Of a DNA stretch of 64,000 bases, positions 1-64,000 are shown piece by piece. How positions within the stretch are numbered: the stretch's first letter is position 1; each line of letters begins with the position of its first letter. The DNA lies in assembly GCA_000158135.1 (NCBI GenBank), contig DS999531.1:960132-1024131 (forward strand), in the 5' to 3' direction. Made by a program: the position numbers and the translations under genes. The notes beneath the pieces were generated by a model. That model was not told the origin of the DNA, did no database searches, and saw only the letters and a program-made list of their open reading frames with translations. The stretch is from Rhodobacteraceae bacterium KLH11. GTDB lineage: Bacteria > Pseudomonadota > Alphaproteobacteria > Rhodobacterales > Rhodobacteraceae.

Positions 1-1874
1 ATCGGCAGCTCGGTGACGTTTTCGTCTTCCTTGGCCTTCTGCATCAGCTGTTCAAGGGTCGTCGCGGCACCAGCGGCGGCGCGTTTGTCCTTGGCGGCTT
101 GCTCACGATAGGCAGCGATTTCACGGGCCTGCGCTTCGGTCTCGGTCACGTTCAGAACGTCACCGGCCTCGGGCGTACCGTTCAGGCCCAGAACCTCAAC
201 CGGAACCGAAGGGCCAGCTTCCTTGACGCGGTCGCCCTTGTCGTTGATCAGCGCACGGACCTTACCGTATTGCTCACCCACAACGAAGATATCACCCTGA
301 CGCAACGTGCCGTTCTGAACCAGAACGGTGGCTACGGGGCCGCGGCCCACATCCAGCTGCGCCTCGATCACGGCACCTTGGGCAGCGCGGTCGGGGTTGG
401 CTTTCAGCTCCAGAATCTCGGCCTGCAGCGCGATGGCTTCCAGCAGTTCGTCCAGACCCTGGCCGGTGATGGCGGAAACCTCAACGTCCTGAACCTCACC
501 CGACATTTTCTCGACGATGACTTCGTGCTGCAACAGATCGGTGCGCACCTTGTCCGGGTTCGCATCGGGCTTGTCGACCTTGTTGATCGCCACGATCATC
601 GGCACCTCGGCCGCCTTCGCGTGGTTGATCGCCTCGATCGTCTGCGGCATCACCGCGTCATCCGCAGCAACAACCAGAACCACGATATCCGTGACCTGAG
701 CCCCGCGCGAACGCATCGAGGTAAAGGCCGCGTGGCCCGGCGTATCCAGGAAGGTCAGCGTTGTGCCGCCATCGGTTTTCACCTGATAGGCACCGATATG
801 CTGGGTGATGCCCCCGGCCTCACCGGCCACAACACGCGCATCGCGGATCGCATCCAAGAGCGAGGTCTTACCGTGGTCAACGTGACCCATGATGGTGATG
901 ACCGGCGGACGCGGTTTCAGATCGTCTTCGCTATCTTCGGCCTCTTTGATGACGTCCTCAACATCCGAATCGGACACACGGGTGACCTTGTGGCCAAATT
1001 CTTCAATGATCAGTTCGGCAGTGTCGGCATCAATGGTCTGGTTCTGCGTGACCATCATGCCCATCTGCATCAGCGATTTGACAACGTCAGCCACGCGCTC
1101 GGCCATACGGTTGGCCAATTCCGAGACCACAATCGCCTCGGGCAGCTGCACGTCGCGGATCACCTTTTCCCGCTCGACCGGAGCACCCATGGCTTTCTGG
1201 CGCGCGCGCTCCTGTTTGCGCTTCATTGCAGCCATCGAGCGTTGGCGATTGCCTTCGCCGCCAGTGGCCTGACCCAGTGTCAGCTTGCCCGAGCGGCGGT
1301 TATCATCACGACCCTTGCCACGGCCACGCTGTTCGCGTTCGCGGTCTTGCTTGCGGGGTGCTGCGGCGGGTGCAGGTTTGCTGGCCGGAGCACGGGCCGC
1401 TTTGGGCTCTGCCGGGGCAGGTGCGGCAGCCGCACGCTTGGCGGCTTCTTCCGCCTCTTTGCGCTTGCGCTCTTCCTCTTCTGCCTTGGCGCGGGCGCGC
1501 TCTTCGGCCTCGCGCTGTTCGCGTTCCTTGGCTTCCTGCTCCGCACGGCGGCGGGCGCGCTCTTCCTCGCGCGCCTTTTCCTGTGCTTCGCGGGCAGCGG
1601 CCTCTTCGGCCTCGCGTGCCTTGGCAGCCTGCAACGCCTTCATCCGGCGTGCCATTTCCGCGTCGGAAATCCCGGCGGGACGACGCGACGGATCACCTGA
1701 TGGCGTTGCGCCACCACCCGGCTTGCTGGCACCCGGCTTGGGGACCACCACGCGCTTGCGTTTGGTTTCCACCACGACATTCTTGGTGCGTCCGTGGCTG
1801 AAACTCTGTTTCACATTTCCGGGGCGTGCCCCGCCACGAAGACCCAATGTCTTTTTGCCGTCAGTATCGCTCAT
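1..1874 (-). CDS. infB: Translation initiation factor IF-2 (partial, C-terminus outside window)
   Basis: GTPase that delivers initiator fMet-tRNA to the 30S subunit and promotes subunit joining. The minus-strand frame starts at the ATG at 1874 ([19 protein letters not shown]) and stays open to the window edge. It shows the usual layout: a short basic N-terminus, a long charged Ala/Glu/Arg/Lys-rich low-complexity linker, a conserved IF-2 N2 segment, then the G domain with the P-loop GHVDHGKT, the DTPGH switch motif and the NKVD guanine-specificity motif, followed by the start of domain II. The last gene seen of the rimP-nusA-ylxR-infB operon, 7 nt after the ylxR stop. The C-terminal fMet-tRNA-binding domains lie beyond position 1. 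Identification is secure. Confidence 0.97.
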
Positions 1875-1881
1875 AAAGCTC

Positions 1882-2505
1882 TTACCCTTCCGTGCGGCCC
1901 TTGCCGCCGTCATCCTTTTCGCGCAAGCCACGCAGGCGCTGCGCTTCCTCTACAACACGTTTGGCGAGTCCGCCAGAGGCCAAGGCCGCATGAATCACGG
2001 TTTGGCGCCCAAATGCCGCCCCAAGCTCATCCGCAGTCAGCCAGCCGATGTATTTGCCAAAGTGCGGCGTGCTGAGTTTCGACTTGCCGCGCCCCGATCC
2101 ATCAGAGGCCTGTAGCAACACCTGAGCCTCTTCCCGGTCCAGCCACGTCTTGACCTTTTCATATCCGGCAACAGCGTCACCGGACTTGCGCGCCAGACCA
2201 AGCAGTTCAACCACACGGCGCGCCACCTGTTTTTCAACCTCGTCGGTCAGATCCCTGGCCGCATTTACCTGCGCTTTGAACCCGCGCGAGAACAGCTTCT
2301 TGCTCACCGCCTTGTCCAACGCGGCGCGATCCGCCGCCACATAGACCCCGCGCCCCGGCAGTTTTGCCGCGACGTCCGGAAAGACCTGACCATCCGGGCC
2401 GGTGACAAAACGGATCAGCCCATATTTAGGCTGCACCTCGCCCGTGGCGATGCATTTCCGCTCTGGCCCGTCCGACCGATCCTTATGGACGCCACCGCGA
2501 CCCAT
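1882..2505 (-). CDS. YlxR-type RNA-binding protein with C-terminal L7Ae-like domain
   Basis: A 207-residue protein between nusA and infB, the classical position of ylxR (DUF448). The N-terminal ~85 residues hold the YlxR features: the ERKCIATGE start and the GRGVYV segment. The remainder (about residues 95-190, with [19 protein letters not shown]) looks like the L7Ae/L30e-type RNA-binding fold often fused to YlxR in alphaproteobacteria. The frame is open upstream to 2595, but that would run through the end of nusA; the ATG at 2505 ([11 protein letters not shown]), 22 nt after the nusA stop, is the natural start. YlxR proteins have been linked to RNase P modulation and nucleoid association in other bacteria; the role here is inferred only from family and context. 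Confidence 0.88.
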
Positions 2506-2527
2506 GTGCGCCACCCGAGGCCTGAGA

Positions 2528-4141
2528 TCAGGCCTCGACCTCCTCATCAGCCGCTTCGCCGTCTTCTTCGGCCTGCTCCAGCTCGGCCGGATCAACCCAG
2601 CCCAGCATAATGCGCGCGGTCATGACCAGATCCTGCGCCTCTTCCAGCGTCACGCCAAAGGGCTCCAGTACACCGTCATCCTTGATGCGTTCGCCATCGA
2701 CCGTGGTCCAGCCACCGGCCAGTTCCCAGTCAGCGCAGGTTGCGAAGTCTTCCAGCGTCTTCACGTCATCCTTGGCCAGCGCCTCTACCATCTGGGGTGT
2801 GAGGCCCTCGAATTCAATAAGGCTGTCCTCGACGCCCAGCGCACGGGCAGCATCCAAAGCGGCCTTGGCCTGTGCTTCCAGGAATTCGCGCGCACGGGTC
2901 TGCAACTCCTGCGCGGTACCTTCGTCAACACCGTCGATGACCAGCAGTTCGTCAAGCTCGACATAGGCAACTTCTTCGAGGTTGGTGAACCCTTCCGAGA
3001 CCAGAAGCTGGGCAAAGAACTCATCCAGATCGAGCGTTTCCATAAACAGCTGGGTGCGGGCCTCGAACTCTTTCTGACGACGCGCCGATTCTTCGGCTTC
3101 GGTCATGATATCGATGTCCAGATTGGTCAGCTGGCTGGCCAGACGCACGTTCTGGCCACGGCGACCGATGGCGAGGCTCAGCTGTTCTTCGGGCACCACA
3201 ACTTCGATCTTGCCCGCTTCTTCGTCCAGAACCACCTTGGAGACCTCGGCGGGTTGCAGCGCGTTCACAAGGAAGGTCGGCTGATCTTCATTCCACGGGA
3301 TGATGTCGATCTTTTCACCCTGCAGCTCGTTCACGACGGCCTGCACACGGCTGCCGCGCATACCAACGCAGGCCCCGACAGGGTCAATCGAGCCGTCATA
3401 CGAGATCACAGCAATCTTGGCGCGCGAACCGGGGTCACGGGCCACGGCCTTGACCTCGATGATGCCGTCATAGATTTCCGGCACTTCCATCTTGAACAGC
3501 TCGGCCATGAATTCCGGCGCGGTGCGCGACAGGAAGATCTGGTGACCACGCACCTCGCGGCGAACCTCTTTGATGTAGGCGCGCACGCGGTCATTCGGGC
3601 GATAGCTTTCGCGACCGATCTTGTCATTGCGGCGCAGAACGGCCTCGGCCCCGCCCAGATCGACGATGACGTTGCCGAATTCCTCACGCTTGACCGCGCC
3701 GTTGATGATGGTGCCTGCGCGATCCTTGAATTCTTCGTACTGACGGTCGCGTTCGGCTTCGCGGACCTTTTGCAGAATCACCTGCTTGGCGGATTGCGCC
3801 GCGATGCGACCCATTTCAACGGGGGGCACTTCTTCGATGAAAACCTGACCGACTTCGGGCGCTTCCATGTACTGTTTCGCCTGCTCGACAGTCATTTCGG
3901 CCTGATAGTTCTCAAGCTCCTCATCCTCGACCACGGTGCGGACGCGGGTAAAGGTCGCTTTGCCAGTCTTGCGATCGATGCTGACGCGAATGTCCATCTC
4001 AGCGCCGTAACGGCTCTTGGCGGCACGGGCGAGCGATTCCTCCATCGCTTCGACAACCAGACCGGGGTCGATCATCTTTTCGCGGGCCACGGCCTCGGCG
4101 GTCTGCAGCAGCTCCAGCTGGTTGGCTGAGGTGATTGCCAT
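2528..4141 (-). CDS. nusA: Transcription termination/antitermination protein NusA
   Basis: RNA polymerase-binding elongation factor acting in pausing, termination and antitermination. 537 residues. The order is: an N-terminal RNAP-binding domain (1-130), an S1 domain (about 135-200), tandem KH domains (about 230-350, with the GXXG-type [12 protein letters not shown]) and two helix-hairpin-helix-rich C-terminal repeats ending in an acidic tail ([13 protein letters not shown]). The start ATG at 4141 overlaps the rimP TGA by one base (TGATG), so translation is probably coupled to rimP. Length and order fit alphaproteobacterial NusA. Confidence 0.97.
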
Positions 4142-4731
4142 CAGTTCGTCTCCTCTTCGGACCCTTCGGTCTCAATCTCGTCGAAAGCGTTTTCGTTCAG
4201 GGCACCGGCGTCCTTGCGCTGGCGCAGCATTTCCTTGATCAGGTCATCGGTCAGGACCAGCTTGGCGTCGCTCAGCCAGTCGAATTGCAGACCGATGGTG
4301 ATTGTCTCATCCCCCTCGGGGATGTTGATCAGAACCTCATCCCCTTCGATCCCGGCCAGTTCGCCCTTGAACCGGCGGCGGCCATCGATCAGTTCGGCGG
4401 TCTCGATCTTGGCCTCATACCCCTCGAAGGTCTCGAAATCCTTGAGCCGGGTCAGAGGGCGGTCGATGCCGGGGCTGGACACTTCCAGCGTATAGGCGTC
4501 AAGGATCGGGTCCTCGACATCCAGCGTGGCGCTGACCGCGTTGGAAATCTCGGCGCAATCGTCCACCTCGATACCGCCATCGGGCTTGTCGGCCATGATC
4601 TGCATCGTGGTTGTCTTGCCGCTCATCAAGCGGATACGGACCAGCTCATACCCCAGATCCTCGATCACGGGGGTGATGATCTCGGCCAGTCGCCGGTCGA
4701 TGGCAGCTTTGGCTATCAGGTTGTTTGTCAT
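4141..4731 (-). CDS. rimP: Ribosome maturation factor RimP
   Basis: Assembly factor for the 30S subunit. 196 residues from the ATG at 4731 ([15 protein letters not shown]). The N-terminal alpha/beta domain contains the [10 protein letters not shown] and the [10 protein letters not shown] segments and the signature [14 protein letters not shown]; the C-terminal SH3-like domain follows. The frame is open without a stop up to 4839, but that extension crosses a terminator-like hairpin and a candidate -10 element, so the downstream ATG is preferred. First gene of rimP-nusA-ylxR-infB. Confidence 0.95.
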
Positions 4732-4758
4732 CAGGTTCTCTACCCTGTCGTCGGGCAC

Positions 4759-4781
4759 AAAAAAACGGGCGCGCGGCCCGT
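4759..4781 (-). terminator. Intrinsic terminator or attenuator in the rimP leader
   Basis: Reading the minus strand, a perfect 6-bp stem (ACGGGC, pairing 4781-4776 with 4770-4765) with a 5-base loop is followed by a run of seven T (4765-4759). This is the classical intrinsic-terminator layout. It lies after the solute-binding-protein gene and 28 nt before the rimP ATG. It either ends pip-operon transcription or, if rimP transcription begins upstream of it, acts as an attenuator. Confidence 0.7.
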
Positions 4782-4836
4782 CGAATTTTCCGGTGGAGCC
4801 TTGAACCAGAAGTCCAACGCGCCGCTGTTGCAACTG

Positions 4837-4865
4837 CATATACGCAGGAGTTTCCGAGTCTGCAA
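4837..4865 (-). promoter_or_regulatory. Candidate sigma-70 promoter for rimP-nusA-infB
   Basis: Minus strand: TTGCAG (4865-4860), a 17-bp spacer, then TATATG (4842-4837). Spacing is ideal and the -10 is reasonable, but the -35 is poor beyond TTG. Transcription would start near 4830, leaving a leader of about 100 nt that includes the terminator-like hairpin at 4759-4781. Confidence 0.4.
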
Positions 4866-4890
4866 CCCCCGGCGAAAATCGTGATCGGAT

Positions 4891-5712
4891 TTACGCCATC
4901 CACCATCGTTCGGCGATGCGGCCCGCGTCCAGCGCCGGGCCATTCGCGATCTGGCGCGGCAGTCCAACACTGGCGGTTATTGCGAGGGCCATCTCGGCCT
5001 CAGACGGGTGGAACCGCAATCCGCGCCCACCCCGTAACCCGGATGGGTCAGGAAAAGCCGCGATATCAACGAAACCGCCACGCAGCGCTTCGGCGCGGAC
5101 GGTTGCATCGGGAATCACGATGACCTCGAACGTGTCGACCCAGCCTGCCCGCCCGTTCTTGTAGTGCCCTTCGACCCGGCGACCCAGAAAATGGCGGCCA
5201 TCCTCGGCCCGCTCGACCCGGTAGCAACCCGTGCCGTTGGCCATGTGCAGGGGCGTTACATCCGCACCCTGACGGGTAATCACGAACCGGCTGTCCGCCA
5301 GCAGGAAGGGCAAGCCCGGGTTGGCCTCAGCCAGTTCCAGTTGCAGGCGATCCGGGGCCAATACCTCGGCACGGCCAACCTCGGCCAGCACGGCGATCAC
5401 ATCATCCACATTCATTGGCACGCCATCGTGGAACACAGCGTCATCACGCAGATCAAAGCTCCAGACCCGCGCGTCGGCATCCGTCTGCCACCCGGTTGCA
5501 AGCTCTCCGCGCAGGGTGCCATCCGGGGCAATCTCGGTCAGCGCGTCAAACACAGCACCGCGTGCCACCTGCTCCAGACTGTTGTCGCGCGGCACTGCCA
5601 GCCGCAACGTACCGCCCTGTTTCGGCGTATCGGCCAAAGACGCCCCTGTCGCCGCCAGCAACGCGGCAGCAGCACCCGAGGCAAACAATGCGCGGCGGTC
5701 GATGCGAGTCAT
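4891..5712 (-). CDS. Short family-5 (peptide/opine-type) ABC transporter solute-binding protein
   Basis: 273 residues. It starts with a twin-arginine-like export signal (DRRALFASGAAAALLAA, residues ~5-25, cleavage likely near SLADT). The mature part matches the N-terminal lobe of SBP_bac_5 proteins: KQGGTLRLAVPRD, ATGWQTDADARVWSFDLRDD and VFHDGVPMNVDDVI. Full family members are about 500 residues, so roughly the second lobe is missing or strongly reduced, with no frameshift visible. No permease or ATPase gene is adjacent. Its start overlaps the pip stop by 4 nt (ATGA), so it is translated with pip. It may be a binding protein that feeds another transporter or a repurposed remnant. Confidence 0.75.
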   Translation of the reverse strand: MTRIDRRALFASGAAAALLAATGASLADTPKQGGTLRLAVPRDNSLEQVARGAVFDALTEIAPDGTLRGELATGWQTDADARVWSFDLRDDAVFHDGVPMNVDDVIAVLAEVGRAEVLAPDRLQLELAEANPGLPFLLADSRFVITRQGADVTPLHMANGTGCYRVERAEDGRHFLGRRVEGHYKNGRAGWVDTFEVIVIPDATVRAEALRGGFVDIAAFPDPSGLRGGRGLRFHPSEAEMALAITASVGLPRQIANGPALDAGRIAERWWMA

Positions 5713-6686
5713 GCCGTCCCCTCAGCCACACGATCCATGATCCGGACCAGTTCAGCACTGATGCCCGGCTCTGACAGGGCGTGACCGGCCTGCCGCACCA
5801 TCTTGAGCTCGGAATTGGGCCAGCGTTCTGCCAGGGTCCACGCGGCCTGCGGCGGGCAGATCATATCATAGCGCCCCTGCACGATATGACCGGGGATATG
5901 AGCGATCCGGTCCATCTGATCCAGAATCTGACCGTCTTTCTCAAGAAACGCCTTGTTGGTGAAATAATGGTTCTCAAGCCGCGCAAAGGTGCGGGCATAC
6001 TCGCCGGGGCTTTCCCCCACCGATGCGTTGGTATGGATTGAGGCCAACGCGTTTTCCCAATGCGACCAGGCGCGGGCATAGAGGATCTCGGTCGCGCGGT
6101 CGCCCGAAAACAGGCGCTTGTGGTAGGCGGCGATGGCGTCTGTCACCTCTTGCTCTGGCAGTAACGAGGTGAACTTGGCCCATTGTTCCGGCCAGAACTT
6201 GCCCGCGCCACCGCCATAGAACCAATCCAGCTCGGCCTGTGTGGCCAGAAATACGCCGCGCAATACCAGACGATTAACCCGGTCGGGATGCGTCTGGGCA
6301 TAGATCAGGGCCAGCGTCGCGCCCCAGCTGCCGCCAAAGACGATCCAATCCTCGATGTCGAACAGCCTGCGCAAACGCTCGATATCCGCCACCAGATGCC
6401 ATGTGGTGTTATCCTCGACCGACGCGGTGGGCCGCGACCGCCCGCAACCCCGCTGATCAAACAGAATCACCCGGTAATGGCGTGGATCGAAATACCGCCG
6501 CATCGCCGGGCTGCATCCCCCCCCGGGCCCGCCATGCAGGATCACCACGGGAATGCCATCGGGATTGCCACATTGCTCTACATAAATGCGATGCCCATCG
6601 CCCATATCCACCACGCGCTGATCGAACGGGTCGATCGGCGGGTACAGATATTGAACTGCGCGCTTTTGGTCCGGGTACTTATCCAT
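5709..6686 (-). CDS. pip: Proline iminopeptidase
   Basis: Cytoplasmic alpha/beta-hydrolase that removes N-terminal proline from peptides. 325 residues, the usual length for the S33 family. Visible motifs: the oxyanion-region HGGPGGG, the DQRGCGRS segment, the nucleophile elbow GGSWGATL (catalytic Ser) and the C-terminal VQGRYDMICPP and AGHALSEPG segments carrying the Asp and His. Divergent from ubiG (48 bp apart) and translationally overlapped with the solute-binding-protein gene, which hints at a peptide-uptake/processing link (inference). Confidence 0.93.
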   Translation of the reverse strand: MDKYPDQKRAVQYLYPPIDPFDQRVVDMGDGHRIYVEQCGNPDGIPVVILHGGPGGGCSPAMRRYFDPRHYRVILFDQRGCGRSRPTASVEDNTTWHLVADIERLRRLFDIEDWIVFGGSWGATLALIYAQTHPDRVNRLVLRGVFLATQAELDWFYGGGAGKFWPEQWAKFTSLLPEQEVTDAIAAYHKRLFSGDRATEILYARAWSHWENALASIHTNASVGESPGEYARTFARLENHYFTNKAFLEKDGQILDQMDRIAHIPGHIVQGRYDMICPPQAAWTLAERWPNSELKMVRQAGHALSEPGISAELVRIMDRVAEGTA

Positions 6687-6734
6687 TACGGCCCTATATA
6701 GTCCTTAAGCGTAAAAGAGCACACGGAGACAGGA

Positions 6735-7481
6735 ATGCAAGCGCATCCGAACACGGTTGACCCGTCCGAGATCGCAAAATTCGAGGCTATGGCGGCCGAA
6801 TGGTGGGATCCTCACGGGAAATTCAAGCCGCTGCACATGCTGAATCCGTGCCGTCTGGATTATATCACACAGCAAATCGCGGGCGAATTTGACCGTGACC
6901 TGAAGGCGGCGAATCCCTTCGCGGGCCTGCGCCTGCTGGATATCGGCTGCGGCGGCGGGCTGCTGAGCGAACCCATGGCCCGCCTTGGGGCCGAGGTCGT
7001 GGGCGCCGACGCCGCCGAGGGCAACCTGCCCGTCGCCCGCATCCATGCGGAACAGTCCGGGCTGGATATCGACTACCGCCACACCACCGCCGAGGACATA
7101 GCCGCCGCGGGCGAACAATTCGACGTGGTGCTGAACATGGAAGTGGTCGAACATGTGGCCGACCCCCTTGGTTTTCTGACCGCCTCGCAACAGCTGCTGA
7201 AACCGGGCGGCTTGCTGCTCTGTTCCACCATCAACCGCAACCCGAAATCCTATGCCATGGCCATTTTCGGGGCCGAGGTCGTCATGCGCTGGCTGCCGCG
7301 CGGCACGCATGAATGGAATAAGTTCATCACCCCCGATGAGCTGTTCGACCTGCTGCGCCAAGCCGGGCTGGAACCGGTCGACCGCAAGGGATTCGTGTTC
7401 AACCCGATCCTGTGGAACTGGTCGATCTCGGACCGCGATCTGAGCGTGAATTATGTGACGGCGAGTGTGAAGCCGGGGTGA
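6735..7481 (+). CDS. ubiG: Ubiquinone biosynthesis O-methyltransferase
   Basis: SAM-dependent enzyme doing both O-methylation steps of ubiquinone synthesis. 248 residues. The N-terminus has the family signature [22 protein letters not shown]; the SAM motif I is [16 protein letters not shown], motif [18 protein letters not shown], and the C-terminal [11 protein letters not shown] segment is characteristic. A GGAGA Shine-Dalgarno lies 8 nt before the ATG. Monocistronic. Confidence 0.96.
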
Positions 7482-7502
7482 GTTTGGGTGCGAACACCCT
7501 TC

Positions 7503-8168
7503 CTAAGCGTTCTCAAAAAAGCGGCATTCTTGTGCATTAAAACCAGTTATTCCAGCAGACCTAAATGCAGAATACAATTCGTCAGATGCGATCAAGAAAG
7601 TGCCTAGTCGGCTGTCAACCCAGAGATGTCGACTTAGTACGATGCTACGTCGCCATGTAAGACGTGTGGGACGTGCTTTGGGCAATAGCACAGAGGAGCG
7701 TACAACGCTACCATCTGGAAGCTTACTAGCCAGCTCCTGTTCGACAACGTCGGAAGAATCAACAACAAGAGCATCACTGAGAATGTTCTCTTGCCCTAGT
7801 CGGAACCGATAGTAAGATGCGCCTGTCACCTGATTACCGTTTCTAGTGACAATCGTCTCATAGAACCGATGCACGGATGGTTCCAGTTCTTCTATTAGTC
7901 CGCGCGCCGTCTCACCTACATAAATGTCGTTGTATAGATAGCTGGCGAATTCCGGCAAAGGCTTAGGAGCTTTGACAATATCAAGCCGAAAGGGAACTAG
8001 CTCCGTGGGTATTTCGGCGACAAAACCCGATATACCATGAGAATCAAGGGGATTGTGGCCGTTGGGATAACCACCATCCAAATCCAAACGAATGTTCCCG
8101 GATTTAACATCCAATATCCACGGCACCACTTGATATCCTTCTAGCTGGTCGCTCGCCAGCTTTTTCAA
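7503..8168 (-). CDS. Hypothetical protein, possible orphan Imm11/DUF1629-type immunity protein
   Basis: 221 residues, no signal peptide or membrane segment. The C-terminal layout (HLWVDSRLGTFLIASDEL, then a short helix and GITGFNAQECRFF) resembles the end of Imm11/DUF1629 polymorphic-toxin immunity proteins, which typically read 'h.wr...g.lfvSdel...l...gltG..f'. This is pattern recognition, not a search result. The only start codon in frame is a TTG at 8168 with a weak Shine-Dalgarno, so the 5' end may be truncated. Base composition is clearly more A+T rich than the flanking ubiG and marR, suggesting horizontal gain. No toxin gene is beside it. Confidence 0.55.
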   Translation of the reverse strand: MKKLASDQLEGYQVVPWILDVKSGNIRLDLDGGYPNGHNPLDSHGISGFVAEIPTELVPFRLDIVKAPKPLPEFASYLYNDIYVGETARGLIEELEPSVHRFYETIVTRNGNQVTGASYYRFRLGQENILSDALVVDSSDVVEQELASKLPDGSVVRSSVLLPKARPTRLTWRRSIVLSRHLWVDSRLGTFLIASDELYSAFRSAGITGFNAQECRFFENA

Positions 8169-8215
8169 TTCTCTAATTAAATCAACCGCTCATCGACTAA
8201 CTCAAGGGTTAGGCC

Positions 8216-8656
8216 CTACTCCCCCTCAAGTTGCAACCGCAAATCCCGCAGCACGGGCAGGGTGCTGCGGACGCGCTCCAGCCCCAGCTCTCCGACCACG
8301 CGGTTGATCAGCGGGGCAATCGAGGAAATGGCCTGATCGCGCGCCCTCCGACCTGCGGGGCTGATCGCGACCATTTTGCGGCGGGCGTCGTCCCAGTCGG
8401 GGCGGATGTGGATGTATCCGGCCCATTCCAGCTTGGCCAAGGTGTTGGTCATCGCCCCCCGGGTCACGTGGAACGTGTCGGCCAGTTGGGCCGGGGTGCG
8501 TTCGTCCCCGACATAGACCAGATGGTTCAGCACCGAGAAATGCGAGATTTCCATGCCCTTGGGCAGCACCCGGCTCAGCCGGTTGCGCAATAGCTGGTCG
8601 GCGGTCAGGATTTCGCTGAACAGCGTGACCGCCAGGGCATTTTTCTCGTCAGTCAT
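8216..8656 (-). CDS. MarR-family transcriptional regulator
   Basis: 146 residues with a MarR winged-helix fold: PAQLADTFHVTRGAMTNTLAKLEWAGYI forms the helix-turn-helix and is followed by the wing DWDDARRKMVAISPAG, with the conserved D-x-R. The N-terminal LLRNRLSRVLPKG and the C-terminal helix form the dimer part. It follows the nitrilase-family gene by 14 nt and is last in comF-grxC-nit-marR. No ligand can be guessed. Confidence 0.88.
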   Translation of the reverse strand: MTDEKNALAVTLFSEILTADQLLRNRLSRVLPKGMEISHFSVLNHLVYVGDERTPAQLADTFHVTRGAMTNTLAKLEWAGYIHIRPDWDDARRKMVAISPAGRRARDQAISSIAPLINRVVGELGLERVRSTLPVLRDLRLQLEGE

Positions 8657-8670
8657 GGTCCGGTTCTGGA

Positions 8671-9501
8671 TCAGGGCCCGTCAAAGGGACGGATATGTGT
8701 CAATGAAGGCACCTTCTGGCGCGCCTCTGTCACAGAACTATCATGCAAATCGAAAATGTGAATGCCTGGATCGGTACCTGCGTCGATCAGCACCTCTCCC
8801 CATGGGGCGACAACCATGCTGTGACCATAGGTGTAACGGGTCTTGCCGCGCGTCTTTGGATGCGCGCCGGTTTGCGCCGGGGCGATCACCCAGCAGCCGT
8901 TTTCAATGGCCCGCGCACGCAGCAGCGATTGCCAATGCGCCGCACCCGTGACGGGCGAAAACGCGGCAGGCACGGTCAGAATCCGTGCGCCCGCCTGCGC
9001 CAGTGCCGCATAAAGATGCGGGAAGCGGATATCATAGCAGATCGACAGGCCAACTTTGCCGAACTCGGTCTCGGCAACCACGGCTTTGTCACCGGGGCGA
9101 TAGTTCTTTGATTCGCGGAACGTCTCGGTCTCGGTAACCTGCACGTCAAACATGTGGATCTTGTCATACCGCGCCACGATCTGCCCCTGCGGGTCGATCA
9201 TGAACGAGCGGTTGGCAAAACGCCCATCGGCGTCATGGGTCTTGATCCCCAATGAGCCGATCAGCAGCCAGACACCCAAATCGGCGGCCTGTTTGCGCAG
9301 GCCAGCCAGGGTGATGTCATCTTCTTCATGCTGCAGAACTTGGCGCTGTCGCGTGGTGCTGGTGGACACGCAATTCGTCACCTCGGGCGTCAGGATAAAG
9401 CGCGCGCCTTCGGCGACGGCCTCGGCCATCATGGCGCGCACCATATCCAGATTTTCAGCCGGATCGTCCGACGAAGTGATCTGCAGCAGAGCGGTCTTCA
9501 T
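8671..9501 (-). CDS. Carbon-nitrogen hydrolase, Nit1/deaminated-glutathione-amidase-like
   Basis: 276 residues with the nitrilase-superfamily catalytic triad: Glu in FILTPEVTNCV, Lys in ARYDKIHMFDV and Cys in GLSICYDIRFPHLY. The sequence is closest in style to Nit1/NitFhit-type proteins that hydrolyse deaminated glutathione, and it lies next to a glutaredoxin, which fits a glutathione link (inference). Its start overlaps the grxC stop (TGATG). Confidence 0.85.
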   Translation of the reverse strand: MKTALLQITSSDDPAENLDMVRAMMAEAVAEGARFILTPEVTNCVSTSTTRQRQVLQHEEDDITLAGLRKQAADLGVWLLIGSLGIKTHDADGRFANRSFMIDPQGQIVARYDKIHMFDVQVTETETFRESKNYRPGDKAVVAETEFGKVGLSICYDIRFPHLYAALAQAGARILTVPAAFSPVTGAAHWQSLLRARAIENGCWVIAPAQTGAHPKTRGKTRYTYGHSMVVAPWGEVLIDAGTDPGIHIFDLHDSSVTEARQKVPSLTHIRPFDGP

Positions 9502-9758
9502 CAGGCCGCAAGCAGGCGATCCAGCTTGCCCTGACGCTCCAGCTCATAAAGCTCGTCGCACCCACCGACATGTTGGGTGCCGATGAAAATCTGCGGTACG
9601 GTGCGTTTGCCGCCAGCGCGCTTGATCATTTCGGGTTTGCGTTTGGGGTGCGTCAGCACGTTAACTTCCGAGAACTCGACGCCTTTCTGTTTCAGCAAAC
9701 GTTTGGCCGCATGGCAAAAACCGCAGAGCGGCGAGGTGTAGATTTCAACCGATTTCAT
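9501..9758 (-). CDS. grxC: Glutaredoxin 3
   Basis: 85 residues, the standard size of Grx3. The dithiol active site reads TSPLCGFCHAAKRLL, and the GSH-binding TVPQIFIG (cis-Pro) and VGGCDELYELE segments are present. The CGFC variant replaces the commoner CPYC. Cytosolic thiol-disulfide reductant using glutathione. One-base overlap with the downstream nitrilase-family gene. Confidence 0.93.
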   Translation of the reverse strand: MKSVEIYTSPLCGFCHAAKRLLKQKGVEFSEVNVLTHPKRKPEMIKRAGGKRTVPQIFIGTQHVGGCDELYELERQGKLDRLLAA

Positions 9759-9793
9759 TTCCGTTCCCTTGATTTAACGTAATCTTGGGCGAA

Positions 9794-10492
9794 TTAGGTA
9801 TCCTTGGCAACGCGCGCCAGTGCTAACACGAAAATATGATTTGCACCTGACGCGCGGCAGACACGGGCACAGGCCGCAAGGGTCGCGCCAGAGGTCATCA
9901 CATCATCAACCAGCAAAACATCGCGCCCCTGCATCCGGTGCCTGCGCTTGGGGTGCACAGAAATGGCATTGGCAAGTGTGTCAGAGCGTTCAGCGGCCGT
10001 TTTACCATCCAGCACCGGGGTGCGCATGGTGCGTATCAGCAGATCGGGGCAAACGGTCAGGCCGGTTTCCCGCCCCAGATGCTGCGCCAGAAGGGCCGAT
10101 TGGTTGTAGCGTCGCCGGATCAGCCGGGTCCAGTGCAGTGGCACCGGCGCGATCAGCATGCCCGGGCGCAGCAGGTCCCGGCCTGCCTGCACCATCCAGC
10201 GCGCGGCGGGTCGGGCCAGCTCGGCCCGGTCGCCGTGTTTCAGTGCCAGAACCAGAGCCTTCGCCCGCCCCTGATACAACAGCGCCGCCCGGCCATCCTG
10301 CCAAGGGCGCGGGGCTTTCAGGCAATCGTCGCATTCAATCCGATACCCGTCCGGCGCGCCCGGCACCGGCACTCCGCAGCTTTCGCAAACCGTTCCGCCG
10401 ATAAATGGCGTGTCACGCCAACAAGGCCCACAAAGGCCGAAATCAGAGTCGGTCAGCGCACCGCACCCAAGACAGCGCGGGGGATAGATCAT
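9794..10492 (-). CDS. ComF-family amidophosphoribosyltransferase-like protein
   Basis: 232 residues from the ATG at 10492 (MIYPPRCLGCG). The open frame continues upstream to 11185, but that part is antisense to the methyltransferase gene. The N-terminal zinc ribbon has Cys pairs (CLGCG, CGPC, CESCG, CDDC); the C-terminus has the type-I PRTase loop DVLLVDDVMTSGATL. In competent bacteria ComF helps DNA import across the inner membrane; the role in Rhodobacterales is unproven. First gene of comF-grxC-nit-marR and divergent from the methyltransferase gene, 46 bp apart. Confidence 0.88.
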   Translation of the reverse strand: MIYPPRCLGCGALTDSDFGLCGPCWRDTPFIGGTVCESCGVPVPGAPDGYRIECDDCLKAPRPWQDGRAALLYQGRAKALVLALKHGDRAELARPAARWMVQAGRDLLRPGMLIAPVPLHWTRLIRRRYNQSALLAQHLGRETGLTVCPDLLIRTMRTPVLDGKTAAERSDTLANAISVHPKRRHRMQGRDVLLVDDVMTSGATLAACARVCRASGANHIFVLALARVAKDT

Positions 10493-10538
10493 CTCGACTG
10501 CGGTTTGAATCCGCTGACGAATGCGATACTTGCGGCCT

Positions 10539-11369
10539 ATGAAAATGCCGTCCACCACTGCGCCCTCTCTGTTTGACCGCTCTGCGCTTGCGCTCCACCG
10601 CAAACGTGCGCGGGACGAAGCGCTGTTTCTGCACCGCGCCGCCGTTGACGAAGTGCAGGATCGCCTGTCCATGGTTAACAAAACCTTTAAGGCCCCCGCT
10701 GTGGTGACCCCGTTCCCCCAGATCTGGGCGGGGGTGTGGCCCGACGCCCGGATCATCCCAGATGATGAGGTTCTGGACCTGCCCCCCGGCGCGCATGATC
10801 TGGTGATCCATGCGATGGCGCTGCATTGGGCCAATGATCCGGTCGGGCAGCTGATCCAATGCCACCGCTGCCTGCAACCGGATGGGCTGTTGCTTGCTGT
10901 CAGTCTGGGAGGCGAGACATTGCAGGAGCTGCGCGCGGTGATGGGACAGGCCGAAATTGAGGCAACAGGTGGGCTCAGCCCCCGCGTCGCGCCTATGGCA
11001 GAGCTGCGCGATATGGGAGCCTTGCTGCAACGGGCCGGGCTGGCGCTGCCGGTGGCGGACAAGGCGGTTCTGACCGCTGAATATCGCGATCTGCGCCATC
11101 TGATGCACGATCTGCGGGAAATGGGGGAAACCAATGCGCTCGCAGATCGCCTGAAACGCCCAACCCGGCAGGTTGTCTTTGACACAGCACAAAAGCTTTA
11201 TGCCACGCATTTCGCAACATCAGCGGGTCGGCTGCGGGCAACCTATGAACTGATCTGCCTGACGGGCTGGGCCCCGGATGACAGCCAACCAAAACCTCTG
11301 CGCCCGGGGTCCGCCCAGATGCGTCTGGCTGATGCGCTGGGTACAGATGAGGGTAAACTGCCCGATTGA
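10539..11369 (+). CDS. SAM-dependent methyltransferase-like protein, NDUFAF5/BioC type
   Basis: 276 residues. N-terminal APSLFDRSALALHRKRA matches the start of the NDUFAF5 (C20orf7)-like family, which in mitochondria hydroxylates an arginine of complex I subunit NDUFS7. The fold markers HDLVIHAMALHWANDP and CLQPDGLLLAVSLGGETLQEL are present, but the usual glycine-rich SAM motif I is degenerate, as in that family. Alternative start at 10521 or 10545. The activity (methylation versus hydroxylation) is not decidable here. Confidence 0.75.
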   Translation: MKMPSTTAPSLFDRSALALHRKRARDEALFLHRAAVDEVQDRLSMVNKTFKAPAVVTPFPQIWAGVWPDARIIPDDEVLDLPPGAHDLVIHAMALHWANDPVGQLIQCHRCLQPDGLLLAVSLGGETLQELRAVMGQAEIEATGGLSPRVAPMAELRDMGALLQRAGLALPVADKAVLTAEYRDLRHLMHDLREMGETNALADRLKRPTRQVVFDTAQKLYATHFATSAGRLRATYELICLTGWAPDDSQPKPLRPGSAQMRLADALGTDEGKLPD

Positions 11370-11425
11370 CGACCCGCCGATTCCCTTTATCTCAGGCCCA
11401 ACGCCATAATTCAGGAAACCTCCAA

Positions 11426-12475
11426 ATGTTCGACGCCACTCGCCCAAGCCATGCGCCTGCTGACCATCCCAGGGTCAAAATGGGCCGCGTCGGTATTCTG
11501 CTGGCCAATCTGGGAACACCGGATGATTACAGTTACTGGCCCATGCGGCGCTATCTGAACGAGTTCCTGTCGGACAAGCGGGTGATCGACTATCCGGCAT
11601 GGAAGTGGCAGCCAATTCTGCAGGGCATTATCCTGTCCAAGCGTCCCTTCAGCTCGGGCGAGGCATACAAGTCAATCTGGAACCACGACCAAGGTGAAAG
11701 TCCGCTGATGACGATCACCAAAGATCAGACCGCCAAGCTGCGCACAACATTGCAGGCCCGCTATGGTGATCAGGTCATGGTCGAGTTCTGCATGCGCTAC
11801 GGCAACCCCTCGACCATCTCGAAAGTCAGGCAGATGGTGGCGGAAGGATGTGATCGCATCCTGTTCTTCCCGCTCTATCCGCAATATGCCGGTGCGACGA
11901 CGGCAACAGCGAACGACCAGTTCTTCCGCGCGCTGATGAAAGAGCCGTGGCAACCGGCCAGCCGCACCGTCCCGGCCTATTTCGATGAACCGGCCTATAT
12001 TGACGCGCTCGCAGGATCGGTTGAGCGCGCCTATGCGACGATGGAGGCAAAACCGGACATTCTTGTGTGCTCCTATCACGGGATGCCTGAACGCTATCTG
12101 CAGCAGGGCGACCCCTATCACTGCCAATGCGCCAAAACCTCGCGACTGCTGAAAGAGCGTCTGGGATGGGCGGATGACCAACTGGTCACGACGTTCCAGT
12201 CCCGCTTTGGCCCCGAGGAATGGTTGAAACCCTATACCGTTGATCATGTGGCCGACCTGGCGCGGCAGGGTAAAAAGAATATCGCCGTCATTGCGCCCGC
12301 ATTCTCGGCCGATTGCATCGAGACGCTGGAAGAGATCAACGAAGAGATCAAGGAAAGCTTCGAAGAAGCCGGCGGTGAGACCTTTGCCTATATCCCCTGC
12401 CTCAATGACGATGATGAACACATCGCAGCGCTGACCAAGGTGATTGAGGATAATCTAAGCGGCTGGTTAGACTGA
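11426..12475 (+). CDS. hemH: Ferrochelatase
   Basis: Inserts Fe2+ into protoporphyrin IX, the last step of protoheme synthesis. 349 residues from the ATG at 11426 (MFDATRPSHAP), preceded by CAGGAAACC; an upstream in-frame TTG at 11366 is less likely. Motifs: GILLANLGTPD at the N-terminus, the metal-site His in CSYHGMPERYL, the EWLKPYT segment and the second catalytic acid in FSADCIETLEEINEE. A strong terminator follows. Confidence 0.96.
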   Translation: MFDATRPSHAPADHPRVKMGRVGILLANLGTPDDYSYWPMRRYLNEFLSDKRVIDYPAWKWQPILQGIILSKRPFSSGEAYKSIWNHDQGESPLMTITKDQTAKLRTTLQARYGDQVMVEFCMRYGNPSTISKVRQMVAEGCDRILFFPLYPQYAGATTATANDQFFRALMKEPWQPASRTVPAYFDEPAYIDALAGSVERAYATMEAKPDILVCSYHGMPERYLQQGDPYHCQCAKTSRLLKERLGWADDQLVTTFQSRFGPEEWLKPYTVDHVADLARQGKKNIAVIAPAFSADCIETLEEINEEIKESFEEAGGETFAYIPCLNDDDEHIAALTKVIEDNLSGWLD

Positions 12476-12542
12476 ACGCTCAGCGTTCTATCTGGGACAC
12501 CCGTATCTGAAGCGAATGCAGCCTGTACCATCAGAGCATGAA

Positions 12543-12572
12543 AAAAGGCGGTGGATTGCTCCACCGCCTTTT
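12543..12572. terminator. Bidirectional intrinsic terminator between hemH and the small protein gene
   Basis: A perfect 13-bp stem (AAAAGGCGGTGGA with its complement) closes a 4-base loop TTGC. The A/T ends give a T tract on both strands. It lies 67 bp after the hemH stop and 23 bp after the convergent 60-residue gene's stop. Confidence 0.92.
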
Positions 12573-12595
12573 AAATTGATGAAAGTCTCGTCGAC

Positions 12596-12778
12596 TTAGC
12601 CTGCTGCAACAGCTGCGGCAACAACCACCAGCAGGATCAGCGGCAGGATGATACCCTGCGACGAACCTTGGGTTTCTTCGACAACAACAGGTGCTTCAAC
12701 AACCGGCTCTTCCAGGTTGCCAGCATATGCGGTCGAAGCAGCAGCAGTCAGAGCAGCAGCGAGAACGAGTTTCTTCAT
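12596..12778 (-). CDS. Small secreted/membrane-anchored protein (60 aa)
   Basis: 60 residues from the ATG at 12778, preceded by an excellent GGAGG Shine-Dalgarno (CTGGAGGTTAATATG). N-terminal signal peptide MKKLVLAAALTAAASTAYA, a short acidic Pro/Val/Glu-rich linker (EEPVVEAPVVVEE) and a C-terminal hydrophobic helix rich in Ile/Leu/Val/Ala ending in VAAG. Expected location: periplasmic linker tethered by the C-terminal helix. The strong ribosome site and the strong terminator suggest high expression. Similar short proteins are common next to hemH in Rhodobacterales; function unknown. Confidence 0.75.
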   Translation of the reverse strand: MKKLVLAAALTAAASTAYAGNLEEPVVEAPVVVEETQGSSQGIILPLILLVVVAAAVAAG

Positions 12779-12869
12779 ATTAACCTCCAGAATTTGCGCG
12801 ATTCCCAATAGCGAAACCGCACATCTAAGACTTACCTCGTGGGTTTTTCTAATCAACAATGCAGAGGGA

Positions 12870-12881
12870 TTGCAATTGCAA
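12870..12881. promoter_or_regulatory. 12-bp perfect palindrome TTGCAATTGCAA
   Basis: A TTGCAATTGCAA palindrome 92 bp before the small-protein start and 11 bp before the nearby CTTGC-GTG-GCAAG inverted repeat. It lies in the intergenic region upstream of the small gene. Could bind a dimeric regulator; no regulator is assigned. Confidence 0.25.
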
Positions 12882-12917
12882 CTTGCGTGGCAAGCGGGTT
12901 CGTGCGCGAAAATGTCG

Positions 12918-13517
12918 TCATATTAGCAACACTTGCGTGCCAACATTGGCCATTGAGAACAGCTCGGCGATGTCCTCGTTAAAAAGGCCAATGCAGCCAT
13001 TGGACGACCGGCGACCGATTTTGCGCGTATCATGGGTGCCATGAATGCGATAATATTTCCAGCTGAGGTATAAAGCATGCGTTCCCAATGGGTTATCAGG
13101 TCCCGGCGGAATATAGTCTGGCCATTCCGGGTTGCGCTTTTTCATCGATGGCGTTGGCGACCAGCTTGGACCTTCGACTTTGCGGATCACGCTGGTGCGT
13201 CCGCGGCGGGTCAATTCCTCGGTCAAAGGCACCGAAGATGGGTAAAGTTTATACACAGACTGATCATCTGACCAATAATGCAGCGCTCGTGAAACAGTAT
13301 CGACCAGAATGGCCCCGTTTTTGGTATTCGAAAAATAGGGCTGCCAGTCCAGCGCCCGGAATCCGGACACATTCCGGCGCACTTCGGGTTCGGGTTCAGG
13401 CGCGGGGCGCAGCGGGTCGCCGGGAATATACTGGGCAATTGCAGGTGAGGCCAAACTGGCAGTCGCACCCGCCAGAAAACCGCGGCGAGTCTGGGACAGA
13501 ATATGTTTCTTGACCAT
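12918..13517 (-). CDS. Secreted L,D-transpeptidase (ErfK/YbiS family)
   Basis: 199 residues. The N-terminal twin-arginine signal QTRRGFLAGATASLASP ends near AIAQY. The YkuD catalytic domain fills the C-terminal half: YRIHGTHDTRKIGRRSSNGC carries the conserved HGT and the S-x-GC catalytic cysteine, followed by IGLFNEDIAELF. Such enzymes make 3-3 peptidoglycan cross-links or attach proteins to the wall in the periplasm. Use of a Tat signal is unusual but seen in Rhodobacterales members. Divergent from the CAP lipoprotein gene. Confidence 0.88.
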   Translation of the reverse strand: MVKKHILSQTRRGFLAGATASLASPAIAQYIPGDPLRPAPEPEPEVRRNVSGFRALDWQPYFSNTKNGAILVDTVSRALHYWSDDQSVYKLYPSSVPLTEELTRRGRTSVIRKVEGPSWSPTPSMKKRNPEWPDYIPPGPDNPLGTHALYLSWKYYRIHGTHDTRKIGRRSSNGCIGLFNEDIAELFSMANVGTQVLLI

Positions 13518-13686
13518 GTTGAACGGTCCTTTGTTAAGAGCAAATGCAAATTCTGAGCCATTTTATGGCCAGAATGCTTCAGTCGCAAATCAAACCGGCA
13601 GAATCACGCAAGGTTGGCCCATTGTGCATTTGCTCCGGGCGGTCAGGCAGGCTATTTCCCTTATCGACACTAAATTCAGGCCGATC

Positions 13687-14202
13687 ATGACACGTATTCT
13701 TTCTCTTCTGGCGATTTGTTTTGTTGCACTCGCGGCATGTACCGATTCGGGTACAACCACACTTGGCGCAGATGGCAGGCCTTTGCCTTCTGTTTACAAA
13801 ATCCGGGGCAATCCCGAAAAACTGCAGTTCCGCATGCTGGATTCGGTTAACGCCCTGCGTCAGGCCTCGGGGTTGCAACAGGTTCAGTTGAACTCGCAAC
13901 TCAACGCCGCGGCCGCGACCCATTCGAAAGACATGGCCCGGCAAAACCGGCCATGGCATTTCGGTTCGGACGGGTCCTCGCCTTTGGATCGCGCTCAGCG
14001 GGTTGGATACTATGGTACCTTCCTGGGTGAAGCGATCTCGGAAACCTATGAGACCGAAACCGAAACCCTGGCCGCCTGGATGCAGGAACCCGGTCCGCGC
14101 GCTGTCATCATGGACCCCAAGGCCACCCAGATGGGGTTTGCCTGGTTTCAGGAAAATGGCGGTAAAATCTGGTGGACGCTGGAAATGGGAACGGGTGGCT
14201 GA
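13687..14202 (+). CDS. CAP-domain (SCP/PR-1-like) lipoprotein
   Basis: 171 residues from the ATG at 13687 (MTRILSLLAICFVALAAC); the longer open frame to 13510 has no support. The lipobox LAAC directs lipidation at Cys. The CAP domain (about residues 45-165) shows LDSVNALRQASGLQQVQLNS, the His of AAATHSKDMA and the second His of RPWHFG. Bacterial CAP proteins are extracytoplasmic and mostly of unknown function. A terminator follows directly. Confidence 0.83.
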   Translation: MTRILSLLAICFVALAACTDSGTTTLGADGRPLPSVYKIRGNPEKLQFRMLDSVNALRQASGLQQVQLNSQLNAAAATHSKDMARQNRPWHFGSDGSSPLDRAQRVGYYGTFLGEAISETYETETETLAAWMQEPGPRAVIMDPKATQMGFAWFQENGGKIWWTLEMGTGG

Positions 14203-14216
14203 TCACCCTGCCAACG

Positions 14217-14247
14217 AAAAAAGCCCCCGATCGCCGGGGGCTTTTTT
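14217..14247. terminator. Bidirectional intrinsic terminator
   Basis: A 13-bp stem AAAAAAGCCCCCG / CGGGGGCTTTTTT with a 5-base loop, 15 bp after the CAP gene stop and 16 bp from the convergent ptsN stop. T tracts on both strands. Confidence 0.93.
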
Positions 14248-14262
14248 ATTTCTTTCAGCGTT

Positions 14263-14727
14263 TTACGCTGCCTGCATAGACTGGGCTTCTGTCAGAATCG
14301 CATAAAGTTTGACCGGATCGGGGTTGGCGCGCAGCTTGGAGCAGACCGTCTGTTCACGCAGCGTGCGCGATACCAGCGCCAAGGCTTTGAGGTGTTCAAC
14401 ACCCGCCTCTTCCGGTGCAAACAGCGAAAAGGCCAGATCAACGGGCTGGCGGTCAACAGAACCAAAGTCGATAGGCTTTTCCAGCATCACAAACACGCCC
14501 GAAACGGAAGTCAGCTCAGACAAACGGGCATGGGGCAAAGCCACCCCATGACCAACGCCGGTGGGGCCGAGGCTTTCACGCTCAAGCAGGCTGTCGACAA
14601 CAGCCTGAGGGTCCAGCCCAAGCGTTGCCGCAGCGACGTCGCCGATTTCCTGAAACAAACGCTTCTTGCTGGACGCAGCGGAAAGCACGCGCACCGCTTC
14701 GGGCTTCAGAATGCTCGAAAGCTCCAT
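14263..14727 (-). CDS. ptsN: Nitrogen-PTS EIIA component
   Basis: 154 residues from the ATG at 14727 (MELSSILKPEAV) with AGGAGC upstream. EIIA domain with phospho-accepting His in GHGVALPHARL. It accepts phosphate from NPr and regulates targets such as K+ transport and nitrogen responses in other bacteria. The product of the last gene in the rnd-kdsD-lptCAB-hpf-ptsN series; hpf lies 58 nt upstream. Confidence 0.94.
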   Translation of the reverse strand: MELSSILKPEAVRVLSAASSKKRLFQEIGDVAAATLGLDPQAVVDSLLERESLGPTGVGHGVALPHARLSELTSVSGVFVMLEKPIDFGSVDRQPVDLAFSLFAPEEAGVEHLKALALVSRTLREQTVCSKLRANPDPVKLYAILTEAQSMQAA

Positions 14728-14785
14728 GATCTTGCTCCTGGGCCACGCCCCCACAATCCGGGGGCTGGCCAACTATCCTTGCCTG

Positions 14786-15349
14786 TTACGGATCAATCCA
14801 TCCGATATTGCCGTCATCGCGTCGATAAACGACATTCAATCCGTCCTTGTTCTCATTCCGGAACACCAGAACCGGCGCCCCGGCAAGTTCCATCTGCATA
14901 ACGGCTTCACCAACACTCAGCGATGGGATCTTGGTCTCCATCTCGGCCACAATCATCGGCTGCAGCGATTCGGGTTCGTCAGCTGTCTCCGATTCATCAG
15001 AGGCGAGGATATAAGAGGACGCACCAAAGAGTTCAACCGGCTCGGCCCGATCCTTGTGGTGATCCTTCAGACGACGCTTGTAGCGGCGCAGCTGAGTCTC
15101 CATCTTGTCGCAACAGCCTTCGAAAGCTGCATAGATTTCGGTTGCGTGGGCCTTGGCCTGAGCGGTCAGCCCGGTCGACAAATGCACAGTGGTTTCGCAT
15201 ACATATTCATGCGCCGAACGGGAAAAGACGACGTTGGCGTCTGTTGGCCGCTGGGCATATTTGCCCACAACCTCGCCCAGTTCGGTCTGCACATGGGTCT
15301 GCAGGGCCGCACCGATGTCGATCTGTTTTCCGCTGATTTGGTAACGCAT
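14786..15349 (-). CDS. hpf: Ribosome hibernation promoting factor, long form
   Basis: 187 residues. The start is the ATG at 15349 with a perfect AAGGAGATCAC ribosome site. The N-terminal beta-alpha-beta-beta-beta-alpha S30Ae domain (1-100) is followed by a linker and the C-terminal dimerisation domain (LSVGEAVMQMELAGAPVLVFRNE), so this is the long HPF type that dimerises 70S ribosomes into 100S. Between it and lptB lie 252 bases with no gene; in many proteobacteria rpoN sits there. Confidence 0.94.
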   Translation of the reverse strand: MRYQISGKQIDIGAALQTHVQTELGEVVGKYAQRPTDANVVFSRSAHEYVCETTVHLSTGLTAQAKAHATEIYAAFEGCCDKMETQLRRYKRRLKDHHKDRAEPVELFGASSYILASDESETADEPESLQPMIVAEMETKIPSLSVGEAVMQMELAGAPVLVFRNENKDGLNVVYRRDDGNIGWIDP

Positions 15350-15601
15350 GTGATCTCCTTCACAATTCACACCCATTCTGACGCCGCATAACACGGCTGA
15401 CTTGTTTTTATCGGGTGGGGGGTCGCAGCAAAATCTGCGGTTGCCGCTGATCCTGCCCTTCAATGAAGGGGCATCGAGATCCAGACTGGAACCGAAGAAT
15501 TGCCATACCCCAATTGAGGCAAGAGACGGCGGGAGAGTCAATCAAAACAGCTGTGTATATACGCGATTTCCGCCGATCTCTCGGCCTGTTTCCGCGCAAC
15601 C

Positions 15602-16360
15602 TTATGAAATACGGAAGTTTTCGCCCAGATAGACCCGGCGCACATTTTCGTTTTCAACCACCGCGTCGGGCGTGCCGGACATCAGAACCTGACCGTCATG
15701 CAGGATATAGGCCCGATCCACGATCTCCAGCGTTTCGCGGACGTTGTGATCGGTGATCAACACGCCGATACCGCGTTTTTTCAGATCGGCCACCAGATGG
15801 CGGATATCCCCGACGCTGATCGGATCAACTCCGGCAAAAGGTTCGTCCAACAGCAGGTATTTCGGATCCGCGGCCAGACAGCGCGCAATCTCGACCCGGC
15901 GACGTTCGCCGCCCGATAAGGCCAATGCGGGTGCGCGGCGCAGATGTTCGATCGAGAAATCCGATAACAGCTCTTCCAGACGCTCCTTACGGCGGTGCGC
16001 GTGTTTGACCGTGATGTCCAGCACCGAGGCGATATTGTCCTCGACGCTCATACCGCGAAAAATCGACATCTCCTGCGGCAGATAACCGATACCCAAACGG
16101 GCGCGGCGATACATCGGCAAGGTCGTGACATTCTGACCATCAATTGTCACGGTCCCGGCTTCGGGAAAAACCAGCCCGGCCACAGAATAGAAGGTTGTGG
16201 TTTTACCCGATCCGTTCGGACCAAGCAGGGCAACAACCTCGGACCGGCCCAATGTCATGGACACATCGCGGATCACCGTCTTTTTGCGGTAGGATTTCCG
16301 CAATTTCTCGATCTTCAGACCAGAGGAGCCTTCGGCAACGGACAGGTTCGGGCGTTCCAT
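15602..16360 (-). CDS. lptB: LPS export ABC transporter ATPase
   Basis: 252 residues. Walker A GPNGSGKTT, signature LSGGERRRVEIARCL, Walker B YLLLDEPFAGVDP and the H-loop ITDHNV are all intact, and the C-terminal VRRVYLGENF tail is typical of LptB. It powers LPS extraction from the inner membrane with LptFG. Start overlaps the lptA stop by one base (TGATG). Confidence 0.97.
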   Translation of the reverse strand: MERPNLSVAEGSSGLKIEKLRKSYRKKTVIRDVSMTLGRSEVVALLGPNGSGKTTTFYSVAGLVFPEAGTVTIDGQNVTTLPMYRRARLGIGYLPQEMSIFRGMSVEDNIASVLDITVKHAHRRKERLEELLSDFSIEHLRRAPALALSGGERRRVEIARCLAADPKYLLLDEPFAGVDPISVGDIRHLVADLKKRGIGVLITDHNVRETLEIVDRAYILHDGQVLMSGTPDAVVENENVRRVYLGENFRIS

Positions 16361-16851
16361 CAGTTCTGACCCTGCTGCAAGATGGTCTTGACCCGCCCTG
16401 ACATGGTTGCGGTTCCAGAGGTCAAGTTCGCGATCATCTGGTCACCGCTGATAATGCTGGGCCCCTGCGTCAGCAACACATTGCCCCGCATCCTGATCAC
16501 GCCCGAATCGATGGTGTATTCTGCCCAATCCCCTTCAGCCGCATCGGGCGGGCTGACCAGAACCACATTCTCGGTCGCTTCCATTCGTTCAATGGCCGAG
16601 CGATCCTCGTTGTAAATCACAAGGACCCGCTCTGCCGTCAGACGCATCTCGCCCTGAATGACGATGACATTGCCGACAAATTCGGCTGATCCGTTCTCTT
16701 GGTTCACGTTGAGCGTCTCAGAGGTCACCTCAACCGGCAGGCTCGGGTCGGCCTCGACCGATCCAAAGGCGACTTGCGCCTCCTGCGCCGAAACGGGCAC
16801 TGATCCAATTGCCATAGCGAAACATACGAAGGCGACACGAATATCAAACAC
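16360..16851 (-). CDS. lptA: Periplasmic LPS transport protein LptA
   Basis: 163 residues with a signal peptide (AFVCFAMAIGSVPVSAQ) and the OstA beta-jellyroll (VTSETLNVNQENGSAEFVGN). It bridges LptC to LptD and carries LPS across the periplasm. Overlaps lptB and follows lptC by 3 nt. Confidence 0.94.
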   Translation of the reverse strand: MFDIRVAFVCFAMAIGSVPVSAQEAQVAFGSVEADPSLPVEVTSETLNVNQENGSAEFVGNVIVIQGEMRLTAERVLVIYNEDRSAIERMEATENVVLVSPPDAAEGDWAEYTIDSGVIRMRGNVLLTQGPSIISGDQMIANLTSGTATMSGRVKTILQQGQN

Positions 16852-16854
16852 AAG

Positions 16855-17463
16855 TTATCTTTCTGCTTTTTGCGGCTCATATATCAGCTTCACGCCGTCT
16901 GTGAAAAGAATATGGACCGGGCCATCCTTTTTTTCAGCCCCAAACGTCATGCGCCCGGCGGTAAAGTTGCCAATCGGGCCGGTTCCGTCAATCTGGCCGG
17001 GGCTGTCGCCACGAATTTCGTCCAAAGATGTGTTCAACAGGTCGGAGGTCACCTGTATCCCATCCGCGGTGGTGATCACCACATTCCCCACAAAGGTTGC
17101 AGTGCCCTTATCCGGCCGGATTGAACCCGTATCGGATTCAAGCGTTATCTCCCCGCCATTGCTTAACCCGAAACGGCCGTGAACCTCGGATGCAGTGGGC
17201 GTCTCCTCCGCGCCCCCCTGACTGGCACGGCGGGCTTCAACGTGTATTTCTTCCCCTTTGCGCGTCACACCTTTGTAGTCGGGACGAGTCACAACCTGAT
17301 CGGTCAAGCGCTCGTCAATCTCCTGGCCAGTGAATGGCACAGAAACATCCGTGTCGATGCTGCGTGAGAACAGAAAAACCGAAGACAGCAACAGGATCGC
17401 CACCAGCGGCAACAGCACCTTCAGGAACTGCACCCATCTGGAATGACGATCCACCTCGGCCAT
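16855..17463 (-). CDS. lptC: LPS export membrane protein LptC
   Basis: 202 residues: an N-terminal cytoplasmic stub, one transmembrane helix (FLKVLLPLVAILLLSSVFLF, about residues 13-32) and a periplasmic jellyroll with GTATFVGNVVITTADG. Receives LPS from LptBFG and hands it to LptA. 4-nt gap from kdsD. Confidence 0.91.
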   Translation of the reverse strand: MAEVDRHSRWVQFLKVLLPLVAILLLSSVFLFSRSIDTDVSVPFTGQEIDERLTDQVVTRPDYKGVTRKGEEIHVEARRASQGGAEETPTASEVHGRFGLSNGGEITLESDTGSIRPDKGTATFVGNVVITTADGIQVTSDLLNTSLDEIRGDSPGQIDGTGPIGNFTAGRMTFGAEKKDGPVHILFTDGVKLIYEPQKAER

Positions 17464-17467
17464 CTCT

Positions 17468-18430
17468 TTATCCCAAGCCTACGCGCAGGCAATCATGGAT
17501 GTGCAGCAGACCTTGGACCGGGCCTTGAGCCTCGGGCTCAACAACGAACAGAGAAGTGATTTTGCGATCATTCATGATGGCCACCGCTTCCTCTGCCATA
17601 GCGTTCGGAGCAATCGTCAGCGGGTTTCTGGTCATGACCTCCTGGGTGCTTTTACCCAACAGGCCCTCCATGTTCCGGCGCAGGTCGCCATCGGTAATGA
17701 TACCCAGCAAACAACCCGCATCATCCGTTACACCAACAACACCAAAGCTCTTCTGGCTCATGACCAGCAGCGCTTCGCTCATCGGGGTACCAGCGGGCAC
17801 CACAGGCAAATCCTCGTGCATCAGGTCGCGCACAGTGGACAATTGCGCGCCCAGTTTGCCGCCTGGGTGATAGGCGCGGAAATCCTCGGGCTTGAAATCA
17901 CGATACTTCATCAACGCAATCGCCAGCGCATCGCCCATCGCCAGCGTCAGCGTGGTCGAGATCGAAGGCACCATTCCGAAACCGCAGGCCTCTCCCATGG
18001 AGGGAATCAACAGATGCACATCCGCCTGTTTCATCAGCGTGCTCTCGGGTTTGCTGGACAGGCCGATCAGCGGGATACCAAAGCGGCGCGTAAAGGCCAG
18101 CAAGTTGACCAGTTCGGGCGCTTCTCCGGAATTCGAAATCGCCAGAACCACATCCCCCTTCGACACCATGCCCAGATCGCCATGGCTGGCTTCGGCAGGG
18201 TGCACGAAATACGCGGGCGTCCCGGTGCTGGCCAACGTGGCCGCAATCTTGTGCCCGATATGACCGGATTTACCGATGCCACTGACAATGATGCGGCCAG
18301 TCGCCTGCAGGATCAGATCTACGGCCTGAGCAAAACGTTCATCCAGCCCCTCGGCCAGCGTGTCCAGCGCGCGGGCCTCATCGGTGATGACCTGACGGGC
18401 GGTGTTCAGAAAGGAAACGGTATCGATCAT
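17468..18430 (-). CDS. kdsD: Arabinose-5-phosphate isomerase
   Basis: 320 residues. The N-terminal SIS domain has GIGKSGHIGHKIAATLASTG and SNSGEAPEL; two C-terminal CBS domains follow (VRDLMHEDLPVVPAGTPM and VMTRNPLTIAPNAMAEEAV). Converts ribulose-5-P to arabinose-5-P for Kdo synthesis. Its start overlaps the rnd stop by 4 nt. Linked with lptCAB in one LPS operon. Confidence 0.94.
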   Translation of the reverse strand: MIDTVSFLNTARQVITDEARALDTLAEGLDERFAQAVDLILQATGRIIVSGIGKSGHIGHKIAATLASTGTPAYFVHPAEASHGDLGMVSKGDVVLAISNSGEAPELVNLLAFTRRFGIPLIGLSSKPESTLMKQADVHLLIPSMGEACGFGMVPSISTTLTLAMGDALAIALMKYRDFKPEDFRAYHPGGKLGAQLSTVRDLMHEDLPVVPAGTPMSEALLVMSQKSFGVVGVTDDAGCLLGIITDGDLRRNMEGLLGKSTQEVMTRNPLTIAPNAMAEEAVAIMNDRKITSLFVVEPEAQGPVQGLLHIHDCLRVGLG

Positions 18431-19041
18431 GAGTGCGCAAAAATATCCGTTTCAGGCCAACCGGCGAGGTCAAGCTTCGCGCGCGTCGGGAGGAAATCAA
18501 AACAGGCCTGGGCCACCTCGGTCCGGCCTTCCCGGGCCAAACGCCCATCCAGTGCCTCGCGCAAACGATGCAAATACAGAACATCCGAAGCCGCGTAATC
18601 CAGCTGCGCATCCGTGAGGGTTTCAGCCCCCCAATCGCTCATCTGTTGTTGCTTTGAGATATCGACGCCCAGCAATTCCTGACACAGGTTTTTCAGCCCA
18701 TGGCGGTCCGTATAGGTCCGCACAAGACGGCTGGCGATCTTGGTACAATAAACCGGCGCAGCCAGCGCCCCGAAGGCATGATACATCGCCGCGATATCAA
18801 ACCGGCCAAAATGGAACAGTTTCAGGATGTTGGGATCCTCCAGCATCGCACAGAGATTGGGCGCAGAAGCTTGCCCCTTTTCAACCTGCACAATATGGCA
18901 ATCTCCGTCCCCGCCGGACATCTGGATCACGCACAGACGATCGCGATGCGGGTTCAGACCCATGGTTTCGCAATCAATGGCCACGATCGGGCCCATGTCC
19001 AACCCATCGGGCAGGTCGTTTTTGTACAGATGATTTGCCAC
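18427..19041 (-). CDS. rnd: Ribonuclease D-type 3'-5' exonuclease (short form)
   Basis: 204 residues covering only the DEDD exonuclease domain: IVAIDCETMGLNPHRD (Exo I, D-x-E), the LKLFHFGRFDIAAM segment (Exo II) and YAASDVLYLHRLR (Exo III, Y-x3-D). The HRDC domains of full RNase D (about 375 residues) are absent, as is usual for the short alphaproteobacterial form. Acts on stable RNA 3' ends in other bacteria. Confidence 0.88.
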   Translation of the reverse strand: MANHLYKNDLPDGLDMGPIVAIDCETMGLNPHRDRLCVIQMSGGDGDCHIVQVEKGQASAPNLCAMLEDPNILKLFHFGRFDIAAMYHAFGALAAPVYCTKIASRLVRTYTDRHGLKNLCQELLGVDISKQQQMSDWGAETLTDAQLDYAASDVLYLHRLREALDGRLAREGRTEVAQACFDFLPTRAKLDLAGWPETDIFAHS

Positions 19042-19270
19042 GTGGATGTCCTTTGCGCGATCTCGACCCCGAGATAAGAGGTTTCGCCGCCAAACTCAAC
19101 GCCATCGGTTCAGCAATGGTTTTCGAATGGCACCTGCCTTGACTTCTCACCTGTGGGTGGGGCTAGCATCTCATATGACGCGCCGCCTGCGATTTGCAGC
19201 ACCCTTGCCCGACAAAGCTGCCAACGACGGCACCGAAGATATCATAACTATGAAGAAGCATCTCTGACCC

Positions 19271-20590
19271 ATGCTCAGTGTCCTGTCCAACCGCACCTAT
19301 CGACATCTGCTTACCGCCCAGCTTGTTGCGCTGACGGGAACCGGGTTGGCGACCGTGGCGCTGGGTTTGCTGGCGTATGATCTGGCCGGAGAATCCGCCG
19401 GGCTTGTTCTGGGGATGGCGCTGACCCTGAAAATGGTGGCCTATGTCACCATCGCCCCGCTTGCCGCCGCCTTTGCCGAGCGTCTGGACCGGCGCAAGAT
19501 GCTGGTTACGCTGGATCTGGTGCGGGCACTGGTCGTTATCGGCCTGCCCTTCGTATCCGAGATCTGGCAGGTCTATGTGCTGATCTTTGTCCTGCAATCG
19601 GCTTCTGCCGGGTTCACCCCTGCATTTCAGGCCACGATCCCGGACGTTCTGACCGATGAGCAGGACTATACCAAAGCCCTGTCCCTGTCGCGGCTGGCTT
19701 ATGATCTGGAAAGCCTGCTGAGCCCGATGCTGGCCGCCGCCTTGCTGTTGTTCGTCAGTTTCGACAGCCTGTTTCTGGGCACTTGCATCGGATTTGTTGC
19801 CTCGGCGCTGCTGGTGGTGTCGGTCACTCTGCCCTCACCCAAACCAACCAAGCCGCGCGGTATCTATGACCGCACCACGCGCGGCATCCGGATTTACCTG
19901 AAAACGCCGCGCCTGCGCGGGCTTCTGGCGCTGAGCTGGAGCGCGGCGGCGCTGAGTTCGATGGTCATCGTCAATACGGTGGTTCTGGTGCGTGTCGACC
20001 TGCATCTGTCAGAAAGCGCCGTAGCCATCGCATTGGCTGGGTTTGGCGGTGGTTCGATGCTGGCAGCCTTTGCCTTACCACACCTTCTGGAGCGGATTGC
20101 AGACCGTCAGGTCATGCTGGGCGGCGCGGCCCTGGCAACCGGTGTCATGGCAATAGCGGCGCTTCTATCCAGCACCCTGCCGATGACGCTTTGCCTGCTG
20201 ACCGTGATCTGGCTGCTCGTCGGTTTTGGGTATTCCGGCACGTTAACGCCTTCGGGCCGCCTGCTGACCCGATCCGCTCATGCCGAAGATCGCCCGGCCC
20301 TCTTCGCGGCTCAGTTCACCTTGTCGCATGCCTGTTGGCTGGTGCTCTACCCGCTGGCCGGATGGTTGATGACCCGATTTGGGGCCACGACAGCCATGAC
20401 CGGAATGACAATTGCCGCCGTTTTGGGCCTGATTTTCGCGCTGAAGGCATGGCCCCGCACGGATGCAAAGGTGGTGGTCCACAGCCATCCGGAGCTTCCC
20501 CCCGATCACCCGCACCTTGCCGGGCCAAAACCACATGCCCATCCGATTGTCATCGACGATTTGCATCCCCGCATTCCGCATGAGCCTTGA
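19271..20590 (+). CDS. Major facilitator superfamily transporter with His-rich C-terminal tail
   Basis: 439 residues with about twelve hydrophobic helices and the MFS A-motif-like FAERLDRRKMLV between helices 2 and 3. The last ~40 residues are cytoplasmic and rich in His and Pro (VVVHSHPELPPDHPH, HAHPIVI, RIPHEP), which could bind metal ions. Substrate unknown. The next gene is an Lrp-type regulator 56 bp downstream on the same strand. Confidence 0.85.
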   Translation: MLSVLSNRTYRHLLTAQLVALTGTGLATVALGLLAYDLAGESAGLVLGMALTLKMVAYVTIAPLAAAFAERLDRRKMLVTLDLVRALVVIGLPFVSEIWQVYVLIFVLQSASAGFTPAFQATIPDVLTDEQDYTKALSLSRLAYDLESLLSPMLAAALLLFVSFDSLFLGTCIGFVASALLVVSVTLPSPKPTKPRGIYDRTTRGIRIYLKTPRLRGLLALSWSAAALSSMVIVNTVVLVRVDLHLSESAVAIALAGFGGGSMLAAFALPHLLERIADRQVMLGGAALATGVMAIAALLSSTLPMTLCLLTVIWLLVGFGYSGTLTPSGRLLTRSAHAEDRPALFAAQFTLSHACWLVLYPLAGWLMTRFGATTAMTGMTIAAVLGLIFALKAWPRTDAKVVVHSHPELPPDHPHLAGPKPHAHPIVIDDLHPRIPHEP

Positions 20591-20646
20591 GCCCGGGCCG
20601 CGAACTGCCCTAAACCGGGATACGCCTGCCTGACCCCGGAGCCCGC

Positions 20647-21075
20647 ATGGACCAGCTTGACCGACGCATCATCGCCGCCCTGCAGCATAACGCGCGGGAT
20701 TCAACAACGCGCATCGCAGCAACATTGGGAGTTGCCAGAACAACGGTACATGAACGCATCAGCCGGATGGAGGAACGCGGTGTCATCGCCGGCTACTCGG
20801 TCGTTCTGCGCGAAACCGAAGATACGCCCCGGGTACAGATCATCGTGCTGCTGGAAGTGCAGCAGAAAGAAACCACCCGCATCATCAAACGGCTTGAGGC
20901 TTACCCCGAGGTCAAGCTGTGCCTGTCAATCAACGGTGAGTTCGACCTGCTGCTTTCGGCCGAGGCACCCCGGATCGAGGACCTTGACATTCTGGTTGAT
21001 GAACTGGCCCGCATTCCCGGCGTTTCACGCACCAATACCAGCGTGGTTTTTGGTCGCAAGATTGACCGAAACTGA
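20647..21075 (+). CDS. Lrp/AsnC-family transcriptional regulator
   Basis: 142 residues. N-terminal helix-turn-helix (LDRRIIAALQHNARDSTTRI ... GVARTTVHERISRMEERGVI), then the RAM ligand domain (VQIIVLLEVQQKET, VKLCLSINGEFDLLL). Probably controls the adjacent transporter or amino-acid genes; no operator was identified. Confidence 0.9.
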   Translation: MDQLDRRIIAALQHNARDSTTRIAATLGVARTTVHERISRMEERGVIAGYSVVLRETEDTPRVQIIVLLEVQQKETTRIIKRLEAYPEVKLCLSINGEFDLLLSAEAPRIEDLDILVDELARIPGVSRTNTSVVFGRKIDRN

Positions 21076-21147
21076 GATACGCTAACCCTCTGTAAACCGA
21101 TGATTGGCTAGCTTGGCCCGGATTGATCAGAATCCCGGATCGGCAGA

Positions 21148-21831
21148 ATGCCAAATCGAAATCTCTTCATTGCCTGCATGGCCTGCGTTTTGCTGTCACA
21201 GGCCAGCCACGCAATGCCCGGCGCCACGACAGCAGCGATATGCGATCGCGCGGCACAACGGGCTGCCCGGGCCGAAGGTGTGCCACTGGACGTTCTGCGG
21301 GCCATTACCCGTGTCGAAACCGGGCGGTCGCTGGATGGCGCGTTGCAGCCCTGGCCATGGACCGTCAATCGCGAAGGTCAGGGATACTGGTTCGCCTCGG
21401 CGGTTGAGGCGAAATCTTATGTGTTCGACATCTTCAAATCCGGCGTGCGCAGCTTTGATGTGGGTTGCTTCCAGATCAACTACCGCTGGCACGGCACTGC
21501 GTTCCGCTCGATCGACGCGATGTTCGACCCTGATGAAAACGCAACCTATGCCGCGCGGTTTCTGGCCGAGCTCTATGCCGAGTTCGGCTCGTGGCCCGCC
21601 GCCGCCGGGGCCTATCATTCGCGCACGCAGCACCATGCGACAGCATACTCGGATCGTTTTCAAACCATATTGGCGCAGTTGGATCCTGCCGAAACGCATC
21701 GCGCGGCCGACCCCTTCACGGCATCCGCCTTGCCCCTGATCCCCATGGGCCCTGAACCCGAGACCGAGCAAACGCTTGGGTCACTGGTTCCCCAAACCAC
21801 TGCTGCTACAGCCTTTATCACCTTCAACTAG
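21148..21831 (+). CDS. Secreted lytic transglycosylase (SLT domain)
   Basis: 227 residues. Signal peptide LFIACMACVLLSQASHA, then an SLT domain with the catalytic Glu in AITRVETGRS, the VGCFQINYRWHG segment and AAAGAYHSRT. 9 bp before flhA on the same strand, so it probably opens the cell wall for rod passage in the way FlgJ or SltF does (inference from position and fold). A weak CtrA-like CTAA-N7-TAAA lies at 21082-21096. Confidence 0.85.
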   Translation: MPNRNLFIACMACVLLSQASHAMPGATTAAICDRAAQRAARAEGVPLDVLRAITRVETGRSLDGALQPWPWTVNREGQGYWFASAVEAKSYVFDIFKSGVRSFDVGCFQINYRWHGTAFRSIDAMFDPDENATYAARFLAELYAEFGSWPAAAGAYHSRTQHHATAYSDRFQTILAQLDPAETHRAADPFTASALPLIPMGPEPETEQTLGSLVPQTTAATAFITFN

Positions 21832-21840
21832 GAGCAGACA

Positions 21841-23928
21841 GTGCCCCGCATCGATCTTCGCACCCTGTTTTCTCCGACTGTTCTTCTGGCGCTGGCGTTG
21901 ATGACTGTCATCGTGATGATGATCCTGCCCGTGCCCGCCTGGGCGCTGGATGTCGGGTTGGCGGCTTCGTTTGCGCTGGCGATCCTGATCTTCACCCTGA
22001 CCCTGTTTATCGAGCGGCCACTGGATTTCTCATCCTTCCCGACCATCCTGCTTGCCTCGCTGATGCTGCGCTTGTCGCTGAACGTGTCGTCGACCAAACT
22101 GATCATCGGTCAGGGGCATACCGGCACGAATGCGGCGGGGGACGTGATCGAAGGCTTCGCCCAGTTTGTCATGGGCGGCAGCATCTTTCTGGGCCTCGTG
22201 GTATTTGGTGTGCTGCTGATCGTGAACTTCATGGTCATCACCAAAGGGGCCGCCCGTATGGCCGAGGTCGGCGCGCGCTTTGCACTGGACGGGATGCCCG
22301 GCAAGCAGTTGGCCATCGACAGTGACATGTCCGCCGGAGCCATCGATCATCAGGAGGCCAAAGAGCGGCGCGAACGCGAACAGCAGGAAACAACCTTTTT
22401 CGGCTCGCTCGACGGCGCGTCGAAATTCGTCAAGGGTGATGCGATTGCCGGGCTTCTGATCACGCTCCTGAACCTCGTAATGGGGCTTGTGATGGGCGTG
22501 ATCGTGCACGGGATGCCGGTGTCTTCGGCCTTTGAGACCTATGCGATCCTGACCGTGGGCGACGGGCTGGTATCTCAGATCCCGGCGGTGATCATCTCGA
22601 TCGCCTCTGCCCTGCTGCTGGCCCGGGGCGGCACACAAGGTGCCACTGACAACGCGATCTTCGCTCAGCTGGGGCGGCATCCGGCTGCTCTGGGCACTGT
22701 TGCCGTCCTGATGGTGCTGTTCGCACTGGTGCCCGGCTTGCCGTTTCTGCCCTTCATTCTGGGGGCCGGGGTACTGGGATATGCCGCCTATTCCGGATTG
22801 AAGAAACAACGCGCCGACCATGCCGAGACCAAGCCTGAAACGTCCGAGGCAGAAACGCCCGTGTCACAAGCGATTGGCGATGTTCTCGACCTTGACGATG
22901 TGCATCTGGAATTTGCCCCTGATCTGGTCAGCATGGTCCTGAACCCGGGCACAGGTCTGGATGCCCGGATCGCAAATATGCGGACCTATGTGGCCTCAAG
23001 CTTTGGCCTGATCCTGCCTGAAATCCGCCTGACTGATCGCGCTGATCTGCCAACCGGCACCTATGTGATCAAAGTGCAGGGGGTTGAACAGGCGCGTGGC
23101 GTACTGAATTCCGAGCTTGTGCTGGCGCTGGTGCAGGAAGGGCAGGATCTGCTGCCCGACGGTACTGACGTGACCGAGCCGGTCTATGGCGCCCCAGCAC
23201 GCTGGATATTGCCCAAAGATCAGGAAGCTGCCGCATTGAACGGTGCCACCATCGTCACCCCGCCCGAGATTCTGGCGACCCACCTGCTTGAGATCATCAA
23301 ACAGAATTTCCCGCGCCTTCTGACCCTGAAATCCCTGCGCCGCCTACTGTCCGAGATGACCCGGCTGAGCGACCCGACCCGGGCCGAAGCCAACCGCAAA
23401 CTGCTGGATGAGCTGGTCCCGGACAAGGTGCCGATCGACACGCTGCACGCAGTATTGCGGCTGCTGCTGGAGGAGAGGGTTTCGATCCGCAACATGGCGC
23501 TAATACTTGAAAGTGTGGCCGAAGCGCGCCTGACCACCACCCAGCCCGAAGGCATCTGCGAACTGGTGCGCCAGCGGTTGGGATTTCAATTGGTCGCCGA
23601 CATGAAACGCGAGGATGGATCAATCCCCCTGATCCAGCTGGCGCCCGAGTGGGAAGACACTTTTGCCACCTATCAGATCGACGCACCCAATGCCGGGCTT
23701 GATGTGGCCCTGCCGCCCAATCTGTTCAACAAGCTTGCCGACGGGGTTGTCGACAGCGTCGCAAAATCAGCTGATCACGGGCTGTTCCCGGCGGTTGTCA
23801 CCTCAACCCGTCGACGTCGGTTACTGCGGACCATCATGCAGGCGCGCGGCGTCCTAAATCCGGTTTTGTCCTTTGAGGAAATCGGGCTTGAGGCGCGCCC
23901 CGCCCTGGTCGGGACAATCCCCGCGTGA
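21841..23928 (+). CDS. flhA: Flagellar export gate protein FlhA
   Basis: 695 residues with a GTG start preceded by AGGAG. About eight transmembrane helices up to residue ~310 and the conserved FHIPEP region (SSFPTILLASLMLRLSLNVS) are followed by a long cytoplasmic domain (about 345-695, with TPPEILATHLLEIIKQNFPRL). Part of the flagellar type III export gate. Its stop overlaps the fliR GTG. Confidence 0.97.
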   Translation: MPRIDLRTLFSPTVLLALALMTVIVMMILPVPAWALDVGLAASFALAILIFTLTLFIERPLDFSSFPTILLASLMLRLSLNVSSTKLIIGQGHTGTNAAGDVIEGFAQFVMGGSIFLGLVVFGVLLIVNFMVITKGAARMAEVGARFALDGMPGKQLAIDSDMSAGAIDHQEAKERREREQQETTFFGSLDGASKFVKGDAIAGLLITLLNLVMGLVMGVIVHGMPVSSAFETYAILTVGDGLVSQIPAVIISIASALLLARGGTQGATDNAIFAQLGRHPAALGTVAVLMVLFALVPGLPFLPFILGAGVLGYAAYSGLKKQRADHAETKPETSEAETPVSQAIGDVLDLDDVHLEFAPDLVSMVLNPGTGLDARIANMRTYVASSFGLILPEIRLTDRADLPTGTYVIKVQGVEQARGVLNSELVLALVQEGQDLLPDGTDVTEPVYGAPARWILPKDQEAAALNGATIVTPPEILATHLLEIIKQNFPRLLTLKSLRRLLSEMTRLSDPTRAEANRKLLDELVPDKVPIDTLHAVLRLLLEERVSIRNMALILESVAEARLTTTQPEGICELVRQRLGFQLVADMKREDGSIPLIQLAPEWEDTFATYQIDAPNAGLDVALPPNLFNKLADGVVDSVAKSADHGLFPAVVTSTRRRRLLRTIMQARGVLNPVLSFEEIGLEARPALVGTIPA

Positions 23929-24695
23929 TCACGCTCCCGCCTGAACTCCTGCCTTATCTGGGGCAAAACCTCTGGCATCTCTTTGCCGTGTTCCTTCGGG
24001 TATCCGCGCTGGTTTCCCTGCTGCCAGCTTTTGGAGAGCGCAGCATCCCGGTGCGGGTCAAGTTCGGGCTGGCCGCCGCGTTTACCTTGATTATCGCACC
24101 GGCGGTTCCCGCGGCAGGCCCCTTGCCGGGTTTTCCGGGAATGGTCGGCTTGATCGGTAGTGAGATTCTGGTCGGTCTGGCATTTGGGATCGCGCTGCGT
24201 TTGTTTGTGCTGGCGCTGCAAACCGCAGGCTCCATCGCTGCGCAGGCAACCTCGCTGTCGCAAATTCTGGGTGGCGCGGCTGTCGAGCCCGTCCCGGCGA
24301 TGGGGTATTTTCTGACACTGTCCGGTCTGGCGCTGGCCGCGTTGCTGGGCCTGCACATCCACGCCGCGCAGTTCATGGTCCATAGCTATATGCTGTTCCC
24401 ACCCGGCACAGTGCCTGCGGCACCGGACCTGTCGCAATGGGGCGTCACACAGATCACCCGCAGCTTTGGGATGGCTTTTGCGCTGGCAACGCCTTTTGTT
24501 ATCGCCTCACTGATCTACAATCTGGCGCTTGGTGTGATCAACCGCGCCATGCCACAGCTCATGGTCGCTTTTGTTGGTGCTCCGGCCATCACCTTCGCGG
24601 GCCTGTTCCTGTTGTTCGCTGGTACCCCACTGATCCTGTCAGTCTGGTCCGACGCCCTGTTTTCCTTCCTGCAAAACCCGCTGGGAGGGCCGTGA
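23925..24695 (+). CDS. fliR: Flagellar biosynthesis protein FliR
   Basis: 256 residues, GTG start overlapping flhA. Six hydrophobic segments, with the FliR family markers FAVFLRVSALVSLLPAF and GFALA-like LAFGIALRLFVLALQTAG. Inner-membrane component of the export gate (FliPQR). Its stop shares a base with flhB (TGATG). Confidence 0.94.
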   Translation: MITLPPELLPYLGQNLWHLFAVFLRVSALVSLLPAFGERSIPVRVKFGLAAAFTLIIAPAVPAAGPLPGFPGMVGLIGSEILVGLAFGIALRLFVLALQTAGSIAAQATSLSQILGGAAVEPVPAMGYFLTLSGLALAALLGLHIHAAQFMVHSYMLFPPGTVPAAPDLSQWGVTQITRSFGMAFALATPFVIASLIYNLALGVINRAMPQLMVAFVGAPAITFAGLFLLFAGTPLILSVWSDALFSFLQNPLGGP

Positions 24696-25783
24696 TGAGC
24701 GCATCGGATGATGACAGCGACAAATCCTTCGAGGCAACGCCTCAAAAGCTGGAAAAAGCCCGTAAGAAAGGTGAGGTTGCCAAATCCAACGATCTGTCGG
24801 TGGTTGCTGCATATGCGGGGTTGTTCATCGCCCTGCTGACTGCCGGTCAATACACAGCTCAAAATCTTGGAACCCTGTTTGTAGTGCTGATCGACCAATC
24901 AGACCAGATCGCAACCCTGCTGACGCAAGGACCGGCGGTAGTGCCTGTGGCGGGCATGCTGAAGGCAGCCATGGTTCCGGTCTCCGCGCTCTTCATCGTA
25001 CCGGCCGCGGCGGTGCTGCTCAGCCTGATCGCCCAGCGCGCACTGGTCTTCGCGCCGAGCAAATTGAAACCCCGCGCCTCTCGTATCTCGATCCCCTCAA
25101 ATGCGAAGAACAAATTTGGCAGGGGCGGTTTGTTCGAGTTCGCCAAGAGCTTTGTGAAACTGCTGATCTATGGCACCTGCCTCGCGCTCTTCCTGCAGGC
25201 GCATCTGCCCGAGATTCTTACGGCCAGTGCCGCGCCTGCACGATCTTCGATCCTGCTGATGATGACTCTGCTCACCCGTTTTCTGTTTATCGTCATCACG
25301 ATCGCACTGGCGATCGGGATCGTTGACTATCTGTGGCAGCACGCCGAACACATGCGCAAAAACAGAATGTCGCGCAAGGAAGTTCAGGATGAAACCAAGG
25401 ATTCCGAGGGCGACCCCCATGTCAAACAGCAACGCCGCCAGCGCGCGCAGGAGATTGCCGCCAATCAGATGATGGCCGATGTGCCCAAAGCCGATGTGGT
25501 GATCGTCAACCCGACGCATTACGCGGTTGCGTTGAAATGGTCGCGCGAGGCCGGAAGTGCGCCGGTCTGTGTCGCCAAAGGGGTCGACGAGGTTGCGGCT
25601 ACAATCCGTGCTACCGCTGATGATGCCGGTGTTCCGATCCACTCCGATCCTCCGACAGCACGGGCCCTGCACGCCACTGTCGAGATCGGACAGGAAGTTA
25701 CGGAAGAGTATTACCGCCCGGTTGCCGCCGCCATCCGGTTTGCCGAAACCATGCGCGACCGAGCCAGAGGGAAGATAGGATGA
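24695..25783 (+). CDS. flhB: Flagellar biosynthesis protein FlhB
   Basis: 362 residues from the ATG at 24695; the frame upstream is antisense noise over fliR. N-terminal KSFEATPQKLEKARKKGEVAKS, four membrane helices, and the cytoplasmic domain with the autocleavage motif NPTH at about residues 272-275 (VIVNPTHYAVALKW). Export substrate-specificity switch. Confidence 0.97.
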   Translation: MSASDDDSDKSFEATPQKLEKARKKGEVAKSNDLSVVAAYAGLFIALLTAGQYTAQNLGTLFVVLIDQSDQIATLLTQGPAVVPVAGMLKAAMVPVSALFIVPAAAVLLSLIAQRALVFAPSKLKPRASRISIPSNAKNKFGRGGLFEFAKSFVKLLIYGTCLALFLQAHLPEILTASAAPARSSILLMMTLLTRFLFIVITIALAIGIVDYLWQHAEHMRKNRMSRKEVQDETKDSEGDPHVKQQRRQRAQEIAANQMMADVPKADVVIVNPTHYAVALKWSREAGSAPVCVAKGVDEVAATIRATADDAGVPIHSDPPTARALHATVEIGQEVTEEYYRPVAAAIRFAETMRDRARGKIG

Positions 25784-26151
25784 GACGCAACCGGATGACC
25801 GACCTCCTGGCAGTGACCGAAGCCGTTTTTCAGCAGGAACATCAAAGGCTCCGCCCGTTGCTGGAACAGGAAACCCGGCTTCTCGGACAATTGGCCCGTC
25901 TGGATGCTCAACTGGACGAAGTCAGGGCCCATGGCGCACAGGCGGATGGCTACCGCATCACAGGTACCGATCTGTTATGGCAAGGCTGGGAATCAGCAAC
26001 ACGGAGAAACCTGAACACCGAACTTGCGCGCCTGCGATCACAAAAGATCGCGGCGATGGAGGCCTTGCGTGTTGCCTTCGGGCGCAAGCAGGCCGTTGCC
26101 AACCTGTCGCGCCAACTGAATGATCAACGGCAACGCGCTGCAAAACCATGA
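25780..26151 (+). CDS. Small coiled-coil protein, FliJ-like flagellar candidate
   Basis: 123 residues, overlapping the flhB stop (ATGA). Highly charged and helical, with two predicted coiled-coil arms (QQEHQRLRPLLEQETRLLGQ, NTELARLRSQKIAAMEALR) joined by a Gly/Trp-containing centre. Size, helical hairpin form and position fit FliJ or another export chaperone, but no diagnostic motif is visible, so the name is inferred. Confidence 0.55.
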   Translation: MRRNRMTDLLAVTEAVFQQEHQRLRPLLEQETRLLGQLARLDAQLDEVRAHGAQADGYRITGTDLLWQGWESATRRNLNTELARLRSQKIAAMEALRVAFGRKQAVANLSRQLNDQRQRAAKP

Positions 26152-26182
26152 AAACGTGATCGGCTGCTATACGCTGATAGGG

Positions 26183-26680
26183 TCAGGTATCCTGACGGCT
26201 CACGCTCATGATCAGCACCTGAGAAACGTCCTGTCCCAAATCCTTCTGCGCCACTTCAAGCAGCGCGTTGCGCAAGACAGCAAGATTGTCTGACCGCGTG
26301 AACGCCCCGTCGAAACCACCGGTGTTGGCATGATCAAAGAGAACCTGCAGGAACCGGTCCCTCAACTTCGGTTCGACATCGTAGAACGCTTCGGCGATCC
26401 CTGGACGCACCTCAAGGCTAAGGGACATTGTGACCAGCGCGGATATCTCGTCATCTGTCACAACCGGGACTATGAACTGCTTTGTGAGTTTCAGATATTC
26501 ATGAGCATCTGACGTGTCACTTTTCTCTGATTTGGACTTTTCAGTTTTGCCCGCTTTGGGTTCTTCGTCCGCTTCAACATGATCCTCGACCTGCCCGGAT
26601 GGTGTCAAAAAAACCTTGACGCCCACGCCCGCAGCCAGCCCCGTCACCAAAAAGACAACCGGTAACAACTTTCCCATCAT
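26183..26680 (-). CDS. fliL: Flagellar basal-body protein FliL
   Basis: 165 residues. One N-terminal membrane helix (LLPVVFLVTGLAAGVGVKVFL), an acidic/lysine linker (EKSKSEKSD) and the periplasmic FliL domain (FIVPVVTDDEISALVTMSLS, ending DVSQVLIMSVSRQ). Stator-associated. Start at 26680 or the second Met at 26677. Last gene of the flgB-to-fliL block, 9 nt after flgH. Confidence 0.9.
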   Translation of the reverse strand: MMGKLLPVVFLVTGLAAGVGVKVFLTPSGQVEDHVEADEEPKAGKTEKSKSEKSDTSDAHEYLKLTKQFIVPVVTDDEISALVTMSLSLEVRPGIAEAFYDVEPKLRDRFLQVLFDHANTGGFDGAFTRSDNLAVLRNALLEVAQKDLGQDVSQVLIMSVSRQDT

Positions 26681-26689
26681 TCAGGCTCC

Positions 26690-27421
26690 TCAAAACGGCA
26701 GCAGGGTATCAAGGATCTGTTGGCCGTACCGAGGTTGCTGTACGTCCGTGATCTGGCCCCGGCCGCCATAAGACACCCGCGCCGACGCGATCTTGTCATA
26801 TGTGATTTCATTCTGACGCGAGATGTCCTGAGGGCGGACATAACCCGCGACCAGCAACTCTCGCAGTTCGAAATTCACCCGCAGCTCCTGCGAACCCGAG
26901 ATCGACAACACCCCATTGGGCAACACATCAACGACAGTTGCTGCCACGCGCAGGGTCAGCTTTTCTTTGCGTTTCACCGATCCCTTGCCCTTACTCACCG
27001 AGGCGGAATCGATCGATACCGCTTCATCAAGCGAGGCACCTTCCGGCAACCGTTCACCGGCCCGTTGCGGCAGACCAAACAAATCCGGCACCGCAAGGCT
27101 TTCAGACCCCGCGCGCGAGCGGTTTGTATCGTTGGATATCTCGGCCTTTTCATCCAACTCGATCACTACGGTCAGGATATCGCCTTTCTTCATCGCCCGT
27201 TGATCGCCCAGCAACGAATGCTGCCCGCCGCTCCACAGGGACGACTGGTCTACCGTGCGCTGCGGCTGACTGTGTAAGGGGAGCCCGGGCCACAGCATTG
27301 CCACATGCTCGGGTGATTCCGTGTTGGGCGTCAGACTTGGCGGTTTACCGAGGTGATCCAGCCGACCACAGGCTGCAACACTCAGAACAGCGAATAACAG
27401 GGGTTTTGAAAAACTGGGCAT
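26690..27421 (-). CDS. flgH: Flagellar L-ring lipoprotein FlgH
   Basis: 243 residues. Lipobox LSVAACGR; then the FlgH segments SLWSGGQHSLLGDQRAMKKGDILTV, TVVDVLPNGVLSISGSQELRVN and VRPQDISRQNEITYDKIASA. Forms the outer-membrane bushing of the basal body. Start overlaps the flgA stop. Confidence 0.95.
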   Translation of the reverse strand: MPSFSKPLLFAVLSVAACGRLDHLGKPPSLTPNTESPEHVAMLWPGLPLHSQPQRTVDQSSLWSGGQHSLLGDQRAMKKGDILTVVIELDEKAEISNDTNRSRAGSESLAVPDLFGLPQRAGERLPEGASLDEAVSIDSASVSKGKGSVKRKEKLTLRVAATVVDVLPNGVLSISGSQELRVNFELRELLVAGYVRPQDISRQNEITYDKIASARVSYGGRGQITDVQQPRYGQQILDTLLPF

Positions 27422-27834
27422 TACTCGACCTCGATTTGACCATCGGGGCGGATGACGCCCGTTACTGTTGTGCGGGACGACAGGTTCATGACGCGAATAC
27501 GCTCACCGGCTGCACCGCGGCCCAGCGCACGGCCTTCGGTGGTGATAGACAGTGCGACCCGGTCGAAGACCAACATCACCAGATCATTGCGATCCACGAT
27601 CGCAGGGGGGCCTATGTCGGAAGGGCGGATCGGCCGGCCCGGATACAAGGCAATGCGCGCCTCCTGACCGATCAGGGCTTCGGCGCTGCGCACCGCACCC
27701 TGAGCTTCAACAGCCCTGATTTCCAGATCAGAGGCGGAAATAACCTCTTTGGCACGGATGGTTCGGTTGGGCACGACAATCTCGGCCATGGCGGTCAGCG
27801 GCATCAGCGCCAGCATTAAAAACAAAATCCGCAT
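27421..27834 (-). CDS. flgA: P-ring assembly chaperone FlgA
   Basis: 137 residues, signal peptide MRILFLMLALMPLTAMA. The SAF-like domain has VIVPNRTIRAKEVISASDLE and the C-terminal GERIRVMNLSSRTTVTGVI. Shorter than E. coli FlgA (219), as in other alphaproteobacteria. Periplasmic chaperone for FlgI, whose gene is at 36955. One-base overlaps on both sides. Confidence 0.88.
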   Translation of the reverse strand: MRILFLMLALMPLTAMAEIVVPNRTIRAKEVISASDLEIRAVEAQGAVRSAEALIGQEARIALYPGRPIRPSDIGPPAIVDRNDLVMLVFDRVALSITTEGRALGRGAAGERIRVMNLSSRTTVTGVIRPDGQIEVE

Positions 27835-28619
27835 CAGCGCACCTGCGTTGTCGCGCCCATCATCTGATCCACGGCAGAGATGACCTTGGCGTTCATCTCA
27901 TACCCGCGCTGCGCCTCGATCAGTTCCGTAACCTCGCGCACCGCATCAACCGAGCTGTCCTCCAGGTAACCCTGCCGCAACGTCCCCAACCCGTCTTCCC
28001 CCGGCCTGCCCACGACCGGAGCGCCAGAGGCTTCGGTTTCTTTGAAAAGGTTGCTGCCAACAGCCTCAAGGCCCTTGGCATTCGAGAAACTTGCCATGGT
28101 GAACTCCCCCAGCAACTGCCCCTCGGCGGTGTCGTCGAAATAGGCATAGACCTCACCCGCGGCATTGATCGAGATCGACCGGGCGTCGTCCGGAATGGTG
28201 ATCTCGGGCGCGACGGCAAACCCGTCAGACGTGACGATCAGACCCTCGGCCGAGCGTTTCAGGCTGCCATCCCGCGTATAGGCGGATTGTCCGTTGGGCA
28301 ATGTCACTTCCAGATAGCCACGGCCCTCAATGGCGACATCCAGATCGCTGCCCGTTGCCGAAAGCCCACCCTGTTCCAGTTGAACGGTTACCGCAGCGGG
28401 CCGCACGCCCAGCCCCAGCTGTATGCCGGTCGGCAGCACCGTCCCGTCCGAGGCGCTCACAGCACCTGCGCGCGCCACCTGCTGATAGTGCAGATCGGCG
28501 AACTCGGCACGGCGCGTATTGTAGCCGGTGGTATTCATATTCGCGAGGTTGTTCGAAATCGTTTCAACCCGCATCTGCTGAGCGGTCATGCCGGTTGCCG
28601 CTATTTTCAAAGCACGCAT
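27834..28619 (-). CDS. flgG: Flagellar distal rod protein FlgG
   Basis: 261 residues. N-terminal rod signature QMRVETISNNLANMNTTGYN, FlgG-type core (LPTGIQLGLGVRPAAV, LDVAIEGRGYLEV) and the C-terminal VREVTELIEAQRGYEMNAKV. Encoded right after flgF. Confidence 0.97.
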   Translation of the reverse strand: MRALKIAATGMTAQQMRVETISNNLANMNTTGYNTRRAEFADLHYQQVARAGAVSASDGTVLPTGIQLGLGVRPAAVTVQLEQGGLSATGSDLDVAIEGRGYLEVTLPNGQSAYTRDGSLKRSAEGLIVTSDGFAVAPEITIPDDARSISINAAGEVYAYFDDTAEGQLLGEFTMASFSNAKGLEAVGSNLFKETEASGAPVVGRPGEDGLGTLRQGYLEDSSVDAVREVTELIEAQRGYEMNAKVISAVDQMMGATTQVR

Positions 28620-28639
28620 GTGGTGTCTCCTTCAGGTGT

Positions 28640-29350
28640 TCAGCGCATCAGCGCCTTAAGCGCGCCGCGAACGCGTTCATCTTCAGCGTCAAGAAAGCTT
28701 TGCCCCAGTTCATAGGCGCGCTGGATCTCGATCATCCGGGTAACCTGCCCGATGGCATTGACATTCGAGCCTTCCAGAAACCGGTGCACGACAACCGGTT
28801 CATCGACCGGATCAACCTGACCGGCGGGGCGCAGATAGGTGCGGCCTTCGCGCACCAGATTTTGCGGATCAGCAACCGTATAGACGCCCAGCTGACCCAG
28901 AAGCTGCCCCTCCACGCTCAGTGTGCCATCGCTGCCGACATCTATCGCCGCCGCATCCGGAGGCACAAAAACGGGCGCACCATTGCTGTTGAGAACACGG
29001 TGGCCATCCATCGTGACCAGATCGCCCTCGGCATTGGGTGAGAAGCTTCCGGCCCGGGTCAGCCGGTTGCCTGCAGGCGTCTCGACCATAAAAAACCCAT
29101 CACCCTCGATGGCAAAATCAAAGGACCCTCCGGTTTCAGTAAGCACGCCCTGCTGCAGCGATGTATTTCGCACCTCGGCCCGGGTCAGTGACAGCGATGG
29201 GTTGTCAGGCATATCCCGAATGAACTCTGAAAACACCACCCCCTGCTGGCGATATCCAGTGGTGTTGGCATTGGCGATGTTGTTGGCCACCATCCGCATC
29301 TCGTTCATCAGACCAGACTGGCGTGACAGGGTGACATAAGCGCTGTCCAT
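28640..29350 (-). CDS. flgF: Flagellar proximal rod protein FlgF
   Basis: 236 residues from the ATG at 29350 (MDSAYVTLSRQSGLM), which overlaps the fliQ stop (TGATG); the frame open to 29578 is antisense to fliQ. Rod motif MVANNIANANTTGYRQ, FEGDGFF-like IEGDGFFMVETP, and the C-terminal IGQVTRMIEIQRAYELGQ. Confidence 0.93.
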   Translation of the reverse strand: MDSAYVTLSRQSGLMNEMRMVANNIANANTTGYRQQGVVFSEFIRDMPDNPSLSLTRAEVRNTSLQQGVLTETGGSFDFAIEGDGFFMVETPAGNRLTRAGSFSPNAEGDLVTMDGHRVLNSNGAPVFVPPDAAAIDVGSDGTLSVEGQLLGQLGVYTVADPQNLVREGRTYLRPAGQVDPVDEPVVVHRFLEGSNVNAIGQVTRMIEIQRAYELGQSFLDAEDERVRGALKALMR

Positions 29351-29622
29351 CAGCGACCTCCGGCCATAAGCGGGATCAACGTCCCGGTGAAAAAGGTGAC
29401 AAGCGTCTGGGTCATGAACCCCATCGAAATCCAGAACACGATGACAATGGCGATCAGCTTGGGCACAAAGGTCAGCGTCATCTCCTGCACCGAGGTCAGA
29501 GCCTGAAACAGACCCACTGCAAGGCCCGAGATCAGCGCCACTGCCAGAATCGGAACCGAGGTGATGACCGCAACCCAAAGCGCCTGACGCACGATGTCAT
29601 AGAACAGACCTTCGCTCAGCAT
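29350..29622 (-). CDS. fliQ: Flagellar export gate protein FliQ
   Basis: 90 residues with two membrane helices (ALWVAVITSVPILAVALISGLAVGLFQALTSVQE and a second after TLTFVPKLIAIVIVFWI). Family size is exactly ~89-90. Unusual only in lying inside the rod-gene block, apart from fliR. Confidence 0.94.
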   Translation of the reverse strand: MLSEGLFYDIVRQALWVAVITSVPILAVALISGLAVGLFQALTSVQEMTLTFVPKLIAIVIVFWISMGFMTQTLVTFFTGTLIPLMAGGR

Positions 29623-29625
29623 CGG

Positions 29626-29916
29626 TCAGACCGGCATCCGCAGGATTTCCTGATAGGCCTCAACCACTTTGTTGCGGACAATCACCGCCGTCTCCACCGC
29701 CAGTTCGGTCTGCGCCAGCGCCTGTACCAGCGCGTGCGGGTCGGCCTGCCCCACCATCGAGGATTGCGCCACCTGTTCGCTATGTTTCAGCGTTGCGGCG
29801 AAATCCTGAAAGGTCGATCGCATCCCCTGCGCCATCCCCTGATGATCCGGGTCGGCCTGGGTAGCGGGACGCGCACCAGTATAGCTCTGGGCGGCAGTAA
29901 GTGATCGGATATCCAT
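29626..29916 (-). CDS. fliE: Flagellar hook-basal body complex protein FliE
   Basis: 96 residues. Socket protein between MS ring and rod. The C-terminal part DPHALVQALAQTELAVETAVIVRNKVVEAYQEILRMPV carries the family core; the segment VVEAYQEILRMPV is diagnostic. 3-nt gap to fliQ. Confidence 0.92.
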   Translation of the reverse strand: MDIRSLTAAQSYTGARPATQADPDHQGMAQGMRSTFQDFAATLKHSEQVAQSSMVGQADPHALVQALAQTELAVETAVIVRNKVVEAYQEILRMPV

Positions 29917-29928
29917 TCTGGCTTCCTT

Positions 29929-30315
29929 TTATTTGCGGAGTAAATCCATCAGGCTCGACGACATCTGCCGGGTCTGATCAAACATTTTAAGGTTGGCTTC
30001 GTAGCTGCGCTGCGCCTCACGGGCATCGGCGATTTCAATCATCAGATCGACATTGGAACCACGATAATAGCCCGCTTCATCCGCCATCGGGTGGCCGGGG
30101 TCATAGATCTGGCCCGGATCGCGACGATCAAGTTTGACATGCCCCACCTGAACCAGTTCCGCGCCGCCCCGTTTGACCGTTTCAAACGGGACCGTCTTGC
30201 GCCGATAGCCCGGTGTGTCAGCGTTCGAGATATTTTCAGAAACATGGCGCAACCGCGCCGCCTGCGCGCGCAAAGCGCTGGCCGAGGCTGTCAGGGAATG
30301 GGAAAAATCGCTCAT
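29929..30315 (-). CDS. flgC: Flagellar rod protein FlgC
   Basis: 128 residues. RLRHVSENISNADTPGYRRK at the N-terminus, the FlgC-specific YDPGHPMADEAGYYRGSNVD, and EIADAREAQRSYEANLKMFD at the C-terminus. 13 nt after flgB. Confidence 0.95.
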   Translation of the reverse strand: MSDFSHSLTASASALRAQAARLRHVSENISNADTPGYRRKTVPFETVKRGGAELVQVGHVKLDRRDPGQIYDPGHPMADEAGYYRGSNVDLMIEIADAREAQRSYEANLKMFDQTRQMSSSLMDLLRK

Positions 30316-30327
30316 GCAGATATCCCC

Positions 30328-30714
30328 CTACGCCCGACCCAGACTGGTTCGCAGAATGCCGATGGACGAGCGATAGATCGCCAGTGCGCGGTCATGTTGC
30401 CGCTTTACGTCAACCGCTTTCAGCATCTCTTCTTCCAGCGACACCCCGTTGCCATTTGGCTCGCTTGCCGGGTGGGCCTTGTATTCCGCCCAATGCCGCG
30501 CGTCCGAAATGCCATGCAGATGACCCTGCCGGGTGGCTGTCATTGCCCCCCCGGCCGCTGAGTTTTCGAACACGTTCTGAAAAGGCGTGATATCCTTGGG
30601 CTGGTATCCCGGCGTATCGGCGTTTGCCATGTTACGCGAAATGACGGCCTGCCGTTGCCCAGCATGGGTTGCCATTGCGTACGCTGTCTTAAAGACGTTC
30701 AGGTCATAGAACAT
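30328..30714 (-). CDS. flgB: Flagellar rod protein FlgB
   Basis: 128 residues from the ATG at 30714 (MFYDLNVFKTAYAMA), preceded by GGGAGAAG. Rod motif RQAVISRNMANADTPGYQ. First gene of the minus-strand basal-body operon. A CtrA-like half site lies 24 bp upstream. Confidence 0.9.
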   Translation of the reverse strand: MFYDLNVFKTAYAMATHAGQRQAVISRNMANADTPGYQPKDITPFQNVFENSAAGGAMTATRQGHLHGISDARHWAEYKAHPASEPNGNGVSLEEEMLKAVDVKRQHDRALAIYRSSIGILRTSLGRA

Positions 30715-30737
30715 CGGGGCTTCTCCCTCGATCAATT

Positions 30738-30752
30738 TCAATCAAGGCTTAA
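30738..30752 (-). promoter_or_regulatory. CtrA-like site upstream of flgB (TTAA-N7-TTGA)
   Basis: Minus strand TTAA-GCCTTGA-TTGA, a 7 of 8 match to the CtrA consensus TTAA-N7-TTAA, 24 bp before the flgB start in the divergent flgB/fliI region. Confidence 0.4.
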
Positions 30753-30799
30753 CCCCGATTCCTTTAGAAACCGTTTTCAGCGAACCAGTTGGAGACTTC

Positions 30800-32164
30800 A
30801 TGATGTCCGATCCCGATCCGATGCGTCTGAAATGCGAACTCGACAGGATGCGTGCCGTGCGACATACCGGGCGCGTCAGCGGCGTTACCGGCGGCGTGAT
30901 CCGGATTGATGGTCTGGCCCAGCGGGCCCGAATCGGTGATCATCTGACTTTGCGCCGAAACAGCGGCCCGGACCTGCAGGGCGAGGTGCTGCATGTGGAC
31001 GCCGACCAGATTCACATGCTGCCCGGTGCCGCGCCTGATGGGGTTTCTCTGGGTGATCCGGTCTCGCTGGATCAACTGCCCGCCTTTGCGCCGGGGATGC
31101 ACTGGCTGGGGCGTGTCATTGATCCGTTTGGGGCACCTCTGGACGGCAAGCCTCTGCTGCCCGGCACGCAGGAGTGCGATCTTATGCAAACCCCACCCGC
31201 CGCGGTTTCGCGCAAACCATTGGGCGCGCGTATGGAAACCGGTTTGGCGATACTCAATACGATGCTGCCCATTGTACAGGGTCAGCGGATCGGGTTGTTC
31301 GCCGGGTCAGGTGTTGGCAAATCAACCCTGTTGGCCACGCTTGCCCGCACGATGCAGGCCGATGCCGTGGTTGTGGCGCTGGTCGGCGAACGTGGCCGCG
31401 AGGTAAATGAGTTTGTCGAGACAGCACTGGGCGCAGATGGCATGAGACGATCCGTCGTGGTGGCGGCAACATCGGATCAGTCCGCGCTTGCCCGCAGGCG
31501 CTGCGCATGGTCTGCCATGTCGGTGGCCGAATACCTGCGCGATCAGGGGCTGAACGTCTTGTTCCTGGCCGATTCGGTTACGCGCTTTGCCGAGGCACAT
31601 CGCGAGATTGCCGTTGCAACGGGCGAATCGGCCTCGCTGCGCGGTTTCCCTCCTTCGGTCACGCCGTTGATCGCCAATCTGTGTGAGCGCGCAGGCCCCG
31701 GCACGGCCCAGCAGGGTGACATCACGGCCGTATTCAGCGTTTTGGTGGCAGGCTCGGATATGGATGAACCCATCGCCGATATTCTGCGCGGGGTGCTGGA
31801 CGGGCATATCGTGCTGAGCCGCGACATTGCCGAACGGGGCCGGTATCCGGCCATCGACCTCAGCAAATCCGTGTCACGCAGCCTGCCGGGTGCCGCAACA
31901 GAGGATGAAAATCAGGTTATCACAGACGCCCGAAAGCTTGTCGGCAGCTATGAGCAATCCGAGGTTATGATCAAAGCCGGGCTATACGCCGAAGGTGCCG
32001 ATCCCCTGCTGGACCGCGCCGTTCGCGTTCATGATGAACTGGATGCCTTCTTCGGCAAGGCTGATGCAGAGGGGATCAAAAACAGTTTCAACCGCTTGTC
32101 TTTGATCCTGCGGCGCGCCGGTTCGAACCCGGTGCAGGAAACGCAGAATTCAAGACAGTTTTAG
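30800..32164 (+). CDS. fliI: Flagellum-specific ATPase FliI
   Basis: 454 residues. Walker A FAGSGVGKSTLLATLAR, LVGERGREVNEF, ADSVTRFAEAHREIA and the Walker-B-like NVLFLADSV region are intact, and the C-terminal YEQSEVMIKAGLYAEGADP is typical. Drives or assists flagellar export. The start is at 30800 or the adjacent Met at 30803. Divergent from flgB. Confidence 0.96.
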   Translation: MMSDPDPMRLKCELDRMRAVRHTGRVSGVTGGVIRIDGLAQRARIGDHLTLRRNSGPDLQGEVLHVDADQIHMLPGAAPDGVSLGDPVSLDQLPAFAPGMHWLGRVIDPFGAPLDGKPLLPGTQECDLMQTPPAAVSRKPLGARMETGLAILNTMLPIVQGQRIGLFAGSGVGKSTLLATLARTMQADAVVVALVGERGREVNEFVETALGADGMRRSVVVAATSDQSALARRRCAWSAMSVAEYLRDQGLNVLFLADSVTRFAEAHREIAVATGESASLRGFPPSVTPLIANLCERAGPGTAQQGDITAVFSVLVAGSDMDEPIADILRGVLDGHIVLSRDIAERGRYPAIDLSKSVSRSLPGAATEDENQVITDARKLVGSYEQSEVMIKAGLYAEGADPLLDRAVRVHDELDAFFGKADAEGIKNSFNRLSLILRRAGSNPVQETQNSRQF

Positions 32165-32167
32165 GTG

Positions 32168-32182
32168 TTAAGCCCACCTTAA
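32168..32182 (+). promoter_or_regulatory. Perfect CtrA box (TTAA-N7-TTAA) upstream of motB
   Basis: TTAA-GCCCACC-TTAA, an exact match to the CtrA consensus, directly after the fliI stop and 47 bp before the motB ATG. Confidence 0.6.
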
Positions 32183-32229
32183 GACCTGCCCTGCTACCCC
32201 GGTAAGCGGGTGATATAAAGGTGTTGGAG

Positions 32230-33069
32230 ATGGGTGCGCAAACCAATGTGGCGCCAATCATCATCAAGAAGAAACGTGTATCAGGTGGCGATGGCCACCA
32301 CGGCGGTGCGTGGAAGGTTGCGTATGCGGACTTCGTGACGGCCATGATGGCGTTCTTCATGTTGATGTGGCTGCTGAATGCAACGACCGAGACACAACGC
32401 AAAGGCCTGGCGGATTACTTTTCGCCGACCATTCCGCTGAACCCGGTATCGGGCGGCGGGGATGGGGCCTTTGGTGGGGATAACATGTTCTCGGAAAATA
32501 CCATGGTGATGGACGGATCGGGGGCCAGCAACCGGAACCCGACCGAGGCCAAAAAGGCCCGCGGTTCAACAGGCGTGGATGCACAAGGCGGCGGCAAAGG
32601 CGCGTTCGAGGATTTCTCGTCGCTCGAAGCACAGCTGCTGGGTCGCACCGGGGAAAGCCTGGTATCCGACGAGATGCTCAAACACATCGTGACCCGGGTC
32701 ACCGATGAAGGGCTGGTGGTTGAACTCTTCTCGACCGAAGATCAACCGCTGTTCGAATCGGGCAGCGACAAACCAACACAGATGATGCGGGCGCTGACCC
32801 TGCTGGTGGCCCGATCCTCGGATCTGGTGACCAATTCCATCGCCGTCGAGGGGCATGTGCGGTCTGCGCCCGTGGTGCTGGCGCATAATCCTACCTGGGA
32901 TCTGTCGACCACGCGGGCACAGATCACCCGTCAATTACTGCAAAACAAGGGTGTTCAGCCACAGCGGCTGGTCCGTGTGGCCGGGCATGCAGACCGGGAA
33001 CATGCGCTCGAAAATCCGATGGCAGTGCGCAACGACCGGGTCGAAATCATCTTTCTGCGCACCCCATGA
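32230..33069 (+). CDS. motB: Flagellar motor stator protein MotB
   Basis: 279 residues from the ATG at 32230; a GTG at 32221 is an alternative. Single transmembrane helix AYADFVTAMMAFFMLMWLLN containing the proton-binding Asp, the plug segment GLADYFSP, a Gly/Ser linker, and the C-terminal OmpA-like peptidoglycan-binding domain (AVEGHVRSAPV, LSTTRAQITRQLL, VAGHADREHA, MAVRNDRVEIIFL). motA is not adjacent, unlike in most genomes. Confidence 0.92.
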   Translation: MGAQTNVAPIIIKKKRVSGGDGHHGGAWKVAYADFVTAMMAFFMLMWLLNATTETQRKGLADYFSPTIPLNPVSGGGDGAFGGDNMFSENTMVMDGSGASNRNPTEAKKARGSTGVDAQGGGKGAFEDFSSLEAQLLGRTGESLVSDEMLKHIVTRVTDEGLVVELFSTEDQPLFESGSDKPTQMMRALTLLVARSSDLVTNSIAVEGHVRSAPVVLAHNPTWDLSTTRAQITRQLLQNKGVQPQRLVRVAGHADREHALENPMAVRNDRVEIIFLRTP

Positions 33070-33098
33070 GATATAATGGATAGAGAGCATTTTACCTG

Positions 33099-33113
33099 TT
33101 AGCGCGCTGTTAA
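33099..33113 (+). promoter_or_regulatory. CtrA-like site upstream of flgE (TTAG-N7-TTAA)
   Basis: TTAG-CGCGCTG-TTAA, 7 of 8 to the CtrA consensus, 54 bp before the flgE ATG and at nearly the same distance as the perfect box before motB. Confidence 0.5.
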
Positions 33114-33167
33114 GGGCCAGTGCGGTACGTGTTGCATCAACGAATGACGCAACAGAAGGGCGTGCTG

Positions 33168-34463
33168 ATGACCATTTCCTCTTCGCTGAATGCCGGTGTG
33201 GCGGCGCTGAAGGCCAATGCCAACAGGCTGGCCACGATCTCCGACAACATCGCCAACTCATCTACCTTCGGCTACAAGCGGGTCGAGACGGACTTTCATT
33301 CCATGGTGACCTCGGGCCAGGGTGGCAGCTATTCCGCAGGCGGGGTCAGAACCACCAGTCAGCGCCTGATCGACCAGCGGGGATCGCTGGTGACAACCAA
33401 CAACTCAACCGATCTTGCCGTGCGCGGGCGCGGCATGTTGCCAGTCCGGCCCAGTTCGCAAATCGCTGCGGGCTCGAACGAAATGATGCTGACCACAACC
33501 GGCTCATTCCGCACAAATGAAGAAGGGTATCTTGTCACCCAATCCGGGCTTGTCCTGCTGGGCTGGCGGGCCGCGGCGGACGGATCTATCCCCAGCGTGC
33601 CACGTGATACCCCGGCGGCGCTGGAACCCATTCAACTCAGCGTCAATCAGCTCTCAGGTGCGCCGACGACGGAAATGAACCTGCGCATGAACCTGCCCGC
33701 AACAGCAACAGATGCTGGCGCGCCGGGGGATGCCCAGCCTCTGTCAGTTGAATATTTTGACAATCTGGGTAAATCCGAAAGCGTTGATATCGAGCTGGTC
33801 CCGACAGTCCCGGCCGTCGGTTCCAGTAATGAATGGACCATGACCCTGCGTGATTCGGCATCCGGTGGCACCGTGATCGGGGAATATACGCTGACCTTCA
33901 CCGACAGCCGCACCGCTGGCGGCACACTGGCCAGCGTCACTGCCGTGACAGGGGGTGCCTATGATCCGGCAACCGGCAGCATGGTTGTCAACGTGGCTGG
34001 TGGCCCGATGGAGATCAATATCGGCCAGCTGGGCGATGCAGATGGCATAACCCAGCTTTCCGACACATTTGCACCCGTATCGATCACACGCGATGGGTCG
34101 GCGGTTGGCACGATGACAAGCGTGCAGGTCGATGAAAACGGATATGTCTACGCGTTTTATGATACCGGGGTCAGCCGTCGGATGTTCCAGATCCCCCTGG
34201 CCGATGTACCCAACCCAAACGGGCTGACGGCACTGGACAGCCAGACCTATGCCCCCTCACGTGACAGTGGCACATTTTTCCTATGGAACGCAGGCGAGGG
34301 GCCGACAGGTGATCTTGTTTCATTCGCGCGCGAGGAATCGACCACTGATGTCGCCACCGAACTCACCTCGATGATCCAGACCCAACGGGCCTATTCCTCC
34401 AGCGCCAAAGTCATCCAGACGGTGGATGAGATGCTGCAGGAAACCACCAATATCAAACGCTGA
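33168..34463 (+). CDS. flgE: Flagellar hook protein FlgE
   Basis: 431 residues from the ATG at 33168 (MTISSSLNAGV), with AGAAGGG upstream. N-terminal RLATISDNIANSSTFGYKRV, LTTTGSFRTNEEGYLVTQSG, and C-terminal ATELTSMIQTQRAYSSSAKV; the middle is a Gly/Thr/Ser-rich variable D2/D3 domain (about 170-330). First of flgE-flgK-flgL-flgI. Confidence 0.94.
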   Translation: MTISSSLNAGVAALKANANRLATISDNIANSSTFGYKRVETDFHSMVTSGQGGSYSAGGVRTTSQRLIDQRGSLVTTNNSTDLAVRGRGMLPVRPSSQIAAGSNEMMLTTTGSFRTNEEGYLVTQSGLVLLGWRAAADGSIPSVPRDTPAALEPIQLSVNQLSGAPTTEMNLRMNLPATATDAGAPGDAQPLSVEYFDNLGKSESVDIELVPTVPAVGSSNEWTMTLRDSASGGTVIGEYTLTFTDSRTAGGTLASVTAVTGGAYDPATGSMVVNVAGGPMEINIGQLGDADGITQLSDTFAPVSITRDGSAVGTMTSVQVDENGYVYAFYDTGVSRRMFQIPLADVPNPNGLTALDSQTYAPSRDSGTFFLWNAGEGPTGDLVSFAREESTTDVATELTSMIQTQRAYSSSAKVIQTVDEMLQETTNIKR

Positions 34464-34496
34464 TCCGCGGAGTGACCGACGGAAAGGAATGATCCG

Positions 34497-35948
34497 ATGA
34501 ACATGTCGACAGCACTGAACAACGCACTGGGCGGGCTGAATGCAGCCAGCCGCGGGGCAGCGGTGGTTTCGGGAAATATCGCAAATGCTTTGACCCCTGG
34601 TTATGCGCGCAGAACGCTCGAACTCACGACCAGCCCGATTTCCGGAAATGGTGTGCGGGTTGTCGGTATCACGCGACATCAGGATCCGGTGCTCATCGCA
34701 AATCGCCGGGCAACAGACGCTGATCTGGCTGCGGCAAAAACCGTTTCCGCGTTTCACGCAGGGTTTGAACAATTGGTAGGTACGGCGGATGACGCTACTT
34801 CAATCGCGGCCAGACTGGCGGAGTTCGAAAGCAGTCTGATCACCGCAGCAAGCCTGCCTGATTCAGCCCAAAGGCTGGATCAAGCCGCCCGTGCGGGTGC
34901 CGGGCTGAGCGCAACGCTCAACCATGCATCCGAGGGGTTGCGCCAGATGCGATCCGATGCAGATCGCACAATTGGCAAGCAGATTGACACCCTGAACCAA
35001 ACGCTGAAAGACATCGAAAAACTGAACGCTCGTATTCCTGCGGTCAGCAATTCGGGTGGAGACATCGGCGCGCTGCTGGATCAGCGGCAGATATTGATCG
35101 ATCAGGTCAATGAACTGGTCCCCGTGAATGTCGTTGCGCGTGCAAATGATCAGGTTTCCCTCTATTCCGATGGCGGGTTGATCCTGCTGGAGGGCCCCGC
35201 CGCCGAATTCTCGTTCTCGACAACTGGCGATACGATGCCGCATATGACAATTGGCAACGGCCTGCTGTCTGGTCTCGAAGTCAACGGTCAACCGGTTCGG
35301 ATTGACGGAGATTTTGCGCAGATCAGAGGTGGTGCACTGATGTCACAATTCATGATCCGCGATGAGCTGGCGGTTGAGGCTCAGGCTGATCTGGACGCCG
35401 TTGCCCGAGATCTGATCGAACGGTTTGAAGCCCCGGGCCTGGACCCGACAACCCTCGCCACCGATCCCGGCTTGTTCACGGACGAAGGGAATCGTTTTGA
35501 TCCGGCCCTGCAAACGGGCCTCGCGTCACGTATCACACTGAACGCGACGGTCGATCCCGACACAGGCGGCGATAGCTGGAGGTTGCGCGCGGGTTTGGGT
35601 GCGACGCTACCGGGCGCACCGGGCGATGCGAGCCTGCTGCACGCCTTCGGCGCCGCTCTAACCGAGGCCCGCCCCAGTCCGGGATTGAGCTTCGGCACCG
35701 GGTCTCTGCGCGCTGCCGAGATATCCGAGGCGCTTTTATCCCGGGCCGGGGCCAACGCACATTCAGCCGACCAACGCAGAAGCTTTGCGGCAAACGCGCA
35801 GCTTGAGATGGAAAAGATCGTTGCAGAGCAGGGTGTTGACAGTGACGTGGAACTGCAGCGCCTGATGCAGATCGAGCAGGCCTATGCTGCAAATGCGCGT
35901 ATCGTCGCGGTCGTCGACGAATTGATGGACACTCTACTGAGGCTTTGA
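34497..35948 (+). CDS. flgK: Hook-filament junction protein FlgK (HAP1)
   Basis: 483 residues. N-terminal VVSGNIANALTPGYARRTLE and ISRHQDP-like VGITRHQDPVLI; middle helical DTLNQTLKDIEKLNARIP and GALLDQRQILIDQVNELV; C-terminal DVELQRLMQIEQAYAANARI. Typical junction protein. Shared operon with flgE and flgL. Confidence 0.93.
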   Translation: MNMSTALNNALGGLNAASRGAAVVSGNIANALTPGYARRTLELTTSPISGNGVRVVGITRHQDPVLIANRRATDADLAAAKTVSAFHAGFEQLVGTADDATSIAARLAEFESSLITAASLPDSAQRLDQAARAGAGLSATLNHASEGLRQMRSDADRTIGKQIDTLNQTLKDIEKLNARIPAVSNSGGDIGALLDQRQILIDQVNELVPVNVVARANDQVSLYSDGGLILLEGPAAEFSFSTTGDTMPHMTIGNGLLSGLEVNGQPVRIDGDFAQIRGGALMSQFMIRDELAVEAQADLDAVARDLIERFEAPGLDPTTLATDPGLFTDEGNRFDPALQTGLASRITLNATVDPDTGGDSWRLRAGLGATLPGAPGDASLLHAFGAALTEARPSPGLSFGTGSLRAAEISEALLSRAGANAHSADQRRSFAANAQLEMEKIVAEQGVDSDVELQRLMQIEQAYAANARIVAVVDELMDTLLRL

Positions 35949-35950
35949 AC

Positions 35951-36958
35951 ATGACATTGAACTCAATCGGCGATCTGGCCCGCGGCCTCACCCTCAGGAC
36001 CCGCAGCACCGAGATCAAGTCACAAATCGAAACCCTGTCGTATGAGATGTCGACCGGCAAGGCGCAGGATATCTCGGGCCGTCTGGACGGCGATTATTCA
36101 CACCTTCTGGACCTTGATCGGAATCTTGACCGGCTAGAGGCCTTTTCTGTTGCCACTGCCGAAGCCCGCCTGTTCACCGATGCGATGCAACTGAGCCTGA
36201 CAACTTTCAGCGATTCATTGGCCGAAATGTCTGCCGCCCTGCTGTCATTCGGGACGTCAAACCAGGCGGTGACACACACACAGGCCTCGGCTCAGGCAAG
36301 AAATGAGCTGGATACGATGATTTCGTCACTGAACACGCGAACCGGCGGGCGCAGCCTGTTTTCCGGAACGGCAACGGATGTTTCACCGCTGCCACCGGCT
36401 GATACCCTGCTGACCGCCTTGCAGGCCGAACTGACCGGTCTGACCAGCGCGACGGATATCCGGCAGGCCGCCGAGAACTGGTTCAATGATCCCACCGGGT
36501 TTGACGCAATGATTTATCAGGGCAATGCGACTGCGCTGGCCCCGATGCAGATTTCCGAGAACGAGCAGATAGACGTTCCGATCACCGCAACCGATCCCGC
36601 GCTCAAGGCCGCGTTGCGCGATGTTGCTGTAGCGGCCCTGGCATCCGAGGATGCGTTGGCCTTGGCCCCGGAGGTACAGACTGCCCTGTTCACAGAACTT
36701 GGTGTCAATCTGGCGAATACTCAGGATGAAACCGTTAATCTGCGGGCTCAGGTTGGCGCGGCTGAAGCGCGCGTCGAACAGGCGGCCACGCGCAATGCTG
36801 CCGCAAAGACCAGCACCGAGCACGCCCGCAACGAATTGATCGCCGCCGACCCGTATGAAACCGCAGCCCGTTTGCAAACCGTGCAGTTCCAGCTGGAAAG
36901 CCTTTACTCTGTGACCGTGCGCAATGCCAATCTTTCGCTGGTGAATTTCCTGAGATGA
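35951..36958 (+). CDS. flgL: Hook-filament junction protein FlgL (HAP3)
   Basis: 335 residues from the ATG at 35951, 2 nt after the flgK stop; the TTG at 35945 is disfavoured. Flagellin-like helical N-terminus (LRTRSTEIKSQIETLSYEM, SGRLDGDYSHLLDLDRNLDR) and C-terminus. Joins FlgK to flagellin. The stop overlaps the flgI start by 4 nt. Confidence 0.88.
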   Translation: MTLNSIGDLARGLTLRTRSTEIKSQIETLSYEMSTGKAQDISGRLDGDYSHLLDLDRNLDRLEAFSVATAEARLFTDAMQLSLTTFSDSLAEMSAALLSFGTSNQAVTHTQASAQARNELDTMISSLNTRTGGRSLFSGTATDVSPLPPADTLLTALQAELTGLTSATDIRQAAENWFNDPTGFDAMIYQGNATALAPMQISENEQIDVPITATDPALKAALRDVAVAALASEDALALAPEVQTALFTELGVNLANTQDETVNLRAQVGAAEARVEQAATRNAAAKTSTEHARNELIAADPYETAARLQTVQFQLESLYSVTVRNANLSLVNFLR

Positions 36959-38049
36959 AAATTCTGGCCTTCCTTCTGATACTCTTGCCCTGCACGGTCA
37001 CCGCCGGTGCCATCCGTCTGAAAGACCTGGTGGATTTCGATGGTGTACGCGGCAATGATCTGGTGGGCTACGGCCTTGTGGTTGGATTGAATGGCACCGG
37101 GGACGGGTTGCGCAATTCTCCCTTTACCGAAGAAATCATGTCCAACATTCTGGAGCGGCTGGGCGTTAATGTGAACGGCGAGGATTTTCGCCCCAAGAAC
37201 GTCGCTGCGGTGCTGGTAACCGCCAGCCTGCCTCCGTTTTCCAGGGTTGGCAGCCAGATTGATGTCACGGTTTCCGCCATCGGGGACAGCAACAGCCTGC
37301 TGGGCGGAACCCTTATCATGACACCGCTGAATGCAGCCGATGGTCAGATTTATGCCGTGGCGCAAGGTTCAGTGCTCGCCGGAGGGGCAAGTGCCGAAGG
37401 TGAGGCAGCCACGGTCGTGCAGGGTGTACCGACCTCGGGCATGATCCCTTCGGGGGCAAGGGTGGAACGGGAAATCGATTTCGAACTCTCGGCGTTGACA
37501 CGGCTGCGCCTTGCGCTGAGGGAACCTGACTTCACAACTGCGGGCCGGATCGAAACCGCGATCAACTCGGAATTCAACCGGGCGGTTGCGATCATGCGGG
37601 ATTCCGGAACGGTTGAGCTGAACATTGCCGCAACTCAATCCGCATCCACGGCCCATGCCATCGGGCGGATCGAAAACATTCTGGTAGAGCCTGAAAGCAA
37701 GGCTCGGGTGGTTGTCGACCAGAGGTCCGGAACCATTGTCATGGGGCGGGATGTCAGGATTTCACGCGTGGCGGTATCGCAGGGCAACCTGACCCTCACC
37801 GTCGAAGAAGCCCCCATCGCCGTGCAACCCAATCCCTTTGCCCGCGGTGAAACGGTCGTCGTGCCCCGTACCGTCGCCGGGATCGAAGAGGAGGAAGGAA
37901 CCGGATTGGCCGAAATCCCCGAAGCGACCACCCTGTCAGAAGTTGTCGCCGGACTGAATGCTTTGGGCGTATCCCCGCGCGACATGATCGATATCCTGAA
38001 GACCATCAAGGCCGCTGGCGCGCTTCATGCCGAATTCATCGTAAGATAA
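36955..38049 (+). CDS. flgI: Flagellar P-ring protein FlgI
   Basis: 364 residues. Signal peptide ILAFLLILLPCTVTAGA, then RLKDLVDFDGVRGNDLVGYG, VGLNGTGDGLRNSPFTEE, and the C-terminal SEVVAGLNALGVSPRDMIDILKTIKAAGALHAE. Periplasmic ring around the rod. It is last in the flgE operon and converges on the DUF1523 gene. Confidence 0.97.
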   Translation: MKILAFLLILLPCTVTAGAIRLKDLVDFDGVRGNDLVGYGLVVGLNGTGDGLRNSPFTEEIMSNILERLGVNVNGEDFRPKNVAAVLVTASLPPFSRVGSQIDVTVSAIGDSNSLLGGTLIMTPLNAADGQIYAVAQGSVLAGGASAEGEAATVVQGVPTSGMIPSGARVEREIDFELSALTRLRLALREPDFTTAGRIETAINSEFNRAVAIMRDSGTVELNIAATQSASTAHAIGRIENILVEPESKARVVVDQRSGTIVMGRDVRISRVAVSQGNLTLTVEEAPIAVQPNPFARGETVVVPRTVAGIEEEEGTGLAEIPEATTLSEVVAGLNALGVSPRDMIDILKTIKAAGALHAEFIVR

Positions 38050-38084
38050 ACAGGCTTTCTTACCTCACCCTCTCAGGATCACTG

Positions 38085-38729
38085 CTACTTTGATTTCCAG
38101 CTATTCAACCAACGGCGCAGCCCCTGGCGTTTTTCGTCAATCGCATCTCCGGCAGCATAAAAACCATCTTCGACATTCTCCAGAACCGGGTCGATCTTCT
38201 TTCGTCGGAAGCGCCGCCACCGGACCCAGATGGCCCATACGACCGCAGCAAATAAGATCAGGAATACGATATTGAACCAGGGAATGATACGAATATCGGG
38301 GCCTTCGACATGCCGGATGAACACGGCGTTGGGAAAAATCGACATGAATTCATTGCGCCAGCCATAATGCGTTACGACCACCCAGTCCGGATTGTCCTTG
38401 GTTGATTTCGCGTCATTCGCTTCGGTATAGAGGTTCGCCGTGTCGAATTTAAAGTAAGGCGGCCAGCCCCAGCCGGTATCCTCATTCCGGTACACGATAG
38501 GTTTGCCATTGGCACGCACCGCCTGGATGAACTGGACATCGCGATTTGCGAGGCTGGTGGATTGATCTTCGGGCTCGGACCAGAAAATCCGTGTCCAATC
38601 GTTCAGATCCTGACGTTCTTCATAAGTGTTGACGATCCGAACCACATCATGTTGCGGCAAGGTATATTGCAGGATCGCAGCCACCGCGCCCCAGAAAATG
38701 ATGATAAATGCCCATTTGACATAGGCCAT
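38085..38729 (-). CDS. DUF1523-family membrane protein (last gene of the AAA+ cluster)
   Basis: 214 residues with two membrane helices (WAFIIIFWGAVAAILQYTL near the N-terminus and WFNIVFLILFAAVVWAIWV at about 150-170), placing residues ~25-148 outside and a basic tail (RWRRFRRKKID) in the cytoplasm. It matches the DUF1523 family of Rhodobacterales. The extracytoplasmic part has Trp/Asp-rich segments (DTGWGWPPYFKFDTANLY). Function unknown. 10 nt after the 88-residue gene. Confidence 0.82.
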   Translation of the reverse strand: MAYVKWAFIIIFWGAVAAILQYTLPQHDVVRIVNTYEERQDLNDWTRIFWSEPEDQSTSLANRDVQFIQAVRANGKPIVYRNEDTGWGWPPYFKFDTANLYTEANDAKSTKDNPDWVVVTHYGWRNEFMSIFPNAVFIRHVEGPDIRIIPWFNIVFLILFAAVVWAIWVRWRRFRRKKIDPVLENVEDGFYAAGDAIDEKRQGLRRWLNSWKSK

Positions 38730-38739
38730 GCCGTAATCC

Positions 38740-39006
38740 TCACATGTAGTTCACAATATAGATCAGAACGCCGATCGCGATCCAGGGCACGACATACACG
38801 CCCAGAATCAGTTTGCGCCGGAACGACGTGTCATAAACGTGCAGCCCTCGCTCAACAAAAGCCGACTTATCTCCGGTTTTGCCCTGTTCATCCCACCAGT
38901 TTTCCAGCTTGCGCCGCCGCACCCCGCGCGAATAGAGCGATAATGCGACATAGGCAATCGTCTGCAGGATCAACAGGATCAAGACAAGGCGCAACGCTCC
39001 AAACAT
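38740..39006 (-). CDS. Small membrane protein of the AAA+ cluster (88 aa)
   Basis: 88 residues with two helices (LRLVLILLILQTIAYVALSL and KLILGVYVVPWIAIGVLIYI) and a basic middle loop (RRRKLENWWDEQ). Starts 1 nt after the stop of the 445-residue gene, so translation is surely coupled. No known family recognised. Possibly a partner of the DUF1523 protein in the membrane (inference). Confidence 0.75.
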   Translation of the reverse strand: MFGALRLVLILLILQTIAYVALSLYSRGVRRRKLENWWDEQGKTGDKSAFVERGLHVYDTSFRRKLILGVYVVPWIAIGVLIYIVNYM

Positions 39007-39007
39007 C

Positions 39008-40345
39008 TTACCTCTTTCCTACCGTGCCCCACGGACCAACGCGTGCAATCACCGCGTCGCTCACCCGGTCGTCACCGCTCATATCCGGCTCATGCCCGAA
39101 CAAAGCGGCGCGCGCCCCGGATTTATCCACCTGATACTCGCAGGCAAGGAAATCGGCAACATAGGCTTTCTTGGCCTCGGGCCATGTGGCGTAGGTCCTG
39201 TAGAACAGTTCTTTGTGGCAGATGAACATCTGGCGCGGGTCCAGCGGGGCAAGCTCCGCCAGCAACATGTTCACCAGATCTCGGTTCGGCGTATCCGCAG
39301 CGCGCAGCGTGTAAAAATAGGCCGCGTGATCCGATGCAATGCGCGGCCACGGCCCGCCATCTGTCGCCCAGCGCAACAGCTGGGCCAAACCGTGATAAGC
39401 CGCAGGCAGCCGGTCAGAATGGCTGCGCGCCAGACGGCGCATATCGCTGCGGTCAAGTCCGGTCAGATCGACATCTGCATCAGAGGCAGCATCAATAGTC
39501 AGGAAATCCATCTTCTGCTGCAGGATTGCGGCCGCATCCACACCGCGCGCTTTGACGATGGGCTCAACCAGATCGTTGTAGTCGAGAAACTTTGCGATCT
39601 GGTTTCGCTGCGACGGGTTGAAGGTGTATTTGATCGGCAGGTCCTCGGGCGTGTCACCCATACAGATCGCCGCCGGGTGATCCACATCCGGAAACAGATA
39701 GAGCCCGCCGTAATGCGCCGTCCAGAAATTGCGCTGTTCAAACGCGGTATGGCGCAGGTGGACAGGATTGCGGGTGACATCGCCGGTTTCCCTGGCCGTC
39801 TCGATCATCTTGGCGATCAGCACATCGTCGAACCAGGCATCCTCTTCGGTCTTGAACTGTTCCACCATGCCCGCCAGTTGCTGTGCCTTGCGCAGGGTGC
39901 CGCCTGCGGTATCGGCCTCGATCTCAATCTTGCGCAGATTCAACAGATCGCGCGGGGTGGTGAGCTTGATGACCGAGTTCACCAACTCTCCGGCCACCGC
40001 ATCGGTGGCGGTCAGGGCAAACAGCTGCGCCTCGTTCATCTCGATAAACTCGCGCAGAATATCGCGCGAGGTTGAGAATTTGACGCTCAGCAGCGGCGCG
40101 CGTTTCTGCTCGGTTGTCAGCAGAATAAACTGCCGGTTGACCCCGTTGGGGTTGAGGTAGAGCTCATCCTCCAGCTCAATCCCCACCTCCGGCGAATAGC
40201 CCGAGATATCGACATGGAAATCCGTCAATGCCGTGGTCTTGCCCGCCAGATGCTGCAGCGCACGGTTATACCGCTCGACCAGAGCCGGGCTGGAGATGTG
40301 GACGAGGTTGCCGAACATCAGGCCTTTTTCGATGAGGTGGATCAT
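39008..40345 (-). CDS. Conserved protein of unknown function (445 aa) in the AAA+ cluster
   Basis: 445 residues, soluble, no signal peptide, no known catalytic motif seen. N-terminal half is beta-rich (FHVDISGYSPEVGIELEDEL, NRQFILLTTEQKRAPLLSVK), the C-terminal half mixed (LDYNDLVEPIVKARGVDAAA, AYHGLAQLLRWATDGG, MFICHKELFYRTYATWPEAK). The start overlaps the stop of the 135-residue gene (ATGA). It may correspond to one of the uncharacterised Rhodobacterales DUF families, but I cannot assign a number. Function unknown. Confidence 0.8.
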   Translation of the reverse strand: MIHLIEKGLMFGNLVHISSPALVERYNRALQHLAGKTTALTDFHVDISGYSPEVGIELEDELYLNPNGVNRQFILLTTEQKRAPLLSVKFSTSRDILREFIEMNEAQLFALTATDAVAGELVNSVIKLTTPRDLLNLRKIEIEADTAGGTLRKAQQLAGMVEQFKTEEDAWFDDVLIAKMIETARETGDVTRNPVHLRHTAFEQRNFWTAHYGGLYLFPDVDHPAAICMGDTPEDLPIKYTFNPSQRNQIAKFLDYNDLVEPIVKARGVDAAAILQQKMDFLTIDAASDADVDLTGLDRSDMRRLARSHSDRLPAAYHGLAQLLRWATDGGPWPRIASDHAAYFYTLRAADTPNRDLVNMLLAELAPLDPRQMFICHKELFYRTYATWPEAKKAYVADFLACEYQVDKSGARAALFGHEPDMSGDDRVSDAVIARVGPWGTVGKR

Positions 40346-40749
40346 TTTACAGGGCCACCTTCAGCGGCGTTACGCGGCGAATTTCGCTGCATATGTTTTC
40401 TTTGCATTCGAATGCGGGCCATAGTTCCATCGGCATTAGGCACCGAGTTGTTCCTTCTTTGCCGAGCGAACAATGCCAAAAAACATGCGCCTGAAGAAAG
40501 AAGTATCGAAACAAAAAAGATACTGGGAAAAGTAAGCAAACTAAATTTGTAAACCAAAAGATAGCCTGTTCCTGCGCCGAGTTGCCCGGTTGAGAGTACG
40601 CCCCATAGCTCAAACAGTGCCATCGGAACAAGAACGACGCTTACTATTGGTGCAACTAGAACCGCCAAAAAGAATAGAACCAATCTAGGGGAAGTGATCC
40701 AACCGAGCGCGAAACTAGAGCCAACAATTATTGCGATTAGAAACAGCAT
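40342..40749 (-). CDS. Small membrane protein of the AAA+ cluster (135 aa)
   Basis: 135 residues, three hydrophobic helices (MLFLIAIIVGSSFALGWI, LVLFFLAVLVAPIVSVVLVP, FPSIFFVSILLSSGACFLAL) and a basic hydrophilic tail (RIRMQRKHMQRNSPRN). Visibly more A+T rich than its neighbours, yet precisely fitted: it starts 7 nt after the ATPase stop and overlaps the next start by 4 nt. Could be a later addition to the operon. No family recognised. Confidence 0.65.
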   Translation of the reverse strand: MLFLIAIIVGSSFALGWITSPRLVLFFLAVLVAPIVSVVLVPMALFELWGVLSTGQLGAGTGYLLVYKFSLLTFPSIFFVSILLSSGACFLALFARQRRNNSVPNADGTMARIRMQRKHMQRNSPRNAAEGGPVK

Positions 40750-40756
40750 TGTTTAG

Positions 40757-42688
40757 TCACCCCTTCCCCTCCAGATACCGCCGCTTGGCCTCTTCCATCC
40801 GGCCCATCTCGCGGACCGCGTTTTCGATGGCGACCTCGTCGCTCTTGTCGGCATAGCGGAATTCGCTGTCGGCGTAGCGGTTGATCTCTTGCATCACCAT
40901 TTCCACCGTGATCGGCTGACGCAGGTCCTCGATCATGGCCTTCTTGATGTCGTAGTCGCAGAACAGGAACAGGTCGGGGTTCTCCATCCACTCATCAGGC
41001 AGTTCGAAATCCATCGCGCGGACCTTGACCGCGTCGGTGATGTTCTTGATCGCGCGGCCGGTAAACCGCTCATCCGCCTGTTGAATTGCCTTGAGGTAGG
41101 TGCCCAGCTTGGCGATCGTGTCCATCTCGCCGATCTCGCCGGACACCCGTTCATAGACCTGTAGCAAGGCATCTTCATGCGGGCGAGAGTGGCTTTCGAA
41201 ACTGGCCGCGACGGCTTTCTTGATCTCCTGCGCAGCGTAAGCCTCGTGTTCGCCCAGCGGGATGTCGTGGTTGCGGCCCATCAGCAGGTGCAGGATGTCG
41301 ATATAATCCTCGCGCGTCTGCGGCCCGTCCACAAGGAACCGCGCGCCCGCTCGCTGGCGCAGGGCGTCGTCCACATTCTCGGGGTAGTTCGAGAACATGC
41401 CAAAGGTGCAGTTGCCGCGCACAACGGTGTTGGCGCCCGCAAAGCTCTCCATCAGCACGGCGGTGATTTCCAGCTGCCCGGCCGAGGACTGCCGATCGCC
41501 GCGTTTCCCTGCCAGTTGGTCGATATCGTCGATGGTACCGAAGCCGATGACCGAGGGGTCGATGATCGTATTGATAAAGGCCTTGGCGTTCTGGCCGGAT
41601 TTGCCCTGATAGCTGTCGATATTGTCGGTGCTCAGGTTCTGATAGCGGAACGGATAGCCCGCATTCTGGCAATAATCGTTGATCAGCCCGGCCATCATCT
41701 GGATCAGGGTGGTCTTGCCGGTGCCCGGCTTGCCGTCGCCCATGAAGGTAAAGATGAACCCGCCAAGCTCGGCAAACGGGTTCAGGCGGCGGTCAAAGTC
41801 ATAGGCCATCACCATCTTGGCCAGCTTCATCGCCTGATACTTGGCGATATGGTTGCCGACCACCTCGTTCGGTTTCTTGAACGTCATGGTCAGTGTGGTG
41901 GATTTCGCCTTGGATGCCGGCTCAAACCCCCGGATCGTCAGATCATCCGCCTCGATATGCCAGGCGGCGTTCTGGAATGGGGCCAGATGGCCAGCGGACC
42001 CTGCACGCAAGGCGGCCTTTTCCATAAGCTGTTCGGCATAGGCGCTGGTGGCGGCGATCAGATGGGCATCATCGGGCGCGTGTTTGGCCAGCGTCTGGTC
42101 CAGCTCCCACAGCGCGCCATGCAGGGCAAGTTGACCATTGTCGGTCAGAACCTCTTCGATCTCACCGATATCAACAGTGGTTTCACCCAGATGCGAGGAC
42201 ATCAGATAAGCCAGCGCATTCCCGAACACATGCAACGTGATCAGGGCCTCAGCCGTCAGCAATTCCGAAAACTCACCCTTGCGCGCAGCAGGCAAATCCC
42301 CCGCCAGATTGGCCCGTTTCAGATCGGCCAATGGAGTCTGTTCCGCATAAACCTCAGCCAGAGCCAACGCGATGGCAACTGCGCGCCGAATGGCCTGCTG
42401 TGTCGTCGCCTGAGGCGGCGAGACCAGCGTATCCCCATCATCCGAGGCCTCAATCCGCTCAACCAGATGCACCCCATCCGCCCGCGCAGTGCGCCGCGTC
42501 ACCAGGCCCGGTGTTGTCGATCGAAACCGCCGCCCGGTCGACACACCCGGAGACCGTTCAACGGCGACCTCAACCGCCCTGGCAATCCGAGGCGCATGTT
42601 CAAACCCGTTCAGCAAAGCGGTCGCCGCCGGATAATGCTTGCGAATATCCACCTCACGCAATTCCATCTGATCTGACGTCAAACTCAT
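40757..42688 (-). CDS. AAA-type ATPase with large novel N-terminal region
   Basis: 643 residues from the ATG at 42688; a GTG at 42694 is possible. Residues 1-300 match no family I know. From ~300 a classical AAA domain: Walker A GDGKPGTGKTT (317-327), Walker B region VIGFGTIDDIDQLAGKRGD (380-398), sensor-1 Asn in FGMFSNYPENVDDAL (N434), and candidate arginine fingers in RQRAGARFLVDGP (445-450). The order mirrors FtsH/p97 (FIDEIDA..RG, TNRPD, RPGRFD), except that Walker-B Glu is replaced by Asp (IDDID). No protease HExxH. Probably remodels a protein or membrane partner encoded in the same operon. Confidence 0.85.
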   Translation of the reverse strand: MSLTSDQMELREVDIRKHYPAATALLNGFEHAPRIARAVEVAVERSPGVSTGRRFRSTTPGLVTRRTARADGVHLVERIEASDDGDTLVSPPQATTQQAIRRAVAIALALAEVYAEQTPLADLKRANLAGDLPAARKGEFSELLTAEALITLHVFGNALAYLMSSHLGETTVDIGEIEEVLTDNGQLALHGALWELDQTLAKHAPDDAHLIAATSAYAEQLMEKAALRAGSAGHLAPFQNAAWHIEADDLTIRGFEPASKAKSTTLTMTFKKPNEVVGNHIAKYQAMKLAKMVMAYDFDRRLNPFAELGGFIFTFMGDGKPGTGKTTLIQMMAGLINDYCQNAGYPFRYQNLSTDNIDSYQGKSGQNAKAFINTIIDPSVIGFGTIDDIDQLAGKRGDRQSSAGQLEITAVLMESFAGANTVVRGNCTFGMFSNYPENVDDALRQRAGARFLVDGPQTREDYIDILHLLMGRNHDIPLGEHEAYAAQEIKKAVAASFESHSRPHEDALLQVYERVSGEIGEMDTIAKLGTYLKAIQQADERFTGRAIKNITDAVKVRAMDFELPDEWMENPDLFLFCDYDIKKAMIEDLRQPITVEMVMQEINRYADSEFRYADKSDEVAIENAVREMGRMEEAKRRYLEGKG

Positions 42689-42745
42689 TTCCACAAACGC
42701 CCTTGCTTCATCTTTTCAAAAATACTCCCGCCGGAGGCATCGAAT

Positions 42746-43864
42746 CTAGTAACGCAACACCTGCCCGCTCTTGCTGACCACGAACTTATGCAAATCCGTA
42801 AAACCCGGCGGGTTGCGTTCGGCCAGCACCTGAAACGGTCGCTGAGGCAGGATGATCGATCGCTGCGTCCGCGTCGCCCCGGTCTCGGCCCCTTGCCCGC
42901 CGAAAGGATCAAGCGCAAAGACCTCGCGCTCGACAGTCGAAAACCACCCGGCGCGCTCCTCAATGACCTCTTCGCTTTCCAGCTCTTCCGTCGTCCAGGC
43001 CAGCGCCCAGTCCTGCCCTTCAGGTGCCTGCGCGTCTTCCAGCACCTGCCGCAGGGGGCCGGACTGTTCGGTATAGGCCGAGGAATACATCGGCCCCACA
43101 TGGATGCGCCGCATGTGCTTGGGGTGCAGATCGTCGAAATCCTGATCGAACCCCTTGGCAATGGTCACCAGTTTCAACCCGCCTAACGATTGCGCCATCA
43201 GATGCGCCTGCACTTCAGGCCAGCGGCGCTGGTCTTTCGGCAAAGCGGTCTTACCGCTGTCCTCCAACTGCATCAGGTAGATGACCGGCAGGTTGATCTG
43301 GCTGTCATAAACCGCCCAATGGATCATGAACTTGCGCCGCTCACCCTCATTCCCGATCCAGTGGCATTCGGGATCGTTGCGGGCCCAGAACAGCTCTCCC
43401 TTCAGCAATTCCTCGTAATAGAGCCTTTGGGACAGCGCGAACTGCAGCTTGGTGGGGATTTCCCGGTCGCCAATAATCGTCCGCACCATGTCGGTTTTCA
43501 GATCGTCTTCCGAGGGCATATTCGCCAGATGCACCTGCGCCTGCTGCGCGTCATTGGCCATGGTCAGCAGCTCAGCCGCCACCGGAAACCCGCTGTCGCG
43601 CTTGTCCATGGCGAGGCTGCCAAAGAACCGCCCCGTATCGCGCCCGACCAGCAAGTATTTCATGGAAAGCGCCCGGAAAGTGTAGAGCAGCCCCGAGAGG
43701 TAGCGCGACACGATCCGCACTTCTTGCTTGCTGATCGCGCCCTCAGCCTCCATCGTCGCGGCCACGCGCAGGAGGTGGACGGTGATCACCTCGAATTTGC
43801 GGAAATAGCGGCGCGAGGCGAAGGTGTCGGTCAGGCCGACATGGTCTTGGGTGGGGTTAGTCAT
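42746..43864 (-). CDS. Conserved protein of unknown function (372 aa) in the AAA+ cluster
   Basis: 372 residues, no signal peptide or membrane helix. The N-terminal ~90 residues are helical (YFRKFEVITVHLLRVAATME, RIVSRYLSGLLYTFRALSMK); the remainder is mixed, with CHWIGNEGERRKFMIHWAVY and LGGLKLVTIAKGFDQDFDDL. Starts inside the end of the 94-residue membrane gene (8-bp overlap), and the ATPase gene follows 57 nt downstream. Not assigned to any known family. Confidence 0.8.
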   Translation of the reverse strand: MTNPTQDHVGLTDTFASRRYFRKFEVITVHLLRVAATMEAEGAISKQEVRIVSRYLSGLLYTFRALSMKYLLVGRDTGRFFGSLAMDKRDSGFPVAAELLTMANDAQQAQVHLANMPSEDDLKTDMVRTIIGDREIPTKLQFALSQRLYYEELLKGELFWARNDPECHWIGNEGERRKFMIHWAVYDSQINLPVIYLMQLEDSGKTALPKDQRRWPEVQAHLMAQSLGGLKLVTIAKGFDQDFDDLHPKHMRRIHVGPMYSSAYTEQSGPLRQVLEDAQAPEGQDWALAWTTEELESEEVIEERAGWFSTVEREVFALDPFGGQGAETGATRTQRSIILPQRPFQVLAERNPPGFTDLHKFVVSKSGQVLRY

Positions 43865-44141
43865 TTAGTTTTCGACCAATTAGTTTGTCGATCAATGAAA
43901 GATACGCATCGAAGACCAGCCAAACCATGCCCCAAATTGCCATCATTGCGGAAATCCCAAAAAGGCCGAGAGCCAGGGTCAATGGGGCCATGAACAACAT
44001 CATTCTCAAATCGGGACCAAGGTATACAGGAAGCAACTGAACCAGATTTCCGAATAGGATGAGAAGCCCTCCGAAGAAAGCGACGCACAGTGCAGCACCA
44101 AGCATCTTTAGCGGCGCTCGGACTAAACTCTCACCCGCCAT
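43857..44141 (-). CDS. Small membrane protein of the AAA+ cluster (94 aa)
   Basis: 94 residues from the ATG at 44141 (MAGESLVRAPLKMLG); the longer frame to 44339 is antisense-style noise over the coiled-coil gene. Two to three hydrophobic helices (LGAALCVAFFGGLLILFGNL, MMLFMAPLTLALGLFGISAM, AIWGMVWLVFDAYLSL). It overlaps the upstream coiled-coil gene by 11 bp and the downstream 372-residue gene by 8 bp, so all three are translationally coupled. No family recognised. Confidence 0.7.
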   Translation of the reverse strand: MAGESLVRAPLKMLGAALCVAFFGGLLILFGNLVQLLPVYLGPDLRMMLFMAPLTLALGLFGISAMMAIWGMVWLVFDAYLSLIDKLIGRKLND

Positions 44142-45210
44142 ACAAATTCTTATCATGCTTCTCGACAATCGAGGCGAACCGGCGGGCAAAGCGTTCATCC
44201 GCCTTGGCCTTTTTCTCCAGCACGTCGCGGGCAAAGACCATGTGGTCCTCATGCGCCTCAAGCATGTCGGCCATTTTCTGGTTGGTCGCGGTGCCGATGG
44301 CGGCCATGGCGGTTTGCGCCTCTTGGTCGGTCTGCACACCGATCTCGTTGATGCGGTGGGCCACGTCCTGCTGCTGCGCGGTTTTCAACGACTTGGTCAG
44401 GGCGTCATACAGCACCACGCGCTGCTGCGTGTCTGTTTGCAGCTTGTTGATCAGCACCATCTGCGTCGCCGCCTGGTTCTGTAGGGAATCGACCCAGGTC
44501 TTGCCCTTTTCGATATAGCGCTCCAGCGTTTGGGATTTGGCCAGCTTGACCTGCTCTTCCTGAACCTTGGCGTTGTATTGCTTGTTCAGCTCGGCCAATT
44601 CAGTCTCTAACTGGGTGCGCGCGGCGGCGTCCTGTTCAACGCTGATCTTGTTCTCCAAGGTGATGATTGCCGGGTCCATGCCCTGAATCTCGGCCCGCAG
44701 CGCTTCCAGCTCGGCCACGGTGGCCTCGCGGTCGTCCAGCGTGACGGTCAGGTTATCCTCGACCTTCACACGCTGTTCTTCCAGCACGGCCAGTTGCCCC
44801 TCCAACAGCTTTACGATCACATCCGACTTGGCGATCAGGTCCTGCAGCTTGTCGTCGATATTGGCCGTGCGCATACGTTCCTGCCGCATCGATTCCGATT
44901 TCCCGCGCGAGAAGATGCCAACAAACGACTCCCACCCGGTTTTCGAACGCATCTCATCAAAATCCTTGGAAAACGCATTGGTCACGTCGTCCAGCCCCAT
45001 GATCAGCTCGGCGATATTGGCGTTCATCACTTCGGTATGGGCGTGCACGTCTTCGAGTGTAGCGTTTTCGATGTCGATATCCGCCTCGGCAGTCCCGATC
45101 TTGGCGCGCGCGGCCTCGATGCGCGAGGTCAGCCCTTCAATCTGTGACTGGCTTTCACGGACCTTGGTCTGCGTCTCCTGAATCAACGCTTCAAACTGCT
45201 GGTTCGACAT
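44131..45210 (-). CDS. Long coiled-coil protein, first gene of the AAA+ cluster
   Basis: 359 residues from the ATG at 45210 (MSNQQFEALIQETQ), preceded by AGGGA. Almost wholly helical: coiled coils around residues 5-60 (RESQSQIEGLTSRIEAARAK), 105-175 (IVKLLEGQLAVLEEQRVKVE) and 190-240, then a helical C-terminus (LYDALTKSLKTAQQQDVAHR). No signal peptide. The build is reminiscent of PspA/TelA-like helical proteins that sit on membranes and work with ATPases, but I see no diagnostic motif. Probable substrate, adaptor or scaffold of the AAA ATPase (inference). Confidence 0.78.
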   Translation of the reverse strand: MSNQQFEALIQETQTKVRESQSQIEGLTSRIEAARAKIGTAEADIDIENATLEDVHAHTEVMNANIAELIMGLDDVTNAFSKDFDEMRSKTGWESFVGIFSRGKSESMRQERMRTANIDDKLQDLIAKSDVIVKLLEGQLAVLEEQRVKVEDNLTVTLDDREATVAELEALRAEIQGMDPAIITLENKISVEQDAAARTQLETELAELNKQYNAKVQEEQVKLAKSQTLERYIEKGKTWVDSLQNQAATQMVLINKLQTDTQQRVVLYDALTKSLKTAQQQDVAHRINEIGVQTDQEAQTAMAAIGTATNQKMADMLEAHEDHMVFARDVLEKKAKADERFARRFASIVEKHDKNLYGG

Positions 45211-45392
45211 CTTATCTATCCCTGTTTTTCTTATATACCCAATAAGATAGGCAATGTTACACCTATTTACATCCCCTTGGATGCTAAATTCCCACAAAGA
45301 TTGGCAAATTCAGAACTGAAAAGATAGACAGGACAGCTCTGACACGCGCCCGCATCAAGCGCCGCGTCCAAGATGCAACGCTGCAGCGCATC

Positions 45393-45421
45393 TTGTCACC
45401 AAACTGAATCAAAACTGTCAC
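45393..45421 (+). promoter_or_regulatory. Candidate Pho box (three 7-bp repeats, 11-bp period)
   Basis: TTGTCAC (45393-45399), CTGAATC (45404-45410) and CTGTCAC (45415-45421), each separated by an A-rich 4-bp spacer. The 7+4 spacing is the PhoB-binding layout (consensus CTGTCAT), with two good repeats flanking a weaker one. 58 bp upstream of the phytase/esterase-like gene. Confidence 0.6.
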
Positions 45422-45479
45422 AGGGCCGCAACAAACCCGGTCCATCCCATTCGCGTCCAAGTGAAAGAGGAATTTGCCG

Positions 45480-47663
45480 ATGTCGTTGCGCTTTGTCTGC
45501 CTGACATCTGCCCTTGCGTTGACCGCTGGTCAGGCCGTGGCAGAAATGAATTTCAACCGGATTGCGTCATTCCCCGTCGTGAAAAACATGGCCAAGGGGG
45601 CCGACACCAACCGTGAAACTTCGCCCGAGATCATCGCGGCCACCGCGGATGGTATGACGCTGGTCTATACCGACAGCCCGTTGGGCGTGATCGGCATGGT
45701 CGACATCACCGACCCCGCCAACCCGGCACCGTTGGGGGCGATGGAGGTGGGTGGCGAGCCGACATCCGTAGGGATCGTGGGTGCAACAGCCTTTGTCGGT
45801 GTGAACACATCCGAAAGCTATACCGCCCCGTCGGGCAAGCTGATCTCAGTTGATATCGCAGGCAAGGCAGAGACCGGGGCCTGTGATCTGGGCGGCCAGC
45901 CCGACAGCGTGGCCATCGCCCCCGACAGCAGCTTCGTAGCTGTTGCGATCGAAAATGAACGCGATGAGGACCTGAACGATGGCATAATTCCGCAGCTACC
46001 TGCCGGGTCGCTTGCTTTGGTGCCGCTGAAAGACGGTGCGCTGGATTGCGCGGGCATGAAGGTGGCCTCGCTGACCGGTCTGGCCGAGGTTGCGCCCACC
46101 GATCCCGAACCTGAGTTTGTGGATATCAACGGTCTGGGCGAAACCGTAGTTACCCTGCAGGAAAACAACCACATCGCGGTTGTCGACAAGGACGGCAACG
46201 TGGTCAGCCATTTCTCGGCTGGCAGCGTTGATCTGGAAGGCATCGATGCCACGGACGAGCGCGGCGCGCTGATCTTCACCGAAAGCCAGCCGGGCCGCCT
46301 GCGTGAGCCTGACGCGGTCAAATGGATCGACGATAACCACTTCGCCACCGCCAACGAAGGCGACTATGAAGGCGGGTCGCGCGGCTGGACGATCTTCCAC
46401 AAGGATGGCACCGTTGTTTACGAAAACCGTACCGATTTTGAGAAAGCCATCATCCAGATCGGTCACTACCCGGACAAACGCTCGGACAGCAAGGGCGTCG
46501 AGCCGGAAAGCGTGACCGCAGCCACCTTTGGCGGCACGCCGATGATCTTTGTGGGGGCCGAGCGCGCCTCGGTCGTGGGTGTGTATGACGCCACCGATCC
46601 GGCCAACCCGGTTCTGAAGCAACTGCTGCCTTCGGGTGTTGGCCCGGAAGGCTATGTGGCGATCGCTGATCGCAACCTGCTGGTTTCGGCCAATGAAAAA
46701 GACCTGATCGAAGATGGCGGCCCGCGCGCGCATATCTCGATCTTTGAGTATCAGGAAGCCCCCGCCAATTATCCTCATCTGACCTCAGAAGGTGCGGACG
46801 AGTTGATTGGATGGGGTGCGCTCTCTGGTCTGGTCGCGGATGAGGATGGCATGATCTACGCGGTCAATGACAGCTTCTACGGCTTCCAGCCCTCGATCTT
46901 CAAGATCGACCCCGGCCAGATTCCGGCCCGCATCGTGGACGTGATCCGTATCCACCGGCAGGACGGCAACCCGGCACAAAAGCTGGATCTGGAAGGCATC
47001 ACGCTGGATGGGGAGGGCGGCTTCTACGTCGCCTCCGAAGGCCGAACCGACCGTGTCATCCCGCACGCGATCTACCATGTCTCTGCCGATGGTCTGATCA
47101 AGGACCGCAAGGGTGAGATCGGCCTGCCGCCGGAACTGATGGCCGTCGAGAAACGTTTTGGTTTTGAGGGCATCACCAAGGTGGGTAACACTCTGTGGAT
47201 GGCCGTTCAGCGCGAATGGAAAGACGATCCGGAAAACCACGTGAAGCTGGTTGCCTATAATCTGGACTCCAAGGAATGGGGTGCTGTGCACTATCCCAAG
47301 ACGGAACCGGAAACAGGCTGGGTTGGTCTGTCAGAGATCGTGGCCTTCGGTAACCATGTCTATGTCATCGAACGCGACAATCAGCATGACCACCGCGCAG
47401 TGACCAAGAAGGTTTACCGCATCCCACTGTCGGAAATGACCCCCGCCCCGCTGGGCAGTACCCTGCCTGTCGTCAGCAAGGAAGAGGTCCGCGACCTGTT
47501 GCCCGACCTGACCTCGACCGGCGGTTACGTTCTGGACAAGATCGAAGGTCTGGCAATCCTGCCCTCGGGCGAGGCATTTGTGATGACCGACAATGACGGC
47601 GTCGACGACGCCTCTGGCGAGACGATGTTCTGGTCGATCGGGTCGGTGGCCACCGGAAACTGA
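45480..47663 (+). CDS. Secreted esterase-like/phytase-family protein
   Basis: 727 residues from the ATG at 45480 (AAGAGG upstream). Signal peptide LRFVCLTSALALTAGQAVA. The N-terminal ~330 residues look like beta-propeller blades (VDITDPANPAPLGAMEVGGE, VYDATDPANPVLKQLLP); the C-terminal ~270 residues match the esterase-like-activity-of-phytase domain (LDLEGITLDGEGGFYVASEG, RFGFEGITKVGNTLWMAVQ, IEGLAILPSGEAFVMTDNDG). Probably periplasmic or secreted and releases phosphate from organic esters. The Pho box upstream supports a phosphate-starvation role. A strong terminator follows. Confidence 0.83.
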   Translation: MSLRFVCLTSALALTAGQAVAEMNFNRIASFPVVKNMAKGADTNRETSPEIIAATADGMTLVYTDSPLGVIGMVDITDPANPAPLGAMEVGGEPTSVGIVGATAFVGVNTSESYTAPSGKLISVDIAGKAETGACDLGGQPDSVAIAPDSSFVAVAIENERDEDLNDGIIPQLPAGSLALVPLKDGALDCAGMKVASLTGLAEVAPTDPEPEFVDINGLGETVVTLQENNHIAVVDKDGNVVSHFSAGSVDLEGIDATDERGALIFTESQPGRLREPDAVKWIDDNHFATANEGDYEGGSRGWTIFHKDGTVVYENRTDFEKAIIQIGHYPDKRSDSKGVEPESVTAATFGGTPMIFVGAERASVVGVYDATDPANPVLKQLLPSGVGPEGYVAIADRNLLVSANEKDLIEDGGPRAHISIFEYQEAPANYPHLTSEGADELIGWGALSGLVADEDGMIYAVNDSFYGFQPSIFKIDPGQIPARIVDVIRIHRQDGNPAQKLDLEGITLDGEGGFYVASEGRTDRVIPHAIYHVSADGLIKDRKGEIGLPPELMAVEKRFGFEGITKVGNTLWMAVQREWKDDPENHVKLVAYNLDSKEWGAVHYPKTEPETGWVGLSEIVAFGNHVYVIERDNQHDHRAVTKKVYRIPLSEMTPAPLGSTLPVVSKEEVRDLLPDLTSTGGYVLDKIEGLAILPSGEAFVMTDNDGVDDASGETMFWSIGSVATGN

Positions 47664-47680
47664 CTTTTCTGGAAAAGAGT

Positions 47681-47718
47681 GAAAACCGCCCCGCACAACA
47701 ACATGCGGGGCGGTTTTC
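47681..47718 (+). terminator. Intrinsic terminator after the phytase-like gene
   Basis: A 15-bp stem (GAAAACCGCCCCGCA with its complement) and an 8-base loop end in TTTTC, 18 bp after the stop codon. Confidence 0.88.
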
Positions 47719-47883
47719 TGAGTCTTTTCAATGTCGTATTTGAAACAAACAGTCACCATTACAGGGTCCAACGGGCCAATTGTCTGGGCAATCGAATAAA
47801 AGAATGCGCCGCTTCGTTCTGATCGGCCAATCGCAGTCTGTTCGACAAGCGATTTTCAGTCAGGCGGCGCTGATCCAGAAACA

Positions 47884-47913
47884 ACGCCCCGCGTCTGGAG
47901 GAGCGCGGGGCGT
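47884..47913 (-). terminator. GC-rich hairpin downstream of the hsp20 gene
   Basis: A perfect 10-bp stem ACGCCCCGCG/CGCGGGGCGT with a 10-base loop, followed on the minus strand by TGTTTCTGG. It lies about 53 nt after the hsp20 stop. The T tract is poor, so it is only a probable terminator. Confidence 0.5.
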
Positions 47914-47920
47914 GCAATTT

Positions 47921-47949
47921 GCGACAGCTCTGAGAGGCGAGGCTGTCGC
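47921..47949 (-). repeat. 8-bp stem-loop just after hsp20
   Basis: Inverted repeat GCGACAGC (47921-47928) / GCTGTCGC (47942-47949), 16 nt past the hsp20 stop and directly before the GC-rich hairpin at 47884-47913. The two hairpins are in tandem. The remaining intergenic bases 47719-47880 hold no gene that I can support; they include a loose GCGCCGC/GCGGCGC pair (around 47803 and 47864). Confidence 0.4.
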
Positions 47950-47965
47950 TATGTGATCAAAAGCC

Positions 47966-48433
47966 TCAGTTCACGGCCTTGGCCTCGACCACGTCTTTTT
48001 CGATGGCATTGGCCGAGGAAATCTCGATCCGGCGCGGTTTCAGCGCCTCGGGCACCTCGCGCTTCAGGTCGATATTCAGCATACCATCTTCATGGCTGGC
48101 ACCGGTCACACGGACATGATCAGCCAGCGCAAAACGGCGCTCGAACGCACGGGTGGCGATACCACGGTGCAGATAGCTGCGGTCCTTGTCATCGGCGGCT
48201 TTCTTGCCGGCTACAACCAGCGAATTCTCTTTCACTTCAACTGACAGGTCGGCTTCGGAAAAACCGGCAACTGCGATCGAAATGCGATAGGCATCAACAT
48301 CGGTTTTTTCGATGTTGTAGGGTGGGTAGCTGGGCTGTGCCACATCATTGGTCAGAACGCGGTCCATCATGTCGGCGATCTGGTCGAAACCAATGGTGGC
48401 GCGGTGCAGCGGTGCAAAGTCAAATGTACGCAT
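47966..48433 (-). CDS. Small heat-shock protein (Hsp20/IbpA type)
   Basis: 155 residues. The alpha-crystallin domain (about 35-130) has PPYNIEKTDVDAYRISIAVA, VEVKENSLVVAGKK, RGIATRAFERRFAL and the LNIDLKREVPEALKPRRI end; the N-terminus HRATIGFDQIADMMDRV matches IbpA. Holdase chaperone. An RpoH-type promoter 100 bp upstream predicts heat induction. Confidence 0.94.
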   Translation of the reverse strand: MRTFDFAPLHRATIGFDQIADMMDRVLTNDVAQPSYPPYNIEKTDVDAYRISIAVAGFSEADLSVEVKENSLVVAGKKAADDKDRSYLHRGIATRAFERRFALADHVRVTGASHEDGMLNIDLKREVPEALKPRRIEISSANAIEKDVVEAKAVN

Positions 48434-48532
48434 GTCGTTATCCTCATGTACGAGCGATTTACGAATTTGCCCTCCGATATGGACGGGCGGTGATGTAGGC
48501 CGGACCCCAATTCTGGCGATCCGGTATCCTTC

Positions 48533-48561
48533 ACATGGGAAGTCCGCAGACCAGCGTCAAG
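48533..48561 (-). promoter_or_regulatory. RpoH (sigma-32)-type promoter for hsp20
   Basis: Minus strand CTTGAC (48561-48556), a 16-bp spacer, CCCATGT (48539-48533). This matches the alphaproteobacterial RpoH pattern CTTGAx-N16-17-CCCATnT. The resulting 5' leader of about 90 nt is long enough to hold a thermosensor, but I see no clear ROSE-type structure. Confidence 0.6.
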
Positions 48562-49375
48562 ACCCACCCGCGCTGAGGAATTTTGCACCCGAACCGGATT
48601 TGTCCGATCCCGGTTGTATCCTGCGGATCGTTGCGGTGGGTCTGGGCGCGTCGCGGCGCATGATGGCTTTCAGCTCAGCCACAATGCCCGGTATTTCCAT
48701 GCCATAGCCAATCTTCTGACGGCCATTTGTAGCGCCCGCAGACACAACCGACAGAACCTGCCAGCGCGGTCCTTTTTTGGCAAGAATTGCTGAACCTGAC
48801 GACCCGAAAGTCACATCGCAGTTGAAACTGATCAGCCCCTGCCCGCGTTGCAGAATGTTGCACGAACGCTGCCGCGTGATTGCCTCGGCACGCCCGCGCC
48901 CGTAAGAGGCAACGCTGATTTCATCACCTGAGATCCGGCCACTGTGCAATGCAAATGGATCAGCAATCGAATAGGGAATCGGCTGATCCAGCCGCATTAG
49001 GGCCACATCAACCCGCACCCGGGCAGCCGAAACGGGGGCGTTGGCAACAAAGTCAGGATGCGCGGCAATCTGGACAACTTTGCGGTCGGCCAACGCGTGC
49101 CCATCGCTCAATCCGGCGCGAAAAGTGACCTGGCCGGGCGCGTAGGGCTTGCCGGTCGCCTTGTCGAATGCGCAATGCGCCGCTGTCAGAACCATATCCT
49201 GTGCGATCAGCGTGCCGGTGCAAAACCCCTGATCACCAATATCCAGCCGCCCGACTGCCTCCCAACCATACAGGTCATCCCGATCAGTCAGCCGCCGTTT
49301 GCCGCTGTTCTGGGCCAGCGTTGAGGTGGCAAGAAGGCTGAAAAGCAAAGCAATGCAAAATATCAAACGGGTCAT
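48557..49375 (-). CDS. Secreted trypsin-like serine protease (paralogue A)
   Basis: 272 residues. Signal peptide IFCIALLFSLLATSTLAQ. S1-family triad: His in VLTAAHCAFD, Asp in RVDVALMRLDQP, Ser in TFGSSGSAILAKK; cysteines GFCTGTLI and AHC are conserved. The C-terminus has a tail that ends near SGAKFLSAGGS. Its start overlaps the stop of the next protease by 4 nt. Exported protein-degrading or processing enzyme; target unknown. Confidence 0.88.
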   Translation of the reverse strand: MTRLIFCIALLFSLLATSTLAQNSGKRRLTDRDDLYGWEAVGRLDIGDQGFCTGTLIAQDMVLTAAHCAFDKATGKPYAPGQVTFRAGLSDGHALADRKVVQIAAHPDFVANAPVSAARVRVDVALMRLDQPIPYSIADPFALHSGRISGDEISVASYGRGRAEAITRQRSCNILQRGQGLISFNCDVTFGSSGSAILAKKGPRWQVLSVVSAGATNGRQKIGYGMEIPGIVAELKAIMRRDAPRPTATIRRIQPGSDKSGSGAKFLSAGGS

Positions 49376-50157
49376 GGTTTAAGGAATTTCGCTCCGAGCG
49401 TTTTGGTGGTGTTATCCAATGTTGCGTTCATGCCGCGCCCCTCGGACAATTCGGCCTGCAGCAGTTCCAGCGATTGCTCAAGCGACGTGCCCAGCGCAAC
49501 GCGTTGGCCATGCATTTCCGCTTTGGCCGCCACGACCGAAACGATGCGGGGCCGTTCGCCTTCGAACGAAAAGATCGGCGCACCGGATGCGCCGAAATCA
49601 ACATTGCAGGACATCACAAGAATGCCGGCCTGCCGTCCTATGACCGAGCAGACCTCTTGCAACGAAGGCGCCTCGGCCCGGTCATGGGCGTATGAGACAA
49701 CCCCCACATCCTCGCCCCGCGCTGGCCGGTCGCCGGTCTCGAACGGAATGACAGAGGTGTTGCGAATCGGTTGCCAGAGTTCGATCAGCGCGATGTCGTG
49801 GCGTACCCGCGTTGCCGAGGATTCGCCATTATATCTGTAATCCGGATGCACAACTGTACGGCGGGCCGCCCGATAGGCCGAGGCGTGGCCAAGGCGCCAT
49901 CCGGCCAGAAACTCGATCCGCGCCGGATCAATACGCTGGCCCGTAGACTTGTCGAACAGACAATGCGCCGCTGTCAGGACCAGCGTGGGCGCAATCAGCG
50001 AACCGGTGCAAAACCCGGTTCCATCAATATCCAGTCGCCCCACCGCCATCCACTCGCGCCCTGCGTCGGTGGTTTCAAGGCGTTTCAGCCCTGTGTCTTG
50101 CGCCAGAGCTGCCAAAGGCAGCAGGCTAAAGGCAATCGCCGTGATCCAGTTGCGCAC
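49372..50157 (-). CDS. Secreted trypsin-like serine protease (paralogue B)
   Basis: 261 residues. Signal peptide ITAIAFSLLPLAALAQ. Triad: His in VLTAAHCLFD, Asp in RHDIALIELWQP, Ser in DFGASGAPIFSFEG. Same gene order, similar length and a similar GAKFL C-terminal end (TLGAKFLKP) as the downstream protease, so the pair arose by tandem duplication. Translationally coupled to paralogue A. Confidence 0.88.
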   Translation of the reverse strand: MRNWITAIAFSLLPLAALAQDTGLKRLETTDAGREWMAVGRLDIDGTGFCTGSLIAPTLVLTAAHCLFDKSTGQRIDPARIEFLAGWRLGHASAYRAARRTVVHPDYRYNGESSATRVRHDIALIELWQPIRNTSVIPFETGDRPARGEDVGVVSYAHDRAEAPSLQEVCSVIGRQAGILVMSCNVDFGASGAPIFSFEGERPRIVSVVAAKAEMHGQRVALGTSLEQSLELLQAELSEGRGMNATLDNTTKTLGAKFLKP

Positions 50158-50276
50158 GCGGGTCTCCGGTCATGAGGTCCGAGCACAATGTATAGTTGGC
50201 GGGTGGGGCGAAAATAGGGCAGTCCCGGCCAGGGCAAAATTTGCGCCAACCTGATGCGCAGGTGCCGCAAAACGCG

Positions 50277-51590
50277 TTAGCGCAGATTGGGCACGCCATT
50301 CATCCCATCCTGCAACGCGCGCGGTTTGGGCCCGCCGGTGGCCCAATCCAGCAGCTCGACCGTATGAACAACCGGAGTGTTCGTCCCCGACCCGATCTGC
50401 ATCATACAGCCAATATTGCCCGCCGCGATCACATCGGGGTTCTTGGCCTCCAGCGTGCGGATCTTGCGTTGTTTCAACTTCCCCGAAATCTCGGGCTGCA
50501 TCAGGTTGTAAGTTCCGGCACTGCCGCAACACAAATGGCTGTCAGCAGGCTCTAACACGGTGAAACCGGCGGATTTGAGCAGAGTCTTGGGATGGCTGGT
50601 GATCTTTTGACCATGCTGCAATGAACAAGCCGCATGATAGGCAACAACAAGGTCTTTTTCACCGCCGGATGGCAGCCCTAGCTGTACCAGCAGTTCGCTG
50701 ATATCCATTGCCAGAGCCGAGATACGCGCAGCATCGGATGCCAGCGCATCATTGCGAAACATATGGGCATAATCCTTGACCGTGGTGCCGCAGCCCGACG
50801 TGTTGATCACGATGGCATCCAGCCCGTCACCGTCGATTTCCCGCACCCAGGCCCGGATATTGGCGGCGGCAGAGGCGTGGCTTTCATCGGTTTTGCCCAT
50901 GTGATGGGTCAAGGCCCCGCAGCAGCCTGCGCCCTCGGCCACCACAACCTCGCACCCCAGCCGGGTCAGCAGACGAATTGTGGCGTCGTTGATGTCGGTG
51001 TTCAGCGCCTTTTGTGCACATCCCGTCATCAACGCCACGCGCTTCTTCCCCGGCCCTTTGGGAGCAAAGCTTTGCGGATCGTCGTTACGACTGACCGGAG
51101 GGATATGTTTTGGCGCCATGTCCAGCATCGCCCTTAGCCGCGCATCGGGCATCAAGGCGCGGAACGGACGGCCCAGCCTGGCCCCGATCAGCGCCCAGCG
51201 AAAGCGCGTGGGATAAGGCAGGATCCGAGACAGAAGCCACCGCAGCGCCCGATCGGAAAACGGGCGTTTGTAATGCGCCTCGATATAGTCCCGCGCATGA
51301 TCAACCAGATGCATGTAATGCACGCCCGACGGGCAGGTGGTCATGCAAGCCAGACAGGACAGGCAGCGATCAATATGCTTGACAGTCTTTTCATCCGGGA
51401 CCCGCTCGTTCTCAAGCATATCCTTGATCAGATAGATGCGGCCGCGCGGGCTGTCGAGCTCATCCCCCAGCACCTGATAGGTCGGGCAGGTCGCGGTACA
51501 AAACCCGCAATGCACACAGTTCCGCAGGATCTCGTTCGACCGTTGAATGGCCGGGTCCCGCAACTGATCTTTGGTGAATGTCGTCTGCAT
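50277..51590 (-). CDS. glcF: Glycolate oxidase iron-sulfur subunit
   Basis: 437 residues. Two 4Fe-4S clusters: CVHCGFCTATCP (~25-36) and CLSCLACMTTCP (~75-86), then two Cys-rich CCG domains (GAGCCGALTHH; SHLCCGSAGTYN). Passes electrons from the FAD subunits to quinone. 3 nt after glcE. Confidence 0.95.
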   Translation of the reverse strand: MQTTFTKDQLRDPAIQRSNEILRNCVHCGFCTATCPTYQVLGDELDSPRGRIYLIKDMLENERVPDEKTVKHIDRCLSCLACMTTCPSGVHYMHLVDHARDYIEAHYKRPFSDRALRWLLSRILPYPTRFRWALIGARLGRPFRALMPDARLRAMLDMAPKHIPPVSRNDDPQSFAPKGPGKKRVALMTGCAQKALNTDINDATIRLLTRLGCEVVVAEGAGCCGALTHHMGKTDESHASAAANIRAWVREIDGDGLDAIVINTSGCGTTVKDYAHMFRNDALASDAARISALAMDISELLVQLGLPSGGEKDLVVAYHAACSLQHGQKITSHPKTLLKSAGFTVLEPADSHLCCGSAGTYNLMQPEISGKLKQRKIRTLEAKNPDVIAAGNIGCMMQIGSGTNTPVVHTVELLDWATGGPKPRALQDGMNGVPNLR

Positions 51591-51593
51591 CGC

Positions 51594-52682
51594 CTATCCC
51601 ATCAACCCCGGATTAAACACGCCGCGCGGGTCGAATCTCTGCCGAATACCTTTTGTTAGAGCCTGAATCAAAGCGCTCTCGGGCTGAAAGCGGCCAAGCT
51701 TATCCATCGTTCCCTCATCCGCCCGCACAAGCGTTGCATGCCCTTCAAAATCGCCAAGGCGTGGGCGCAGATCGGTGCCTTTCGGCATCAAGGCCCAGAT
51801 CAGCCCACCGCCCCAATCGAACAGCAACCGTTCTGCACCGGCCCGGGCCGCGATGTCGGGGGCATCACCGGGTTTGACCGACAAACGCCAGAGATCGCCT
51901 TCAAGGTCATGAAATGCGCGGGCATCGCGGATATCTGCCCAGCACATATCCGACCTGTCCGCACCGCCGCCCAGAGTTTCGCGCAAACGGTCGATCCTGT
52001 ACGCAACCGAATCCGCGAAGCCCTCGATCCGCAAAAAGGCCTGGTTTTGAGCCGGATCATAAGCCGCACCGCTCACCTCGTAGGGGGATTTCAGCGCAGC
52101 AGACATAACCCCGACCGCTGCCCGTGCATCGGGCACATCCAGAGCCAGCGTTGCCTGCGCTTCGGGCTTGGGTAAAACCTTGAGCGACACCTCGGACAAA
52201 ACGCCCAGCGTGCCCCACGAACCCGCCATAAGCTTGACCAGATCATAGCCGGTGACATTCTTCATCACCCGCCCGCCATTCTTGATGACCTGCCCCCGAC
52301 CATCAATATAGCGCACGCCCAACAGGAAATCCCGGCACGCACCGGTCTGAATCCTGCGCGGCCCCGAGATATTGGCGGCGACCACGCCACCAATCGTTGG
52401 CTCACCCATTGTGCCCAGCAAACCGCGGTGATCCATCGGCTCGAACGCCAGTTGCTGGCCCTCGGCCTCAAGCGTCGCTTCGATTTCGGCCAAAGGCGTC
52501 CCGGAACGCGCAACCACGGTCAGCGCGCCGGGTTCGTAAAGCGTTATGCCTTGCAGCCCGGCAACGCTCAGCACCGGATCAGAGCCACCGACGCCACGGG
52601 TTCCGCCACCGGCGATGCGCACCGGGTCGCTCAGCCCCGTCACAATTTCAGCAAGTTCAGCCTCGGTTTCAGGTCTCATCAA
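51594..52682 (-). CDS. glcE: Glycolate oxidase FAD-binding subunit
   Basis: 362 residues. FAD_binding_4 fold: VRIAGGGTRGVGGSDP at the N-terminus, GLLGTMGEPTIGGVVAANISG, and VKNGGRVMKNVTGYDLVKL. Partner of GlcD in glycolate dehydrogenase. 40 nt after glcD. Confidence 0.92.
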   Translation of the reverse strand: MMRPETEAELAEIVTGLSDPVRIAGGGTRGVGGSDPVLSVAGLQGITLYEPGALTVVARSGTPLAEIEATLEAEGQQLAFEPMDHRGLLGTMGEPTIGGVVAANISGPRRIQTGACRDFLLGVRYIDGRGQVIKNGGRVMKNVTGYDLVKLMAGSWGTLGVLSEVSLKVLPKPEAQATLALDVPDARAAVGVMSAALKSPYEVSGAAYDPAQNQAFLRIEGFADSVAYRIDRLRETLGGGADRSDMCWADIRDARAFHDLEGDLWRLSVKPGDAPDIAARAGAERLLFDWGGGLIWALMPKGTDLRPRLGDFEGHATLVRADEGTMDKLGRFQPESALIQALTKGIRQRFDPRGVFNPGLMG

Positions 52683-52722
52683 GTTTCATCTTCTTGTAAA
52701 ATTCAGGGAGAGGGCGCGCGCC

Positions 52723-54162
52723 CTATTCTGCTGCCATTCGCCGGGGTTCCGAGGCAGCCAGCGGAAAGACCTTGGCCGGGTTCAGCAGCCAGCCCGGATC
52801 AAACACATCCTTTACCGCCATCTGGGCCTCAAGGTCCTGTGGCGTATATTGATGGGTCATCAGGTCCCGCTTTTCGATCCCAACCCCATGCTCACCCGTC
52901 AGACAGCCGCCCGCATCAACACACAGCGTCAGGATGTCTGCTCCGAAAGCCTCGCATTTCTCAAGATCGCCGGGCTTGTTGGCATCAAACAGGATCAGAG
53001 GGTGCATGTTGCCATCCCCGGCATGGAAGACATTGCCAACCGGCAGACCATAATCCTTGCTCAACTCGCCGATCCGACGCAGCACGAAAGGCAGCGAGGA
53101 TACCGGGATCGTCCCGTCCAGACACATGTAATCGTTAAGCTGCCCCATCGCGCCAAAGGCTGATTTCCGCCCCAGCCAGATACGGGCGCTTTCTTCGGCT
53201 GATCGGCTTTCGCGCAGTTCTACCGGGTTATGGCGCTTTGCGATTTCGACGATTTTCGACAATTGGCTGTCAATTTCAGCCTCTGACCCTTCGACCTCGA
53301 CAATCAGCAGGGCCTCGCAATCGGGATACCCGGCCTGGGCAAATTTCTCGCTGGCCTGAATGCACAAACGGTCCATGAATTCGATCGCCACGGGCAAAAT
53401 GCCCGATTTGATAATGTCCGAGACACATTGGCCTGCCACCTCATTATCATCAAAACCCATCAGCACCGGGCGCGCGCCTTCGGGCTTGCGCAGGATGCGA
53501 AGGGTTGCCTCGGTCACGACACCCAATTGCCCTTCGGATCCGCAGATCACGCCAAGCAGGTCCAGCCCGCCCGCATCCAGATAGGCGCCACCAATCTCAA
53601 CCACGGTGCCATCCATCATGACCATGGTCACACCCATCAGGTTATTGGTTGTCACCCCGTATTTCAGGCAATGGGCCCCGCCCGAATTCATCGCGATATT
53701 GCCGGCGATGGCGCAGGCAAGTTGGGATGACGGGTCCGGGGCATAGAAAAAGTCTTCCTCTTCCACTGCCCCGGTCACGCTCAGATTGGTGCGGCCGGTC
53801 TGTACCCGGATGAATCGGTTGTCATAATCGACCTCAAGCACATCGTTCATACGCGCGACACCCAGAATCACGCAATCTGCGGTGGGCAAAGCCCCACCTG
53901 CCAGCGAGGTACCCGCACCACGCGGGACAACCGGCACCCCTTCCTCGTGGCAGATACGCAGAACGTCCGAGACCTGTTGCGTGGTTGATGGCAACACCGC
54001 AATCATGGGCGCACATTTATAAGCCGTCAGTGCATCACATTCATACGCGCGTGTTTCGGCCTCATCCTGAATAATCGCATCTTGGGGCAGAACCTGCGAC
54101 AAGCGTGCGACAACCGCACCCTTGCGGCGCAAGACATCGGGGCTTGGCTTGGGCATTTCCAT
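52723..54162 (-). CDS. glcD: Glycolate oxidase FAD-linked subunit
   Basis: 479 residues from the ATG at 54162, preceded by AAGGAG; the upstream open frame is not supported. FAD_binding_4 domain with VVPRGAGTSLAGGALP and GNIAMNSGGAHCLKYGVT, and the FAD-oxidase C domain ending GGCLTGEHGVGIEKRDLM. Oxidises glycolate to glyoxylate. Operon glcDEF. Confidence 0.96.
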   Translation of the reverse strand: MEMPKPSPDVLRRKGAVVARLSQVLPQDAIIQDEAETRAYECDALTAYKCAPMIAVLPSTTQQVSDVLRICHEEGVPVVPRGAGTSLAGGALPTADCVILGVARMNDVLEVDYDNRFIRVQTGRTNLSVTGAVEEEDFFYAPDPSSQLACAIAGNIAMNSGGAHCLKYGVTTNNLMGVTMVMMDGTVVEIGGAYLDAGGLDLLGVICGSEGQLGVVTEATLRILRKPEGARPVLMGFDDNEVAGQCVSDIIKSGILPVAIEFMDRLCIQASEKFAQAGYPDCEALLIVEVEGSEAEIDSQLSKIVEIAKRHNPVELRESRSAEESARIWLGRKSAFGAMGQLNDYMCLDGTIPVSSLPFVLRRIGELSKDYGLPVGNVFHAGDGNMHPLILFDANKPGDLEKCEAFGADILTLCVDAGGCLTGEHGVGIEKRDLMTHQYTPQDLEAQMAVKDVFDPGWLLNPAKVFPLAASEPRRMAAE

Positions 54163-54176
54163 GGCGGCTCCTTCAT

Positions 54177-54213
54177 TTGGTAAAATAATATTACCAATTT
54201 TACGCTCTGGCAA
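54177..54213 (-). promoter_or_regulatory. glcDEF promoter with GntR-type operator over the -10
   Basis: Minus strand: -35 TTGCCA (54213-54208), 17-bp spacer, -10 TATTAT (54190-54185), each 5 of 6 to consensus. The palindrome TTGGTAA-N7-TTACCAA (54177-54197) covers the -10. TTGGT/ACCAA arms are typical of FadR-subfamily GntR regulators such as PdhR, LldR and GlcC, although the N7 centre is longer. A repressor bound here would block RNA polymerase. Confidence 0.65.
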
Positions 54214-54282
54214 GTTTTCATATCCGAACCTACTGTCGCAGCCAGAGCCCGCAACCACCACCCCAAGAGAGAGGTGACACCC

Positions 54283-54660
54283 ATGCGCAACCATACCCCT
54301 TACAAGCCCCTCATAAGCTATGTGTTTCTCGGTGCCCTGCTTGCTGGCCCTGCATATGCCGACCCGCCTGTGATCGAACAGGTCCGCATCAGCCCCGGCG
54401 GCGACACATGGCGAATAGATGTCACGATCAGACACCCTGATACCGGTTGGGATCATTATGCCGACGGCTGGCGGGTGCTGGATATGAATGGCAAAGAGCT
54501 GGGGATGCGCGTCTTGCACCACCCGCATGAGAACGAGCAGCCTTTCACCCGCTCTCTCAGCGGCGTGGTGATACCAGAAGGGGCCACGCAAGTGCAGATC
54601 CAGGCCCGTGACAATGTCGACGGCTGGAATGAAAGCACCACGATAGTTGATCTGAACTAG
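54283..54660 (+). CDS. Small secreted protein of unknown function
   Basis: 125 residues from the ATG at 54283 (AGAGAGG upstream); a GTG at 54274 would add three residues. Signal peptide ISYVFLGALLAGPAYA. The mature part is a compact beta-rich domain (IEQVRISPGGDTWRIDVTIR, VLDMNGKELGMRVLHHPHE, TQVQIQARDNVDGWNESTT). No family recognised. Divergent from glcD; converges with the flavodoxin gene. Confidence 0.72.
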   Translation: MRNHTPYKPLISYVFLGALLAGPAYADPPVIEQVRISPGGDTWRIDVTIRHPDTGWDHYADGWRVLDMNGKELGMRVLHHPHENEQPFTRSLSGVVIPEGATQVQIQARDNVDGWNESTTIVDLN

Positions 54661-54663
54661 GGG

Positions 54664-55149
54664 CTAGAACACCCCAAGGCTCAGGCCTGCGGCCATGGCA
54701 ACGCCGATCTCACGACATTTCTCAAGCTGGCTTTCCGGGATGGTTTTTTCGGCCAGAATCGCTTGCGGCGTCTGTGCATGGGTGTAGATGACAAGCGCAG
54801 GCTGCACCTCTTTCAAACGCCAGCCGGTCGCAATCCGCGCCAACTGACGTGCCGCGTTTTCGCCGTCGGATCCGGCGCAGATCATCTGAGCATATGGGCG
54901 ACCTTCGATTTTCCCCAGAACCGGATAGTAACAGCGATCAAAGAACTCTTTCATCAGACCCGATAATGCCGCCAGATTCTCGGGTGCGCAGAAGATATAG
55001 CCATCTGCCGCCAACATATCCTCAGGCCCGGCCTGATCGGCGGATTTCAAAACAATTTCTGCCTCATCGCGCCCGGCTTCAGCCGCGGCTTCGGCCATCT
55101 GGCGGCTGCCGCCTGTCCGCGAATGGTAAACGATCAGAAGCTGCGCCAT
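54664..55149 (-). CDS. Flavodoxin-family protein
   Basis: 161 residues. FMN phosphate loop YHSRTGGSRQMAEAA and the flavodoxin/NADPH-quinone-reductase-type GYIFCAPENLAALSGLMKEF. Probably an FMN-dependent electron carrier or reductase. 1 nt after rlmH. Confidence 0.85.
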   Translation of the reverse strand: MAQLLIVYHSRTGGSRQMAEAAAEAGRDEAEIVLKSADQAGPEDMLAADGYIFCAPENLAALSGLMKEFFDRCYYPVLGKIEGRPYAQMICAGSDGENAARQLARIATGWRLKEVQPALVIYTHAQTPQAILAEKTIPESQLEKCREIGVAMAAGLSLGVF

Positions 55150-55150
55150 G

Positions 55151-55621
55151 TCAGACCCGATGATAGGGACCGCCCGACAGGATGGTTGCGGCCCGGTAGA
55201 GTTGTTCGGCCAGCATCACACGGACCAGCATATGGGGCCAGACCATCGATCCGAATGAGATGGAAAAATCGGCCTCTGCCCGTAGATCAGGGTCTATTCC
55301 GTCCGCTCCACCGATGATCAGGGCCAGATCCTGACGCCCTGCATCGCGCCAGTTCCCCAGTTTCTGCGCGAAATCGGGCGACGACATCACCCGTCCGCGT
55401 TCATCCAGTATGCAGGTCACAGCCCCCTTGGGCAGCGCCTTGCGCAGCAGCGTGGCCTCAGCCCCCATGCCTGCGTTCTTCTTGTCCTCAACCTCGATCA
55501 CCTTCGCAGGACCAAGGCCCAAGCTGCGGCCGGTCCGGTCGAAACGGGTCAGGTAATCGTCAAGCAGGGATTTCTCCGGTCCGGCGCGCAATCGCCCGAC
55601 CGCAACAATGCTGATACGCAT
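55151..55621 (-). CDS. rlmH: 23S rRNA pseudouridine-1915 N3-methyltransferase
   Basis: 156 residues. SPOUT knot signatures ALIIGGADGID and ISFGSMVWPHMLVRVMLAEQ with LYRA. Methylates helix 69 of 23S rRNA. Neighbour of rsfS, as usual. Confidence 0.96.
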   Translation of the reverse strand: MRISIVAVGRLRAGPEKSLLDDYLTRFDRTGRSLGLGPAKVIEVEDKKNAGMGAEATLLRKALPKGAVTCILDERGRVMSSPDFAQKLGNWRDAGRQDLALIIGGADGIDPDLRAEADFSISFGSMVWPHMLVRVMLAEQLYRAATILSGGPYHRV

Positions 55622-55665
55622 GTCTCTCTCGCCTCCGGCCCCTCAATACGGGCCGGGATAACGCC

Positions 55666-56025
55666 TCAGTTCGCCGAGGCGTTGCCGCCCTGAGGCTGCC
55701 ACATCTTTTCCAGCTGATAGAATTCGCGCACTTCGGGGCGGAAGATATGAACGACCACGTCGCCCGTATCGATCAACACCCAATCGCCGGCATCCTTGCC
55801 TTCGACCTTCGATGTGAAACCGAATTCCTGCTTGATGCGATCCGTCAGCTTTTCCGCCATGGCCGAGACTTGACGGGTCGACCGACCCGAGGCAATCACC
55901 ATGTGATCCGCAACCGAGGATTTGCCCTGCAGGTTGATCTGCACAACATCTTCGGCCTTGTCATCGGAAAGTGAGGAAAGGATACGCTCAAGCAGCTTAT
56001 CGCTGATTGACTGAGAGCGGGCCAT
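55666..56025 (-). CDS. rsfS: Ribosome silencing factor RsfS
   Basis: 119 residues from the ATG at 56025 (MARSQSISDKLL). RsfS/Iojap motifs: LSSLSDDKAEDVVQINLQGK, SVADHMVIASGRSTRQVSA and GDVVVHIFRPEVREFYQLE. Blocks subunit joining by binding L14. The reading frame upstream continues with a protein-like stretch (LHTQAGLPADDGASV), but no in-frame start exists; a strong AAGGAGG drives a separate 18-codon ORF whose TGA overlaps this ATG. Confidence 0.93.
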   Translation of the reverse strand: MARSQSISDKLLERILSSLSDDKAEDVVQINLQGKSSVADHMVIASGRSTRQVSAMAEKLTDRIKQEFGFTSKVEGKDAGDWVLIDTGDVVVHIFRPEVREFYQLEKMWQPQGGNASAN

Positions 56026-56081
56026 CACACTGGCCCCATCATCGGCGGGCAAACCCGCCTGTGTATGTAGAGACAGGACAT
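56025..56081 (-). CDS. 18-residue upstream ORF overlapping rsfS
   Basis: ATG at 56081 just after AAGGAGG encodes MSCLYIHRRVCPPMMGPV and ends at TGA 56027-56025, overlapping the rsfS ATG (TGATG). The alternative frame over the same bases reads as a plausible in-frame N-terminal extension of RsfS. So this is either a leader peptide giving translational coupling or the effect of a single-base deletion just after the original start. Confidence 0.45.
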   Translation of the reverse strand: MSCLYIHRRVCPPMMGPV

Positions 56082-56190
56082 AGTCCTCCTTTGCTGCGCG
56101 CCGACAAATCCCCGGCGCTGGGGTCCTATTAAGGTAACAAGGGGATTGCAACATTTCAATGAAACCGCGGGATGAGGCGGGCACATCCGC

Positions 56191-57543
56191 TCACTCTTTG
56201 GCGAGCTGTTGCGCGTCTGCGTCGTCGGGAAGCAGCCGTATCTCGCGCTGCGGGAAGGGTAATGAGATGCTTTCGGACTGAAACGCATCCCATAGTGCAA
56301 GATAGACATTGCCCCGGATATTGGTCAGCCCCTTGGTCGGATCGCTGATCCAGAACCGCAATACATAGTCGATGCTGCTGTCGCCGAACCCGGTGATGTG
56401 GCAGACGGGATCATGTGACCCGTCGCTCAGCACCCGGCCCACTGTTTTCACCGCCCGGATGGCTGTGGCCCGCACCTTGTGCGGGTCGTCGCCATAGCTG
56501 GTGCCAAACTCCAGATCCAGCCGCACGAACTTGTCCGAGTGCGACCAGTTCACCACCTGATTGGTGATCAGATCCTCGTTCGGGATCAGATATTCCCGCC
56601 CGTCGCGTGTGACGACAGAGACATAGCGCGCGCCCAGCGAGTTGATCCACCCGAAGGTATCACCCAACGAGATCACGTCCCCGGGCTTGATCGACCGGTC
56701 CATCAGGATGATGATCCCGGAAATCAGGTTCGAGACCACTTTCTGCAGCCCAAAGCCGATCCCCACACCGATCGCACCGGATAACAGTGCAATCCCTGTC
56801 AGATCAAACCCCAGCGTGCGGATGGCGGCCATGAAAACAGCGCCATAAAGCAGCACCTGAATGGCCTTGGCCAGCAGCACCTGCATTGATGGCGTAATGT
56901 CATCATTGCTTTTCAGGCCTCGCTCGGCCGCACGCGTTCCGATCCGGGCAAAGGTCAGCAGAATACCAATCAGCAGGACAGCCTTGATGATCCCCAGCAT
57001 CGAGATATGCAGATCAGCGATGGAAATCGCCACACCATCAAGGAACCCGGCCACATCATCGGTCAGACCCAGCGCCAGCAGCGTCGCATACACCCACATG
57101 GACCATTTGAAGATTTGCCGCAGCGTCCGGTTGCGCACCAGCCGCGATGCCAGCGCAATGGCCAGCCACGCGGCGGCGAGTGTTGCAAGAACGCCTATGA
57201 TATAGCTGCGCGATGGCCATGTCGTATGCTGCATCACCCAATAGAGCCCCCAGGACAGCATCACGAAATAAACCAGCGTCAGGCGCCGCATCAGCTGAAT
57301 CAGAATACGCAGCCGCCATTTCGGCCAGCCGGTTCGCGCACGGGCCCAGTTCTCCCAGAAATTCTGAGTGAGCAGTTTCAGCAAAAACGCGAGCAGCCAG
57401 AGGAACAGGATGATGACCAGTTGGTACTGTCTCCAGCCCGGCGTGACGATCAACTCGATCAGGTTTTCAAACTGTGCTGAAAAGGCCGCCGTCATGTTGG
57501 CATAAAGCTCGGACAGCGTTTCCGGTAGCAGATCCTGGTTCAT
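56191..57543 (-). CDS. MscS-family mechanosensitive ion channel
   Basis: 450 residues from the ATG at 57543 (MNQDLLPETL); an ATG at 57561 is also possible. About six hydrophobic helices, the MscS pore helix GVGIGFGLQKVVSNLISG, then the beta domain (MDRSIKPGDVISLGDTFGWI, GREYLIPNEDLITNQVVNWS) and the C-terminal vestibule. Larger than E. coli MscS (286) by an extra N-terminal membrane region. Releases solutes on hypo-osmotic shock. Confidence 0.92.
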   Translation of the reverse strand: MNQDLLPETLSELYANMTAAFSAQFENLIELIVTPGWRQYQLVIILFLWLLAFLLKLLTQNFWENWARARTGWPKWRLRILIQLMRRLTLVYFVMLSWGLYWVMQHTTWPSRSYIIGVLATLAAAWLAIALASRLVRNRTLRQIFKWSMWVYATLLALGLTDDVAGFLDGVAISIADLHISMLGIIKAVLLIGILLTFARIGTRAAERGLKSNDDITPSMQVLLAKAIQVLLYGAVFMAAIRTLGFDLTGIALLSGAIGVGIGFGLQKVVSNLISGIIILMDRSIKPGDVISLGDTFGWINSLGARYVSVVTRDGREYLIPNEDLITNQVVNWSHSDKFVRLDLEFGTSYGDDPHKVRATAIRAVKTVGRVLSDGSHDPVCHITGFGDSSIDYVLRFWISDPTKGLTNIRGNVYLALWDAFQSESISLPFPQREIRLLPDDADAQQLAKE

Positions 57544-57634
57544 GCCTGCCAGCTTGGCCATCCGCGTCGGGGGATGCAAGCCCGCAGCCGTATTGAACCT
57601 TGATTGACGGCAAACCCCGTTATATCTGAAGCGC

Positions 57635-57741
57635 ATGAGACTCAATGTGGCCCAAGAACAGAATCTGGAAGACCGCGCGCGCCTGCGCGAACGGTTCTTT
57701 GGGGCCGCCCGCACGGTTCTGGCCTGCCTAGCCGCGGCCTG
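57635..57741 (+). CDS. Possible 35-residue ORF before leuC
   Basis: An ATG at 57635 opens a short frame [17 protein letters not shown]... ending in [14 protein letters not shown] and TGA at 57739-57741, 44 bp before leuC. No clear ribosome site. It has five Leu codons but no run, so a leucine attenuator peptide is doubtful. Confidence 0.2.
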
Positions 57742-57785
57742 AGCCAACTCGCCAGCTATTTCTCATTATTTACGGGAGAGGACCG

Positions 57786-59189
<1,404 letters not shown>

Positions 59190-59226
59190 GCTGCCCTCAT
59201 ATCTAGATATTTGAGGGATTGAAGAC

Positions 59227-59769
59227 ATGAGTGACTGGATCAAATGGCTCTTGCTGGGGCTGCTGTCCATAGCGTTCGGCATATTTGTGCTGGGCGCGCC
59301 CGTTGTGGCATCGGTTGCCGTAACGGTGGTGACGGGTGTGTTGCTGCTGATTGCGGGTGGATTGCAGATTGTCGGTGGGTTCTCCGTTGAAGGCACCGGC
59401 AACAAGATCCTGTCACTCATCATGGGTGCGGTCATGCTGTTTCTGGGCTGGTCCTTTCTGGGCCACCCGCTGCAGGGTACGCTGACGCTGGCGACTGTTG
59501 TCCTCATTCTGTTCATGGCAGGCGGCATTGCCCGGATCATCCTGTCGTTCCAGATGAAGGGAACACAGTTTTTCTGGCCGACGCTGATCTCGGGCGCATT
59601 ATCGATCCTGCTGGCCGGTTATCTCTGGTCATTCGCCAGCGCCGAGCCTCAGGTTCTGCTGAAGCTGCTGGGCGTCTTGCTGGGCATCGAGATGCTGTTC
59701 AACGGGTTTGGATTGGTCTTCATGGCCCTCTTCGTCAAAAACGCACCTAACGAAACGAAACAAGCTTAG
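59227..59769 (+). CDS. HdeD-like (DUF308) membrane protein
   Basis: 180 residues, six hydrophobic helices in three pairs with repeated Gly-rich motifs ([41 protein letters not shown]). HdeD proteins are linked to acid resistance in enterobacteria. Between leuC (37 bp) and leuD (43 bp) and co-directional with both, so probably co-transcribed. Confidence 0.85.
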
Positions 59770-59812
59770 ACGCGGGGGATGGGCGCGGCCCTACCTCGCA
59801 TGGAGTGTAGAC

Positions 59813-60418
59813 ATGGAAAAGTTTGACAAAGTCCACGGGGTGGCCGCCCCGATGCCGCTGATCAATATCGACACCGATATGATCATTCCGAAAGTGCACC
59901 TGAAAACCATCAAACGGTCCGGCCTTGGTGTCGTTCTGTTTGACGAGATGCGCTATCACGATCATGGCGGCGAGAACGAGGATTTCGTTCTGAACAAACC
60001 CGCCTATCGCCAGACCGAGATTCTGGTGGCGGGTGACAATTTCGGCTGCGGCTCGTCGCGCGAACATGCGCCCTGGGCGATCAAGGATTTCGGCATCAAG
60101 GTTGTGATCTCGACCAGTTTTGCCGACATCTTCTTCAACAATTGCTTCAAGAACGGCATCCTGCCCATCGTGGTCGAGGAAGAACATCACGCGATCCTGA
60201 TGGATGACGCACACAAGGGTGAAAACGCCCGCATGACCGTGCATCTGGAAGATCAGCAGATCACAACCTCGGATGGGGTTGTCATCGAATTCGACATCGA
60301 TCCGCATCGCAAACACTGCCTGCTGAACGGTCTGGACGATATCGGACAGACGATGGAGAAAGATCACCACATCGACAAGTTCGAGAATCACGCAAGCCAG
60401 GCCCGTCCCTGGGTCTGA
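59813..60418 (+). CDS. leuD: 3-isopropylmalate dehydratase small subunit
   Basis: 201 residues from the ATG at 59813. Swivel domain with [10 protein letters not shown] and [20 protein letters not shown]. Forms the heterodimer with LeuC. Confidence 0.97.
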
Positions 60419-60451
60419 TCCCTGGGGACGATTCTGTGGATACTCAACCTG

Positions 60452-60475
60452 ACGGGGTCGCAAAAGCGGCCCCGT
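60452..60475 (+). terminator. Hairpin after leuD
   Basis: A 10-bp stem (ACGGGGTCGC/GCGGCCCCGT, one G-T pair) with an AAAA loop, 33 bp after the leuD stop. No good T tract follows, so termination here is only probable. The rest of the leuD-to-60751 gap (60419-60750) holds an aaaatgatg/catcatttt inverted repeat (60552-60589) and the palindrome at 60641. Confidence 0.4.
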
Positions 60476-60640
60476 TCGCATTCTTGGGGTTTTTCGCGAA
60501 GCAACCACAACATGTAGAGCCCGTAAGAGGTTTCACGTTGGGTTTGCGTCGAAAATGATGCAATCCCGCACCAGTTCCGCCATCATTTTGCCCGAAACTA
60601 AGTGTTTTCTGCACTCCGGCTTGAGCGAAATACCGCTTAT

Positions 60641-60654
60641 CGTCAAAGTTGACG
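60641..60654. promoter_or_regulatory. Palindrome CGTCAA-AG-TTGACG
   Basis: A perfect 14-bp palindrome 97 bp before the membrane-protein gene, with a third CGTCAA copy at 60668-60673. The repeated half-sites suggest an operator; the regulator is unknown. Confidence 0.35.
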
Positions 60655-60750
60655 TTAAAGAGGTAGCCGTCAAGGAATGAGCGGCGAGCACAAGTTGGAC
60701 GATAGGTCGGCTCAGAATCGACTACGCCGGTTTGGAAAAGGGTTCGGATT

Positions 60751-61581
60751 GTGATTGCACGCACAACGGGGGCGGCGATACGTGGATTACTGGTAGCACT
60801 GATGGTGCTTACCCCTGCGTTGTACCTGCCTACATCGACGTCAAATGGGACCGAGATTGTCGTCTTTCTGGCGATTCTGGCGTTTATCCTAACCTTCTCT
60901 GAATATAACTCTGCCTTTCCCAGCTTTATCGAATTTCGCGACGCGCCGCCGGTGAACAGGTTGCGTTTTGTCGGCCTGATGTCGATGGTCACCTTCCTGA
61001 CGCTGATCTGCAAGAACGCCTATGCGCCTTCAGAACTGACCGGTTGGTTTTATTCGTTCGGCCTGATGGCCGCGAATGTGCTGGATTTCCCCTACTCTCC
61101 GGTCAGGTTGGTTGTCCTGATATTGCCTGCAGATGCAGGCCAGTCACTGGTGGAACTGGTACGGATTTCAGCCAGCATCGCCTATGTGGCCGCACTGGTG
61201 ACAATCGCCAGCTTTGCCTACGCAGTGAAACAGCGTGGCTGGCCAACGGGGAATGGTGCCTTCAACGTCTGGACCAATCTGCCGCTGTTTGACCCGACCA
61301 AAGGTGGCGATGTTGTGACCCGCCTGCAGCGCGACGGTCGGCTGAATATCGCAATTGGTGCGCTGCTGCCATTCCTGATTCCGGCGCTGATCAAGTTGAT
61401 GGCTGCGTTTGCGACCCCCATTGCGCTCAGCAATCCCCAGACCCTGATCTGGACTCTCTGCGCCTGGGCTTTCCTGCCAACCAGCATGATCATGCGCGGC
61501 ATCGCAACGCTGCGGATTGCCGGGTTGATCGTTGAGAAACGCCGCGCCTATTCCACCACCGAGTCCACTCAGATCGCATGA
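60751..61581 (+). CDS. Multi-pass membrane protein of unknown function
   Basis: 276 residues with a GTG start. About six hydrophobic helices (GLLVALMVLTPALYL, IVVFLAILAFILTFS, LVVLILPADAGQSL, LPFLIPALIKLMAAFATPIA, TLIWTLCAWAFLPTSMIM). No transporter motif. The stop overlaps the start of the endonuclease/exonuclease/phosphatase-like gene (ATGA). Confidence 0.75.
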   Translation: MIARTTGAAIRGLLVALMVLTPALYLPTSTSNGTEIVVFLAILAFILTFSEYNSAFPSFIEFRDAPPVNRLRFVGLMSMVTFLTLICKNAYAPSELTGWFYSFGLMAANVLDFPYSPVRLVVLILPADAGQSLVELVRISASIAYVAALVTIASFAYAVKQRGWPTGNGAFNVWTNLPLFDPTKGGDVVTRLQRDGRLNIAIGALLPFLIPALIKLMAAFATPIALSNPQTLIWTLCAWAFLPTSMIMRGIATLRIAGLIVEKRRAYSTTESTQIA

Positions 61582-62588
61582 TCCGCGCCCTCGTTCTGCT
61601 GCTGCTGCCTTTTGCGGCACAAGCAGATACATTGCGCATCGCAAGCTTCAACACAGAACTCAGCCGCAAAGGGCCGGGCCTGTTGCTGCGCGACATCCAG
61701 CGAGATGACCCGCAGGTAGAGGCTGTGGTACAGGTTCTGGCTGCAACGCGCCCTGATATCGTGGCCCTGCAAGGTATCGATTGGGATCTCGATGGCCTGA
61801 CACTCGCCGCCTTCACCCGCAGGCTCAGTGAAAGCGGCCTCAGCTACCCCTTCAGCTTCACGGCGCAACCCAATTCAGGTCTGGAAACCACCCTTGATCT
61901 GGATGGCGACGGCAAGACGGGCGGGCCCGGTGACGCACAGGGCTGGGGGGCGTTTTCCGGCCAGAACGGTCTGGCCGTGCTGTCACGCTATCCTGTCAAA
62001 GTGGATCAGGCGCGATCTTTCTCTGGCATGTTATGGCGCGATTTGCCCGGTGCGACATTGCCCACAGAAGGTGGCAAACCCTTCCCTTCGGCAATCGCAC
62101 AAGCTGCGCAGCGGTTATCTTCAACAGCCCATTGGGTCATTCCAATCGAGGCCCCCGGCGGGCCCGTCAACCTGATGACCTTTCATGCCAGCCCTCCGGT
62201 CTTTGATGGCCCCGAAGATCGCAACGGCCTGCGCAATCGCGATGAGATTAGGCTCTGGTCACTGCTGTTGAACGGCGCTTTGGGGCCTGCCCTTTCCACC
62301 CGCTTCGTTATCGCCGGAGATGCCAATCAGGACCCGGCGCAGGGCGAAGGCCACAAGAGCGCGATCAGTGAGCTTCTTGAACACCCGTTGGTGCAAGATC
62401 CCTTCCCTCGCAACACGGCAACGGTCCTGTGGAAAGGCGTCGGAGAAATGCGGGTCGACTATATCCTCCCCTCGGTTGGTTGGGAACTGCGCGACGCCGG
62501 CGTCTACTGGCCTGACCAACCAGAGCGCAAAATAGCCGAGACCGCCAGTCGCCACCGGCTTGTCTGGGTTGATCTGGCGGATAACTAG
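61578..62588 (+). CDS. Secreted endonuclease/exonuclease/phosphatase-family protein
   Basis: 336 residues. Signal peptide MIRALVLLLLPFAAQA. EEP domain: the metal Asn/Glu region LRIASFNTELS, RPDIVALQGIDWDLDG, MTFHASPP (His), RFVIAGDANQDP and the C-terminal DYILPS ... SRHRLVW (H-R-L in place of S-D-H). Substrate (nucleic acid, phospholipid or phosphoester) undecided. Confidence 0.83.
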   Translation: MIRALVLLLLPFAAQADTLRIASFNTELSRKGPGLLLRDIQRDDPQVEAVVQVLAATRPDIVALQGIDWDLDGLTLAAFTRRLSESGLSYPFSFTAQPNSGLETTLDLDGDGKTGGPGDAQGWGAFSGQNGLAVLSRYPVKVDQARSFSGMLWRDLPGATLPTEGGKPFPSAIAQAAQRLSSTAHWVIPIEAPGGPVNLMTFHASPPVFDGPEDRNGLRNRDEIRLWSLLLNGALGPALSTRFVIAGDANQDPAQGEGHKSAISELLEHPLVQDPFPRNTATVLWKGVGEMRVDYILPSVGWELRDAGVYWPDQPERKIAETASRHRLVWVDLADN

Positions 62589-62653
62589 GCCTCTGCAGCG
62601 CGACAATCCTGTTGCTGAACGCCCCGAAGGCACTATTCATTTGCCTTTGGGAA

Positions 62654-62669
62654 TTGCAGAGAATTGCAA
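62654..62669. promoter_or_regulatory. LysR-type operator TTGCA-N6-TGCAA
   Basis: The perfect inverted repeat TTGCA-GAGAAT-TGCAA contains the LysR T-N11-A pattern and lies 19 bp before the lysR start codon. Likely an autoregulatory site. Confidence 0.5.
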
Positions 62670-62688
62670 ATCATGTATTCGTTTTTGA

Positions 62689-63582
62689 ATGGTGAAGTCC
62701 CTGCAATTATCTGACTGGTCGTTGATTCAAAGCTTTCTGGCCGTGGCACAGACAGGATCTCTGTCAGCAGCCGCACGTATGCTGGGGCGCAGCCAGCCGA
62801 CACTCGGGCGGCAGGTGCATGCGCTGGAAGAAGAGTTGGGCGTTTCATTGTTCGATCGGCATGCGCGGGGTCTGACGCTTAGCGAGGTCGGGCAGCAAGT
62901 GCTGCCGATGGCGCAACAGATGTATGCGGCGGTGAATGCGCTAAGCCTGACGGCTGCAGGGCAGGCACAACAGTTGGAAGGATCGGTCAGGATCACCGCA
63001 TCGGTCTTTGTATCACACCACCTGCTACCGCCGATTCTGGCCGCGATCCGCCGGGCGGAACCCGCCATTCAACTTGATCTTGTCGCCTCGGATGCCAGTG
63101 AAAACCTGCTGTTCCGCGAGGCCGACATCGCCGTGCGTATGTACCGCCCGGAGCAGGTTGATATCGTGGCCAAACATATCGGTGAGGTTCCGCTCTGCTT
63201 CTGTGCTGCGCGATCCTATCTGGAGCGCGCCGGGCGCCCCGCCTCTCCGAGCGAATTGATGCAACATGACCTCGTGGGATTTGACGCCAATGAAGAGATC
63301 ATCAATGCCATGCGCAACAAGGGTTGGCCCGCCAGCCGCGAAAGCTTTGCCACCCGCTGTGACAATCAGACAACCTATTGGGAGTTGATCCGCGCAGGCT
63401 GCGGCATTGGCTTCAGCCAGCTTGGCATCGCGCAAGCCGATCCCGCGGTTGAAGTGCTGGAAATTGACGCTGAAATACCGGTACTGCCGATCTGGCTGGC
63501 GGCCCCGCAGGCGATGCGTCAGACCCCGCGAATCCGCAGGGTCTGGGATTTGTTGGCCGAGGGGCTGAAAGCCGGCCTCTAG
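62689..63582 (+). CDS. LysR-family transcriptional regulator
   Basis: 297 residues. N-terminal helix-turn-helix QSFLAVAQTGSLSAAARMLGRSQPTLGRQV, then the periplasmic-binding-protein-like effector domain with HHLLPPILAAIRRAEPAIQL. The regulated genes are not obvious; the peroxiredoxin-like gene converges on it only 6 bp away. Confidence 0.92.
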   Translation: MVKSLQLSDWSLIQSFLAVAQTGSLSAAARMLGRSQPTLGRQVHALEEELGVSLFDRHARGLTLSEVGQQVLPMAQQMYAAVNALSLTAAGQAQQLEGSVRITASVFVSHHLLPPILAAIRRAEPAIQLDLVASDASENLLFREADIAVRMYRPEQVDIVAKHIGEVPLCFCAARSYLERAGRPASPSELMQHDLVGFDANEEIINAMRNKGWPASRESFATRCDNQTTYWELIRAGCGIGFSQLGIAQADPAVEVLEIDAEIPVLPIWLAAPQAMRQTPRIRRVWDLLAEGLKAGL

Positions 63583-63588
63583 CCTCGA

Positions 63589-64000
63589 TTACAGCGCGCC
63601 AGTATAGGTTCCACGCGGGGGATAGTTATTGGCCAGCGTGAATTTCAACCCGCCAACGATATCCGACATCGGAGGCCGGCCAAAAGGCGTTGTCTGCTGC
63701 CACACATAATACGCTGTCTGGTCGGGCGAGATATAGAAATGCCCGGGCTCGGCAAAAAGCGCGGGCTCGGCACTGCCTTCGCGCGCTTGCGAGATATTGA
63801 GGCCCCAGACATCCCGCGCCTCGGACAGTGGCAAACCATGCCCCACACGTACCCGTGAGACCCCGGCTTTTTCGACAGTTTCCACAGCACGTTCGGCCGT
63901 ATCGGTGGTGATCATGACCACCTCGACCCCAAGCTCGGCGAAATCATCCAGCGCTGCCTCAACATCGCCCATCTGCCGAATGCAGATCGGGCAATGCAGG
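63589..64000 (-). CDS. Peroxiredoxin-like (AhpC/TSA-type) protein, 5' end outside window
   Basis: Partial, 137 residues visible, running off the right edge. The first visible segment contains HCPICIRQM, a C-x-x-C redox motif of the redoxin/AhpC-TSA superfamily, followed by ELGVEVVMITTDTAERA and RVRVGHGLPLSEARDVWGL, and a FYISPDQTAYYVWQQTTPFG end. Probably reduces a peroxide or disulfide. The upstream part and start are not visible. Confidence 0.78.
   Translation of the reverse strand, partial: LHCPICIRQMGDVEAALDDFAELGVEVVMITTDTAERAVETVEKAGVSRVRVGHGLPLSEARDVWGLNISQAREGSAEPALFAEPGHFYISPDQTAYYVWQQTTPFGRPPMSDIVGGLKFTLANNYPPRGTYTGAL

Follow-up and report, generated by a model that had tools for sequence, protein, structure and literature searches.

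A conserved AAA ATPase operon of roseobacters with two slots whose gene cassettes are probably exchanged by homologous recombination

Introduction

Eight closely spaced minus-strand genes lie in the stretch of Rhodobacteraceae bacterium KLH11 DNA analysed here (the window, 64,000 nucleotides), and they raise the question of whether they encode the parts of a single machine or a conserved operon that carries variable genes at fixed positions. The initial annotation had favoured one membrane-linked remodelling machine built by all eight products. The genes (P1 to P8, with AAA as the fourth) and the two intervals, termed slots, that turned out to be variable are as follows:

44131–45210, minus strand: P1, 359-aa coiled-coil protein; core; 3' part adjoins slot 1
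43857–44141, minus strand: P2, 94-aa small membrane protein; occupant of slot 1
42746–43864, minus strand: P3, 372 aa; core; 5' part adjoins slot 1
40757–42688, minus strand: AAA, 643-aa classical AAA ATPase; core; 3' part adjoins slot 2
40342–40749, minus strand: P5, 135-aa membrane protein; occupant of slot 2, orphan
39008–40345, minus strand: P6, 445-aa DUF6638 protein; core; 5' part adjoins slot 2
38740–39006, minus strand: P7, 88-aa membrane protein; core in roseobacters
38085–38729, minus strand: P8, 214-aa DUF1523 protein; core in roseobacters
43865–44130, minus strand: slot 1, from the P1 stop to the P3 start; 266 bp in the window
40346–40756, minus strand: slot 2, from the AAA stop to the DUF6638 start; 411 bp in the window

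Materials and methods

Two partly overlapping samples, which are not independent, were used: 80 named loci selected for having an AAA relative, and same-genus (Ruegeria) genomes. Slot ORFs had a length floor of 60 aa or 50 aa, depending on the analysis, and ORFs with a GC content above 0.62 and no transmembrane (TM) segment were also left out of these sets. Nine of 148 candidate slot ORFs were removed before alignment, namely the AAA gene of L091 (its fifth codon is an in-frame stop, and L091 has no second AAA copy) and eight that were seemingly repeat-derived or out of frame. Locus L173 (89% AAA identity) was excluded from the analyses of gap standard deviation, edge identity, between-genus distance, fourfold GC, segment distance matrices and flank sharing and from the gradient bootstrap, and was kept in the counts of content types and co-direction; L149, which had no P3/P1 call, was left out of these counts.

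Results

All eight minus-strand ORFs of the initial annotation were confirmed, and the ORF coordinates match its stop-start overlaps of 11 bp (P1/P2), 8 bp (P2/P3) and 4 bp (P5/P6) as well as its gaps of 1–57 nt, the remaining gaps between operon ORFs being 57, 7, 1 and 10 nt. Scans for promoters and terminators returned 3 sites (3.6 expected) and 12 sites (7.5 expected), respectively. Its assignments of an AAA ATPase and a DUF1523 protein were borne out by Pfam (AAA gene, PF00004, 1.5e-11, 45.3 bits vs a cut-off of 21.2; P8, PF07509, 1.5e-71), TM proteins were found as it had described, and P6 matched DUF6638 (PF20343, 3.8e-228); P1, P2, P3, P5 and P7 had no match above the Pfam cut-off. Residues P321, G322, T323, G324, K325, T326, D387, D388, N434, R444 and R446, which we take to be those of Walker A/B, sensor-1 and the arginine finger, were invariant among nine AAA sequences from roseobacters, Rhizobiaceae and Vibrio. 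On the basis of this Pfam domain and the conserved active-site residues, the operon's AAA protein is classed as a classical AAA ATPase. P3 is predicted to have a helical N-terminal part and a mainly beta C-terminal part. At E<=0.001, a PDB sequence search linked none of P1, P3 and P6 to a protein of solved structure, and Foldseek found no match for the predicted folds of P3 and P6. PF05816 (TelA) was absent among the Pfam matches of P1 at E<=1, the hhalign probability of P1 against TelA was below 1% with shallow profiles, and the same genome encodes TelA as a separate gene apart from P1. A literature search found no paper on DUF6638 and four on DUF1523, and no paper on the operon itself was recognised from the titles and abstract starts of the matches listed.

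In roseobacters, P1, P3, AAA, DUF6638, the 88-aa TM protein and DUF1523 form a six-gene syntenic core. Among loci picked by their AAA relative, each of the remaining five core genes was present in 19/19 from Ruegeria and in 55–60 of the 61 others, and the order of the core genes was the same across the 80 named loci; this combination of co-occurrence and constant order exceeds chance. That the core genes belong together, as the initial annotation had assumed, also held across 248 genomes of the family, of which 102 contained both AAA (E<=0.001) and P1 (E<=1e-20), 141 neither and 5 one alone. In a plasmid collection, AAA and DUF6638 were found in the same 10 records. Earlier class-level distribution searches, thinly sampled, had found relatives within the window's own family only; tblastn on plasmids and a search of the phylum revealed relatives in Rhizobiaceae, Vibrio and other families, with P1-P3-AAA-DUF6638 present in Rhizobiaceae and on large Vibrio plasmids. 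In S. meliloti, a DUF2333 protein comes after DUF6638. Most genomes have a single copy of the core, in a syntenic and not a mobile arrangement. Shinella, R. leguminosarum and two Vibrio records had an intact core with empty slots.

P2 and P5, by contrast with the core, were each present in only one of the 80 named loci. Because genes 2 and 5 (94 aa and 135 aa) are variable, a machine of eight subunits was rejected: these two are strain-specific slot occupants. Slot 1 ranged from -4 to 780 bp (79 loci, window included), with fewer than 100 bp in 15 loci, and slot 2 from 34 to 2382 bp (77 loci, window included), with fewer than 100 bp in two. Among same-genus strains (14–36 per junction), the standard deviation of the gap was 137 bp at slot 1 and 249 bp at slot 2, compared with 0, 0, 12, 1, 3 and 0 bp at six other junctions and an intermediate 94 bp at the core junction P3|AAA. 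Counting ORFs of at least 60 aa, there were 24 content types among 35 same-genus strains in slot 1 and 26 among 36 in slot 2. Homology broke off at the stop and start codons that delimit both slots (mean pairwise identity in 10-nt bins, 35 strains): identity fell from 0.76–0.92 to 0.26–0.30 past the P1 stop and from 0.60–0.71 to 0.27–0.30 past the AAA stop, and rose from 0.25–0.33 upstream to 0.68–0.77 inside P3 and from 0.27–0.31 in the 60 nt preceding P6 to 0.90–0.99 in its first 60 nt, with no such drop at the control junction P6|P7 (0.39–0.79). The longest slot ORF lay on the operon strand in 71/71 slots, and occupant junctions often consisted of 4-bp or 1-bp overlaps.

The occupants were diverse, with 92 clusters among 157 proteins, and all 20 multi-member families (AAA-derived ORFs left out) were restricted to one slot, compared with a mean of 7.1 and a maximum of 13 in 5000 shuffles. 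For one slot-2 family, the 7 strongest of 13 genome matches to a profile made from slot-2 members lay 6–514 bp downstream of AAA. Some families were common to several genera. P2 belongs to a five-member family within the same-genus set, its two database matches being the window's own protein and one from Ruegeria sp. ANG-R, and P5 had no database match at E<=0.001 and one 36%-identical relative in the 80 named loci, in slot 2 of L032. A TM segment was predicted in 58 of 61 slot-1 ORFs. Most occupants had no family match and a minority had recognisable domains; 139 slot proteins matched 11 Pfam families, each by only one protein, with no recombinase or transposase among these families. Defence-like occupants of slot 2 included Mrr, putAbiC, AbiJ N-terminal, HNH and exonuclease-BRCT proteins; effector-like occupants also included a HEPN-like one as judged by eye. 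The occupants were AT-rich (median GC 0.49–0.50 vs 0.53–0.67 for AAA genes).

In 30 of 36 same-genus strains that had all genes (bootstrap ranges were computed), fourfold distance fell toward both slots: in P1 it was 0.43 at codons 1–60 and 0.21 at codons 240–359, in P3 0.22 at codons 1–80 and 0.40 at codons 280–372, in AAA 0.49 at codons 41–160 and 0.19 at codons 561–640, and in P6 0.14 at codons 1–80 and 0.44 at codons 301–440, with 0.55 for P8 and 0.62 for flgI. The distance of the window's P6 5' part to 54 other-genus loci was 0.44, and a universal codon constraint is therefore not enough to explain the gradient. GC at fourfold sites was higher near the slots, so codon bias may contribute. 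A strong gradient was confined to the same-genus Ruegeria set, and five mixed groups had a weak one or none; the gradient was slight in genus g417 and lacking at slot 2 of genus g420, where one family persists as judged by eye. Distance matrices of the segments were nearly uncorrelated everywhere, and hence there was no clonal frame for comparison. Sharing of a slot-2 family was not associated with flank similarity (P 0.54–0.95, 7 tests); of the six tests for slot 1, two gave low values, uncorrected (P3 codons 1–30, P=0.0025; codons 1–80, P=0.04).

Relics of core-gene ends were found in both slots, in matches that span just 40–148 nt. AAA 3'-end relics lay between two stacked occupants in slot 2 of four strains, and the resident AAA was outscored by the ends of 32, 18, 28 and 31 of 36 other strains; it was mid-field in L170 (18 better and 6 tied of 36). 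Since the resident gene is not their nearest match, recent self-duplication does not account for the relics. In L163 the relic precedes an Mrr gene, and its best three matches were, in a post hoc comparison, the three other strains with Mrr in the slot. P3 5' relics were present in slot 1 of four strains.

Discussion

The variability of the slots, their sharp edges, the co-direction and slot fidelity of the occupants, the diversity gradient and the relics, all read from sequences around a conserved core, point to cassette exchange by homologous recombination, and we consider it probable that this AAA operon is a two-slot site of expressed acquisition whose cassettes are exchanged in this way. 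An old operon, P1-P3-AAA-DUF6638 (with two membrane-protein genes added in roseobacters), would carry two operonic exchange slots, in which cassettes of usually one and at times two or three genes would fit exactly between a core stop and the next core start. Strains would swap them through homologous recombination within the core genes on either side; the occupant would land co-directionally in the operon, where a 4-bp or 1-bp overlap would couple its translation, and one-sided events would leave stacked occupants with a relic of the donor's flank between them. We infer recombination as the cause and co-transcription with the core, the route of DNA entry being conjectural: in a search for one marker only, the gene transfer agent marker PF13547 (GTA_TIM) was not in the window's genome, and the control was found in Caulobacter. 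Those slot-2 occupants that can be recognised mostly resemble nucleases or abortive-infection proteins, and conflict, in the likeliest case with phages, is therefore probably what drives turnover; here too we infer selection, and any defence activity and the job of the core are presumptive. The core also exists with empty slots and therefore most likely has a function of its own, as an AAA remodelling machine.

A different use of the same genes, which we regard as rather unlikely, would make the whole operon a modular anti-phage or antagonism system whose AAA core senses or powers and whose slot genes are interchangeable effectors. The core would then be an unrecognised immune chassis, its effectors swapped from a genus-wide pool as the chassis genes themselves recombine; with similar doubt, these effectors would be small membrane proteins in slot 1 and nucleases, Abi-like proteins and membrane proteins in slot 2. 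Slot-bound families, co-direction, frequent stop-start overlaps, the rarity of short slots 2, the effector-like occupants (the small TM proteins included) and a weak PADLOC match of the AAA domain, best to the TRIP13 model at 6.6e-06, are in keeping with such a system, but the core is mostly single-copy and not mobile, occurs without slot genes, has a short slot 1 in a minority of loci, and had no strong match to a PADLOC defence model. The statement of the initial annotation that nothing resembles defence holds for the core, but relatives have defence-like genes at the positions of the slot genes. It is improbable that the operon encodes one membrane-linked PspA/Vps4-like machine with the small TM genes as fast-evolving true subunits: the classical AAA domain, its weak PDB matches to an i-AAA protease domain, fidgetin-like 1 and Vps4, the coiled-coil and TM partners and the TM segments of slot-1 ORFs would fit, yet the occupants fall into many clusters, include nuclease-like soluble proteins and can be missing, and P1, P3 and P6 had no sequence match to ESCRT-III/PspA in Pfam or the PDB. 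Least credible, and very improbable, is that nothing is exchanged, the occupants being AT-rich orphan genes born and decaying in place and the diversity valley a synonymous constraint on core-gene ends. The base composition and mostly missing family matches of the occupants, the higher fourfold GC near the slots and the lack of association between flank and occupant sharing at slot 2 agree with this; the relics unlike the resident gene, the recognisable enzyme domains, the families common to several genera and the lack of comparable between-genus conservation at the P6 5' end speak against it.

As far as the consulted parts of the respective papers go, exchange at the slots resembles recombination-driven hotspots of horizontal transfer (PMC5635113, 2017), with accessory turnover between conserved genes and no mobile elements detected; here too, content varies between core genes without mobile-element genes, except for an IS4-family transposase in S. 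meliloti slot 2. The mechanism proposed there is double recombination in flanking core genes, and higher nucleotide diversity is reported in these, whereas here diversity falls toward the slot, and there are two slots within one operon, bordered by stop and start codons, with few co-directional genes and flank relics. According to the parts consulted, the core defence hotspots cDHS1/2 of Pseudomonas aeruginosa (Johnson et al. 2023, PMC10250203) likewise have conserved flanks, variable content of lower GC (stated for cDHS1) and defence genes, and one route proposed for them involves transduction and recombination. They are larger, with medians of 26 and 6 kb, are flanked by tRNA/tmRNA genes and often carry mobile-element genes; here, slot 2 stays below 2.4 kb across 77 loci, and both slots are situated within an operon. 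The consulted part of PMC9122126 (2022) also describes anti-phage genes that vary at fixed positions, there in phages and satellites, whereas a search of the phage collection gave no match to DUF6638. With classical AAA remodelling ATPases (Vps4, fidgetin, FtsH class) the operon's AAA shares the AAA domain and conserved active-site residues, and differs in its own N-terminal region of ~280 residues and in partners (P3, DUF6638) that lack a Foldseek match.

An uncharacterised conserved AAA operon would thus be tied to a precise natural site for single-gene swaps, fixed in position and probably expressed. Its slots would amount to a catalogue of small genes, mostly unnamed and possibly antiviral, the greater part of which a search for known defence families would overlook, and the pronounced diversity valley may offer a clean place to study accessory-gene exchange without mobile elements.

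Conservation and distribution of the operon core

All eight minus-strand genes (38085–45210) and the stop-start overlaps that the initial annotation had read as one eight-part membrane-linked remodelling machine were present in the window. Over the Pfam cut-offs, AAA (the ATPase), DUF6638 (P6) and DUF1523 (P8) were the only families matched among the eight operon proteins, and PHROGs, NCBIfam and PADLOC gave no convincing name for the remaining five, which include the coiled-coil protein P1, the 372-aa P3 and the 88-aa membrane protein P7. The best named relatives of the AAA gene were from Ruegeria, placing the window's genome close to that genus. Among 80 named loci collected via their AAA relative, some of them cut by contig ends, all 19 from Ruegeria carried P1, P3, P6, P7 and P8; of the 61 others, 59 carried P1, 60 P3, 58 P6, 55 P7 and 56 P8. 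The observation behind the initial annotation was right and its eight-subunit reading only partly so: the core genes are conserved together, but P2 (94 aa, between P1 and P3, slot 1) and P5 (135 aa, between AAA and P6, slot 2) were each found in only one of the 80 loci. The residues of the AAA active-site motifs were invariant in 9 sequences from Ruegeria to Vibrio. In a draft Sulfitobacter genome (L091), codon 5 of AAA is an in-frame stop and the ORF restarts at a codon 8 methionine (locus 8001–8036), which is either a genuine truncation or an assembly error. The convergent flgI gene (36955–38049) ends 35 nt from the DUF1523 gene end and was present in 19/19 named Ruegeria loci vs 1/61 other loci, the latter holding limited flanks. 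The window's genome also carries, at a separate place, a gene of the TelA family (G000:C6:2063499-2064485).

In a family survey of 248 genomes, about one per genus, AAA (E ≤ 0.001) was found in 104 and P1 (E ≤ 1e-20) in 105; 102 genomes had both, 2 only AAA, 3 only P1 and 141 neither. One of 37 members of the genus, window genome included, had no AAA match (G025). DUF6638 occurred in 26 of 398 phylum genomes and had no match in the phage collection. The 10 plasmid records with a tblastn match to AAA all came from Sinorhizobium, Shinella, Rhizobium or Vibrio, and a search for DUF6638 recovered exactly these ten; six of them were inspected, and all six kept the order P1-P3-AAA-DUF6638. In the Shinella, R. 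leguminosarum and two Vibrio records slot 2 held no gene and slot 1 a short gap at most, and slot 2 of S. meliloti held an endonuclease-domain protein and an IS4-family transposase.

Two slots with gene-precise borders

Slot 1 ranged from -4 to 780 bp (79 loci, window included) and slot 2 from 34 to 2382 bp (77 loci), with lengths under 100 bp in 15/79 and 2/77 loci, respectively. In a finer comparison of 36 same-genus (Ruegeria-group) stretches, the gap standard deviation was 137 bp at slot 1 and 249 bp at slot 2, against 94 bp between P3 and AAA, 0 bp at P6–P7 and P7–P8, 12 bp at P8–flgI and 0–3 bp at flg junctions. Counting ORFs of at least 60 aa, we found 24 content types in 35 strains at slot 1 and 26 in 36 at slot 2. 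The operon strand carried the longest ORF in 71/71 slots, and median slot coverage was 1.00 for co-directional ORFs vs 0.33 for the opposite strand. The slot borders are gene-precise: identity was 0.90–0.99 over the first 60 nt inside P6 vs 0.27–0.31 over the preceding 60 nt, and the control junction P6–P7 showed no comparable drop (0.39–0.79). A slot-2 ORF with a 4- or 1-bp overlap at the AAA stop was present in 22/35 strains, and 26/35 had one that ended -1 to +12 nt from the P6 start; a slot-1 ORF with such an overlap at the P1 stop was present in 12/35.

Slot occupants

The 157 occupant ORFs of the named loci formed 92 clusters, 72 of them singletons, and a simple hydropathy rule predicted a transmembrane segment in 58/61 slot-1 and 78/96 slot-2 ORFs. 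All 20 multi-member families were restricted to a single slot (maximum of 13 in 5000 shuffles), a pattern to which shared descent contributes. A profile built from the slot-2 members of one family gave 13 matches in 248 genomes; all seven with E < 1e-20 sit 6–514 bp downstream of AAA, and the six weaker ones lie away from it. Most occupants had no family match. Those with one included an Mrr restriction enzyme (1.5e-32, 1.8e-32; 4 of the 36 same-genus strains counted) and, in one occupant each, an AbiJ N-terminal domain (8.4e-09), putAbiC (8.6e-14), an RNase_T exonuclease with BRCT (4.8e-18), HNH (4.5e-05), DUF2971, DUF4279, a histidine-kinase-like ATPase and a thioredoxin-like protein. PADLOC matches included PDC-S02, PDC-S31, PDC-S48 and type IV restriction, with the DrmA and CARF-HEPN models each matched in one occupant, and 11 of 139 slot proteins matched PHROG 9267 (unknown function). 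When 5.8 billion proteins were searched with a word limit, P5 had no relatives at E ≤ 0.001 and P2 two matches, one being listed as the window's own. Slot 1 of L194 carries an 81-aa ORF that by eye is a Phd/YefM-like antitoxin, followed by a 140-aa ORF with no Pfam match at E ≤ 0.01, an arrangement resembling a toxin-antitoxin pair. A GC-rich sequence recurring in slot 2 of L041, L042, L068, L085, L089 and other loci (translations e.g. ...RRARPAPQGGR... and ...TSPTRPPGGG...) may be a roseobacter intergenic repeat.

Relics and diversity beside the slots

Relics and the diversity pattern beside the slots speak for an exchange of slot contents. In four strains, slot 2 held a remnant of the AAA 3' end where two occupants meet; of 36 other strains, the number whose AAA outscored the resident one was 32 (L162), 18 with 6 tied (L170), 28 with 4 tied (L163) and 31 with 1 tied (L141). 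These relics therefore do not stem from recent copying of the resident AAA. In L163 the relic stands before an Mrr gene, and its best matches were the three other strains with a slot-2 Mrr, as noticed post hoc. P3 5' relics occurred in slot 1 of four strains, the resident being outscored by 18/35 (L140), 11/32 (L147), 25/35 (L149) and 7/8 (L152) others. Slot 2 yielded no relic of the P6 5' end. Against exchange, occupant sharing did not predict slot-2 flank similarity, and the same-genus strains offered no usable clonal frame. The gene transfer agent marker GTA_TIM (PF13547) was absent from the window's genome.

Fourfold-site distances, computed with bootstrap ranges for 30 same-genus strains, fell at both slots and rose again between them: 0.21 in P1 codons 240–359 and 0.43 in codons 1–60, 0.22 in P3 codons 1–80 and 0.40 in codons 280–372, 0.19 in AAA codons 561–640 and 0.49 in codons 41–160, and 0.14 in P6 codons 1–80 and 0.44 in codons 301–440, with 0.62 in flgI and 0.55 in P8 away from the slots. 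The low value at the P6 5' end is a within-genus effect, since the distance there between the window and 54 other-genus loci was 0.44. Also against exchange, this valley was at best weak in five mixed-genus groups and slight in genus g417; in genus g420 it was absent at slot 2, which by eye keeps one family, with a mild dip at the variable slot 1. Fourfold-site GC in P1, P3, AAA and P6 of the same-genus set peaked beside the slots (0.92–0.93 in P6 codons 1–80 and 0.92–0.94 in AAA codons 521–640; 0.63–0.74 in flgI); GC-biased gene conversion or codon bias may lie behind this.

Oliveira et al. 2017 (PMC5635113) describe hotspots with frequent recombination at, and higher diversity in, the flanking core genes. 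The core defence hotspots of P. aeruginosa (PMC10250203) differ from the present slots in being bigger and often containing mobile-element genes, and the P2/P4 hotspots (PMC9122126) in being located in phages and satellites. Among the top literature matches listed, none was recognised as describing a twin-slot site within an operon. All functions proposed here for the operon and its slots we infer. The boldest reading, in which the AAA core itself is an immune chassis with the slot genes as interchangeable effectors, we consider unlikely; most likely, the conserved AAA operon serves as a two-slot expressed acquisition site.
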